From Pseudovirgaria hyperparasitica (lineage: Eukaryota; Ascomycota; Dothideomycetes; Acrospermales; Acrospermaceae): DNA of 64,000 nucleotides. Positions 1-64,000 of the stretch are shown one piece after another (positions within the stretch are counted from its first letter, which is position 1; every line of letters starts with the position of its first letter). The stretch covers positions 13,074-77,073 of the forward strand of contig NW_022985550.1 of the NCBI RefSeq assembly GCF_010093815.1, read 5' to 3'. The position numbers and the translations under genes were made by a program. The notes under the pieces are model-generated. The model saw only the letters and a list, made by a program, of their open reading frames with translations. It was not told where the DNA came from and made no database searches.

Positions 1-430
1 ATATATATATAGCTTATATTATTATAGAGATTCTAGTAGTCTATATAGATAGTACTCTATTAAAATTAGAGTATAAGACTATTTTTAATATTAATATCTC
101 TTTATTAATAGAGAGAGAGAAAATATCTTTTATCTTTCTTAGTAGACCTATAGTAGAATTCTAAGAAGAGTATTATTCTAAAGTTTTATATAAGTATAGC
201 TATTATTAATAGCTATATATAGATTATCTTTTATCTAGAATCTAGTAGTCTATAGAGATAGTACCTTATTAAATTAAAAGTATTTAAACTTTAATACCTC
301 TTATAGATAGAACTAGAAGAAATATTCTTTATCTTTCTTAATAAATCTATAGTAGAATTCTATAAAGGGTATTATTCTAAAATTTTAAGAGAGTATAGCT
401 ATTACTAATAGCTATATATAGCTTATCTTA
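1..430. repeat. About 209-bp direct tandem repeat, AT-rich
   Basis: The stretch at about 32-230 recurs, diverged, at about 241-429. Shared blocks include the start (CTAGTAGTCTATA), the middle (ATCTTTCTTA, CTATAGTAGAATTCTA) and the end (TATAGCTATTA, AGCTATATATAG). The first 20 bases of the window match the end of the unit, so a third copy probably continues upstream. No coding content is seen. It could be a subtelomeric satellite or the repeat region of a decayed element. Confidence 0.7.
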
Positions 431-807
431 TATAAAAAGTAGTAGTATTCTATATAAAGTTAACTAGTATAGACTCTAAATTTAGTACTAAGCTATTTAT
501 ATACTATTTATATCTTATAAGTATAAATAGGGAGTTAATAATATATATATAGTCTATTCACGCCCTATTAATAAGTAAGTAAATACCTAGTATATAGCTA
601 CCTAATTAACTAGGGATATACCGGTCCTAGAGGGGTATAAATAATATACTAACTAGTAGACTAAACTATCTCTCCTATATACTCGACTATAAATCTAATA
701 TCTAAGGAGGTATAGAGATAGATAGAAGTTAATGTATAAACCGTAATAATAGACTAGAGAATAGTACCTAACTTACTATACGATTATATATATCGCGTCT
801 AGTCTAA

Positions 808-907
808 AATAATAATGATTACTACCACAAGGTAATAATGAAAATCACTACTATAAGATAATAAGGATTACTACTACTACGGTAGTAATTATCATCACCA
901 CGACGGG
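808..907. repeat. Minisatellite, about 25-bp unit
   Basis: About four diverged units of the form TAATAATGATTACTACCACAAGG follow head to tail. A related array of ATAATAATAATTATTACCAC type lies at about 1,128-1,187. RIP-type transitions separate the units. No function can be read from it. Confidence 0.55.
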
Positions 908-1440
908 GCTTATTCATAGTATGGTAGTTATCTACCCGGCACTAAGGGCATAGATATAAAGGGAGCTATCAACTAAGGAATTAAACTATCCTTCGTAAAT
1001 AACCTATAATAGGTTAAATAGGCGGATTCTCTTTAAAATCGTTAATTATAAAGGGTGTATAATCCATAACCTAATAGCGTGCGTTAAGTCTAGTCACGAA
1101 GGCCTATTAGGGGAGGGAGGGTAATGTACACGATAATAATAATAACTATTACTACGGAATAATAATAATTATTACCACGATGGGTGGTTAGGGAAGCCTA
1201 GTATCAAGAAATAGTTTCCTATGAGCCCGGTAGAAACAGGTCGGATAACGCTCACTTATAAGCGGTCCGCTTGTAGCTTAACCCTACGCTACTAAAGTTA
1301 AGACTATTATATGGTTTATTATATGCTATTCTAGACGACATATCTAGAAGGTTTACCGTTCTATGTACGCCGACGTACGGACCTATAAGAGTAGCGTTTG
1401 TAGTATATTAAATCTTAGGGTATTTAAAGGTTATAGAAGC

Positions 1441-1462
1441 GTCTAGAATCGGCGATTCTAGG
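1441..1462. repeat. Palindromic 19-nt motif, founding example
   Basis: CTAGAATCG-G-CGATTCTAG has 9-bp inverted arms around one central base. Copies were read at 1,443, 2,084, 2,198, 3,653, 3,707, 3,777, 5,332, 6,284, 7,963, 9,001, 9,869, 10,101 (weak), 11,181, 15,072 and 16,858 (start positions). The least mutated arm reads CTGGAATCG, so the pre-RIP form was probably CTGGAATCG-N-CGATTCCAG. Copies lie in spacers, in one probable intron (7,963) and in frame inside three pseudogenes (2,084 and 2,198 in the lysine-rich gene, 3,777 in the 280-residue gene, 6,284 and 9,001 in the SNF2 gene); others (11,181 and 15,072) lie within the RecQ span. Confidence 0.8.
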
Positions 1463-1873
1463 TGCTTATTTATATTAAGTGATGAAGTTCGTAGATACGT
1501 ACGAAAATATAAAGAACTAAGAATTAATAAGACGGCTGAATGCCCACTCTTTTAGTATTACGGTCTAGCTATTAGTCTACGGCTATAGTATTATAGTTAT
1601 GGGCCTACCCTAGTACTAGATTATAATTTACTAATAACTACTTAAATCTTATACGCATGTCCGCACTTAAGAAAAACCCAACCCTTTAACTACTTAAGTC
1701 CATGTCAATATTATTAGGGTCGGTCGAATCTACCAATAAGGGCGGCGGGAAATCTAGGTTAGATCCAGGGAACGCTGTATCATAGTAAAGTTCTTAAACT
1801 ACGTGTTCGTCCTTAAAAGGGCCATAATTAGCAAGATACTATACCTAGGTAGTAAGCAGCCGGTCTTAGTTAA

Positions 1874-3584
1874 TAATAATGCCACTATTAGGCATACTAG
1901 GCTATGTATCGATCGTTGGCTGTTTAGATAGATCTAAGATCCGCGACCTAGAATCACCCTTACCATCCGATACGATAGCATCAGTGCCCTTAGGAGATAT
2001 ATACGATAACGTGGTAGTAATAGTCGGTATAGTTAGCGTAATTAAAGGAAAAACAGGAGGAGGGTTAAGGTCCGTAGAAGGTCCTAGAATCGGCGATTCC
2101 ACACGTTCCTTAGAAATAGTACTAGAGTCTACGAGGGGGTCTAGGGGGTTTATCCATATAGTATTATCGGGCACATTATCTAAAACCTTAGAGGCGTCTA
2201 TAATCGCCAATTCTAGTGCCTCCTCTAGTATCTCATTACTAAGTTTAACGCGCTTAACGGCCTTACTTAAATCGCTATACGACGCTATACGCTTCTTCCT
2301 TATAGTTACTTCGGCTATAGAAGACTTTTCGGCGGTATCAGCTGGCGGCTTCATACGACGTAATAAATCCTCTTCGTCACTCTCGTCGACTTCCTTAGAC
2401 GGGTTAAGGTCGGGATCGTTATACTTTAGCTTATCCCGAACTTACTATGTGGCGAGCTAATACGTAAAGCTAATGTTAGACCAATAATCATAGAAAATTA
2501 GACGACCGAGCGACTCCCTAAGTTAGCAAAGTACGGCGAGTTATCGCTCCTAATAATTAGTAGAAGTCTCGAATCTAGGTTCTTTATATACGGGCTAGGC
2601 GAGCCGAAGACAAAGACCCTCTACGAGAATTTTAGGGCTCCACGTAAGTCTCTCGAGCCGCTTATAGGGTGGAATCAAACGGTAGTATTCCTTAGAGCTA
2701 TAGAAGTATAGATCGATGTAGATATTAGGTCTATAGCCGCCCGCTCTAGCGCCACCTAGTATATATATAATCTTCGCGATAAAAGTAAATCTAGTATAGA
2801 GCTTGCCTTAATTCTCGAGACGCGAAATTCTCTCCGCTATAGCTAACCAGAACTACATAACGTAGTAGTATCTAACCGAGCGGTAGATAATAGGTTTACC
2901 TATTACTAGTCGATCAATAAAGAAAGCTATCGCCTAAGGTCGTAGACACCTACTAGGAAGCTTTGGGTCGTTAGAGATTATAAAGTTACTATCGTTTTTT
3001 TTGCGCTTTGGCGCTTTGGCCTTTTTTATAGCTGCGGCTATAACTAGAGTAGTGCTAGTCGGCTTTACGGTATCGGTTTAGTTTACCTTTAATCTTTTCG
3101 ATGGCGTTCTAACTACTTTCCAGACTTTAGATTTTAACGGTATTCGCGGTAGTAGCAAGTTAGAGGCATCGGGTTCGGAATCCGGATTATTAGGAAGTTC
3201 GCCATCTATAGGCGGAGGTATAGAACCTAAATCATTAGTATTATCTTCGGGTTCCTTTACCGAAGATAGTTCCGTAGTAGAGTATAGCGTTTCTATAGTC
3301 GGCTCTTTTACTACTATACTATTCTTAAGTAGCGGTGCGGTCTTAGACGTTTTACCGGTCTTACTTATAATAGAATCGGCGGTATTTTTAGTCTTAGAAC
3401 CCTTCTTCTTCTTCTTCGCGGGGGATAGTTTATTAGTTACTAGAGGACGGGCTACCACGGCTCGACCATATATAACGTTATCCCTAATTATATCCTCAAC
3501 GAAACGTGTACGGTTAGTATAAACTTCCTAAGATAGAGCTAACTTAATACTAGCGGCGCGAGCCGCATGTACACGAGGTGTCAT
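1874..3584 (-). pseudogene. RIP-damaged gene of unknown function, lysine-rich
   Basis: I do not recognise this gene. A single minus-strand frame runs from an ATG at 3,584 to about 1,874. It is broken almost only by TAG/TAA at positions that fit former CAG/CAA codons, so the ancestor was one exon of roughly 560 residues. It begins MTPRVHAARAAS, carries a basic stretch (AKKKKKGSK) near residue 50 and a second one (KAPKRKKN) further on; both look like nuclear localisation signals. The C-terminal third is acidic, then Pro/Ser/Thr-rich. Two copies of the 19-nt palindromic motif lie in frame near the C-terminus. It follows the next upstream pseudogene on the same strand, and its role is unknown. 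Confidence 0.6.
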
Positions 3585-3612
3585 CGGTATATATTAGATA
3601 GGTAGTTCTACG

Positions 3613-3735
3613 GTAGACGGTTAGTATAGAACATATATATCTTAAGAAGGGCCTGGAATCGTCGATCGTAGACGGTTATAGGGAACATATATATCTTAAG
3701 AGGGGTCTAGAATCGTCGATCCTAGACGGTTATAG
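3613..3735. repeat. 54-55-bp tandem repeat carrying the palindromic motif
   Basis: Two units (3,613-3,667 and 3,668-3,721) and the start of a third share GTAGACGGTTA, an ACATATATATCTTAAGA core and one copy each of the 19-nt motif (3,653-3,671 and 3,707-3,725). The array lies in the spacer between the two unknown minus-strand pseudogenes, just upstream of the ATG at 3,584. It may therefore have been a promoter or terminator repeat of that cassette. Confidence 0.7.
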
Positions 3736-3829
3736 GGAAAGACTATAGAGTATATATAATAACGAATGCGCGGGTATTGGAATCGCTAATCCCAAGGATC
3801 ACTAAAGCCGGGATTTAATATACCTAGAA

Positions 3830-4676
3830 ACTTAATAGCGCGCGTTTCGATCGACGGGAATACAATACTAAAGGATATTAGTAGATGATAGTAATTCGTA
3901 TGATTAGAAACCCACTAGACAATAGGTATAATATTAAGTATATCCTCCGCCAATAGCACGACGAGTAAGATATCAAATGGTATTTTATCATTATTAGAGT
4001 CCTCGAAAGCCATTCGTATACCGAGAAGGGTAGAATAGGCTCCGGCGTCTATAGCCCATCTATACTTCGATATTCTAAGGATAGGATAAAGAATCCGAGC
4101 GACGCTACTAACATCCGGGTCCTAATGATTAACCGTAGTTTCGACGATGCTTTTATACAAACCTCTTAGAACGTTACAACGTTTTTTTATATCCGACTTC
4201 GTCTTTACACATGTTAGTATAGCCACGTGTATAATGATTTTTATATTAAGATTATATGGCTCCATTACTAGAATTTCCTCAGATTCCAAAACCTTATAAT
4301 CCATGAGGGCGGCCACGAGTTCCGGACCGGCTCCTTTACGGATAACTACGTTAATACCACCGAAACGCTTAGCATCCAATTACCTCTACGTAGCGTTCAC
4401 CAAACAGACGTCCTTCTCTAGTATCTATATAATATTACCGACCACGAACTTTACGCTATTCATACGTGACGGTATTAGTTTTTTATAAGATTAATAGAAA
4501 CGATCGTTCCCTACTAGATTGTTCAGGTCTTAAAGTATCTATTAGGCATAGCATATGGATCTAGAAGTTTTAGCCGGTTCCGAAGGTCTAGTATCTTCCA
4601 CGGGTGGCGGAGCTAATTATACCGCCTTCCCTTTTCCTTTGCTTAGCTTAGTCAGAAGGCTCTAATCGCCTACCAT
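3830..4676 (-). pseudogene. RIP-damaged gene of unknown function, about 280 residues
   Basis: I do not recognise this gene. From an ATG at 4,676 one minus-strand frame continues to about 3,830. It is interrupted only by TAG/TAA (and one TAG-TAA pair) that are consistent with former Gln codons. It starts MVGD, then has a short basic run (SKGKGKAV) and a Pro-rich linker. A folded-looking domain follows (FGGINVVIRKGAGPELV onward) with alternating hydrophobic stretches. A diverged copy of the palindromic motif (3,777-3,795) falls near the 3' end. It sits between the SNF2 pseudogene and the lysine-rich pseudogene on the same strand, so it is probably part of the same co-oriented gene set. Confidence 0.55.
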
Positions 4677-5367
4677 TTTATTAAACCTATATAATCTATT
4701 TAGAGGCGTCTATGAATTACGATTACTAATAAGATAAACGAACGAATTATAAGACTTATTAACGTATACAAGAGTAAGTAAGTTAATATAGAAGAGAAAA
4801 AATTATAAGGTGGTATATATTCATATACCTTCGTGCAAATACTAAGCTAGTCTTATTTAGGTAGTAACATTATAAAAGTGAATAGAGGTTAATGAACCGG
4901 ATACAATATAGATAAGTAGTAAAGTAAAGTAATACTAAGTAAATGAAATGAACCCTCCCTTACGTCGCGTAAGTCGGAATAACGTAATACTAGTTCGAAG
5001 CCTATACTTACGTATACTAAGATGTTACTAGAAGTAAAAGGCTGTCGGCGCTCAACGTTTCCAGACGCCTCTAGTACAGAGTAGAACCACGTTTTAAAGG
5101 TATAGAAAACGAGTATAGGAATACTTAACGGAGCGTATAAGACAGTATTAGAAATTATAATAATATTTAACTAGGCGTCGATTATGAAAGTAAGGAGATA
5201 TAATAAGCCATAAGGACGACCATCCTTATATAGACTATTAAAGGAAAGATACTAGTAGCCACGAACACAATAAAATAACCAGTAGAATATAAATACACGC
5301 TATTAAAGAAAAGTACCAACCATAGACGCGACTAGAAACGCCGATTCCAATCCCTCCTAGAAGATAG

Positions 5368-8300
5368 TTAAGCCTTACCATTATCTCCACCTATGTTTAT
5401 TAGTATCTCATCTATTATAAACTACTCTACTATATAAGTAGTCTAGTCCTTATTAACGAATCGTTCGGTAGCGTGTTCTATTAGGAAGAGGTCTTTATAG
5501 TCTTCGATTAACTATATTATACGGATCGTAGGCTCTAATATAGATCTTAATAATATTATTTTCTCGCTGGCTTCTCGTAGTAAATGGATCCTATCTCTAC
5601 TATCTACCTCGTCCTTACCATAACTATAGGCACTACGCTTGGTAGGGTCCTTATCTAGGCGGTTATTAGGGCGGCGCATAGTATTACTAATAATGTTAAA
5701 TGTACTAGTAGCCCTCTCCGTTAGATTAGTAACACCTAGCCCCTCGCTTTGGTTAATAACGATACCACGGTTGAATATTAGGAGGCGTTTTATAACTTTA
5801 AGCACGGGAATAGCCGTGGATTCCGGTTTATATAGCTTCTTAAACTCCGGATCGTCTTCATAGATAATTAGACCGAAATCATGGTATACATCTCTAATTA
5901 TAGGATACTAGCCCTTAAGGATAGACGGAATAATAATATCGAGAGTAGTGTCGAGGGTGCCGTCCACGAGACTAGATAGAGTAGTAAACATCTTAGGTAA
6001 TGCTCGGCGAGTCATGGCCATGGACATTTTAGATGCCCATGTGTTTAGCATGTAGTACTTAGAAAGCAGGGTCGGTAAGAGCTATTTAAGTCGAAATATG
6101 CGACCTAAGAGCTGCCGTAGAAGAGCGAGATTAGCTGGATAAGAAAAGAAATGAACATTTCTATTCGCCTTCTATAAATTAAAACTAACCCCTATAATTC
6201 CGTATATATTAACGAACCAATCGATCCGGGAGGGAACTCTATTAATGTCGTCCTAATGGGTATTATCGCCGTCTAAGAACGCACTAGGATTAGCGATTCT
6301 AGGCGCCTCTAGTAGGTCGTCCTTATTACCGGCAATGTCGTTAGGCGTGGTCTTATTAAAGGTAGAGTCTATCTTCTAGTTGAATAGTCTATACTTTTAT
6401 TATCTAGTTAGCGCGTCGTCTTCGGTAAAGACACGTCCGACGTACTTAAAGCCTATTAGCCGTAACATATAATATACTAACTCACGCTTAATAGAATATT
6501 ACACCCATACGATGCCCTTCTCCTGGTACTTAAAGTACTACGTTATAGCTTATATAGCGAGTACTACGAGCCGAGGGGACCAGTTAAATAGAATACCTAG
6601 TAGTGCCACTAGCACGTTCTCTACTTCGTTAACTAGCTTAGTAAGTCCACTCTTAGGATGGCTTCGATCACGAGCTTAGGCGATATTTAGTAGGAAAGCG
6701 TATATCTAACGCGGGCTTACGTTCTTAGAGCCAGGACGAGGGAATTTTAGCTTCTATTCATTATCTTTCCTTAACGCTACTATGTCCCTACGCATGAAAA
6801 AGTGTGAATACCTAATATAGATAATAGTAGATATTAGTACTAAGTTCCGCTGTATGCGGAGTTCAGGCTTAATTCCGAGGGTCGGTGAGGATTCGGCTAA
6901 ATAAGCTTCTTTTGGGTCTCCTTACTAATCTTATCGTACTTAGCCTACACCTCTAGTAGATACGCTACTTTAATCTATACCCTTTCGGCCCGCGGAATAT
7001 AGTTACGGATTAAAGTAGCATTATTATCGCTATACCGTAAGTCGTTCGTGCGGCGAAGTATAAATACTCCGTATATTATACTTAAGTACTAGCCTTATAC
7101 TAGCTCTAATGGCGGCTTAGGATCATTACGGCCGGAACCTAGGTACTAGTACTTAAAGGCCGGAGAAGTTAGATATATACCTAGGACGCGATCTAGTTTT
7201 TCCTACGAAACGTCCGGATATAGTCTTACTATTATCGATAGAAACTTATATAGGTTAGACTTCGCCTTGAATGGCGGCTGTATACCGGAAATACCGTTAA
7301 AATAATCGTTAAGGGATGCGCTCTATTATATAACTTTAAGAAGACCCTATATATTACTAGTAAAGTTATAGACGGGAGTACTAGTCACGAGGACGTAGTA
7401 TTTAATATTAAGCTCGTAGATGGACCGGTTAGTCGTAGAGTTAATATTCCGGAAGCCGTATACTTCGTTAGCTACCGTATAGTCGAAGCACTAAGCGAGG
7501 TTCCAAGGGGCATCATATAGAAAATACTACTTCTCTATATATTTCATTTCTACTAATGCGACGGCGTCCTAATTTCTAGATTTAATGTTCTAGAACTCCG
7601 CGTACCCTCATATTTTCTCTCTCTACCTAGTAAGGCTATAACGGGCGTTAAACGTTGCGTAGGACATTAAGATAATAGTACGGGCGTTAATCTCCTCCGG
7701 TCTAAAGTACTAACTCTTCTATATTAAGATACCTACTAAACGCGTAGTACTAGTAGCTGATTTCCCGACCCTACTATTACCGTAACTAGTAATGACACGG
7801 AAGAGCGAGGAAAAGTCCGTAATCTACTCGGCGGTTTAGGTAAGAAGATTTACGGGTACTAATAGTAGGGCGGGCTTCGGAGAAGATACTAGAATACCCT
7901 TCTCGCGATTAGTGATGCGCTCGTTAATTAACTACATTTTAGTTAGATATATATAGGCGCGTCTAGAATCGGCGATTCTAGAGGCCACTAGGGGAAGGAA
8001 CTTACATGTAGCTAGTGCGCTAAAAGTGTAAATGTTTTACCTAGTCCGACACCATCTACTAATACTACACCCCGTGAAACTAAACTATCCATGCTCTTTC
8101 GGAGCTACTAAGCTCCTATAAGTTACTACTAATATAGAGTAACGCTAGGATTTATATTAAGAATCTAAGGTTTTCGGGTACTAGTAACTCGGAGACCCAC
8201 CGCGGCTATAACATAGTCTTATGGTTGGGCGGCGCCGTTATTACTCTAGTTATTTAACCAATCCTATAGTTTACTTCTCTTCTCGCTACCCGACTTTAAC

Positions 8301-9853
8301 TAATCCATAATTAGTACTATATTACTAAGATCCGTGTTAATGCGTGCGGTGATTACCGCCTTATTATTATTTACTTAAATAACCTCGTTAGTTTTAATCT
8401 CGGAGATCTTTTAAGTACCGCTTAAGCCCTTTATAAGATTCTTAATAGTAAGGTAAGAGTAGTACGGACACGTTTCTAGTTTAAGATAATCCGGATTAAC
8501 GACGTTACGATCCTTATAAGTTACTATAAGCATGGCCTAGAGCTCTTCTTTGGAGGGGAGACTCTCGAGATATAATCTAGCGAACACACGCCGATCGCCT
8601 ATATTAATGCCCTCGTCTTCGACTATAAATTCTAGATTATTATAGGTATCTATTAATACTCCCGATGGATTTAGACCGTGTTTCTATATATTAGTCCACG
8701 CTTTAGTATGGTACTCGGGTAATTTTTTCCTTAGTGCCTTTATAGGCTTTAAGGAACGTTTTAGTTTTACTAGGGTAGCTATAGGTCCTTCTTTTATAGT
8801 AGTATCTAGTATAGCTAGTGCGTCTAGCATGGGTGCGTCGAGGAGCGAGTTCGGATCTATTACTTAGATGTCTTCTATCGGGTCCTAATCTATAGTATCG
8901 CTAGTATTCTTACTAAGTTCCCTATTCCGGTTAGTGGTAGAGTTACCATCGGCGGCTTAGTGTTAATCTAAACGCCTTCTAGCTTTTTTCTTAGAAGGGC
9001 CTATAATCGTCGATCCTAGACGGGCCTATAGAGTGATTAGTAGATGAGTAGGGGGAACCTAGTTAGTAGGAACTTTCCGAGGCATTATAGACATCTACCT
9101 CGCGTTAGTATAGATAATTTTCATACGAAAGTTATCCTCGTATTCTTGCCCTTAGTTACGGGCATGGCGTCGGTATTTAAGTATATCGTTAAATAGAAGA
9201 TATTTATCGTTCTCCGATATACGCATTCGCGAAAGAGGATTCGTACGATTAGAAGATAGCTTAAGATCTATCCGGAGAATAAGAGACGCGCGCCACTAGT
9301 AATCTTCCTATTTACTACGACTAGCGGCTATTACTATAAGGTAATGGGCACGGTCTTCTTTAATAAGTTCTATAGCTAAAGTAAACTAGCTAAACGGATG
9401 CGAACCTTCTAGAATCCACGGGTTAAAGAACTCTACATAGTATTCATTAAGTAAGGCGTTAACTTTAGGATCCTAGAATAAAATGGCTGCTTTAACCACG
9501 CTAATTCCGAGGTTAGAGGTAATCTTACTAAGGCGACGGTCCTTTTCTAGCCTAGGTTCCTTTTTACGCTCCTATCTAGCCTCTTTTCCCGGCTTTGGCT
9601 CGATAGATGCGCCTTTTCCTACTTCGCCTGCTTCCTCCTCTATAGTAGCGACCTTAAGAAATCGCTCTATGGCTTTAGAATTATAGTCTATTAAGCTACT
9701 ACCTACGATAAGAGCGGATAAGGTGGTATATTTCTTCTATAACGCTGCTCTGGTTTCGCGAATCTCTTTAGTAGCTATATCTAAAAACGGATCGAGAAAA
9801 TTATTATCTTCTTTCTCTTATGCTTAAATATTAACTAGAAGAAAAGGAGCCAT
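5368..9853 (-). pseudogene. RIP-damaged SNF2-type ATPase/helicase
   Basis: The frame starts at an ATG at 9,853 (MAPFLLVNI), and a natural TAA lies at 5,368-5,370. In order on the minus strand: a long charged N-terminal region; the Q-motif-like segment before the ATPase; Walker A GVGLGKTF (about 8,032-8,053); the Ia-like segment LLLVPVNLL (about 7,850); a motif III-like stretch YVLVTSTPVYNF (about 7,370-7,400), matching the SNF2 LTGTPxxN block; a helicase C segment IVWVxYSIKREL (about 6,510); and motif VI LLGRIFRLK (6,081-6,131). Breaks are mostly TAG/TAA for Gln. At least one intron (GTAAGT donor just after Walker A, about 8,010) is needed. The family is SNF2-like DNA translocases, probably nuclear; what substrate it acted on is unknown. 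It is clearly non-functional now. Confidence 0.8.
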
Positions 9854-10249
9854 GATCTCTAGAAGGGTCTGTAAACGGCGATCGGTGGGTTAAATATATA
9901 TATATCGAAAAAATGAGATTACGTAAGAAAATAGTAAAATGATATAGGAGAGATGGAGAGAGTTAATGGAAATAATATATATAAATATATATTTTGGGTC
10001 TTATCACGTGTTATTACATAACCTTCTTATGTTACGTTATAACGTGTTACAAGTGAAGTGAATTAACCTATCGGTTTTATTAGAAATTCCAGCCCCTACT
10101 CTAGAAATCGCTATTTATAGGGTGCCCTATAGTTAAGGTCGTAGATTCTAGTTCTTATACTCTTATACTAAATGCGTAACTACGTTACTAGGAGAATTCT
10201 TTTCACGTCTCCCTCTTTATATTCTATTTAATATAGGGCGACGTGGATT

Positions 10250-13200
10250 AAGAGTACTAACTTATGGACGTTATCTATAGGCATTAAGATACTCTATAGA
10301 CTTTATATACTTCTAGACTTAAACTATAATAACTATAAATTCTACCGACCCTATCGACTAACATCTATAACTAGTGGAGTACCCTAATTAAATTCTAGAA
10401 TAGCATTCGTAATTTCATACGCCCCCTCTCGCCGCTTACGCTATAGCTAACGGGCTAATTCACTAGAGTCCCATGCACCTTCTCTTATTACCATTGGTAG
10501 TTGGCCCGTTTTCGAAATTCCAAACCCTTCTAACCGGGTAGCCTATTATCTAGATAGGTGGACTACTATTACGCTAAGAGCTCGATATAAACCAAATTTC
10601 TATATATACTTAATATTTCCCGGGAGCCGACGGAACCCTAGTTATCCCTCCAGTCTAGGCTCCCACCACGGATATAGAATTTATAGCTAGTAATAGGTGA
10701 AGTAGTACACGTGTTTGGGCATGATATTACTCTTTCGCATTTGGTCGGCTAGTACACGCTTAACCATGTCTATAAGTCGTCTATTATCTAAGTAGTACGT
10801 AGTATAGACTCCACTATTAGTACCGCATACATCGTAATAACTGGCCTACCATCGTCTCTACTCGGATAATAACTAGACGAGACTTATATATTATCTATTT
10901 TATAGACGACGTTCTTATGCTACCAGTTTCATAGACTATTATTATATAAACATTCGTTGATTATAAGTGTCCTCGCCCACGTAATCTTCGTCTAGACACG
11001 CACTAGGAAGTTCTAATACCCGCCCTTTCGCTGGTCTTCCTGCCTCGTCTATACTATTACCATGTACACGTGCTTATTTCATCTTATTCCACGTATAAGG
11101 CGGCTGGCGCGACGGTTAATTGGTCTAGGGTAGGTCGGGTTAACTATTTAAGGAACCCATAGGTGAGCTACTAGGAAGGTCTAGGATCGCCGATTCTAGA
11201 TCCTCCTAGAGGGTCTCTAAATGTAGTAGGAATGTTAATAGGGTAGGATCGCATACATCGTACTTCTCTTTAACCCCGTTATAGCTCTTTCTACTAAACG
11301 ACCCGTCGAGATACTCGTCTAGGAACACCCTACGACACCCTATCTAGTTTATATAAGTAAGTATCATCGCGTTCTTAGTAGTGGCTTCTTCTATCTTTAC
11401 GAAGATAGCGAGGCTTCTCGTTAGGTAGTCGCGACCGGCCCGGCCGCTTTCTTATATATAGTCTAGGAATGAAGAAGGAGCGCCTAAGTGTATCACGACG
11501 CGAATAGTAGCTAGGTTAACACCTAGGCCGAGAGCGTTTATAGTAACTATGATACCTTCTTCTTCGGCGATAAATCCGTTAAGGACCTACTCCTTAGCTA
11601 TACTCTCTTAATAGTACGCATTATAACCAAGCTCCCCTACGAGGCTAATAGCTTACGTGACCATAGGCGTAAAGACGAGACATCTACCGGTAATGCCCTA
11701 TCTAATACGTCGCACGTATTCCGCTTAACTACGGGTACCTCGAGCCTTCTTAGGTAGGCTCCTAAGCGTATACGTAATATTAGGCCGAGTTATAGCTTCG
11801 CGGTGGATGAATACATCTCTAGCGTTTATATATATGGCTTTCTATAGCCCTACTTTATCATCGGGTGGTAGGGTTATACTTAGGAGTATAATCTACACCT
11901 CTAGGTTAACTATTATTTAGATGTCGCGAAAGGCCGGCCGGAACTAGTTATTATTAATGATATAGTGGTACTTATCGATAATCACACGGTCGAGTAGTCC
12001 TAGGCTATTTATATGGTTTATAAACTATATGAACGGTTCGCCTTTTATAGACTCGGGCGTAATAATAATAATAGATATCCCGTAAGGGGGGTGCGTAGGG
12101 TCGAATGCTTCTATAGTAATACTACTATTATAATAACGGCGGATAAGGTTATCTCGAAGGGCCTTTAGCGGGATAATAACTAGTATTACTCTATCTAGTA
12201 CTATTAACGCAGCTAATATGAAAGGTAGACTTTTACCTAAGGTAGTCGGCTATATAACTAGTATCGGACTACGGCCTTCGACTAGCCCGGTAAATACCTT
12301 TTCTTATTAGGGTTATATTCTAGCGTTTTCATTACGGAGTACGACCTTAATAGTCTTATACGGGTCCTTCTCCCGGAGTGCAGCCTAATGGTAAGCCCGT
12401 GCTTATAAAATTCGTGTCTAGCTAGGTGTAACCTTATCGAACATAGATACCCCGATCTCGTGCTACTATACGCGACTAATCTAGAAGTACCTCTCTATTA
12501 CCGTCTTTACCGCACTAAACGGGCTACTTATATCACGACTATACGCGATCTAGATAATCTTTATACTATGACTAGCTTACTTATTAAGGATAGCGGTTAG
12601 ACTATTATCTCGGGTACCCGGATTCTAGTCCTCGTTCTATAGACTATTCTTATTAGCCTCGTCTATATAGTTAATCTCGTACTTCTAAAGCTTACGCTTT
12701 ATAATTGTAATCACGACTTAACGATAGTCTATAATACCCATGTTAACTACTCCTATACTAAGATGTATCTATTCCCTTATCGCATGGCTTATACGCTCGC
12801 TAGTCTAGTACGGTAATAGCTATATATGTATAGGGACGACTATCTATGTTAGATCCATGAATCTCTCGAGTTATTCCTTCCACGGGATAACTAACCAAAG
12901 ATACCATATTAGAATATTATATACGACCGGCGGTAGATATCGAAGAATTAGGCGGATATCTCCTTTACGTATATACCCTTTATGGTACTTTATTATAATG
13001 TAAAGCTTATTACTATAAAGAATAATATTACGTATATCACCCTATCGCGTGTTACGGTACCGTATACTTAGGATTTCTAGTCCGCGTGTAGGCTGTCTAG
13101 CTATTATATAGATAAGAATAAGTAGCTAACTAAGAAAGACTCGAATCTATTCGAGCTAGTCTTATGCTTTTTGTGTATCTAACTCTCCTCTGGTAAAGAA

Positions 13201-16200
13201 CGCTAACTGTATATTCTAGTCCTTTTTAACTCGCCTTCTAAACCATGAGGACTACTCCTAGAGGCACGCTAACTAAAGGAAGCTATACCTGATTATGTTA
13301 TCAGCCGTATTATCCGTAAGTAACTACCATAGAATTACTAGTACTCCCTCTATAGAAGATAGTAGAAGAATATTAGTATATAATGTTCGCGCTATTCGAT
13401 TTATTAAGCTAGAGACTATCCCTCTAAATGCATTTATTAGAATTATATGTGCATTATACGTAAGTGTATTATTAACCTACTGTATCTTTACGTCTATGGC
13501 TATGTTACCCACGATTTTAAGACCGTAAGCTCTAAGTTATATCTACTATCTAACTATACCGCGACTACCGCGGAGGAGATACTAGTTAATAAATGGTGAG
13601 AGATATCTAAGGATATCTATAGTACCACCCGCTTACTTATAGAAGACTTCCTAGATGGCCTACTTAAGGATAATAAGGCGGGAGAACTTAATAAGTACTA
13701 ATAGAGTAGACGTATAGTTCTATGGTGAAAGGAAGCCCCCGTTTCGATCTATATATAGTAGGCCGGATAATGGGACTAGTGCGGCCTCGAATAAGTATAT
13801 ATATAGCGTCTATTATAGTAATATAATGATAAGCTATATATAAAGGTAGGCGATGCGAGAAAGAGGGCGGGTTTAGATACTAAACACCTCGTATAGTTTT
13901 ACCCGACGTGTTTCCAGATCCCACTTACTAAGATTACCTTCTACTCTATAATAGTTATTAGTTATACTCGTCTCGGGTTTAGAGTCGGAGCTACTATTAC
14001 TCTCGCCGGATGGCTATTCCGTAGTAATATAGTCTAGAAGCCGAGTAATACACGCCTTAGTCTTAGCGTTAAAGACTAAAGCTAGGAGGTAGTAGAGATT
14101 CTAGTACGCTTAGATGGCCCCGATAATAAGACGCTAAAGATGCTTCGAGTAATCGCGGAATATTTTCTAGTTCTAATAACGTGCGAGAGGTCGCTATAGC
14201 CTAGGCTCTATTATAGAACGCGCTACTTCTAGGCATAGTAGTCTATTATAAGCGCCTACTATCTTATAGGCTTAGTAGAATAGAACTCTTAGACTAGATA
14301 ATACTATCTTTAGCGGCCCTTCGGTAGATATCTCTAGGATATTAGTAAGTGCGAGGATATCCATGCCTTAGAAGTAGTTAATAAATTTTATGCGTTCTAG
14401 CCATGGATTAACTTTGTCGATAGCGCCGGTTTATACTATATAACCTTCATCTTTAAGGACGTTCTACTAATTTAACTAGAGCTAATCGAGTGTGGTATTA
14501 ATTAGTATATGAGTGTATATAGTGGTACGTGTTATAATCGGGATGAGGCGGTTCAACCGGCCTATATTATATAGGTATTAGTATGGTATATTATCTCTAT
14601 ATCCACGTATCTTATCATCCGCTCTAGGTGGAGCCCCCCTACGCCTATTAAAGAACGCTACATGTTCGTTTTTAATATGTGATTTAAGATTCTTTAAAAG
14701 GCTAAGAACTAATCCGTAGTTCTCGATAATATATTAGAACCCTCTCTTAACCGGAATATATCTTATAGGCCGTGATAGGGCAGCGGGTATTCGAAGGTCG
14801 TCGATTATAGTAGCGGTATAACTAAGCGAGTAAATATAGCTTTTAATAATCTTATGATACTTCGGTCTTATTCCTCGGTATTCTTAAAGGAGGTGGCGGT
14901 CTAGCGCGGATAGGAGGATGGCGCGCTTATAATCTCGATAGATAATTACTCCGGTATCAAGGTCGACGACTAGTAGTAAATCTATAGACATCTATATATA
15001 TTCGTATAGTATTAGTAGATTAGCGTCGGGAGTAGACTATGATATATATAATTATATTCCTATAGATAGGTGTGGAAACGGCGATTCTAGACGGCTCTAG
15101 AGTAAGGAGTTTTTAGGTCCTTTGGTTTTCGACGGCCGTGCCGTAGGAAATCAATAGCTACTACTAGCCCCGATCTTCGGCTAAGGTATTCTACTATTAG
15201 TATAGTCGCTACTAAATTAGTGTATTTTATTCTCTAATCTACCTTATCATTATCTATAGTACGCATGTCCTATGGCGTACTTAGCCCTAGGCTATGGTCT
15301 TATAGATTAATTAGATTTATAAACTACTCTAGCGCTATATTCATAATATTTTCTAAGGTTATTCTCTCGATCGGGAACTACCTAGGTAGCGTAATGTCTC
15401 CATTTAAAATCTAATATAAATATAGCTTAACACCATAATAAAGTCGTCTAAGCCATAGATAACATCGGTCTACAAGGCCTAGGAAGTCCTCTAGTATACT
15501 AACCCTTATCTTCTAGAAGAAAGAGTCCGTAATTTCGGGTGGTAGTAGAACGAATAACCCGTCGCTAAACCTCTCGCGGATTAACGCCTAGTGCGCGCTA
15601 TAACTTAACCAATCGTTCATTTATTTCTACTGTCTTATCCGCTTAAAGGCCTCCCCTTACTATATATATATATTAATATCTAGGTCCTACGGTTATTCTA
15701 GACTTGGCGTATAATCTCCTATGAGTTGATTAATACGGGCATATAGGCGAGCCTTTATAATTAACCGGATGCCTTGCCTAGTACTAAGGGTGAATGTGCG
15801 GTCTGTTTTCAGTGCCTCCTTAGTAGCGTTTATAGCTTTATATATATCCGCGAGTGCTAGGCGACGTCTAATCCCGATAAGACGCGATGTGTATACTAGC
15901 TTAACGATCTTAAAGTAGAGTATACTAGCCTAGTCTATGAATATACGTACTAAGCGTTCCCTAGTCAACGTCGTATCCCTAATAATAATCTATAGGGGAT
16001 TAAGGCTATAAGACGCTATATCTACCGTCTTACTATCTCGCTATTCTTATATAAGTAATCTAAAGTAAAGTAGCGTTAACGGTAAACCAATCTCTAATGC
16101 GCGATTAAGAAGTTATCTAACTATGTTTATATCTTTAGGGAAGTATTATAATATGCCTATCTAATAAAGATAACTTACATTTATATAGAGCTATACTTTA

Positions 16201-16840
16201 TATTTATTCCGTGACGACGGGCTATCGGGGTTAGTAAATGACTCTATAACCTCCCTAAGCATAGCCTCATACTTTACTCTTAACTTAGCCCGGATTTTAT
16301 TACTTACTCTCGTGGTCGTTAGCGGAGTTCTCGTAGTTAACTATTCGTTCTAGTTAGATGTATCGTTACGGCGCCACTTTCTAGGGGGATTTATAGACTA
16401 ACGCTCTTCTTCGTCGTCCTCTTCTCGCTCTTAATCAGTATTATAGACTATTATCTCTAGTTATGCTAGTACTATACGAAGAGCTACCGTGGTGCTAGAA
16501 GTTATATAAGATTATTAAGAGGGTAGGGGAGATGTCGGAGGCGGCGGGCATGTATTAGGAACGAAATCGTCTTCTTTATTATTATTAGGTAAGTCGTTAT
16601 TCATATTAGTAACGTGTAAATAGGCTAGAATCTATTGCTCGTTTAGCTAACGAGCCGCTACCTCTAGTAATCGTACGATAAATAGTGGCGGGCTAGGAAA
16701 CGATAACGGTTGGAAGAAGACGGCTTAAGCTCTATCGCTCCCGCCGATAGGGAAAAGTTTAAATATAATGTCCTATGCTTAACGTATACTATCTATATTA
16801 GGGAGCGGTACTAAGGGGGGTGCTATAGCTTATAAAGTTC
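10250..16840 (-). pseudogene. RIP-damaged RecQ-type helicase (TLH-like), very long
   Basis: The helicase core is readable on the minus strand. Walker A is PTTLGKSLPF (about 12,225-12,250), followed by a block that ends IIPLKALRDNL. A DExH-box equivalent VIIDKYHYI (11,961-11,985) is followed by the C-terminal lobe, with HLGAPSSFLDYI and ESGRAGRD (about 11,428-11,460). A RecQ-style CRRVFLDEYLDG lies downstream. This is the diagnostic RecQ motif VI. Coding-like sequence with Gln-to-stop breaks continues upstream to about 16,840 (acidic EEDDEEE and Pro-rich parts) and downstream to about 10,250. The architecture resembles the telomere-linked RecQ-like helicases of fungi. The start codon is not clear and may have been RIP-mutated; ends are approximate. 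Confidence 0.75.
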
Positions 16841-17223
16841 GTAAGTAGTAGAATAGATTAGAATCGGCGATCCTAGAGGTGTCTTAGAGTACACGATTCT
16901 ATAAGGATTACTAAGGTCCTTAGACGTATGCGTAGGTCGGCGTGTAGTATACCTAGGTACCGATCGCGCACGGTTGGGAAAATCAAAGTAAAAATCGCGA
17001 AAAATACGTAGTTTTTATGTATACTCTTCGCTACCCCCTCCGTGAAAATAATAATTATAAGTTAGCTAGATATAACTTTCGACCATGCGATTTCTTAATA
17101 TATAAAAATTATTCGGATGTAGGCGTGGGAAGGGCTGCCTTTCGACTCTACCTTACGGTGTCTTTTAACTACCTAGTTTTCCTACTAAGAGTCGTGCATG
17201 GTTACCGCCTAGGCCCGTATAAT

Positions 17224-17246
17224 GTTCTTTCGTATATCGAAAGAAC
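17224..17246. repeat. Perfect 9-bp inverted repeat (hairpin)
   Basis: GTTCTTTCG and CGAAAGAAC flank a TATAT loop. The copy is perfect despite the surrounding RIP. It sits just upstream of a GC-rich island. A role as a replication or recombination feature, or as a terminal repeat, cannot be decided from sequence. Confidence 0.5.
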
Positions 17247-17289
17247 GGCTCCTAATTGTTAGCGTTCATTCGCTTATAAAAAAGGATCA

Positions 17290-17500
17290 CTTGTACGTAG
17301 TTATATACTATGGTGCGGCTTCGGCCCTTTAGCGCCTAGGACATAGCCCGGCCATCAGCGTCGGTGCGTTTTAGGTACCGCTGCTCGAGGCATGCGCGCG
17401 TCGCGCTATAGTAGCGCACGGCGTTTAAGCGTGCTAATGCCGGTAGGGTAGGCCCTATGGTACTTCCGCACGGCCCGTGGTGTATACTTTACGCACAAGC
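17290..17500. other. GC-rich island inside the RIP compartment
   Basis: About 200 bp are clearly richer in G+C and CpG (for example GGCATGCGCGCGTCGCGC near 17,390) than the AT-rich DNA on both sides. No open frame of note is present. It marks the change from the helicase-gene block to the strongly decayed 17.5-20.95 kb tract, and may be a promoter-like remnant or simply CpG-rich sequence that gave RIP few CpA targets. Confidence 0.5.
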
Positions 17501-20500
17501 CTATATCCTTAGATAGAAAAATGTAACATGTCTACATTCATAGCGATTCTCGGCCAGAACGTGACTAGGTAACTATAGAATAATTTAGAATAACTACGCA
17601 TTCTAGTCGGAGGTTAGTATTATAACCGACCGACGCTTTCACCTATAAAAGAATAATAAATCTTAGTCCCTAATGAGCCTTTAAGGCGAAAGACATCTAT
17701 TAGTTTATACCTAGCTATCTAGGACTTCTATTACTTATTACTTTTCCTTAACGATTTCTCCCTGCTTTAAATAACCCTAGAAGTAGAAGTACTAATTACC
17801 GCGATAGTTATATCTAATTCCTTCCGCTAGTTCTTATTTAGTATAGTATAGAGCTTTATAATATAAGTCTCTAGCCTTTCGTTCTAATACTATAAATTCT
17901 ATATAGCGTGCCTTATAGCTATAAACTTCTCTATAGAAATCTATAGGGCGGCGGGACCTAGAATAGAGAGAGATAGACTAGCGCGGGCACGCTAAGAATT
18001 ATATAAATTAGCGAAAAGATTTAACGATCGGTATAGAACTATATACCTTTAGTATAGAAACTTCTAGATTAGAGCTATCTTCTCTAAATTTATAGCTCTT
18101 TAGTATATATAAGAAAGGAACCTTAGCCTTTTTACTAGAACCTTTTCTAGAAATTTTAATATTACTAGTATATAGAAAGAAGTCTAAAGTAGTAGAGATT
18201 TTAGTACTATTATAGAGATTAATATATATTAGTAAGAATCTATAATGATTTAAGAAAATAATATTATCTAGTAATTATAGTAATAATAGCTATAGTAGAT
18301 TCTAATAAATCCTTATAGATCTTATTAGAATCGTACTTCTAGGTATAACTCTTACCTTAGATATATAGCTCGTAGAAAGCCTTCTCTAAGGCGTTATAAT
18401 CGGTAGTACTACGCTCCTTATTAGTAGGGGTTACTAGAGGCCTAGTAGTAATCTATACTAATATAAGTAAATCTACGTAAAGTTCTTTAAACTTACTTAA
18501 ATATCTATAAGTAATAATACTTCTTAGTTATATAAGTACTATATATTATAGATTTAGTACTACTATAAGTAATATATAATAGAAAGCGATAACTATAATA
18601 ATATATAGCTAGATTATTAGAGCCTGGCCTAGGTTAGGGTAGATTAATAGCTTTTAATATATCGGTAATATATACGAGATAGAGATTATTTAAAGGCGTC
18701 TATTTCTATACTAATTACTTTAGAGCGTTAAGATTTCGGGAAGCTATATTATAATTATTACTAATTTATATAGATTATTATAAATTATACTATTACTAGC
18801 TAAGGATGGTATAAAAATTAGTAAATTACGTAAATTATACTAAATTATAGTAAATCTATATAAATCTATATCTATAAGAATTAGGTAATATATCTAATAA
18901 TCTAAAAAACTCTATAAAGAGTTAAGAAGTTTTTTAAAGAAAGGAATATTTCTAAGAAAAGATTTTAATATAGGTAGTACCTAGACTTACCTAATTATAT
19001 TACGTGATACGCTAGGCCTAATTAGGTAATCTTATCTATATAAGAAGTTAGGATAGATAAAATCTAGTTTATTAGGAAAATACTTATATAAATCTTAGAT
19101 TAGTAAATATTAGTAAATATCTAAGACGAAGTATAGAGAATAACTAAGGTCTTATAAGACTTAGAATAGGGATATAGAGATAGATAATAATCTAGGTTAC
19201 TAAGGGTAGCTTCCTAGAGAGAAGGGATAATTATTAGAACTTAGTCTTAGGTAGAACCTAATCTATATATACCTTAGCTAATAGAGTTAGGAGATAACGT
19301 AAAGGGCGGTAAATAGTTATATACTAGATAGATTAGCGTCCCTTTATATATATACTCTTAGATTTCTACTAAAAGAGTTCGGTAGTAATTCGTTCTATAA
19401 TAGAATACACCCTATTATTCTATCTAACTACACTACTATCTAATAACCCTATTCTTATATATAGAGTGGTTTACGAAGATAAGAACTTTCTATTATTTAC
19501 TATTTTATATTTAAATAGATAGCGTGAATACTTACTTTAGAGTCTAAGTAGAAGTAATTAAACTATAATAAACCTTCTCTAATAAGGATGCGGCTTATCT
19601 CTAAAGTAGTCTATTATATAGAGTATTCTAGCTTTTCTAAAGGTAAAGGTACTTAGAGAGCTTAGAAGAGTATAAGTAGATTTATAATAAGTATTAATAG
19701 AGTATAAATAGTAACTAGCTAGTAGGCGAGTAAAGTAGTAATTATATTAGTATAAGTTTAAATTAATTACTATAGAACTATCTCTAGAGATCGGGTCTAA
19801 AGAGTCTATATAGTTCTACTAAGGTCCTCTAATTAGAATACTTATTCTAAGTATTTAGTATATTACTTAGAATACTAATATTCTATTTCTAATTATCTAG
19901 TAGACTACTTAGAATATCTATTCTAAGTATCTATAATTAGTTCTCTCTATAGATGCCTACTTTATCCTTAGATTATTATCTAAGGCTATCTATTATATTA
20001 TAGATACCTCTTCTATATATTATACTATCTCTTATACCACTCGTACTAGAGTCTATATATCCCGCTATGGCCCTAGCTAGTAATTTATTATAGTATATAA
20101 CTATTTACTACTATTTATACTATCTTCTAACTATATTAGCTAAGATATATATAGATTAGATTATATCTAAGACTAAGTTCTAATATAGAGTATTATAGAG
20201 TACTTACTATTATCTATAGTAATAATAACTTTAGACTCTTCTACTATAGGTTTAAAGAGTAGAGTAATAAGTACCTTATATAGTTATAGATAAGTAGATA
20301 TAAAAGTATAGTTAAGGCTTTAGTAATTACTATTAGACTATAGTATTATTAACTACTCTTACTATAATACTAGGTACTATATAAGGTAATAGACTTAGAT
20401 ATATTTATAGAAGAATATAGAGAGATAGAAGTATATATAGAGTAGAAGTAAAAAAAAAATTTTAGTACCTTTTTAATTATAGATTTAATTATTACTTATT

Positions 20501-20990
20501 AATAGAATAATAGTCGTTATATTCTATTAAAACTCGAGTATATATTAAGGACTAGGTTTGGATATATATAGATATAAATTTTTTTTCTTTTTTTTTTAGA
20601 TTTATTACCTAAGGAGGTAAATCCCTAGTACTTTTATATTATTATCTATACTTAAGATAATAGTAAGAAGTAGAAGAATTTAATATATAGTAGTTTATTT
20701 AGAGACTAAATAGAAGAGCTAATATCTACTATATCTAATAGTACTTTAGAGTTATTAATAGCGTCTACCATTAAGAGATATTTCTAAGGTTAATTTTTAT
20801 ATTTACTTCTTCTCGATTTATTAAGATAATATATTATAGTATTTAGCTACTATACTCTTAGAAGGGTAAAGATTAATAGTCTAGTAGAGAAGCTAATAAT
20901 ATAGATATAAGAGGGGGGGTATAGTTTTTATTATAGTATATAGAGAACTAACTAAAATAAGGTAAGAGAACGTCTATATACGCCTAATTA
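17500..20990. repeat. Strongly decayed repeat, possible LTR retroelement
   Basis: AT content and TpA density are higher here than in the helicase block. Around 18,250-18,500 the minus strand still shows a frame with many TAG/TAA at likely Gln positions, so it was once coding. At 20,909-20,919 a purine run (AAGAGGGGGGG) is followed by TATAG, which looks like a polypurine tract before a RIP-mutated TG LTR start. An imperfect inverted repeat (AACCGCTCTT / AAGAGGCGGTT, 20,992-21,022) spans the edge. I could not find a matching 5' LTR or RT motifs, so the element class stays open. Confidence 0.5.
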
Positions 20991-21687
20991 CTAACCGCTC
21001 TTGTTATCCTTAAGAGGCGGTTGGGAACAACAATTATCCGCCGATTCGAGTAGGAGCCACTCATATGGTCTCCTGCCTCGACAGCGTGTCGATACTAAAT
21101 TCATCACGCAAAGAGCAGCACCACGACGAAAACGGGAAATACTTGTTTAGTGTGCATGTTTAAACTACTTCCATGTGTCTATTTGCCGTTTCCATATTTT
21201 TACTGTCTGCAACCAAACATCCCAAGCTATTGTTTGCGGTGAAAGTAATCTCCAAGGGTGTTCGTTGCTTTAAAGCCGTGGGCCGCATTCAAACATTCCT
21301 TGTCGTTATTCCGCAACTAATATCACATCTTGCAGCCTAGCTTGAAACAGAATAGAGCACCATGACTACAACGAAAGCCGGGAAACGACGAGTCTTGGGG
21401 AAGATGAAATGCAGTCAGCCTGCACCTCGGGCTTCTGTTGATTGTGACAAGCAATCTTTCACTTGAACAGTGTTGAAACAAAGCAAACAGGTAGTGAAAT
21501 TAATGGTGGGAGCAATAGAGGAGAACACCGGATGTAACTAAGGGATATCAAGTGGAAGGTAATCCTACCATGTATGTATATAAAGGGACTATCCCCATGT
21601 AGAGATTCAAAAACTAACTTGTTCTCCTATCACTGACACACACAAAAACAAGACCAGCCTCAATCTGACGAAGCCACGTTATTCGGC
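20991..21687. promoter_or_regulatory. Boundary and upstream region of the GDSG gene, TATA box
   Basis: Normal composition begins here. A TATATAAA box lies at 21,577-21,584, 104 bp before the ATG at 21,688, followed by a CA-rich leader (ACACACACAAAAACAAG, from about 21,637), typical of an ascomycete promoter and 5' UTR. No other gene is supported in this stretch. Confidence 0.5.
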
Positions 21688-23112
21688 ATGGCAACCCCGC
21701 CTACTTCCCTCCGCGTCGGAGTCAACTTTCCTTCTTCCGAGCAGAGTCATCTTACGATAGGTGACTATGCTACAGTCGATCCTAGCGACATTATCGTGAA
21801 GGAGTGGTACCTTGTACGAACCGATATTGTCGATATCTTAAAACAACTACCGTGGGCAGTTCTGTCAGTGGTGCGCGGTCACCATTACTCTCTTGAACCT
21901 CAGTTTAGTGCAACCACGATTTTAGGAAAAAACGCCGTTGTCCTTGTCGGAGCGCCTGTGGAATCGCACGCTTCTTGGCAACCCATGGCGGAACACATCT
22001 ACTCCCTCTGCGCACACGCTGGCCTCGGGCATGTTCGTATTATGTTCGAGCCTGTGCCATACCCTTTGACGGCCTTGAACCAGGACCTCTTCGAACCTCC
22101 AGCTAGCCAGCTTCCAGAGGAGGGGCAAGTCCAGCAAACTGTTCCTATGGGTTCAAGTTTTGGGCCGGTTGGAGAGAGAGAGAGCACTGCATCCGTGGGC
22201 GGTACGATCAAGCTCCAGGACAAGGGCAAGGAGCCGGAGCCGTTTCTCCTAAGCGTGTTTCACCCCTTCGATAGTCTTGTCTCTGAACAGGAGAGACTTC
22301 ATGGATATCGGCGAAACACTGCTCAGCCTATCCAGGTGAGGATACCGTCTCCGCAGGATACAGATATCGCAAACGTTTGGAATACTAACCGGATCAACAC
22401 ACTGGAGGGGAGGCTCAAGGTAATGGACGGTAAGTTCAAATTGTTAGGAGACGAAAAGTTCCAAACCCAAGCGGTACAGCTCGAAGAACTCATCAAAGGA
22501 CATCAAGAGGACCTTCGAAAGCTCCATGATGCCACAAATCGACTACCAGGCATCTTGTACTACGGATCGGGTTTCGGACGAGCCACCGACTGGTCGTTGT
22601 CCTTGTTCGAAGATCGCATCCTACAAAACAAGCCGCCTTCAATGAAGAAAATCACGGATTCTATCAGGAACCATCACGTAGACTCAATCGACTTCAAACG
22701 TTTGGGTGAAGAGTTCATGGACGCTGCAACAGTTAGTGCTTTCGCCAGGCCAGAAATCGATGGACTGGCAGTTATGGAAGGGCGCACCTCGGGTCTGACA
22801 TTAGGCAAAGTCAACGCCCTCGAATCGGATATCATCATTATGAAATCTTTAAAGGTAAAGAAAGGACTCAGTTTCGAAGTACGCGCTATTCTAAGCGGAA
22901 AAGGCAAACCGGCCGTCCAGCCGGGCGACTCTGGTGCTTGGTTCGTCAATATGAAGGGCGAGTGGATTGGAAGTGTCGTTGGAACGCATTCCGGGCTGCG
23001 ATCCTCAATCGGGTTGGTTCTGGAAGCGGAGAAGATTGTGGAGGATATTGAAGCTTTCACTGGCTCAAAAGTTGTTTCTCCAGTGCGATCAGAAGTACCA
23101 GGCGCGGTTTAA
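21688..23112 (+). CDS. Serine-protease-like GDSG protein, 474 aa
   Basis: This is an intronless frame. The C-terminal part resembles trypsin-like peptidases: a D-W pair at residues 301-302 in a DWSLSLF context (candidate catalytic Asp), GRTSGLTLG at 365-373, and GDSGAWF from residue 413 with candidate nucleophile Ser415. No convincing catalytic His was identified before the Asp, so activity is uncertain. The N-terminal 200 residues are unrecognised and include a Pro/Gln/Ser-rich linker. There is no signal peptide or membrane segment, so it is probably intracellular. It is the first intact gene next to the RIP compartment and has its own TATA box. It could equally be a protease-fold protein that has lost catalysis. 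Confidence 0.75.
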   Translation: MATPPTSLRVGVNFPSSEQSHLTIGDYATVDPSDIIVKEWYLVRTDIVDILKQLPWAVLSVVRGHHYSLEPQFSATTILGKNAVVLVGAPVESHASWQPMAEHIYSLCAHAGLGHVRIMFEPVPYPLTALNQDLFEPPASQLPEEGQVQQTVPMGSSFGPVGERESTASVGGTIKLQDKGKEPEPFLLSVFHPFDSLVSEQERLHGYRRNTAQPIQVRIPSPQDTDIANVWNTNRINTLEGRLKVMDGKFKLLGDEKFQTQAVQLEELIKGHQEDLRKLHDATNRLPGILYYGSGFGRATDWSLSLFEDRILQNKPPSMKKITDSIRNHHVDSIDFKRLGEEFMDAATVSAFARPEIDGLAVMEGRTSGLTLGKVNALESDIIIMKSLKVKKGLSFEVRAILSGKGKPAVQPGDSGAWFVNMKGEWIGSVVGTHSGLRSSIGLVLEAEKIVEDIEAFTGSKVVSPVRSEVPGAV

Positions 23113-24236
23113 GCATTTAAACCGGTTGAGTTCTTAGATAGGTACCATTCACTCAGTTGTTAATGTGCAACCTCTGCACTCGGGTAGGGTTGATCTCGCC
23201 CAAGTATTCACATCTTTGTTATTATCGTTGCACCGTTTCGCTCTTGTGTGAATGCGCTGCACTCGACTCCAGACTCTCGGTTCTGACCTCATCCACTTGT
23301 ATTTCGTCCGACCGGTCGAACATACAGTATAAGATGCGAGTATGAACATCAATCGTCATAATGCCGACTCCTACATAAAGTTATCGCTTCTCGTAATCTT
23401 CTAACAGAGATGATATCTATCGAATGACTGCTTTGAAGTCCGGGCACGCTCGCTCAGATTACCATTCTGGTTATGCCTTGTTGATTCGCAAGCAGCATCG
23501 TGAAAATTCTGCACGATGGTTCTACAGGCAGATCATTCAGCAAGCCGTTCGCTGGCGACCATGGCAACGACTCTGGCAACATCACGGCCTCAGCGAGGCC
23601 GGAAGCAACTGCATAAGCGATCAAATGGTGAGAATTGGTGTAATGACGGAAGCTTATCGTGAGCGAGGGTCGGGACGCATCCTGCTATGGCGGTGATCAA
23701 GATTTAAGGGAATTCAGTGTATCCCATACGTTCCATCAGACACACACTCGCAATATTATCGGATATCTGCAGCTATAGATTTCGCATGCTCCAGATTACA
23801 GAACAAAATGTTATGTCCATAATCTAGACGACGTGGTCAGGACGTTAAGGCTTACTTATGCGCTTTTGCGACATTCGAAAGACTCTCGCTCGCTGCTGAC
23901 AGCGTTGCTTCGTTGCATTCAATGATCTGTTTACAGCCTTGACTTTTTGGGGCAATTTTAAGAGTGAAAAAGTGACGTACTCTAAGATCTCTTGAGAAAT
24001 CCGATGTGGCTTCAGATACTCGTCACGCCAGCATGCTCTTCGTTGTTTCCCAGCATGTTCATCCAAGTGATCCAGCCGAAGTCTTGAACATCCTCGTGCA
24101 GCCTGAGTTTCTATCCCCATCAAGATAGATCTTCTCACCATTTTCGCAGCCTCACGCTCGGCTGTGAAAAGGGTTCATCCATGGCCACTGCCAAATCAAT
24201 ATGGATGCCCCTTTTGGGGTAGTCTATTGTATGACT
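23113..24236. other. Intergenic, no supported gene
   Basis: Two short frames exist: plus 23,424-23,696 (90 aa) and minus 23,845-24,141 (98 aa, with a helical LLKLPQKVKAVNRSLNATKQ stretch). Neither has recognisable domains or splice partners. The minus-strand frame has somewhat protein-like composition and might be a decayed gene end. Confidence 0.4.
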
Positions 24237-24985
24237 TTACCGGAGGACAATATCTGACAAAGGGTGATTAGGGTTGACCACAATATCGATCAGATCCTTC
24301 CGATACTGCTCAATATCTTTTCTCAAGGTCCAACCAGCAATTTCCTCGATAGCGATGGATTTTCGAGCTTGGAAGTCTGACTCTGATTCCAACTCTTCCT
24401 CAGGAACCCATATTTTACCAAATGACCTCTCTTTGTAAATTCCAGCAGCAATTAGAGTCGCGAGATGGCGTTCTGGCTCCAACCTATCTAATGATCCTAT
24501 CTGATAATCCTTCAAGCATCGCACAAGGGCGATACAGAGTTCAGCTAGTTTTGGTCGATGAACTTTCAGGTCGAGATTCACCCAGAATTCGGACAATTCC
24601 GTATCCTTAGTTTGAAGGTGTACAAGCGATTGTGGAAGAATTTGTAATAGTGTTGGCGACCTGGTTTTGTCGTCTGAACTCACAAAAAGATGCCCTGCAG
24701 TGCCAAAAACACCGAGACATCGGAGAGAGAGGCTCGGTTCCACGCAGCAAAACCCTGCTTCCAGAAGAATGTGGCAGGCGAGGCCAATGGTCGAGTCGTT
24801 GACAGCGAAAGCAAAGACCTACACTTGACTTAGTAACCTCTTAACGATGAGGATCGATACACGCATACGCTTGTTACAGACGGATACCCAAAAGATTCAA
24901 GCACCTGATCGCCCCACTCGATAAGCTCAATATTATGGTCAAGAAGTCGGCGAACAGCTCGCGGTATTTCACGTGCTGTTGTCAT
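24237..24985 (-). CDS. Unrecognised fungal protein, 232 aa
   Basis: Two exons, 24,985-24,869 and 24,818-24,237, are joined over a 50-nt intron (donor GTATGC, branch TTACTAAG, acceptor TAG), giving 232 residues. I do not recognise the family. The protein starts MTTAREIPRAVRRLLDH and continues with mixed alpha/beta-looking sequence (WGDQVLESFGYPSV, then LACHILLEAGF). The C-terminal half is rich in charged residues (EEELESESDFQARK). There is no signal peptide or membrane segment. The start was chosen because the upstream frame joins cleanly to the long downstream frame. It lies in the accessory zone next to the kinase-like gene. Confidence 0.55.
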
Positions 24986-25701
24986 CGTTGATACTTACGC
25001 ATGGCCAAGCAGAGTAGATGAGGAATAGTTGGGTCCGGGGGATGTGTATATAAATACATCTAATGACTCATCCAGTCGGGGCGACATGGCAGCCTAGCAC
25101 CCATTCCTGAATGGGGTTGTTCTATCTAGGCATGCGGCACAGCTTAGAATACATATATAAATCCTACATGCACTATCATAAGAGAGGTGATGTTATTCTA
25201 CGAACTTGTCATTGTGTAAAGGATCTGCTATAAGTTACTCGTTCAATTTCCACCATTAGAGGCATTTATATACTCCAGCACCACGAAGCTTACACGCGAT
25301 GTGTGTCGGTGTCGAAGTCTCAGTGCCCTACAGGATGTCTCGTTGTAAGAAGATCCCCGACACCATATTTCCGAGCAAGAGCTAGTCCACTTGCCCAAAA
25401 CAGCCAGTGACAGGCCCAGAGACTTGTCCGGATCGCGGCACTCTCATGAAACCTATCAATACTAGTACGACTACAAGAATCGGAGACTGTCTATGCTGCA
25501 TAGAGGACGATTGGTATGTTAATTCTGGAAATCCTAACGATATATTGACCTTCTCCAGAAGATAGTAAACAATGTTACTACAGACAAAGCGAAGACGGTT
25601 GTTGTTGCGATAGAGGCGTAGGCGGAAGGCAGGAGCGAGTGGTGGTGCCGTTTTCGAATTGCTAAAAAGGTTAGCAGGTGTCATAGCTAGTAAGAGTGTC
25701 T
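24986..25701. other. Intergenic, nothing clear
   Basis: A 100-residue minus frame (25,382-25,684) has no recognisable features and unlikely composition. The stretch contains AT-rich TATA-like runs near 25,046 and 25,150. No gene is supported. Confidence 0.4.
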
Positions 25702-26442
25702 CTAACCCTCAATGCACATCGATGCTTCTTGCGCACTTTTAGTTTTGCCTCGCCAACAATCTTGAATGATCTCCCCCATGGACCCTAGGCTTCTTGTATC
25801 AGGAAACTTGGACTTGGTAGACAATTTCATTATTTCATCTTCTTCGGCCTCGCCATAGGGCGCTTTGCTCGTTAAGATCTCGTAGAAAGTTGAACCGAGA
25901 GCAAATATGTCCGCGTTAATGGACTTTAAATTTCCGTTACTGCGATGGCTTGCTGTTACCATGATCAACAAGTCAGAATCATCAAGTGAAGAGCCACCAA
26001 AGTCTGCAACCTTTGTACGTAGTGTATCATCCAAGAAAATGTTATTGCAATTCAAATCCCCGTGGACGACTCCGTTGGCATGAACAAACGAGAGCGTATC
26101 TGAGAGCTCTTGACACCACCGAAGTCGCTGTTCAAGACTAATTGTACTCTTATGCTCTTGGAGGTATGAGAGAAGGCCCTGATTTGTAGCGAACTCAAGT
26201 CGTAACCCGTCCTTGAATTGTCCAAAGTAGCGAAGGAGACCATCATGTCCCCCTTGTTGTGTAAAGCGCTCATATATTTTTCTTTCAATCTCAATGGCTG
26301 CTTCATCCATTGCCGAATGAGGAACTTTTATGACAGTGTTAGACGCAGAGTCGAGGAACACCAAGCCAAATGTTCCCCATGCAATGATGTTCTTCACACT
26401 GAACCCAGATGGAATGTTCATTTCCTGTACGTCGGAACTCAT
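25702..26442 (-). CDS. Small protein-kinase-like protein, 246 aa
   Basis: This is a single-exon protein kinase fold. The nucleotide loop is degenerate (AWGTFGLVF, residues 21-29, first Gly lost). Candidate ATP-anchoring Lys39 sits in TVIKV, and the catalytic loop is VVHGDLNCNN, with HGD at 127-129 replacing HRD and Asn at 134. The metal-binding motif is ADFGG, with Asp147 intact. The F-helix region reads DIFALGSTFYEIL. There is no clear APE motif, and the protein ends soon after the region around the CW of IIQDCWR. All key catalytic residues are present, so it could be active. It belongs to the expanded small kinases common in filamentous fungi; the substrate is unknown. There is no membrane or secretion signal. 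Confidence 0.8.
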   Translation of the reverse strand: MSSDVQEMNIPSGFSVKNIIAWGTFGLVFLDSASNTVIKVPHSAMDEAAIEIERKIYERFTQQGGHDGLLRYFGQFKDGLRLEFATNQGLLSYLQEHKSTISLEQRLRWCQELSDTLSFVHANGVVHGDLNCNNIFLDDTLRTKVADFGGSSLDDSDLLIMVTASHRSNGNLKSINADIFALGSTFYEILTSKAPYGEAEEDEIMKLSTKSKFPDTRSLGSMGEIIQDCWRGKTKSAQEASMCIEG

Positions 26443-26959
26443 GTTTGCCAGGAAGGAGAGCTATCTGTGAATTGGAGTTGACCCCGATCAGCTCGATGTC
26501 GGCCTGGTGCGTAAATAGAATTAGTCCATCGAACAACACGGAAGAAGGCGGCGCGCACCTACAGGAGATTGGGGCTGGTTTGCGGAAGGTGCTACACCAA
26601 AGGGTCTTAAGCAGCAGGCAGCCCGTAATTCGGGAGAGGTGTTCCGCTGCAGCAGTTTGACATCATATGGATGTCTTGAGGGATGAATTGTGATTGATCG
26701 AATGCGGTCGTGGCTGTTCGGACGTAGCTGGGACCTATGGCCTCGCGCTGTCACAACTTGACAATCGTAGTACGAAGGTGCTGTTCGTGTAATGGTATAT
26801 TGTCTATTGGTAGAATGTAGAAGAAGCCTACCATAAGCTCCACTGAGATACTAATTACCCACGCCTACCATAGAGATATCCTTCTCTCTCTATACAAGTA
26901 AGTCTACTAAGTATAGCTCTAACCCATCTAGGCCTACGGCGGCTTGGATGGCAAAGGGA
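26443..26959. other. Intergenic upstream of the kinase gene
   Basis: This holds the 5' region of the kinase-like gene. From about 26,800 the composition becomes more TpA-rich, leading into the APH pseudogene. Overlapping short frames in several phases look like chance. Confidence 0.4.
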
Positions 26960-27175
26960 CCGTGCCTGATTGTACAGCACAATCTATTGATAAACAATGG
27001 GAATATTGCAAGTCTGCTTGACTGGGAATACGCAGGTTGGTATTCTAAGTATGAGAATTATATAAAGTTCTTCGAGAGACCATCCAAAGACATAGACTAG
27101 AAGAACCGAGTAAGTCAAATCTTTCCTTAGTCTTATAGTGTGGAACTAGCTTGCCATTAAGCCATTGTTCGGTGG
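26960..27175 (+). pseudogene. Fragment of an APH-family phosphotransferase, RIP-damaged
   Basis: The frame reads LINNGNIASLLDWEYAGWY, the conserved DxD-like core of fungal aminoglycoside-phosphotransferase (APH/choline kinase fold) proteins, then YENYIKFFERPSKDID. It continues through TAG, TAG and TAA at positions that fit former Trp, Gln and Gln. The HGDL-like catalytic loop just upstream is partly deleted (a His and an Asn remain). No start or N-terminal lobe is present. It is a dead fragment flanked by AT-rich DNA, so it lies in a small RIP-affected island outside the main compartment. Confidence 0.75.
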
Positions 27176-27526
27176 TAACGACCGTAATCCTATTATTAAT
27201 GTATATACTATATACTCTTACCATAGTTTATCTAAAGTATTACTTTTTCATCATTGGTTTTTAAAGCGAATCTCTAATATAGTTACAACTATATCTAAAA
27301 TAAATGTTCTTATAGATATGTAATGCTTTAAGACATAAGATAAAAGTATATTTATATAAATCTTAATGTAAACATATATACAGATAAACATATTAGTAGA
27401 CTATGTTATTAGACTAGTTCATATGAAGTAAGTTACTAAGATACGGTAAAATAGTACAAGAACAAGGAAGATATAGGGTATAGCGCAAGAAATTTCAAAG
27501 ATTAGCTACATGTAGGTGGTCATAGA
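27176..27526. other. AT-rich spacer
   Basis: Low-complexity, TpA-rich sequence follows the APH fragment, with no reading frame. It is probably the rest of the same RIP-affected insertion. Confidence 0.5.
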
Positions 27527-30162
27527 TCAAAAGGCTTCTGCCTCTCCGTCGCCTTCAAGCATTCTCCTCGCATTAAATAGGCGTCTCCTCCAGAGCTTTC
27601 GGTCGTAGGTGCCTGGCTCTGTGGATTGTAGCTCCCTGTATACCATTTCAAGACTGTCGGCAAGAGAGCGGAGGAGGGCCGTATCTTGATTTTCAAGCGA
27701 CGATTGCCCTTGTTCAGATTGCACTGAGGTCAAAATAGCCACGAGCATGTCGGGTATGCTCTTAGACTCTGTTATGCTGCTCTGCTTATCAAGGATATGC
27801 ACAACAGAGTCGACGCGGTGATTCTGGAAGCCTGGGCTCCCGAGTGAGGATATACGTTGAGGCAAAGGCGGCGTAGGAGGAACAAACTGTTGGTATGAGT
27901 TTTGACGAATTAGTTGATTGGTGGCCTCGTCCAGGGCTTCGTGGTCATCGTGATAATCAGATCCCGCATTTCGAGAGCTTCGGCCTTCTGTAGCAGTTGC
28001 GAATGTCTGTACAGTAGAAACGGAATCATTACTACGAGTACGACGATGAGTCAAGGTTAATTCTTGTGAGCTCCTCGATCTTGATGCAGTGGCTGCTGAA
28101 GCACTGCGAGGTGGCGACGAAGGTCGTGTTGTTTCGACCGAGTCCTCGGAACCGACACTGCCTCTCCGGTTTCGATCAGCCGTGTATGTACCCATAGCAC
28201 TGTGAAGGAAAAAATTCTCATAGTCGAAGGCATCCGCGCGATCCTCATGTCGTTCAGCGACAGGCTGTTCCCATTCAGCGTCTTCGTAGACAGACTCTGT
28301 ATCCCCTGTCGAAGAGGCCTCACCGATTGCTTCGCGCTCAAGCTCATCATTATCGTTGTCATCTGGTGATCGACTCCGTTCCTCATCCTCATAGTGGTCT
28401 GTGTGGATGGTGGTGCTATCCTGATAGCTCGGGTCGTTGTCTTGGGGGGTGGACTCTGTGCCCCAGTCGCGGAGATCGGTCAGGAATGCATTTTTATCTT
28501 CATACTCATTAAGGACATTCAAGTCGTCCATCTTCTGGTCACTGCTTCCTCTCACATGTTTTGACGAGCTTTCTGTGTGATGAGAAGGTAGGTCATGACT
28601 CTGCGCTGTTACCGGTGATGGCTCTCCTCTCCATCCAATGCCTCCATCTGTGGCAATCGGGCTGCCCTCTTTGTACGCGTCTGTACCAGAATACCAAGAC
28701 TCAGCAGCAGTGAATGGACTGGGCGTTCGCAAGGTCTGTAGACTCTTTCGTTTCATACCCTCTTCCTTTGCACGCTCCTTCAACGACGAAATACGTCCCT
28801 TCAATTCTTGCATTTGTGTTTTCAGGTCGCTTGTCGTAGATGCAGAACGTTCGATTTCGGTATTTGGGAACGCTTCGTCCTCAGGTAGGGTGTCTAGATT
28901 AGCATTCGGTGACGCTCTCGGATCCGGCGACAGTCTTCTCGCAGTCTGCGCATCCGCGGCACCTTGCCATGCATGCAGTCGTTCTTGACGCATTTGTTCC
29001 TGGCTCCGACTTGAGCGAATTGAAGGAGTACGAGCGAATGAGACGGTGCCCTCTGACGGCGACCATTGTCCTCTAATCGGCCCAAGAGCACTAGAAGCGC
29101 GCTTCTGAGAATAATGGATCTTCTTGACTGCGCCAGCTGGTAAAGAGGATGGCGTAAAAGTCTCACTTGATCCCCTCGTATGGCCGGGCGTGATGTTTGT
29201 GAGAGGAGAATTATCATGAGGTCGGGGAGGTATGGACCCAATGCCGCCATACAGTCTTCGATCGCGCTCACGCGCAGCATGAATTTGCGCGGAGAGCTCG
29301 GTCTGCATCTTCAAACTACTGAGAGCCTGTGAAGGGACTAAGAGCGAGGATCGGGCACCGCGCAGGTTCCCTTCCATGACCTACTCCACATTAGAAAAGT
29401 GACGGCAAAAGTTTAGGAATATGAACCGACATTCAATCGCTTTTTTGCGTTAGCAAGAATCATCTCTGCGCGCTTGCTCAGGGCAGTATGCGAACTGAGA
29501 TCATACTCGCTCCCGTCCTGCTCTTCATTTCCTGGCTCGTCATCTATACCTTTAGGCCTTGGAAGCGCTGCCAACTCATCCTCTGCTTCATCATCACCGC
29601 CAATATTATCTGCATCTCTTCTGCGCGTCTCGCTCGGTACAAGATCATTGTTCAAGTCCAGGAGCTCAAACGTTTCGGACATGGTGTCCAAAGCGGTGGC
29701 TTGGGCCTTGTTCGCGTCTGGCTCTTCCGCGCGCAGTTGGCCTACCGGCGAATTACTCCTCGAGGTGTCGTGAGGGTAGTGGTAAGCATTGAGGGTGCTC
29801 TGCGAGGGAGTCGAGCGCAAAAAATTTGCTGCTACCATAAGATCGACCGAACGGCTATGCTTCTGAGGCGCGGGACTGGTTTCATTGTTTGACGGTGCGC
29901 TGTACGACGAGAATGTAGTCGAAGTCGGTGTCATAGTGCGCGGAGACGAAAGGCCACGGTGGCCCGGTGGCGCATCCAAAAGCTTGATGGAGTTCAATTG
30001 TTGCACGAAGATGGATGGTGAGGACGGACGGTCGGGTTGTGTCAGAGGATAGTCTTCAGTGTGGCCCTGCTGACCATCTGGAAGAATCATGTCGGGATTC
30101 GTCAAGGTTGGGGAGGGCGGGAGGATGTCGTGTCGGAAATTTCGTGTAGCCATGGCAGCCAT
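27527..30162 (-). CDS. Large disordered fungal protein, 861 aa
   Basis: Exons 30,162-29,431 and 29,380-27,527 join across a 50-nt intron (branch TTCTAATG, acceptor TAG), reading through AKKRLN into VMEGNLRGARSSL. The donor is unusual (GTCGGT), but it is the only choice that keeps the frame. The protein is Ser/Pro/Asp-rich and mostly disordered. It has one short coiled-coil stretch (TQMQELKGRISSLKERAKEE) and a conserved-looking C-terminal helix set ending RKLWRRRLFNARRMLEGDG. It also has a conserved helix at the exon junction (AEMILANAKKRL). No enzymatic domain is visible. Such proteins are common and uncharacterised in Pezizomycotina; a scaffolding or cytoskeletal role would be guesswork. Confidence 0.75.
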
Positions 30163-32049
30163 TGTCTCCCAAGTGGAATATGGGGACGCCCTGCAGGAAG
30201 CGGCCCACCTGCAAGTGATGGGTTCAAGGCCTGTCTGTTCAGGGATCCGGGTTTGGATGTTGGCCTATGGCTGTATGCTGTATGCGCAGGCGTGAGTAGA
30301 CCTAAGCACGAATTGCCGGCGCCTCCAAGAGCGACGATGGGTCGGGGCTTGGATGTGATGTCGAGGTGGAGCCGATCTTGCGAATTGAAAACATGAAGTC
30401 CTGAATCTTGAAGCTATTGCGCTGGGGAAATAACGGTTTGATAACAGAACAGACAACAAGAAGCAAAGAAAGTCTTGGTGGGGCGGCAAGGGGCATCACC
30501 TAGCCCAGCATAGCTAGCTGAGCTGCTAATTACTACTTTAGGTACCTGGATAGGTACTGGTAACTATACCCTCTCATCACGTCCACGGGTCTCAGACTGA
30601 ACCGAGGCTATCTATCAGCGCGGCCAATGAGACCGGCAACTACAACACAATAATTATAATGACACATCAAGAAGAGGGATAATGACGCTGGCAGTCAAGT
30701 CTAATTGCATGCGCACTGGATGCTGACGTTCAGAATAGGGCAATTCTGCAGGAGCCAGTGAAGGTAATTAGTATGCTACCCAGTACGCATCTCCAGAAAA
30801 CTATAAATCCATCCTTACCTAGGATCAGGTGTGTTCTTCTTTCGAAATTCGGCGCGCCAGGCACAGGTCCGTGTCTAGCGAACATGTCACTTTTTAGCGC
30901 CTGTAGATCTATGGGATACCTTTGACCTCGTCAGTAATTTGTTATGATGGCCTCCGGAGAAGATGCAGACCCAGACACGTACATCAGCGTATCATGCTCC
31001 AGGCTGACTCACACGAAGACACGTCTAGGACACACAGAACATATTAGCCCATATGATGCAACGAGGAAGAAAATGCTACCAATTGAGCTGTGTAGAATGA
31101 TCGGGCTAGGTAAGGACGCCTAGAACGGTTGTCCCTAAGCCTCCACTGACAACAGTCTCGATCCCGTCCAACCTCCCTATGACAATATCATCGTCAAAAC
31201 GTTAATGTCAGACGTCTCATTCGCTAAAGTACTCAAGAATGCGCTAACAACAAGCTTATTATTATGACGGCTCGCACGCACCGACATAGCAGCCCAACCC
31301 AGGGCCATCCTTCATGATCGTCTGAACCCTCGCAGCTCTCGTTCTTCGTAATCAAGATGAATGCCTGCAAAGTTATAACGTCAACCTAGATGGACTCCCT
31401 TACTCTTTGTATATCCTACAACTTATGCATCCGCCATCACGAATAATCCAAGTCCCCTTGGCTCACTCACGTAAGGCCGTCCCATGAGACCGCCCCAACT
31501 ACTGTTACCATTATCACCACTCACTTCCATTGAGCCTTGATCAACTTGATACGACTTCTACTTAATTGAGTTCCTTTCGAGGTTCAATGACTCCTTAGAC
31601 AGAAACAGCATTTTGAGTTATAATACACCCATGGATATGCATATCTGACAGGAGCGAAATGCTTTACTCCGATATTACTCATAAAGCTTTCAAAACTCAG
31701 GTATACGATGTACTAGATATTCTAGTACCGAATAAATGCCTTGTGATTGACGTGTTATATCGCAGACGTTTCTCTGGCGTCTAACAAGACGCTTCGATTA
31801 AGACTAGTATTTTCTATTTCCGTAGTCTATCTTGTCTTGTAGAAAGATACTCTTAATATACCGTATTCATAACATTAAATGCACTATCACCATGTCATAG
31901 TCCAGCTTGTTTACAAACCATGGATCTACTCCGACGCCAACTGACACTGTATTTCCTATGCGATGGGCCCAAGATGTATCCCACCCAAACCCCCCGAAAC
32001 CCAAGACTACACTTGCTCAGCTGTAGACTTCATGCCGCATCGACACCTC
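30163..32049. other. Long intergenic region without a supported gene
   Basis: About 1.9 kb. Short frames occur, but none has domains, splice partners or a consistent phase. The first 300 bp should contain the promoter of the large disordered protein; the rest, just downstream of the HEI10-like gene stop, shows nothing I can name. Confidence 0.4.
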
Positions 32050-33240
32050 TCACTGTATAGGCATACCATCAGTAAAGCCTGGACTGCGACTGAATTGTTT
32101 TCCCGCACGTGCCCCGCCACTCATTCCATATCCTGAGAAGCTAGTGAAAGAGTCCATGTTTCCGGCAGGTCTACGAGCAGACCTCTCCGACACGTCTGGA
32201 TAGCTGTTTGGGTTAGGTGCATGGCCTCGATTGACTGGGAGCTGTACCCTGTGCGAAGGCGTACCCAAATGCACGGTATCTGAGGTAGTCAGTTAATATG
32301 CTTATTTTCGACACAGGTAACTGACGTCCAGAAAGCACTCTTCCCATGCTTGACATGTTGTAAGCATTCGGAGTGCCATATCCGTACGAAGGATTCCTGT
32401 CGTCTTCTCCACTTTGCCGTCGCAAGTGTGATTGGCCTTTGCCGGTCATGTCCCTCTGAAAGTGAGCTGGGGCGGGATTTATCATGCCGCTGCCATGACC
32501 TCCATCACCATAATGTTGGGTCTGACGACCTGATCGCAAAATCTCGTCAGCATTGTGAGAGGCAGCTTTTGCAACGTGAGGCTGCATGGTCTTCGATTTC
32601 AGATTCATGTAGCACTTGTTTGTCTGGTTGTACTGCTTCGTTTTCGCGGCGAGCTGGTCGTGAACTTCAGCATACTTGGCCTTCAAGTATGTAATTTGGT
32701 CACCTGCAGCCTTCACTTTGCCTTTCAATCTGGCAACTTCGGCGTTGGCATCATGTATGACATTCTCGAGGTGAGATTCGGCATTCAGACATTGCTCATT
32801 CAAGTTCCTGACCTGGTGTTCTTGATAGAAGCTTCTTTGGTCAGCTATATGCGAAGCAGGGGCATTTATCCTCACATCTCTTGAGTGGTCTGATAACAGT
32901 AGAACTGCAGGCCTCTTCCAGCGCACTCCATAATGATAAATGGACTCAGACCGCTCAGGATACTTGTCTTGTAGTCCTGTGTAGGGTTGAGCTTGCTCAC
33001 GACTGCATCATCTGGGTTCAGTAGATGAGCATGGCAAGCGGGACAATCCCTAGTAGCGTTGAATGGCTGTGTGAGACCCAAGTCGTTCGCACAAGCAATG
33101 CAGAAGATATGACTACCCAAGATATTTCAGTCTCCAAGAGCATGCAAAGCATGAGATACTCACCTGCAGGTGGTGACGATTGCTTGTTCATTCAATTCGG
33201 CTCGACAGGTTTGCACATTGCAACGTAAAGAGAATTCCAT
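32050..33240 (-). CDS. HEI10: HEI10/CCNB1IP1-like RING E3 ligase
   Basis: Exons 33,240-33,164, 33,112-32,876, 32,834-32,326 and 32,279-32,050 (introns of 51, 41 and 45 nt) give 350 residues. The N-terminal RING has the expected spacing: RCNVQTCR, TTCSHIFCIACA, then DCPACHAHL. It is followed by LNPTQDYKTSILSGLSP and MECAGRGLQFYCYQTTQE, hallmarks of the fungal HEI10/CCNB1IP1 group. A coiled coil follows (VRNLNEQCLNAESHLENVI), then a Gly/Ser-rich tail. In meiosis HEI10 marks and promotes crossover sites as a SUMO/ubiquitin ligase on the synaptonemal complex. The first exon was chosen because it completes the RING. The position of intron 3 is the least certain. Confidence 0.85.
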
Positions 33241-33662
33241 CTTCAGTATCGTGGTTATGGGCTTCTTAGCCGACTTACGGGTCGACGTAGGTGATCAGAT
33301 TCTACTAGAACTACCTACCTGATGCTGTATTCTGGGAAAATTTGCGGCGGATAAGTGAAGTATGGAAGGCGCGCAAGGTGCAACATCCATCAGTCATTAC
33401 GGAGCCTGCATGGAAGCAGCGGCCTTAGCCACACACATCTTCAACCTGTATAAGGTAGGTAGGACGAGAGGAAGGTAGAGAAGTGAGGTAGGTAACGTTC
33501 ATGAGCACGTAGATAGCAAGGGCTTCGGGGATCGAAAGCATTCGCCGCAGCAGAGATAATAGTTTACTTGTGTTCTACTTCTCAAATTTTTTTCTGGGGG
33601 TTTGTTGGGGGCGCGGGGAGCCCATCCGTATATACGCAGCATGTGTGCAGGTACTACAATGA
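33241..33662. other. Intergenic spacer
   Basis: This lies between the start of the HEI10-like gene and the end of the JmjC gene. It contains a T-rich run and G-rich patch near 33,585-33,620. No gene is supported; it probably holds the HEI10-like promoter. Confidence 0.4.
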
Positions 33663-34815
33663 TCACCTAAACCACCAGTTCGCCTGTTTGATGTTAGCTA
33701 CGTCCTGGTCGTGTAGTTCAGAATATATCCCATACCGAACCCACGATGCCTTGTCCAAGACCTTTAACACTGTGCCACCAACCCTTGGGTATATACAAAG
33801 CATCTCCCGGTCCGATCGTCGTCTCGAGAGTATTGGCGAGACCGATCGTTTGCATGCGCTGCTCGTCCTCGGCTGTTGCTCCTGGAGGAGGTTTTCCTGA
33901 CTGACGATTCCAATATATCCTTGCTTCATCAGATGGTATGTCTCCGAGACACTCAAGATCCTCTGAAAGCTTCCGAGTACCGTCATCTCGCCAAACCAGT
34001 TTATCTAGGATGTCTCTTTCTTTGCCAACCATCATCTCTTCACCTCGAATACGCGCATCCATCTTATATGCCTTTTGAAAGACTCGTGATTTGGCTTGCT
34101 TGTATATTGCATCTCCGACATCTGGTTCTGCAAGTCGTATCACCTTACGCCCCGCTAGTTGTACGAGTACGTTGTGATTCGGATCGCGATGGAATGGAGT
34201 ATATGTAGGTGCACGGCCGATCCAAATACTGCTGCTATATGCATCGCCTTTTGCGCCCCAATTTGTCATCTTGGGCTTGACTAGATCTGCCTGCATTTCT
34301 GGCGGAAGCTCGTCAATTGGGCATTGCGCAAGGTATACATTTGTGTCTTGCGGTGCGTCCGCCGAAAGCTTCATGAACATACTCAATGGCATCATAGTCC
34401 GGTTAAAACACTCGCCTCGACTCACCTCCACAGGAACGAGATGGTCTCCGTATTGTTCGAGGTATTCTACTTTCAGCGCGGGATGAGATTGTGACTTCAG
34501 CCCAGGTAGAAACCACTTTGAAATTGCCGGCATCTGAGCATCGCGGTACTGTCGGCACACCAAAGGACGACTTGGCTCATTGTAGTAGCGATCTTTGAAA
34601 GTCCCTGGATGTACTTGCTCGTGGCTGCGAAGAAGTGGCACGCCACCGGCCGTCAGTTCAAAGGGAGTTCTCACCCATGCGAAAATATTTGGGTTGAACA
34701 CGGTTCTAAGGGATCGATTCTTGATCAATCTCCACCAGGAATAGGACGCCTTTCGTATGATGAGCTCTCGTTTCATGTGCGGTTGTCGAATATGCCAGCG
34801 GCAAGGTATGTACAA
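33663..34815 (-). CDS. JmjC-domain protein (Fe(II)/2-oxoglutarate dioxygenase)
   Basis: The main exon 34,815-33,736 joins a short last exon 33,683-33,663 over a 52-nt intron, adding the conserved end NWWFR. The result is 366 residues from the first ATG. JmjC metal ligands are visible: His209 and Asp211 in TPFHRDPNHN and His348 in YIPKGWWHSVKG. The cosubstrate region lies around WIGRAPTYT and VQLAGRK. The type resembles JMJD5/FIH-like hydroxylases rather than large histone demethylases, because no PHD or other reader domain is present. The N-terminal start is uncertain: the segment up to about residue 45 looks weak, and a later Met (residue 14) or an upstream exon is possible. Confidence 0.8.
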
Positions 34816-35121
34816 GTGGGAGAAGTTACAGCCGTGAATGGAAATTCAAGCGCTGGCATCAGCCACAGATCCCGCCACGAGTATTCCAAGCCACCTCGTC
34901 GACGGTACTAGTCAGCGCCCTATTTGCCGGACTAAGGCCGCGCAGCTCGAAAACCCACCTTGATTGGGAGCTGTCGCATGCTTGCATCTGGTATTACAAC
35001 TTGCGAGACGTCACCCTATCTGAACTTTTCGAACGTCAATCTATCTAAACTCTTCGGATGTCGCCCTACCTGAACGTTTAAGCTTATATGTAAAGACTTT
35101 ATAGTGCTCACCACAGCAGAT
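34816..35121. promoter_or_regulatory. Divergent spacer, JmjC gene and SmF gene
   Basis: About 306 bp separate the JmjC start from the SmF start on the opposite strand, so both promoters must lie here. A direct repeat of TCGCCCTACCTGAAC type occurs around 35,010-35,080 (three diverged copies of a roughly 30-bp unit: GTCACCCTATCTGAAC, GTCAATCTATCTAAAC, GTCGCCCTACCTGAAC). Confidence 0.5.
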
Positions 35122-35609
35122 ATGAGTGTAAGTTGCGACTGTAAATCATTCAGTACCTCGGCGTCTCGCGATATCAAGTCACAATGCTAATAATGATGCA
35201 GTTCGTACCTCTAAATCCGCGGCCTATGCTGCAAAATCTGTGCGTATTCCAAATATTTCATACTCCTGGCAAGCTCCAGCCAACATTTTCAACCTGTTCG
35301 TCGGCCTTTGAACACTAACAATAGTTGCAGTGTCAATAACGACGTGATCGTGCGATTGAAGTGGGGTCAAACCGAGTACAAAGGCAAATTGATCAGTGTT
35401 GACTCGTATATGAACATTCAACTAGCTGGTACTGAGGAATTTATTGATGGCTCAAAGACCGGCGATCTAGGTCAAGTTCTAATAAGGTACGTCAGGCCCA
35501 GCTACTCTGACCATTGATCGCAGGGCTTCATGTTGATTATATCGGCAGATGCAATAACGTATTATGGATATCGGCGGCTGATAAGCATGACGCGTCTATG
35601 AGCGGATGA
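35122..35609 (+). CDS. SMX3: Small nuclear ribonucleoprotein F (SmF)
   Basis: Four exons: 35,122-35,127 (only Met-Ser), 35,202-35,239, 35,331-35,486 and 35,549-35,609, with donors GTAAGT, GTGCGT and GTACGT. The product is about 86 residues. It shows Sm1 ([26 protein letters not shown]) and Sm2 ([15 protein letters not shown]), with the F-type start [10 protein letters not shown]. SmF is a ring subunit of the heptameric Sm core that binds U1, U2, U4 and U5 snRNAs. The exon 3/4 choice is fixed by the conserved CNNVLWIS, which only the acceptor at 35,548 restores. The two-codon first exon is typical for this gene in fungi. Confidence 0.93.
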
Positions 35610-35819
35610 AGGCACTGCTAGGCAGGACACAGGTGCGACGTTCGGAAGGGAAAAGGCAGAAGATGACCTTCGATCATGGGTGGATTTCAAAGGCCTGGAA
35701 GCTCTGCAAACGCGGCGGGCGCATTTGTGACGACGAGTGCATAAGGCAAGAGAAGTCATCAAAAGATGGGCAAGGCCGTGAACCAACGACACACGTAGTT
35801 CTACGACGGTATCCAAGCC

Positions 35820-38800
35820 TTATTCCATCTCCTCCACCAATGAAACCCCCCCAGTTAGCTCGCCAGTCTCGAACTGTATACCACGAAGACCTGCCGATAG
35901 ACCGTTGTCCATTTCAATTTCATGATGCACAGCCTCGCGCCCAACGGCCATTTTCACCGTCAATGTCTCCAATCCGTCAATAACAGCCTCTGCATGACCT
36001 CGCACAGTTTCATCGCGGTCCTCGCTGGCCAGCCACCTCATAATCTGCTGCATATCCGACCATTTCCTGCTTCCTTTATGGAGCAAGTGATCCACAACCG
36101 TAGTATCGTTCCCCTGAAGCAATGAATCGATGCCTCGTAATATGGACATGACCACCATGACAGCAGCACGACGCAATATGATACGATCTGGCTGCAACTC
36201 AAATACAGATATTGATAGCGCTATATCAATGGCATGCACCATTCCATCTCTCAACTCGATTATATGCACGTGTGATTCGAAAAGAGTACACAGTATCGAA
36301 AGAGCAGAGGTCCGCACGCGAACATCTTCCTCGAGACCTGTATCTTCCCACCCTTGTACTATACTCTCCAGATACTCGCGTTCTTTCGCCTGCTGAGTTG
36401 TTTCGGGCTCATGATTCGGATCAATGAGCTTCATGTCAATCTCCGGAAACCCCCCTCCCCATGCCTTAAAACCGTCTTCGTGCTCTCGCTTGATTCTTGT
36501 AGCCTTCTTGACTGCGGCTGCTTCGCGTGCCGCTCTTGTTAATGGCCGATGGCCTCGTCGACTTGCTAATTTCAAGCATACCTCGGCGATTGCAGCAGCA
36601 GCCGTGGACCTGCTGTCATGCGAGGTCTGACCTTTGACGAGTGCATATTTTCCGAGACTGTCGATTGCCTCGCCGATGCGTAGTCGCCCGTCTATGCCGC
36701 CGTTGTTCTTTTCTTCGACGTCTAGGAATGCATCGAGAGTGATACGGCACACGAAATGAGGACGACTATGTTCTTTGCAGAGTTTGGTGAGAGCCCGGAT
36801 GGCGGGGAGATAAACGTAGGAGTCTGATTCCATGCGGATCACTTGGACGAGGAGATGAGCTGTTTGAGGTACGTCCAGTTTTACTGAGCAATGGTCGTCA
36901 ATGAGACCATCAATTTGCGCTATGGCAGAAGCGCGAATTGGGGCTTCTTGCGCAGCGAGATCTCCTATAATAGCATCCCAGGCTGGCCTTGACACGCGGT
37001 CAGCTTTTTCCCAATTCACCTTTTCCTCAGATGTCCCAATCCATAGATTGATGATATCCAAGGCTGCTGTTGCGGGGTCTACGAGGTTCGTGGAAAATCT
37101 TTCGTTTCTGGAGCAAATATATCGCAGTGATGCAGCTATGCCTCGGAGAACCTTGTCCGTCACGTCGTTGCGCGGCATCGAGGATGTAAGGAACAAGCTC
37201 AAGATGCTGATGCCAGTTATCGCTAGATCTTCAAAATCAGACTCCATAGAGGACAATGAGTTTTGACCTTGCTCCCTCTTTGTCTCAACGATACGCCCAA
37301 GACTCTTGATCGTCGGATCTTTCAGCGAGAAGATGTTGCTTTGTCGCTGCTGGTCAAGGGTTACGAACTCTTGCATGATCTGGTCAAATAAAGCCATTAG
37401 TCGACCAGGATCTTTGATCAACCTTTTCTGCAGCTTTTCGAGTATAGCCTGAGACAACTTAGCGTTGATCAGCATACCGAAAGCATCGCTGTGAGAATCT
37501 TGACCTAGTGTCTTATTGGCCGACTTCAATGTTGCAGGCGTTAGCCAACGTCTCAGTATCTCGCAGAAAGCTGATGTGATAACATCATAGTTAATTTGGC
37601 TGGTTGGCAGCAACTTGACGAACGTCTGAGTACGTTTATCGATGCTTTCGAGGTTCGCCAGCGCACTCTCCATGTATTGGCCAACGAGGGGGCGAAGACG
37701 AATATCAACTCCGCCATCTGCACCAGTCGAAAAGGTCCACTGAGATGACCCATCCCAAAGGAGATTCCTAGCTATCTCGTCGATCTGATGCACTTCTGAT
37801 TCTAGCTCGAAGTATCTTTTCAGGATGGACTCAAGAACGACGGACCATCTCTCAGGAACAATAACTTTCTCTTTTGGAGCCTTCACGCAGTGAAGTAAAC
37901 CCCATAGACCAAGCTTTACAGGTCTGACAAGCCTAGGTGTTACACCTGTGTTCGGGTGCGAGGATATGATCGTGGCCATTCTTTCCAAAGCTTGTAAGAC
38001 TTTACCTGAGGGCACAACCACAGTGAATGCGTCCTCACTATTCTTTAGAGAGCTGTAGTCTTGTTTTGGGTTTATTGCTGCGATCAAAGGAATGGCAAAA
38101 GTATTCCAGCCTGGCTTGCCAGGGGCTCCGGTAGATCGTTTGCTCAAGAATCCACTCGAGATTATGTGACCGGCCGCTCGAGCCATGTCTGACCCCTCGT
38201 TTCCATCCAACATGTTCCACAATTGGGGTGCTATTTTTTCGATCCATTCTTCCATCCTCATAGACGCTGGTGGTGCAGCAATTAGCTTGGTGGCCTGTTG
38301 CATAATCGATAGTGTAATAGGCAGTCGACTCGAGAGGGCCTGTCGTTGATCTCCACCATTCGGCTGATGTGACATTGATATGTACTCTACTATATGCCTA
38401 ATACCTCGAGAACGCAGGGGTAAAAGTGAGAGTGACTCCGTGATATGTGGTCGCATCCATATCGGTAGATCTTGGGATACATAAGATGTAAGAAGCGGTA
38501 GAAGGCGCGATGTTGGAGTCCTAAGGGATTAGCTATATGTTTCCCAGGAGGTGTTCACATGGATCAAGACATCGGAGATGAAATCGATGGGTTACTTACT
38601 TGACCAAGAGAGTAGCAAATCGCCGTTGCCATAGTGCCTGATCTTCAGTATCTGCTATTCTTGGTGCGAAAGCCAATTCAGCAAGGGCAGACACAAGATC
38701 AGGAAGGAATCTTTGGGATATGATTGGCGATATGCCTCCGTTGGGGTCGGTACCCAGACGGTCAACAGTCTCACATATTGTCTTTAAGCACCATACTTTG

Positions 38801-39231
38801 TCATGCTTCTCATTCGTTTGAACAGCAGACAAGGTCGATTTGGGCCGGTGCGGGAACACAACGTTTGGCGATAGACATGGAAGCACCCATTGTGTCGCAA
38901 TCAAATCTATCAGTGCATACAAAATGCTCATGAGGGTGCTATCATATTCGGATTCCGGGCTGAAGCCTTCTCTGACGGCAGCAAGATGTATAGCTTCTAG
39001 GTGGCGAAGAGATTCCAGGAGATATGGTTTACTACGGCCTTCTAACTCGTGCACGCAAGGATTGGGGGTATGCGAGTTTAGGAGTGTCAAAATACTTGGA
39101 TCTGATAATAGTGCATTATCTGCTTCATGTCAGATTCTACGCCCTGGCATGATGATTGGGTACGAGCCTAGACCAGTCAAAGGACGCACAAAGTCCGCAG
39201 CAGACACGATTTCCGCAGCCAAAGATATCAT
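35820..39231 (-). CDS. RTP1: Rtp1/TANGO6-like HEAT-repeat protein, 1,092 aa
   Basis: Exons 39,231-39,174, 39,119-38,600 and 38,520-35,820 (introns of 54 and 79 nt) give 1,092 residues. It is an alpha-helical repeat protein. The region near residues 700-800 (IRASAIAQIDGLI, then YVYLPAIRALTKLC, then GRLRIGEAIDSLG) matches the RTP1_C1 type, and VRTSALSILCTLFES further on matches RTP1_C2. In yeast Rtp1 helps assemble and import RNA polymerase II into the nucleus; the metazoan relative is TANGO6. There is no membrane segment. The first donor (GTCTAG) is not consensus, but it is the only one that keeps the frame. Assignment rests on helical-repeat pattern plus the two C-terminal blocks. Confidence 0.7.
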
Positions 39232-41876
39232 GTCGCCTTAGACTCATACACACCGACACAAGAGCTGCTCAGACAGGAAATTGACGGTAGAGCATGATGC
39301 AAAACTGCGCGCAGGCAGAAGATGGTATGCCAAGAGTTCACACGTGTCTCGTGTCACTAGCGCGATCACGTCGCGTCTCCATCCGGATAACAAAGCTCTT
39401 GTGAGGCCGGATTCCTCCATTTTCACGACCGCCCATGACACCCAAGACGACTCACGATTACCAGCAATGCCCTCTCAGATCTTCAAATCGAGATCGCAAT
39501 CTCCCTACACCAACCGATCTGACCATTTCGATGCCCTTTGCCGACGTCAACGGACCTGGACCGCATCAAGAACACAGACTACTCTCAACTTCTGCCTCTT
39601 CATTCTCAATCAAACCAACGCGTTTCCCTCTCCGCATGTGCCCGTTGATCGTCTCTCCACTCAACTGAGTGGGGATGCCAATCGGCCTTTTTCTGTTACC
39701 TGCATCATGGCCTACGATGCCTCATCCCGAGCCTCATAGCATGGTCTCACTGGGTGCATGGCAGACGTGTGGTTCATGGTGCTACAGCAGATAAAACTGT
39801 TGTAAACGAGGTTCCAGTGAGAGGATGGTCTTCGGAACTTAACCCTAATCTACTCTCGGTTTGTTGCTTGCGCAACTCAGTCACACGGTCAAATGTTGCC
39901 GGCCTCTCGATTACGTCTTATTGATCCGAGCTGTGTCTTCGCACGGCCTGGCGATAAAAAACCAAATTGAGGCTGAGGCCCGGTGGAATGCAGGACTCAT
40001 GTGTCTAATTGGGTAAGATCCTCAGATGAGGGCGCACGTCGAGTTCTGCAACTGGGCAACAGATACTGGTCAGCATGGACAGCTCAGATCGCGATAGTTC
40101 ACGATGTTCCAAAGAAGAGACTGGAAGATACGATGGCGGGCAGTTTCTTACTGTCACTTTGGCAGTCCAAACTACAGCAGACCTAAAGACAGACAACATT
40201 ACATTTTACCCACGAGCATATCAGATGTCGGACGCAGACATTGCAATCGACACTTCACACAGCGCCCTCAATGGTGTCTACTTTGACTCACGTCGCCTAC
40301 CTGATAGTATACCACTTGAGTTTCGGGATTGAGCACAACTTTCGCTGTCGAAAGACGGCGCGCAAACACACAGACAATGCAGCATGTGCCTCGGAGCCTT
40401 TAGGCTAGCTATACAAAAGACTCACTCGTCAGAACTTTGCGCTATACTGTAAACAGCGAGGTCTATCAGCATACATGCAGAGGCATAGCACACATCGTCA
40501 TTTTTTGCTGCAAGGTTGCACCGCTCCGAATCTCGACACCATGAGAAGTGAAACTTTTTTTTGGTTTGCGTGACTGATCAAAGTTGGTTGAGTGTCGCAT
40601 TCACTCTGGATGCTCCAAGCAGGCACATAACCCATCTGATCTGAACATGTGCACGTCTCCTGTCACTGTGAATGGAAGACTTGCGGTACATCTATTGTGT
40701 GTAAGTAGAGACCCTTGTGATCTCGAAAGCAGCCAGTCTCCACTCCCTGCCATCGAGATACCTATGTCATCGAGCCTCTACTACGGCACAAGCCATCAGT
40801 AGTGTGGTGCACTCTCATGAGTACAACTTGTCTCCGACCAGCCGTGTTAATCATCTACTTGTACGTTCTGCGTACACCTGTGATGAGCGCCGACTGACCC
40901 GTCTGTACCCGACTTATATCTGTCGATCAGACATTCCTCCCTCTTGTAGGGGATGAGGGCGATTTTTGTTGATGTACTTTGTGCGCCTACCATGCCCTCC
41001 AACGTACACTGGCTGAAAAGCCGTGTGCCCTGGAGCGGAAACAAAGACGGTCTCTATGAGGAACGCCAAAACATACAGAAAGAAGCCCTCGAGGCACTCG
41101 GAAGAGGTCTCAGGTCTGGAATTGGAAAGTCTAGTGTTCAGCATGCGGTCTTTCGAAGTTTACCGAGAAGGGTTTCGGTGGACCTATTGCGAGGGACAGT
41201 TGTTTCTATTAGGAAGAAATTGCTAAGTCGGCGTTGTGTGAGTTGTTCATGGCGTTCTTCGGACTTTTGTCACTCGTCATCTCAACTCTTTTTGCTGCGT
41301 GGTCTACTCATGGGCTCTTAAAATCACACATCTAGTGGATGCAACAGGTTCTATCCAGACTATCTGCAAGCTTCTTTTCAGTTGGACGCATGGCTCTGCA
41401 CTGAGGGCGAATCGAGTGCAGGAGTAACAGAACCTCAAGACGGGACCTCTCTAGAGTGAGGATCAAAGTCGCGTGCTTGTCTGTCTTGAGATCCTGCCTG
41501 CCCTAGATCCGTTTTTGTTGCGTAACTTGGCATCTTGTAAGCCTGAAAGAGAAAGTTTCCAGTGTGTCAAGGATAATACGACTGTCTTGCCTCTCTGTGC
41601 GAGAATGGGAGCCCCTGAGAAAGCGACCGCATCAAGACGCGGATGGCGAAGCAAATTGATGGGGGATGCTCGGTGTCTGCGGTCCACAATCCCGCCGTCT
41701 CTGAGGAGACGGCCAACCATTTTTTTGATAAGTCGTCCCCCTCTGCTCGGCGGCATCATTCAAGGACTGACTATATACAGAAAACCAGCTTCTCTCCTCA
41801 GAGAAATCGCCCGTCATGAAAAAGCAGCCCAGGCGAACGGACACAACCACGAGAGTGTTCCATGAGGATGCTCACC
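39232..41876. other. 2.6-kb stretch without a supported gene
   Basis: Many overlapping frames of 60-150 codons occur on both strands (for example plus 39,281-39,739 and plus 41,473-41,865), but none has a recognised domain, splice partner or conserved-looking composition. A GC-rich hairpin (CCGTCTC / GAGACGG, 41,695-41,712) lies near the end of the SDR gene. It may hold a lineage-specific or non-coding transcript, or only regulatory DNA. Confidence 0.45.
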
Positions 41877-43126
41877 CTACGCCATCTTTCCGGGTACAAA
41901 CGGATGACCTGCGCTTAATCCACCACAAACAGCCCATGCCTGCCCGTTGACATAGCTGCTTTCGTCGCTTCCCAAGAAGAGTGCCACACGCGCAACCTCG
42001 TCCGCCGCCGCACCCCTCTTCAGCGGGTTCAATTGTCCAATCTTCTTCTGCGTTCCCTTCGCCCTTGCAGCATCGTACATGGGCTTCGTCATACCCGTCT
42101 CGATAACACCTGGGCAGATGGCGTTACACCGAATTCCAGTACCAGCCAGTTGATAAGAGACTGTCTGAGCGATGGAAACCACAGCGGCTTTAGATGCGGA
42201 GTAATCAGTTGACCCAGCGTTCGAGCGGATGCCAGCAACGGACGCTGTCCCAATAATAGAACCGCAAGGGTAGGGCTTGTCCTTTGATGTCTTGAGCATA
42301 GCTTTCGCGCCATACTTTGCAGCAAGAAATACACTTCAACTTATCAGCACGCGGTTCCCACAACATGTCAGATCAAAATACCTCAACGTGTTAACCCTCA
42401 TCATCTCCATCCAGTCGTCAGCGTCTATATCAGTGAACACACTCCCGCTCGCCCGACCCGCATTGGCAAAAAAAACGTCCAGTCGTCCATATTTATCTAG
42501 TGCTTCTTGTACCACATTCTTCACTGCCTCTTCCTCAGCGGCATCAAATTGCCGGATATGAACGTCCATCTCCGGGTACAAGCTTTCCAGCTCTCGTTTG
42601 TGTACAGGGAGGTGTTCATCATCGTAATCGCATAAATATACGGCCCGTGCCCCGTTATGCGCGAATTGGTGGGCTGTCGCGCGGCCGATTCCCATGGCGG
42701 AATTTGTGCCTAGCGTATGTGTTGGAACAATATGAGGAGAGTGCAGTATTCTATGGTTTACCTACCGGTTATTATAACAACTTTGCCTTTTGTGCGTCTG
42801 TAACTTTGCTTAGTGTATGGCTCACGTAGACGGGAAGGAATAGATTCGTACTGTCCAGCTGAGTCACCTGCAATCCGACGTATCTTCGGGATGTCTTCGA
42901 ACATACCCGGGTCTTCGGCGGGCACTGCGAGTTGCTCACTCAGCATTGTGAGGCGTTGGCGTGCTTTCTCAGAGGTCATTGTGTAGAGTGCAGTATGATA
43001 GATCCAGGAATGAGCGGAGAGGAGGCTACGTCTGGAAATGCTTGAGGTCGTTTTGCGGGGAGCTCGGGTTATGGATATGGGCCTCGGCTGACGGCCGGGA
43101 CGTGTACCTGAGGCAGATCCGTTCAT
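41877..43126 (-). CDS. Short-chain dehydrogenase/reductase
   Basis: Exons 43,126-42,766, 42,709-42,382 and 42,333-41,877 (introns of 56 and 48 nt) give 381 residues, or 332 from the internal Met at 42,979. It is a classical SDR: cofactor motif TGTNSAMGIG, NAG in FFANAGRA, active-site Tyr and Lys in YSASK, and a PG motif (CPGVIETGM) after it. The NAD(P)-binding acidic residue follows in LCDYDDE. Substrate specificity cannot be read. The longer start adds an Arg/Ser-rich, acid-poor leader (RAPRKTTSSISRRSLLSAHS) that resembles a mitochondrial presequence; the shorter start would give a cytosolic form. The gene ends close to the unannotated 2.6-kb region. Confidence 0.9.
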
Positions 43127-43365
43127 CGCCGCACATTAACATTGCTGTCCTGGTATGCAACCTTTCTAGAGTCGCCAATAGTGCTAATATACCTGTCTCG
43201 CTGGGCTTCAACCATTCTTGTCAGCTTATCCGATATATAATTGTTTACGTACAGCCAACCCATACATCTAGCACACCACACTTGAAGATGGTACAAGTGT
43301 AGTGCGTTGTTTTCTATCAGAGTTGAGAACCAACAGTAAAAGTCTATAAGGATAGCCCGCCTCTT

Positions 43366-45963
43366 TTACATCAAGCAGCCGTTGCGCTTGCTCGAATGCA
43401 ACGCCGAAGTACCCAAGCGTATCCTCTTGTCTCCGAGCCTGATATAGGACTCGACCAACCATTCATACCACACCTTCCTATCGTCCGTCTGCCTCCACAT
43501 GCTGATATCAAGTTGGGAGTCCTCGGGTATGTAAAGCGGCTCCTACGGGAATCAGCGGACTGAGTGGCAACATATGTAAGGAGGGAGCCAAAACGTACCT
43601 TGAGTGGCCAGAATATCGGGAACCAACTAATCATATCTTCACTCTTGCTCGCCATGGTCACAGGGTTGGTGCTAAGCTCTACCTTTCCGTTTGTCCCTTC
43701 GTAAAGAACGGTCTCGAAATAACCACCGATACCATGACAAACGCCTCTGTACTTACAGTCAAATGTGGCACGTACAGAGCGAACGTTGTGTTCATTAGCT
43801 CCATCCCCACCTGTTTGCCCCCCTATCCCACCAGAAGCTCCACCGCCCCGTCGTGTATTCGATTGATCAAGTACCGCCTTTGGTATGGGATGCATAAACT
43901 CCCACGCAAGTTTGACTTTTGGGACAGCGTTCCAGATCTCAATCTTCGGAGGGCCCTTGTGATCACTTTTCTCCGACGTCGCTTTCGCAGGTGGCTCTTC
44001 GATATCCACCGACAAGTAATCAATTGCATGCAACATTACAACATACGACGTTTCGTATGCGCTTAAGTCCGAACGTGAAAGAATGTCTGCGTACAAATTC
44101 GGTGCTGAGATTGGCGTAAAGTGTGCTGTATACGACTGCGGTATCGATATGCCATGTGTGGAAGCCATGACATGCTGAACCCCATCGAGGCACTCTGGCG
44201 AAAGTTCGTTGTCTGCGAACGATCCAAGAAGCTCGGACACGATGATGTCGACATGACCATAGGTACCATCCTCACGCTTGGGTCCTTTCCAGGCCCTCAT
44301 GTCGGACTTTACCAGAGTAACTTTACCTTCCCAATCTGACGTATTGTGGCGTTGCAGTACTACGAATGCATTCGGATTCTTTTCAACTGCATGTAGTTCT
44401 ATCTCAACTCCAGTGCTCTGGCTGGCTTGTATGGCACGGGTCACGAGAGGGCCACGGCCGGCACCGACGACGGCTACAACCACCGCACCGCTGGGCGACG
44501 ACGTTGGTTTCTCCTGGATCTTCCAGTCGCTCAAGGCTTGTTCTATGGCGCGTTGATACCATGCGTATTTGATTGGGTCTTTCTCGAAAACCTCGTATGT
44601 AATACTCTCGAGATTGTCAGTCAAGGGTTGAAGAGGAGATTGCAAGTAGTCTTGATAGCCGGCACCAAATCTTTCAATCATTGACTTGACTGGCTGGTTT
44701 CTTTGCAGGTATCTCATGTAGCTGAGGTGAGGGGTTGGGTCGTCCTTTGAATGACGACTTGCTGAAATTTGCACCTGAGACGACTCGGCGGGTGTTGGCG
44801 ATGGCGACATGCTAGAATTGGCATCTGACAATTGATCTGGTTGAAGTAAAGCAGTAGCTAATGGGAGTTCGACATTGGAGTCGTCAAGGCCCGGTATCGT
44901 CCCTACATCCGAAAGAAGTATCCACGGGGCATTGCGGAGACGCATACACCGCGCAATGAAACCTTGATGGGATTTCGAGAGCACATATGACCCACGGACA
45001 TTCTTCAAGAACGAACCTCCTGGTAGTAGCAAAAGTTTCAATGGCTCCGAATACCACCTAGACTGAACAGCCAACGGTGGTAAGCGACGTGGGAGTGATA
45101 GAGCTACATTTCGGGCCCATCAGCAGTGTTCTGATAGGCACAGAAAGTTGGGAACAATGTTGGGACGCAATTTATGACCGAAGTACCTTGGTTGCTTACC
45201 TACGGAAAGTCTGGAGCTATATTTACAGACGCTACGAATGGCATTCCATGCGTCCCAGGTTCCGAACAAGTCGCACTCTTGAGGCTCGAACGCTTCGATA
45301 TTTCCGAAGTATTCGGGTCTGGCGAAAGCATTCAGATCTCCAATCTCTTGCTCTGGTTCGGTGTCTGGGTCCCAGCTCATGGACAAGAGTATGTGAATGT
45401 GCACATAGGGCCCAAGTGAAGATGCTTCCAAGATTGCCCGAGCATACTGTGCAATGTCTGCACCCTCGTACAGCTTCGGACCTTCTATATAGACATTGAC
45501 AATACCGCAGAATGCCGCATATGCAATTTCTTGATTCAGTACTTGTCTGGATAGATGGGCGACCAAGGGGTCAGGTGATGCAAGGTCCACCCATGAGCTG
45601 GTGAAGGCCAGAAGCTGTGAAACTGTCTCGGTGGGTGTCAAGGGAGTATCAATGGGTCGAAAAGGCGCAATGAGCGGTAATGGTAGAGAGTTCGCATCAA
45701 CACCATCCTCTATTTTAGACATGTAGTCGGAGAGCAAAGTCAGAACACTTGAATGAAACTCAGAGGTCGAGATTGGGGTTGATAACATATCATACTGCAT
45801 CACACATCAGCCAGCACTTCTAGAGCCGGTATGTTTGCTGTCTCACATTGCAATCATGAGCTTGTTGTAAAGTTTGTTCCGTAACATGACATGACCGTCG
45901 AGTTTCATGCTGCCCTACATAGAAAACGGGCATAGGATCCCCAGAGCTCCCCTCATAGTCCAT
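43366..45963 (-). CDS. PRMT5: Type II protein arginine methyltransferase PRMT5 (Skb1/Hsl7)
   Basis: Exons 45,963-45,847, 45,794-45,200, 45,103-43,599 and 43,542-43,366 (introns of 52, 96 and 56 nt) give 797 residues. It has the PRMT5 TIM-barrel N-terminus (FYVGQHE, YDMLSTPIS), the SAM-binding loop VVGAGRGPL with acidic HAVEKNPNA, and the double-E active-site loop SELLGSFADNELSPECLDG. The last exon supplies VWYEWLVES and the end SSKRNGCLM. PRMT5 makes symmetric dimethylarginine on Sm proteins and histones and links to cell-cycle control in fungi. A short first exon is required to restore YVGQHE; the last exon was found by its conserved ending. It is divergent with the PRP43 gene. Confidence 0.95.
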
Positions 45964-48621
<2,658 letters not shown>

Positions 48622-48892
48622 GGCGCACTACTGTAGGTAAATACTGTATAGATACTTGATTGGGCGTCACCTCTGGTCTCCGACTAGATTTGCAGACTTA
48701 TATAGAAAGCAAGGCACGACTCATGGGTCCACTGTCGTAACGCAGGATCATCTTTTTGTCGAGTTCGAATACCATGTGATGAAATCTGACCTGAGTAGTA
48801 TATAATCATAGTAATTCGCCGAATACATGTGAGGTTCCCTTTCCATCACTCGTCGGTGATGCGACCCTTAAGACTTTAGAACAGCTAGGCAT

Positions 48893-51800
48893 CTAGTACG
48901 TTGGCTCAGGCGTTGTAGTAAAGCTCACTATCTCGTCCAACGTGGTCTTCGGGTCCTGGTGGACATCTGCAGCAAGGAAGCCTCGCGCGATCTGTTCCTG
49001 GGACAGATCAGCTTGTCAGCATGAGACAGGCTCTTTCAATGATCACTTACAGCATCTTCGAGCTCTTTAATTTCTGTCTTAGGCATTTTCGAGCATTCGG
49101 CCACTAGATCAGCTCCTTTTGCAGCTAAAACGATCAAAGTCTCTGCTCTTCGCACAATTACTGGCGGTATCCCATACAGGGCGGCACATATCGTACCAAA
49201 ACTACTAATACTTTTACCTTCGCGGAAATTGTATAGGTACGTGATCTGATTTCCAACCTCCAGAGCCTCTTTGTCGACACGGATTTGGAGATGGCCGAAT
49301 GCTACCGACGGCTGAGGTCCAATAAACCCATTTTCGAAAAGCTCGTGGAAGTGAGTTGCTACAATGACCTTCGGACACTCATCACCAAGGCTAATGAGAT
49401 GATCCAAGACGCCGCACATTAAACCAGCGCCATCGCTTGAATTGGTGCCTTTACCGAATTCATCTATCACAAGTAGGCTGCGGTTTGTAGCCATGTTTAA
49501 GGATTGCGAAACTTGTTGAAGATCAATCGCGAATGCGCTTTGCATTTTTGACACTGATTCTCGTGTACTGATTCGTGTAAGAATTTTGTCTGTCAGGCCG
49601 ATCTGTGCACTCTCTGCGGGCACGAAGCTACCAATATGGGCCATGAAAACAATCAATGCTGTTTGTTTCAAGTAGACACTTTTACCAGAGTAGTTCGGGC
49701 CTGTCATTATGAGTATTCTTGGGGCATGAGACGCTTCGAGTCCCGTATTTCTTATAGTCGAATTCGCAGTTTCAGTTTCTCGCAAAGCTGCCAGTGAATC
49801 ATCATGCGCATGATGTTGATGTGGTATGCTTCCTCTACCTCCAAGTATATATGCGCTGTTTGTCACATATGAAGGTACCGTAAGCTCCTGGAGTAGATGT
49901 CTGCCCTTCTGAATATGAATGACATTGTCCTCTTTTACTTTTGGCCGTACGAGCTTGTATTGAATCGCGCCCTGAGCGAGTGCGGACAAGCAATCGATTT
50001 CACCGCATAAATCGGATGCTGTACTGAGGATAGCCTCGTACTCCAACACATACTGAGCAAGTTCATGTATGATCTCAATTTCTCGATCACAAATCAACCC
50101 ATGTATATCGCCAAAATGATTGTCCATCTCTTCCATATTGGTGTTTTTGTAGTAGACTGTAGCCTCGGTGACAAATATTCTTTCCCATACATCATCGGCA
50201 GCTCCTTCGTATGCGCCTGCACCTGTCTCTGCATCCAATGGTACCGCTATCAGAAATCCGATCTGAGGGAAGAACACCACGTTGAGCTGGACCTCCAGAT
50301 CCGGTGGCATCTTCTGAGCCAAATATCGTGCCACTTCACCGAGTATCGACTCAATACCATAGTAAGTTCTCTTCAAATTGTCCAGCTCCTCATCAACACC
50401 AGCATGGACTACCGTCCTGTGTTCTTCAGCAGACGTTTCGAAGTCGACAATTTCCGTAATCCTCCGACCGACTTGAGCGAAGTGATGCGGTTCAAACTTC
50501 TCGAGAACTTTGTGTCTGATCACAAGGCAGTCCGATCCATTAATCTCAAGTAAAACGTCCTTGATCTTGAGAGCGTGAAAGACAAACTGGCGAATACTTA
50601 TCCATACATTCCGACCGATGCCGCTACTTTTATTCGATGTACCACTTACACCTTTCCGCAGACTAATGATTACCATACGCATATTCTTGATAGCTTTGAG
50701 ATGTGAAACTAGGTTATCAAGGACAGTGGCGTTCTCTGGTCGAGTGAGCACACCTATAGTCCTCAATCGCTCATTGATGACCTCCAAGTTCAAACTCGGT
50801 CTAAGGAACTGCTGACGCAACAATGTCTTTCCCTGGGGTGTCCTCGCTAGATGGTGAAACAACCCGTATATGGAAAGACCTTCTTTGGATCCTGAATTCT
50901 TCGGTCCTTGGTTGTGGGAATGAGGATGAAATTCAGCTTGCAGGACTTGGAGCGACCGCAGTGTGTTCGAGTTCACAAACCTGGTAGTGCTGTGAGCTGA
51001 TAGGGTCAACAGTGGAGGATAGGGGAGCTTACATTGATTCCTTCAAGCTGACTGTTTCCACCCTAGCTATCCGAAACATACCATATGCAGCGGTATCCCC
51101 AGGTAGATAACTTGCAGCTCTCCTCCGCTGAAGGTAGGCTATAAGTGCGCCAGCGCAGCCGACCTTCTCATATCAGCATAGCACGATAGTGGAGCGACAA
51201 ATTGTGATACCGTGAGTCGACTGTCAATGTCCATCCACGTGGATAGTCTGAGGACCTGGCCTTGTCTCCCAGAGGACCCGACATGACGACAGTCATTAGT
51301 ATCAACACCAATATCCACAGGTGTCGTAAAATCCATTCGCGGCCCATCACCATGTTGGAGGCTGAGTGCTACAAGCTTGCTCTTTGCGGCTTCATATTTG
51401 AACTCGCTTGAAGGCCTCAATTCAAAGAGATATGGTAATCGGCGGATCGAGCCTACAAAGGATTAGAGTCTGCGTCGTGTTTCTCGGCGCATGGTGTATA
51501 GTACCATCGAGTTCGGATGCCTCTGCTTCGGGCTCAGGGTTCAACAGATCTATGACCGAGTCGTCGATTGAGGTCGGTATCAACACAACCGTCGGTTGGA
51601 CGAAGAGCTTCACTGGGCGTGCATCAGCCTTAAGCGAATCCAATCAATGATATCGAAAGCTTGAGCACCTACAAGTATCGACCGCTTCGAGACCCCCAAG
51701 CAAAATATCCTCCGTGACATACAAAGTTTCGTCGCGAGCGATGTAGTATGCACACCCCACGGTGCCACGCTCGCGCATGTCCACCGACATCACCACCTCG

Positions 51801-52102
51801 TGCAGGGTATCTTCATCTCCACCAAACTCCTTATCGCCACACCCATCTTGCACGTAGGCTTCACTATGAATAGTCGCCAAGGTACGACTCGGTCGTGGTG
51901 CTGGAGACTGAATAGTGACGCGACGACAGACGCGTTCTGGGGTCGTGCTCGATGTTGGCAAGCACGTTGACATCGCGATCGAGCTCTGTCGAGCTCGGCT
52001 AGAAGACGATGGCAGTGAGTTCTGACGCCGCCTGCCAGATGTTGATCTGGGCTTCCGAGGCCAGCTTTTCTGCGAAGGCACCTTGCTAGACATGCTGAGC
52101 AA
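48893..52102 (-). CDS. MSH5: Meiotic MutS homologue MSH5
   Basis: Six exons: 52,102-51,673, 51,612-51,505, 51,452-51,211, 51,163-51,033, 50,980-49,051 and 48,997-48,893 (introns 47-60 nt), giving 981 residues. Walker A is [14 protein letters not shown]; the Val after GKS marks MSH5 rather than MSH4. Walker B is [16 protein letters not shown], followed by [12 protein letters not shown]. The clamp/lever region contains [15 protein letters not shown] and [13 protein letters not shown]. The MutS I domain is absent, as usual. MSH5 pairs with MSH4 to stabilise recombination intermediates into crossovers. Intron 2 (51,504-51,453) hides inside a frame that looks open; only splicing it restores [13 protein letters not shown]. 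The start is either 52,102 or a second Met three codons later. It ends 271 bp from the PRP43 stop (convergent). Confidence 0.93.
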
Positions 52103-52506
52103 GATCCTCTTTTAACACGTACAATGCAGGTATGTACTCGAGTATTGTTTATTGGCGATCTTCCGAGGTTCAGAAATTACAAAGTGTAGTCGACCGTTTT
52201 AAGAAAGCACTCCGCTGTGCGGAGCGATAGGTACCGTGCAGATAATCTGCCAGAGAGCCAACTACCTACGTAGGTCAAAAACGTGATGATCGGTCTATGA
52301 TGCAGACCTTTAGAATATAAGAAGTGTGGACGGAGAAGTATCTTCTAATACATATTCTGGTGTATTAAAGTATAGCGCAGTGTGCTTAGGACGGAAGTCC
52401 TTTCAATGCGTCATCAGGAATACCAAAGTGGAGTTTGGCATAGTATATATACAAGACTATATCAGATAAACATACCTGAGCATCATAAATTTTTATACAG
52501 TGCAGC
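52103..52506. other. Intergenic spacer, MSH5 start and HSP78 end
   Basis: About 400 bp with no frame of note. It should contain the MSH5 promoter; no TATA consensus is obvious. Confidence 0.5.
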
Positions 52507-54888
52507 CTAGATCACTTGTGACGAGTGATTAAGCACAACTAGTCCCTCACCCCCTTCTTTGATCGCGACTGTTGCTGTGTCTCCAGTCTTGACCTGACCG
52601 CGAATTATCTTATCCGCCAATCCATTACCAATCTCGCGTGCTATCAGGCGGTTGAGAGGTCGAGCACCGAATTTGGGATCATATCCACGTTCACAGAGCC
52701 AATCCTTAGCCTCATTCGGCACGTGTAGCGTGATACGCCTATCATCAAGTCTTGCCTGGAGCTCTTTTAGTCGGATCTCGGCGATGTCGCGTAGTGCGGA
52801 GCGTGACAGTCTTCTAAATACTATAAACTCATCAATGCGATTAAGGAATTCTGGTGGGTAATTTGACGCAACCACATCCATGACCGCGGCTTTGACTTCT
52901 GGTGAAATCTCTCCATCTTCTTTGAGCTTGCGGCTATGAATTGCGTCATCCCCAAGAATAATCTTAGCGCCCAAATTTGATGTGAGCACGATCATTGTAT
53001 TGCGAAAATCGATTTTATGCCCCTGCGCATCTGTGAGAAAACCTTCATCCAACACTTGGAGCAACAAGGCTGAGATGTCGCGGTGGGCCTTCTCAAATTC
53101 ATCAAACAGAAGGACGGCGTATGGCTTACGTCGAACTGCTTCTGTCAGTTGACCAGCGTCTTCGTATCCAACATAGCCAGCAGGAGAGCCAATCAGTCTG
53201 CTGACAGTATGTTTCTCCTGAAATTCGCTCATGTCAAAACGGATGACTGCTGACTCAGTGCTGAACAAGAAATTTGCCATCTTTTTGCACAGTTCAGTCT
53301 TGCCCACACCAGTAGGTCCGAGGAACATGAAGCTAGCCAAGGGTCGATTTTCTCCATTCAAGCCAGCACGTTGCATCCGGACTGCATTCGCAACAGCGGC
53401 CAAGGCTTCATCCTGACCACGTACCGATTGTCGTAAGGTATCCTCCATATTGATGAGCTTTTCGACTTCGCCACTCATCAACTTGGTTACCGGGATCCCC
53501 GTCATCCGTGAAACTACGGTAGCAATATCGTCCGATGATACTGAATCATGTATAAGAGAATCGGGGCCCTTTCTTGCGGACTCCGCGCCCTCTTTGGGCA
53601 GCTTGTCCTCCAACGCAGGGATTCGAGAGTACCTCAGTTCTCCTGCCTTCGCAAAATTCCCCTCACGTTGCGCCTCCTCAAGCTCTTGCCTGGCTTGTTC
53701 GAGTTCGGCTTGTGTCTGTTTGAGGTCGGCAATCTCTTTCCGCTCTTGTTCCCACTTCTCTGAAAGCTTTGCTACTTCGTCTTGTTTAGACTTCAGCTTC
53801 TCCTCAAGTTTTTCACGCCGCTCTTTACTGGCGATATCAGTTTCTTTCCTGAGCGATTCCAATTCGATCTGGATAGTCATGATCTGTCTATCGAGTTCCT
53901 GTATGGTGTCTGGTTTGCTTTCTTGCTGAAGACGTAATGCAGACGCAGCTTCATCAACTAAATCGATCGCTTTGTCTGGTAAGAACCGGTCGGTGATGTA
54001 GCGATTACTATAAGTTGCGGCGGCAACAAGGGCCCCGTCCGTAATTCTCACACCATGATGTACTTCGTATCGTTCTTTGATGCCTCGAAGTATGGAGACA
54101 GTATCTTGCACGGTGGGTTCCCCAACTTGAATAGGTTGAAATCTGCGTGCAAGCGCAACATCCTTCTCAATCAGACGGTACTCGTTGAGCGTCGTTGCTC
54201 CACAGCATTGGAGCTCGCCGCGAGATAGCATAGGTTTGAGGAGATTGCTTGCGTCAATACTGCCTTCGGTCTTTCCAAGGCCTAGAAGAGTATGTAGCTC
54301 GTCAACAAAGAGGATAACGTCTCCTTTGGCCTCCTCGACCTCCTTCAGCACTTTCTTCAAACGTTCCTCGAAGTCACCGCGGAACTTCGCTCCTGCTATT
54401 AGCTGTCCGAGGTCTAGTGATATGACACGTTTGTTCTTCATGCTTTCAGGAACGTCTCCTTTCACTATCCTTTGCGCCAAACCCTCTAGAATAGCAGTCT
54501 TTCCAGTGCCAGCGGCACCAATGAGGACCGGATTATTCTTCGTTCTGCGGCTCAAGACTTGCAGCGTGCGGTGAATCTCTCCATCTCTTCCAATTACGGG
54601 ATCGAGGCGGCCATTTTTCGCGCGCGCTGTGAGGTCGACACCGTACGTCTCCAGCGCCGATTTCTCATCTTCACCATCCAGATTCATGCGGTGCGTGCCG
54701 CCTGGAGGATGAGGGTGACCGTTCGCATAGCCTCGCCATGGTGTTCGTGGCGTGTTCAGCGGGTGTGTTGAATGTGTTAAAGGTTCTCGCAGGGAAAGTA
54801 TAGGTTGAGGTGTTCGAGTGAGACTCCGGATGGAACTGGAGAGACGCAATGCGCCTCGCGCCCGGAATAACTGCATTTGGTGTGGCAT
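52507..54888 (-). CDS. HSP78: Mitochondrial ClpB-type chaperone Hsp78
   Basis: Single exon, 793 residues. The N-terminus is Arg/Ser/Thr-rich without acidic residues ([20 protein letters not shown]), a mitochondrial presequence, and the long ClpB N-domain is missing, as in Hsp78. NBD1: Walker [11 protein letters not shown], Walker [14 protein letters not shown] coiled-coil middle domain spans about residues 340-440. NBD2: [24 protein letters not shown], and sensor-2 GARPLNRLI. The protein resolubilises aggregates in the mitochondrial matrix with Hsp70. A heat-shock-element-like sequence lies about 115-125 bp upstream. It is divergent with the eEF1B-alpha gene. Confidence 0.95.
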
Positions 54889-55480
54889 CCAACTAAAGAA
54901 GACTTTTGCAGTGAGCTGATAGAGACGGAGACCTACTATGTATACGTAGAATCAGCGCGACGCGCACCGCATAGAGCCGTCCTGCCATGACGTTCGAGTT
55001 GCTTCTCGAAAAGTCCTCGGTCGAGCTTAGGGCGACAGCTGTGACGCTAGCGCGACAGGGACATAATTTTGTACTATGCGTGTCCGAAGCACAGAATTGT
55101 GCCATGAAGATAAAATCGACTGGAGAATGGAGGGCACGCATTCATCACATCTTTAGGTACTGACTCGGTTTGAGTCTACATCTTGGACCTGGAATGTATG
55201 ATACAAATGTCGTCCCAAACATGACACTGTTTGTTCCTAAAGATTTGCGCCGTAAATTTGGCTTGGGTGGAAATGATGGCTGGCTGGTCCAAAGCGGCAT
55301 AGCGGCGGATGCAAAGCCTTGACTCCACCTCAAATTTCACCAAGAGACGATTTTTCCGTTCCTCTACAACATCCCTCTCGACTTCGACCACAAGTTCTTT
55401 CAACCCCACCACATATCCCACTCTCAACTACCAGAGTCTACTGCCCCCTTCCACATTATACATATCTCACTCTTCCAAGA
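54889..55480. promoter_or_regulatory. Divergent promoter, HSP78 and eEF1B-alpha
   Basis: 592 bp. TTCTCGAA at 55,003-55,010 lies next to another TTC block (54,993) and an AAGTCC tail, so it is a plausible heat-shock element (inverted nGAAn units) for HSP78. The side near the eEF1B gene is a strong pyrimidine-rich leader (for example TCTTTCAACCCCACC), typical of highly expressed fungal genes. No gene is supported here. Confidence 0.5.
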
Positions 55481-56541
55481 ATGGGTTTCACCGACTTCGT
55501 CTCCGATGCTGGCTTGACTCGTTCGTACCCCGCGCTGGATCTGCCTTCAGACGACAGTCTCTGACCTCGACCACAGTGCTCAACACCTGGCTGGCAAGCC
55601 GTAGTTACATCATCGGGTACGTAGGATGAATGTCCCTATACTTTTTATCATTTCCTTTTGCTTCTATGATGAAAAGAAATTGGTCCGTGTTTAAGAGCGG
55701 CTTAAGACCCCGCGAATGACTACATCCAATGCGCTCGTCGCACCTCTGATCTCCTTACCTTCGAAATCGATACAAATGATCACTTCAATTGAGATCTATA
55801 GCTAAATGACCATAGACATGCACCTACTCAAGCCGATGTGAAGGTCTTCGAGGCCTTCAAGGAAAAGCCCGCAGTTGAGAAGTACCCTCACGCCGCCCGC
55901 TGGTATAAGCACATCGCCACGTACGAGTCTGAGTTTACTTCGCTGCCAGGCGACCCATCCAAGGCTGCAACTGCGTACGGCCCCGAGGTTTCCACCCTGC
56001 CCATCCAGCCCAAGGCTCCCGCTGATGATGCGGCTGCTGCTGAGGATGATGATGAGGTTGATCTCTTTGGCAGCGAGTCTGAAGAAGATGAGGAGAAGCA
56101 AGCAGAGACTGCTCGCAGATTAGAGGAGTACAAGAAGAAGAAGGAAGGCAAGACCAAGCCTGCTGCCAAGTCGATCGTTACAATGGAAGTCAAGCCATGG
56201 GGTACGTCATAAATATATGTTGGCCGCGGTGAACGAATATTAACTAGCAGATTAGATGATGAGACCGATCTGAAAGCCATGGAGGCGGCAGTGCGAGCCA
56301 TCGAACAGGATGGACTCGTCTGGGGTGGGAGCAAACTTCAACCCGTCGGCTTCGGTATTTTCAAGCTCCAAATCAACTTGGTCGTGGAGGACGAGAAGGT
56401 TTCTCTTGAAGACCTCCAGGAGAGTATCTCCGAGCTCGAGGACTACGTCCAGTCCACCGATGTTGTAAGTTTCACCACACAAGTTGCTTATCGTGGTCTC
56501 GTATTGATCGGCTGTTATAGATTGCCATGCAGAAATTGTAG
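55481..56541 (+). CDS. EFB1: Elongation factor eEF1B-alpha (EF-1-beta)
   Basis: Five exons: 55,481-55,520, 55,577-55,616, 55,816-56,201, 56,256-56,464 and 56,521-56,541, giving 231 residues. The N-terminal GST-like segment ([22 protein letters not shown]) is followed by an acidic linker ([20 protein letters not shown]) and the guanine-nucleotide-exchange domain ([16 protein letters not shown], then [18 protein letters not shown]). The extreme C-terminus AMQKL comes from a 21-nt last exon. The protein reloads eEF1A with GTP during translation elongation. Introns are concentrated near the 5' end and the longest is 199 nt. Confidence 0.95.
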
Positions 56542-56990
56542 AGCGTATATAGGATGTGCGCTGGCAATACCGCTCACCGCATGGTGTCATATGATTTACG
56601 ATGAGGATGCATGGAACCGGAGGCCATATATGACTATGGGCATGAAAACGGATGGAAACGTTGATAGACTACGAACGCATTATATGGCTGGATGAAGCCG
56701 TTGAGGAACATGAATGATACCAAGTGAACTGTCATTTCCCATATCCGTGCCAGAAAGTGCCAGTCATGAATTCGATCTTTTTAAAGTCAAATCGCATTTG
56801 GCGAAACGACTGATGTGAACATCAAGGTCATCGACACATGCACAGCGATGCCCTGATTGGCCACAGCTTTGCGGGGGGTCCACTTTCGATTCCCAGCTTG
56901 TCAACATCCACACGCCGCAGAGTTTCATCCACAAAGGCTCACAACAGCGCCTACGGACCATTGACATAACTTCTGCTGCGTCCTGTCAAG
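56542..56990. other. Intergenic, eEF1B-alpha 3' side and EMC5 promoter
   Basis: About 450 bp. Short chance frames only; the 3' part should hold the EMC5 promoter. Confidence 0.5.
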
Positions 56991-57392
56991 ATGAGTTTCG
57001 TATCCACGATACTAAACGCCGTTGGCCTCATCTTCCTCACACACGCGTAAGCTTCTCAGAGTAATATCGTCGTAACCAGCTTCTCACCAAGCACCAGTGT
57101 CTACTCTGCCCACGAGCACACTGCGCTCAGCAGCACATCGCAAAGCAGCGCCTCCGGAACGCCCGCAAATCCTGCCTCGTCTCTCCCTCTAGATATCGTC
57201 ATCGAGCTGCTGGTAGCCGTCGTGGTGCTCTCGATCGGAATTGTGCTGTCGAGCACGCCGCTCAAGCCGATACAATGGAATAAATGGGCAGGAGCGATTG
57301 AGAAGAATGGGAGGAAAGAGAATCCTTATAGGATACTGGAGGAGCGGGTAGGGTTCTGGGACGTTAGGGTTAGTAGGATTCTGCAACGATGA
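56991..57392 (+). CDS. EMC5: ER membrane protein complex subunit 5 (EMC5/MMGT1)
   Basis: Exons 56,991-57,046 and 57,098-57,392 (51-nt intron) give 116 residues. It starts MSFVSTILNAVGLIFLTHA, the first transmembrane helix, followed by the family hallmark YSAHEHT. A second helix (VIELLVAVVVLSIGIVLSS) precedes LKPIQWNKWAG. EMC5 is a membrane subunit of the ER membrane complex, an insertase for tail-anchored and multipass proteins. Length and motifs match the family. Confidence 0.88.
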
Positions 57393-57850
57393 TGCTCTGG
57401 GGCGGCGAGGACGTTTTACTGATTATGGTGTTTAGAGCTAAGAGAAAAGAGTTTGCGGACTGGGTGAGACAGGGTGGGCAGTGAGTCTCATGGATGGATG
57501 GGATATGTTGCTAAATGTAAGCATATTACAGTCTAATGAGTAATGAGCACTCAAGCTAACACGAAGACCATGCAGAGCGCGCCCCAGATAGACAAGATGA
57601 ATCGAATTAATGGACTGATTTTCAGTCATGACGCCTAACGAACTGCGTTATATGCCGAGCTTACAAAATAGACAAACCCAGATGAACTCCCAACGCCCAA
57701 TCCCTTTTCTCGTTCGCATTCATTTTCTTGTGTACGTCCATTTTCTCGTTGGCATCACTTTTCTCATACGTTCGCCGGACGCTCTGTCAATCTGTTCCTA
57801 TTCTCGCCGCGACCATTCTTCCACATGTTCAGATTCGTGCACGAAAGCCC
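57393..57850. other. Convergent intergenic spacer
   Basis: About 460 bp between the stop codons of the EMC5 and luciferase-domain genes. It is AT-neutral without a frame and presumably holds both 3' UTRs. Confidence 0.5.
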
Positions 57851-58672
57851 TCACAACGCAACCCGACATGCCCCAGTCCTACACTCCCTCCCGCTTTCAA
57901 CACCCTCCGGCACACTCACCTCATCATCCCTCCCTCCAATCTTCCTCCCACTAACCCACCAGGCCGCAGCACTCACAATCTCCACCAGAACCCTTACATC
58001 TTCCTCCTCACGCGGGGCATACACCATCATAAACTCCCGTGGCACAAATCTCCTCATCCACCCTCCCTGGGCAAGTGGATGCCTTTCGCCCCAGCCGGCC
58101 TCAAGCACAATCTTCGCGTCTGCGGGGTGCAAGCTCAGATGCATGCTTCCATCCGAAGGGTGCAGATGGCACACTTCCCCACGACACGTCCGCACAATAG
58201 GCGCCAGACTGAACAGTCCTGTCCCGTGTTTCTCGAAGCAACTCGTGCCCTGGACGAGATGATTCGCGGGGTCCTTTGCCAGGCTCTTCAGTACATCACT
58301 GAATAGTGCGTACATGCCCGGCGTGATGCGCTGTGTTGTTTGTCGATGGGGTGCAATGCCTGCGACACGCGGTCTCGGCGCACCACGCTTTGGTAGTGCG
58401 GACAGTACGCCGGGCGTAAAGTGCGGGTGGACGAATGCTGGAGCGTACGGATCGCGCAGTGCAAAGAGGCTGAGGAAGCGGATTTTCAGATAGCCGTAGG
58501 GCGTGCTGGGGGTGCCGCCGGGGCCGAGCGAGGTAAAGGCCGTGTAGTCGTTCACGATGATGTACATTGGCGGGATGAGTGTCAGCAAGAGGAGAGACTT
58601 GAGGAGGGTGAGGAGTGGCGTGGAAGAGGCCTCAATGGAGAAGGAGTTTGGATCATGAGTATCGAAATCCAT
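57851..58672 (-). CDS. Luciferase-domain protein with N-terminal membrane helix, 273 aa
   Basis: Single exon. The start at 58,672 was chosen (MDFDTHDPN); an upstream in-frame Met at 58,771 would add an unlikely His/Thr leader. An N-terminal membrane segment (LLKSLLLLTLIPPMYIIV) is followed by a domain whose core (EVCHLHPSDGSMHLSL and AGWGERHPLA) matches the fungal 'luciferase' domain family, which has no proven light-emitting role in these fungi. The end is MMVYAPREEEDVRVLVEIV and a variable tail. The protein is probably anchored in an internal membrane. Substrate and function are unknown. Confidence 0.75.
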   Translation of the reverse strand: MDFDTHDPNSFSIEASSTPLLTLLKSLLLLTLIPPMYIIVNDYTAFTSLGPGGTPSTPYGYLKIRFLSLFALRDPYAPAFVHPHFTPGVLSALPKRGAPRPRVAGIAPHRQTTQRITPGMYALFSDVLKSLAKDPANHLVQGTSCFEKHGTGLFSLAPIVRTCRGEVCHLHPSDGSMHLSLHPADAKIVLEAGWGERHPLAQGGWMRRFVPREFMMVYAPREEEDVRVLVEIVSAAAWWVSGRKIGGRDDEVSVPEGVESGRECRTGACRVAL

Positions 58673-58803
58673 TTTCTCTCTGTGTGTGTGTATGTTCGTC
58701 TCGTATCGACAAATCGTGCGTGAGGTGGCCTGTCTGCGGTGTTTGTGTGTGTGTGTGTGGATTGATGTCAATTGCTGGGGTCTGGGATTGACTGGACGTG
58801 AGA

Positions 58804-58920
58804 TCAGGCGAGGTCTTTTGGAACCGGAAGGAGAATATCGAGGAACTCGTTTTTTTTAAGGTTTTTTAAGCCTGGCTCGGGTACCTGAGAGTGGATGCAG
58901 GCGGAACGAAGCTGTTTGAG
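58804..58920 (-). other. Possible orphan exon, SAP-like
   Basis: The frame is open with a natural stop at 58,804. Its composition (NLKQLRSACIHSQVPEPGLK) is protein-like and resembles a SAP helix-turn-helix. The upstream part of the same frame encodes poly-Ile from the GAT microsatellite, so it cannot be a plain single exon. It may be the last exon of an unrecognised small gene or chance. Confidence 0.3.
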
Positions 58921-58983
58921 ATTGAGGTTTTGGAGAGGGCGAACAGAATTGGAAGCTTTGACAGTAACAACAATCACAATGCT

Positions 58984-59090
58984 GATGATGATGATGATGA
59001 TGATGATGCTGCTGCTACAGCCCTTGTAACGCCAACACACGTCAACTGCAACCGACAACAACAACGACAGCAACAACAACGACGACGCGT
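58984..59090. repeat. Microsatellite block (GAT)8, (GCT)3, CAA/CGA-rich
   Basis: Eight perfect GAT units at 58,984-59,007 run into three GCT units; 40 bp later a CAACAACAACGACAGC-type tract follows. These are simple repeats in a gene-poor spacer and likely polymorphic. Confidence 0.8.
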
Positions 59091-60123
59091 ATCTGAACGT
59101 CCTTCTCTTCTTGAATGATACCCAACCTCGCTCAATCGATTGACAACATTGCAACCAAACCAGCCAGAGTCCCATATCACTCACCTCTTTAAATACCCGC
59201 CCAAGCAACTTGCCCCTCCCCTTAAAAAACTTCCCCACGTGTCGACCCTGCTGCGTGGGTGTGCGTGACCACCAACCCCCTCCCTCTCCCAATAGATCTT
59301 CACCCTCTCAGCTCGCGAGACAACTCCGGCGCCCATTCCCGCAATTGCCAAAGGACAATAAAGTTCGAAAATCGCAGTCCCTTCAGCCAATCAGCAGCCT
59401 TCACATTTCACACACAAGAACGCGCGTTGCTAGCGCGCAGGTACGTACAGCCAGCCAGCTCAGAGGAATACCTGCACGCTTGGCTGCACCTGCAGCAGCA
59501 AAAGGAAGCCTATTGCCGAGACATTGCTGCTGTGCTGGAGCGCGACGAGAGGGGACACATCATGGGGTGCGGCTCGGCAAGGAAGCAGTGATTGGAGAAG
59601 TTGGGCCCGGAGAGCTGGGAGATTCCGGTGCTGCTCGTAACGTGTGAGGTGGGAAGAGTGGGATGTGCGGATTGAGAGTGAGAGGTGCATGGTATGGGTG
59701 TGTGGCTGGCTGGGGAGAGCACGCGACATCGGAGTCAGCGCGGTTGGGCGTTCGCCTTGGGATGTACACGAGATAGCAGATAGACAGCTGGATTATAGAG
59801 TTTTGTACGAATGTTCGACTCCGACATACGGCAACGCAGAAGCACGAATTGACCGACCCGTGTCTTGGGCGTGTCCTCGATATCTCAACAAGTAGTACAT
59901 GCAATACCAACAGTAACAACTCTAGGGTATCATTTGCCGCACGTCCCTCTTTCGCGTGTGGTATATATCCTTTTCCCCGCTTCTTAAGCTACTTTACACG
60001 GCGTAAAACCATAGCCGCACCAGTGAAGTCAAAGCAAAAACGCCGTCATGGGATATCTCAGCCTCGTGCGATGCATTCGAGGACAACGACATTGTAAAAG
60101 ATTGTGCTGCAGATAATAGTGTT

Positions 60124-61614
60124 TCATGGCTGCGGGGGCCTGTAGGGTATAAACCGGCCTCCCTGTGTCTGACCACTGGTCGGTCCTACTGGTCCCTGGG
60201 GCTGAGGATGGCTCTGAGACTGGGTGACTTCACCCTCTTGTACTGGCTGAAGCGATCCACCACCGAAATGTGCCGCATGTGCGCCCTTGATTCTCAGATC
60301 GTCTTGTGGAACTTCAACGTTCATAGATGATATCGATACTGGAGAGCTTGGGAAGTTGCCTGTGCCGACTGCTGGCGAAATCGAAGAACCGCTGGGTGTT
60401 TCGGAATTGCGAGAAGCATTTCCAGGTGCAAGGTTGTTCTTCGACTGTCGAGCAAACGAGTTTGGCGGTTGTGCTGGCGATCCTTCAAGCTCAGAGTGTG
60501 TCTGCGATGGACTATTCTCGGGCAGCTCCGTAAAGTTTGAAATGGGCCTGCTGTCAATCTCTACAGGATTACCCTGAGAACCGGTCGGAAGTACATTGGC
60601 ATACTTCGCATCTGCAGTGATCTCTGTGGGTGATGTCGTCTCGGTGGAAGTTTTGCCAGGTTTTGAAAGCGTTGCGGCAAATGGGTTGCTGGTATTACCG
60701 GTGTCGCTACGCCCAGCCTGTTGTTGTCGTCGACGACGCCACAGAAAGAACAGAATGCCGGCAATTGCGATGAGACCCAATGGAATACCGACTGCCAAAC
60801 CAACTATCATGCCGGTATTAGAGGATCCACCAGAGTCGTCATTATTGGTTGGTGTGTCGGTTGAAGCCGGAGTGAGAACAGTGGTTCGCACGATTGTTAC
60901 GGGACCATTACTACCCGTCTCAATTGAAGTGAATTCAGAGACTACAGGTGTACCAGCTGCAGTTACATCTGATGTAGGTGCAGGCGAAGAGGGAGGATTC
61001 GAAGTAGGTCTTGTAGAACCTCCATTCGACGAACGGACCGAGGACTGAGCCGAGGAGGGACTACCGTCAGTAAAGGAAGATGGACCAGCAAGAGAAGTAG
61101 CCTTGGCGACGCCATTCGTGCTCAAGACCGTTGCGAATACGTTTCCAGCCGAGAGGTTATCCACAAACTCGAAACCCTGGTCTGTACAGCAGTTTCCGGC
61201 TTGTCTGTTCTTGTCACAACAATAGCGACCATCATTGCAAGCCAGAATGGCCTCGTTTCCAATAGCTGTGTTGTCTGGTGAAGGTCAATTAGCAGCTGGT
61301 CGAGTGACACGAGAGGCAAGGCAGGTAGAATCACCGTATGTGCAGTAGTTGTTCGCACAGCCAGCACCAAAATCACCATTGGTACAGGAATAGCGACCTA
61401 GGATTTTCGCAGCAGGATTGTAGCAGAGGCCATTATCGAGACACTGCCATTGAAGCGGACAGCATACCACATTATCGCCAGTACCACATGCGAAAGAGTC
61501 TCCTGCTTTGTCGCCGTTGGGGTAGTAACAGGTTTGCGCGTCAACAGCAATTATCAGAACAAAGGCTACGACATAGCGAGCGATGGGCGATTTGAAGGAC
61601 AGTTGAGAGCGCAT
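60124..61614 (-). CDS. Cysteine-rich type I single-pass membrane protein, 484 aa
   Basis: Exons 61,614-61,311 and 61,274-60,124 give 484 residues with the start at 61,614. A signal peptide (MRSQLSFKSPIARYVVAFVL up to VDAQ) leads into a Cys-rich ectodomain (TCYYPNG, CCPLQWQCLDNGLCY, GRYCCDKNR, NCCTDQG), a Ser/Thr-rich stalk, one membrane helix (GMIVGLAVGIPLGLIAIAGI followed by FFLWRRRRQQQ) and a long cytoplasmic tail ending in a Pro/Gln-rich part. The layout is that of fungal wall or surface sensors of the uncharacterised Cys-rich type. The intron is 36 nt (donor 61,310); an alternative donor at 61,334 gives 60 nt and also keeps the frame but loses a Cys. Confidence 0.75.
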
Positions 61615-62763
61615 CGCGAGGGTATGCCAGGCCAGAGTGCGCCTGAATTGCAGACGCGACGCTGGAGGCGACGTATAAAGAATGAAAGGATGGAGGAAGA
61701 ATGAAGGTGGGTATAATAAGGTGGACCGCACACCCACAGTAATTAGAAGATGATAAAGATAGACGACGAGTGGCGGTCCCCAGATAGCAAGACTGGGATG
61801 TCTGTGTGGGTACAACGATGTGAAGTGTGGCGTGTGGTTTCACAGCCAGGTTGGATGGTGACAATGGTGGTGATGGTGACGGCGGCGGTGCAGATGAGGG
61901 AATTCAATTGGAAACTTCCTCAAGCAAGGGGGAGTCCAGAGTTACATCCTTGGAGGTTGGACGGGGGGCAGTGACGCTACAAAAAGGCACAAGCAGAAGC
62001 ACAAGCACAAGCAGTCAACCATCAATTGCCGTGGCACAAACAATCATCTGCTTGATGCTATTAGTCCATGCCATCATACCTCATCACACTACCATAGCCT
62101 AGGTATCGTCAACAAACTTATCTCATTATGGTTACGCTGCCAATTGAGGCGTGACTCTCAGGCTCTGTGGGAGAAAAGCAGGTGTGGTCGGCCGAGGCTA
62201 TCACGACGGTGTGCCCTACACCTACAGTACACGAACTGTTCTGCCGTCCCGCGAGGAGCCGCGATACCGCAATACCGCAATAATTACTGCAATACTGCAA
62301 TACGCCCATACGTAATTATGGACTCGTCGGAAAGGAAGAGGGATAAGCTTTTTGGCGTTTGAAACGGTGGAGACGCCAGCTGGCAAACAAACCGGTCTGA
62401 TTCGCAGAGCTTGAAAAGGGGAGGAGAAGTGGCAGCCAAGTAACGCCCCAGCCCAGTGCTACTGTGCCAGCCTGTGGTCCTGTCCCTGCACACTAATTTG
62501 CGCCTTTTTCTGGCCCGTCCTGGCTAAGCGGGCCCCCGCATTCTCAGTTAGCAATCATCATGATATAATTACTATGTATAGCATTCATTCCACCTCCTAT
62601 CCTGCACCATTCATTACTTATCTTCTTGACTTTGACCACCGCAACACCTCCATTACAATCATTGTCTTTTTGGTCGCCATACCGCCAATGGAAATATCAA
62701 AACACAGCCCACGTTGATACTTTCATGCTTTCTCTCCGAATCTCTTTCTCCTTGTCGTCATGT
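61615..62763. other. 1.15-kb intergenic region
   Basis: This holds the promoter of the membrane protein and the 3' end of the coiled-coil gene. An AATACCGCAATACCGC-type short repeat (three to four units of about 8-9 bp) lies around 62,266-62,300. No gene is supported. Confidence 0.45.
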
Positions 62764-63604
62764 TCAAACTGCCTCCTCCTTGGTCAACTCCTTTATCGCT
62801 TCAAGAAGCTTGCGATCCTTTTGCAGTCCAGCAATCTCCTTCGCCTGGTCCTCATAACTTTCTTTGACTCCTTTGAATTCCATTTTCACATCCGACAAAT
62901 GCGTCGTCAATTCCGCGTTCACTCTTCTCAGCTCTGCCACTAGAGCGTTCTCCACTCCTTTCCTGTGTTGGCTGACTGTCATCACGAGTTTCTCTCTCTG
63001 CATTTCCACCTTCTTCTTCTCGGTGCGGAGCTGGTCGATGGTGCACTGCATCATTCGCAACATTTCGGTCTGTGTTGAGGCCTTTGTTTTCCAAACAGTG
63101 ATCGTCCTTTCTAATTCCAACTCTCGCTTTTCCGACCGCTCCAGATACGCTGTAGATACCGTCATCAGGCCCAGTGCCGGTTCGTCGGTGCTTGGACAGT
63201 GACTTGGTTTTGGCCTCTTCGCAGGAGGAGCATGGTGAGCCTCGAAGCGTCTCGCTGGAATTTGCAAGTCTAGCTGTCGATCCATTTCCAATCTCCTAGA
63301 CCCCATGAGCATTGGAGCTGCTGATGCACATTCAGGTTTTATTAGGACAGGCAGACGAAAGATATTTATATGGGTATGTCGATCCAGAGAACTCACTTGG
63401 CTTCCTATTCTCGACTTGGTCCATAATCGGACTCCCCTTTCCTTGTACCAGCTGGTTGGTGTTGGCAGCTACATTTAAGATCTGGCCCGGAAGTGGACGG
63501 CAGAAGCTCAACAGGTCCACTGATGGCTCATCGTCGTCATCTTCCAACTTGATATCGTCTCTCTTGCGCTTGTCCACCGACGGGGTTTCATTCAACTTGG
63601 ACAT
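62764..63604 (-). CDS. Small coiled-coil protein, probably nuclear, 254 aa
   Basis: Exons 63,604-63,397 and 63,320-62,764 (76-nt intron, donor GTGAGT) give 254 residues. The start MSKLNETPSVDKRKRDD includes a basic KRKR, a possible nuclear signal. An acidic stretch and a Pro-rich hinge (APPAKRPKPS) follow. The C-terminal half is a long coiled coil (ELELERTITVWKTKA, LRTEKKKVEMQREKL, to the end). No catalytic domain is seen; family unrecognised. The acceptor is a tandem CAGCAG, so an isoform one residue shorter is possible. Confidence 0.65.
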
Positions 63605-64000
63605 GCTGCTCACAGCCGTCTCTAGAATCGCAAACGCAACGAGTTGGAGACGAAATAAGGGTGGGAACTCAGTTCGAATAGGTAGAGAGTCTGCTTGTGG
63701 ATTCACCAGCCAGCTCAAGCTCATATGGTAAATACTTTTGTTGCTTTGAAGCATCAGGGTCAAGTCCGAGCTTCAGCTAGCGCGATAAGAAAGTGATTCG
63801 CGTCGCGTCCTCATCTTCAGATGTCAAGCGTAAGAACCTGACTCTCCTTGCTTGTGCAAATCTCCTCTAATCGATATTTTTCAATGACTCCAAATACAAT
63901 GACAGTAGTGTGATGTCCGCGATCATGTGTACACCACAACAGCGCTTCTCCCAAGCTTTTCCTATACCAAGTCAAAGCTAAACATACAACATTCCATATG
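63605..64000. promoter_or_regulatory. Upstream region of the coiled-coil gene
   Basis: 396 bp to the window edge. No other gene start is visible; it presumably carries the promoter of the coiled-coil gene. Confidence 0.4.

What the first reader, a model, noticed from the sequence alone, without database searches (positions are those of the whole stretch)
1874..16840. Four co-oriented genes in a RIP block: RecQ helicase, SNF2 ATPase and two unknown proteins
Reading TAG/TAA as former Gln or Trp codons recovers four minus-strand frames in a row. Two are helicase-type motors with clear motifs (RecQ GRAGRD; SNF2 GVGLGKT and GRIFRL) and two are unrecognised proteins, one with nuclear-signal-like basic runs. 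Helicase genes are common in fungal subtelomeres, but a four-gene set of this order suggests a mobile or subtelomeric cassette that was duplicated, since RIP requires duplication, and then silenced. It is the best candidate here for an undescribed multi-gene system.
Basis: partly seen in the sequence, partly recalled or inferred. Interest (0 to 1): 0.85.

Follow-up and report, generated by a model that had tools for sequence, protein, structure and literature searches.

The report
Dead four-gene fungal telomere-end element
Near the end of a fungal chromosome lies a mutated block of four genes, two of them DNA or chromatin motors, that also sits in the same orientation near four other contig ends and appears to have been silenced by the fungus's own repeat defence.

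Summary
All four units recur in the same order near four other contig ends (C1, C3, C10, C31), Macro side outward. Three copies aligned over 13.9 kb differ at 5-7% of sites, 99.1-99.9% of them transitions, mostly at CpA, with one 1-bp indel: near-identical copies, then RIPped. Every copy found contains stops.

The inner boundary is the same at 5 of 5 loci although the flanks differ. Two junctions interrupt the same dispersed repeat at different positions. A sixth end (C20) stops at that boundary and reaches telomere repeats after about 8 nt.

Best reading: a telomere-linked-helicase (TLH/Y'-like) subtelomeric element with extra chromatin genes, joined to chromosome ends at a fixed inner terminus. 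A RIPped subtelomeric RecQ repeat and a RIPped SNF2 gene cluster are published for another fungus. I saw no paper combining RecQ, SNF2 and Macro, or describing such a terminus, in the listings of seven searches. Conservation in other fungi could not be tested.

The parts
1..17262 (-). Cassette (element); inner end at 17262, outer end not resolved (AT-rich repeats of about 200 bp, then an assembly gap)
   Evidence: 93.3% identical to C3 over 15.8 kb; 93.5% to C10 over 13.9 kb with one gap, 94-95% to two C31 stretches without gaps; C10 and C1 homology continues outward to window ~778 and ~134
17224..17262 (-). Inner terminus CTAACAATTAGGAGCC followed by a 9-bp hairpin GTTCTTTCG-ATATA-CGAAAGAAC
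   Evidence: Same boundary at 5 of 5 full loci with different flanks; 6 genome hits for the motif with up to 3 mismatches, reversed control 0
14994..16826 (-). U1: coding unit of unknown function, about 600 aa, with a basic run; 3' end uncertain
   Evidence: Held-out codon score 0.092 against at most -0.002 in the other five frames; present in 5 of 5 copies; no Pfam hit to E 0.5; stop density at chance
10300..14985 (-). OrsD-RecQ helicase gene (telomere-linked-helicase type); 3' end approximate, coding signal fades after ~11.1 kb
   Evidence: OrsD and DEAD in one frame; OrsD, DEAD and Helicase_C in one frame in C3; PDB RecQ hits down to 1.3e-13
14662..14961 (-). OrsD domain (PF12013)
   Evidence: E 0.0031 in window, below cut-off; 5.1e-6 in C3; 7.7e-8 in C10
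11866..12303 (-). DEAD/RecQ helicase N-terminal ATPase domain
   Evidence: PF00270 4.5e-6; C10 2.1e-9
11431..11697 (-). Helicase_C domain with GRAGRD
   Evidence: PF00271 4.1e-9
8007..9854 (-). SNF2 gene exon 1 (starts MAPFLL; motif I GVGLGKT near 8060)
7933..8006 (-). 74-nt spliceosomal-type intron of the SNF2 gene, GTAAGT...TCTAAC...TAG, which accounts for the frame change from exon 1 to exon 2
   Evidence: Seen in C2, C3 and C10 and returned by a motif scan of C3; no transcript evidence
5400..7932 (-). SNF2 gene exon 2 (motifs Ia-VI, GRIFRL); 3' end approximate; the C2 copy has a 1-bp deletion near 6860
   Evidence: PF00176 at 7323-7880, 3.2e-4, 9.2e-9 in C10; PDB SNF2 hit 1z63 2e-4; in 5 of 5 copies
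1470..4730 (-). Macro-domain gene with a long tail holding basic runs (KKKKKGSKTK, PKRKK); ends approximate
   Evidence: Coding signal in one frame; in 5 of 5 copies
4131..4400 (-). Macro domain match (profile positions 1-90 of 118; 1-109 in the C10 copy)
   Evidence: 2.5e-5 in window, 8.4e-7 C3, 5.9e-8 C10; over the curated cut-off in C2, C3, C10 and C31
4..434 (.). Outer AT-rich tandem repeat, period about 199 bp
17263..17779 (.). X: flank of this copy; in contig C20 it runs into telomere repeats at this same boundary

Best explanation
A dead subtelomeric element of the telomere-linked-helicase (TLH/Y'-like) kind. Shown: four co-oriented coding units in fixed order (U1, OrsD-RecQ, SNF2, Macro) near five contig ends, always with the Macro side outward; an inner boundary at the same place in 5 of 5 loci with different flanks; copies near-identical before RIP (three measured); every copy found broken by stops. 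Inferred: the element sits between the chromosome arm and the telomere. It spread by being joined, at a fixed inner end, to short or broken chromosome ends, and was then copied or homogenised between ends. Its genes, when intact, acted on DNA ends and end chromatin: RecQ on recombining ends, SNF2 as translocase or remodeller, Macro as ADP-ribose reader, U1 possibly as the DNA-binding or joining factor. Duplication then exposed all copies to RIP.
For: All four units in the same order at C1, C2, C3, C10 and C31, 5 of 5 with stops inside (U1, RecQ, SNF2 exon 2, Macro). Helicase_C-to-Macro gap 7.03-7.04 kb in C2, C3, C10 and C31. Five of five have the Macro side outward and the inner terminus 15.8-33.8 kb from the contig end. 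C2-C3, C2-C10 and C3-C10 differ at 937, 901 and 738 of 13,908 columns, 99.1-99.9% transitions, mostly CpA, with one 1-bp indel. Inner terminus shared at 5 of 5 loci, flanks unlike each other. In C3 and C31 the flank is the same dispersed repeat cut at two different positions; the 12 uninterrupted repeat copies shown for each continue past the cut with CT and CTA, matching the first 2-3 bases of the element. C20 has X, then about 8 nt, then telomere repeats.
Against: No recognised transposase, recombinase or reverse transcriptase in the frames scanned. Telomere repeats were not seen on the five copies' contigs: the three-unit pattern was found only on C9, C12, C16, C17 and C20, and C2 has an N gap and about 10 kb of AT-rich DNA outside the element. 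No telomere tract remains at the inner junctions, unlike yeast Y' (recalled). For the C20 end the element shares no obvious microhomology, and the C10 and C1 junctions were not compared with an uninterrupted counterpart. Outer end unresolved. The proteins are degraded, so the biochemical roles rest on family names. The Macro call is modest: no PDB hit to E 1 from one copy, E 0.17 at best for a chain that I take for a viral Macro domain (recalled) with a four-copy profile, beside unrelated eIF3 hits at 0.16-0.18, and an AlphaFold model with pLDDT 45.
Confidence: 0.7

Rival explanations
1. Ordinary subtelomeric segmental duplication: a host gene cluster near one end was copied to other ends by ectopic recombination, without an element of its own, then RIPped.
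For: No transposase recognised; copies only near contig ends; near-identity before RIP. A published multi-gene RIPped cluster in Parastagonospora nodorum was read as endogenous genes (PMC3017866, passages).
Against: Copying between ends should give varied breakpoints or shared flanks, yet the inner breakpoint is the same at 5 of 5 loci with different flanks. No intact donor cluster was found: the searches for U1, RecQ, SNF2 exon 2 and Macro returned only the five broken copies at 78% identity or more, plus distant RecQ-family genes at 27-38%.
Confidence: 0.2
2. A true DNA transposon or Starship/Helitron-type element that happens to survive only in subtelomeres.
For: Exact end with a hairpin; junctions inside a dispersed repeat at two positions.
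Against: No DUF3435, HUH/Rep or transposase domain in Pfam scans to E 0.1-0.5. The base next to the terminus differs among the loci and the end is not CTRR (Helitron rule recalled). No interior copy among 6 terminus hits.
Confidence: 0.08
3. Remnant of an endogenous giant virus that brought helicases and a Macro protein.
For: Helicases and Macro domains occur in large DNA viruses (recalled).
Against: RecQ and OrsD sequences are reported at fungal chromosome ends (PMC10532341, passages); a spliceosomal-type intron; no relative of the Macro region in viral contigs (Macro region only).
Confidence: 0.02

Closest known systems
Telomere-linked RecQ helicases (TLH) of fungi, such as Ustilago UTASa/UTASb, Zymoseptoria, Fusarium
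   Same: RecQ-type helicase, OrsD domain reported in UTASb, many copies at chromosome ends (PMC10532341; PMC4522978; PMC12857005; passages read)
   Different: In the passages read they are helicase genes or helicase regions (ORF about 3.5 kb; Fusarium table gives regions of 4.3-7.3 kb, though its text gives the same figures for FoTeR elements); here SNF2, Macro and U1 genes lie in the same unit of about 17 kb
Parastagonospora nodorum repeat X26
   Same: Subtelomeric, RIP-degraded, RecQ remnant (PMC3017866, passages)
   Different: Listed with a length of 4,628 and RecQ only in the passages read; no fixed terminus mentioned there
Parastagonospora nodorum repeat X3X3R8
   Same: RIP-degraded multi-gene repeat containing SNF2-type genes and unknown ORFs (PMC3017866, passages)
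   Different: Contains a Rad6/ubiquitin-conjugating gene and tandem Rad5-like genes; no RecQ or Macro gene in it in the passages read; no ubiquitin-conjugating domain found here
Saccharomyces cerevisiae Y' elements
   Same: Helicase-coding element just inside telomeres, amplified between ends (described in PMC4522978 passages)
   Different: Internal telomere tracts at the Y' boundary (recalled) are absent at the five junctions here; gene content differs
ALC1/CHD1L
   Same: SNF2 ATPase together with a Macro domain (recalled); CHD1L among weak PDB hits, E 0.013, for the SNF2 part
   Different: There one polypeptide (recalled); here two separate coding units in different frames with a non-coding stretch between

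Membership tests
TLH / Y'-like subtelomeric helicase element | RecQ-type helicase gene | tested here: met
   DEAD plus Helicase_C, RecQ PDB hits to 1.3e-13
TLH / Y'-like subtelomeric helicase element | Multiple copies confined to chromosome ends | tested here: met
   Five full copies plus a C15 remnant, all within 34 kb of a contig end; counts are lower bounds, and that these contig ends are chromosome ends is inferred
TLH / Y'-like subtelomeric helicase element | Direct abutment on terminal telomere repeats | tested here: inconclusive
   No telomere repeats found on these five contigs; C2 has a gap
TLH / Y'-like subtelomeric helicase element | Internal telomere tract at the inner boundary (Y' only; recalled) | tested here: not met
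   No TTAGGG tract at 5 of 5 junctions
Starship | DUF3435 tyrosine-recombinase captain at one end (recalled) | tested here: not met
   No such Pfam hit in the frames scanned; reads are RIP-degraded
Helitron | HUH/Rep-Hel protein and CTRR 3' end inserted at AT (recalled) | tested here: not met
   No Rep domain in Pfam scans; terminus and neighbouring bases do not fit
P. nodorum X3X3R8 cluster | Rad6-type ubiquitin-conjugating gene beside SNF2 genes | tested here: not met
   No ubiquitin-conjugating domain in the sense frames scanned to E 0.5
P. nodorum X26 | Sequence homology to X26 | not testable with these tools
   No other fungal genome is searchable here

The most novel reading that the evidence does not exclude
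A distinct class of telomere-capturing element: a four-gene unit with its own recombination helicase, chromatin remodeller, ADP-ribose reader and end-joining factor (U1), which attaches by a fixed hairpin-bearing inner end to broken or telomere-proximal DNA and so becomes the new chromosome end.
Probability: 0.2. Interest if true: 0.75.

Novelty: new variant of a known kind. Interest (0 to 1): 0.5.

Why it matters
Telomere-linked helicase genes are reported from several fungi, but how they spread and what they do is, to my knowledge, unsettled. A multi-gene unit with an exact inner end, different flanks, and an end (C20) that stops at the same boundary makes it testable whether such genes belong to elements that are added to chromosome ends. 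The Macro and SNF2 genes would suggest a link between ADP-ribose signalling and subtelomere chromatin.

Tried and rejected
First DNA searches of the genome were misleading. One search was filled by the dispersed repeat at 17778 onward, and one search found only 3 kb of C31 and short pieces; it missed the C3 and C10 copies that local BLAST later showed at 93-95%.

Reading the 9.9-8.0 kb frame as a separate unknown gene: rejected, it is SNF2 exon 1. Joining U1 to OrsD-RecQ by an intron: the motif scan offered one candidate at 15280-15209, whose length does not shift the frame as needed, and none nearer 15.0 kb; left open.

Stop density as proof of U1: rejected as insufficient. Variable stops reading Gln/Trp/Arg as proof of coding: rejected, since this follows from transitions in any frame.

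AlphaFold of the Macro region: pLDDT 45, not used. Alignment A1 had a frame slip in one row (21% identity) and was not used. Viral origin by Macro search: no relatives. Helitron and Starship readings: see membership test.

The palindrome TCTAGAATCGGCGATTCTAGA was first taken for an element-specific binding site. It has 153 places genome-wide (element copies included, up to 2 mismatches) against 0 in the reversed-pattern control. Ten listed sites, picked to lie outside the five element copies, were fetched; 10 of 10 align to one another as a dispersed repeat family, with the palindrome at the same place. Parked.
Full report
WHERE IT LIES. The window is contig C2, bases 13074-77073, of an unnamed 35.0 Mb, 59-contig genome. 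The intron, the RIP pattern and the OrsD-RecQ gene suggest a filamentous ascomycete (inference); the species was not identified. The block lies 13-30 kb from the start of the contig, with a gap of Ns and about 10 kb of AT-rich DNA outside it.

CHECK OF THE OBSERVATION. RIP indices separate window 1-21 kb sharply from the rest. Pfam on reads with X at stops finds OrsD, DEAD, Helicase_C, SNF2 and Macro, all minus strand (the plus strand was scanned only at 1000-6000 and gave nothing). The less mutated C3 and C10 copies give the same domains, mostly with better scores. Two of the window's own hits, OrsD (18.4 against 26.6 bits) and SNF2 (20.4 against 24.9), are below the curated cut-off; in other copies OrsD (C3; C10 and C3) and SNF2 (C3 and C10) pass it. 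In 5 of 5 exons or units of the C3 copy, a codon score trained on the other units and blind to stops prefers the claimed frame. Stop density by itself supports Macro clearly, SNF2 exon 2 with an equally low antisense frame, RecQ marginally, and SNF2 exon 1 and U1 not.

GENE ANATOMY, in reading order on the minus strand. (1) U1, 16826 to about 14994, about 600 aa, no Pfam match to E 0.5. (2) OrsD-RecQ, 14985 to about 10.3 kb; the three domains share one frame in C3, and PDB hits are headed by RecQ proteins. (3) SNF2, 9854 to about 5.4 kb; motif I GVGLGKT is in exon 1, and a 74-nt intron with GTAAGT, TCTAAC and TAG at 8006-7933 explains the change of frame. (4) Macro gene, about 4.7 to 1.47 kb, with a Macro domain over the curated cut-off in C2, C3, C10 and C31 and a long tail with basic runs.

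COPIES. Searches of the genome with U1, RecQ, SNF2 exon 2 and Macro units of the C3 copy give all four, in the same order, at C1, C2, C3, C10 and C31; SNF2 exon 1 was not searched. Every match at 78% identity or more contains stops; the only other matches are three RecQ-family places at 27-38% identity. The C31 RecQ unit is split by about 7.3 kb, and the C1 RecQ and Macro units are also split. The Helicase_C-to-Macro gap is 7.03-7.04 kb in C2, C3, C10 and C31. In the OrsD family search only C10, C3 and an open frame on C5 were listed, not C2, C31 or C1. In the Macro family search C1 was not listed. C2, C3 and C10 align over 13,908 columns with one 1-bp gap. Pairwise differences are 937, 901 and 738, of which 99.1%, 99.2% and 99.9% are transitions, chiefly C/T before A and G/A after T. 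At most 8 transversions separate any two. These copies were thus almost identical when RIP struck.

THE INNER TERMINUS. The element begins CTAACAAT(T/C)AGGAGCC, followed by a 9-bp hairpin (one base changed in C1), at C1, C2, C3, C10 and C31, and the sequence just before it differs at all five. The motif has six genome hits with up to 3 mismatches, control 0: these five and a C15 remnant of about 140 bp that is about 82% alike. In C3 and C31 the flank is the same dispersed repeat, cut at two different places; the 12 uninterrupted copies shown for each continue beyond the cut with CTCTAAAG and CTATC. The element therefore arrived after the repeat, at two positions, with its own end fixed, and with 2-3 bases of possible microhomology. 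For C10 and C1 no uninterrupted counterpart was compared. In C20 the sequence X that flanks the C2 copy stops at the same boundary and after about 8 nt becomes telomere repeats. Whether C20 is an end that never had the element or lost it, the same boundary is marked.

ORIENTATION AND PLACE. In 5 of 5 copies the Macro gene faces the contig end, with the inner terminus 15.8 to 33.8 kb from it. The C3 and C31 contigs end inside the element. Homology between C2 and C10, and between C2 and C1, goes on outward past window 1465 to about 778 and 134, into repeats of about 200 bp. The outer end and contact with the telomere could not be seen.

HOW IT MOST LIKELY WORKED. Shown: order, orientation, fixed inner end, different flanks, near-identity, RIP. 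Inferred: joining of the element to chromosome ends, spread by end-to-end copying, and action of the proteins on ends and end chromatin. No enzyme of transposition was recognised, so U1 or host repair would have to do the joining.

WHAT IS KNOWN. Passages of PMC3017866 describe in Parastagonospora nodorum a subtelomeric RIPped RecQ repeat (X26) and a RIPped gene cluster with SNF2 and ubiquitin-conjugating genes (X3X3R8). Passages of PMC4522978 describe low-GC subtelomeric RecQ genes in Zymoseptoria, and those of PMC10532341 OrsD in the telomere-associated UTASb sequences of Ustilago. PMC12857005 (passages) describes telomere-linked helicase regions in Fusarium, and PMC3411245 (passages) mentions numerous RecQ telomere-linked helicase copies in Leptosphaeria telomeres. 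PMC9910759 held none of the terms asked, and PMC8381367 only a legend. Seven paper searches listed no fungal paper that I could see joining RecQ, SNF2 and Macro in one subtelomeric unit; this rests on listings, capped in some searches, of the open library only.

VERDICT. A real, silenced, multi-gene subtelomeric element: a new variant of the telomere-linked-helicase kind. Interest 0.5, held down by the lack of an intact copy, of other species and of the outer end.

Noticed in passing
window 1442, 2083, 2197, 3652, 3706, 7962, 9000, 11180, 15071, 16857: A 21-bp palindrome (TCTAGAATCGGCGATTCTAGA and variants, up to 3 mismatches) occurs 10 times in the element and nowhere else in the window (0.06 expected). 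One copy lies inside the SNF2 intron. Genome-wide 153 places with up to 2 mismatches against 0 in the control; 10 of 10 fetched outside sites fall at one homologous place of a dispersed repeat family.
   Followed up: partly
window 17778-~19460: A different, dispersed RIPped repeat with at least 34 copies at 90-93% identity; a copy also lies inside the C31 copy of the element and beside an outer piece of the C1 copy.
   Followed up: partly
C28:189477-189848 and C28:191244-191485: An open Helicase_C frame near a contig end, 1.4 kb from a less mutated relative of flank X; possibly another subtelomeric helicase gene.
   Followed up: no
L039 5404-6427 (C2, outside the window): Tandem repeat of period 442 bp near the contig end; a 45-bp piece of it recurs at the end of the C15 locus L047.
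   Followed up: no
window 3613-3739: In-frame 54-bp tandem repeat in the Macro gene, each unit carrying one palindrome.
   Followed up: no
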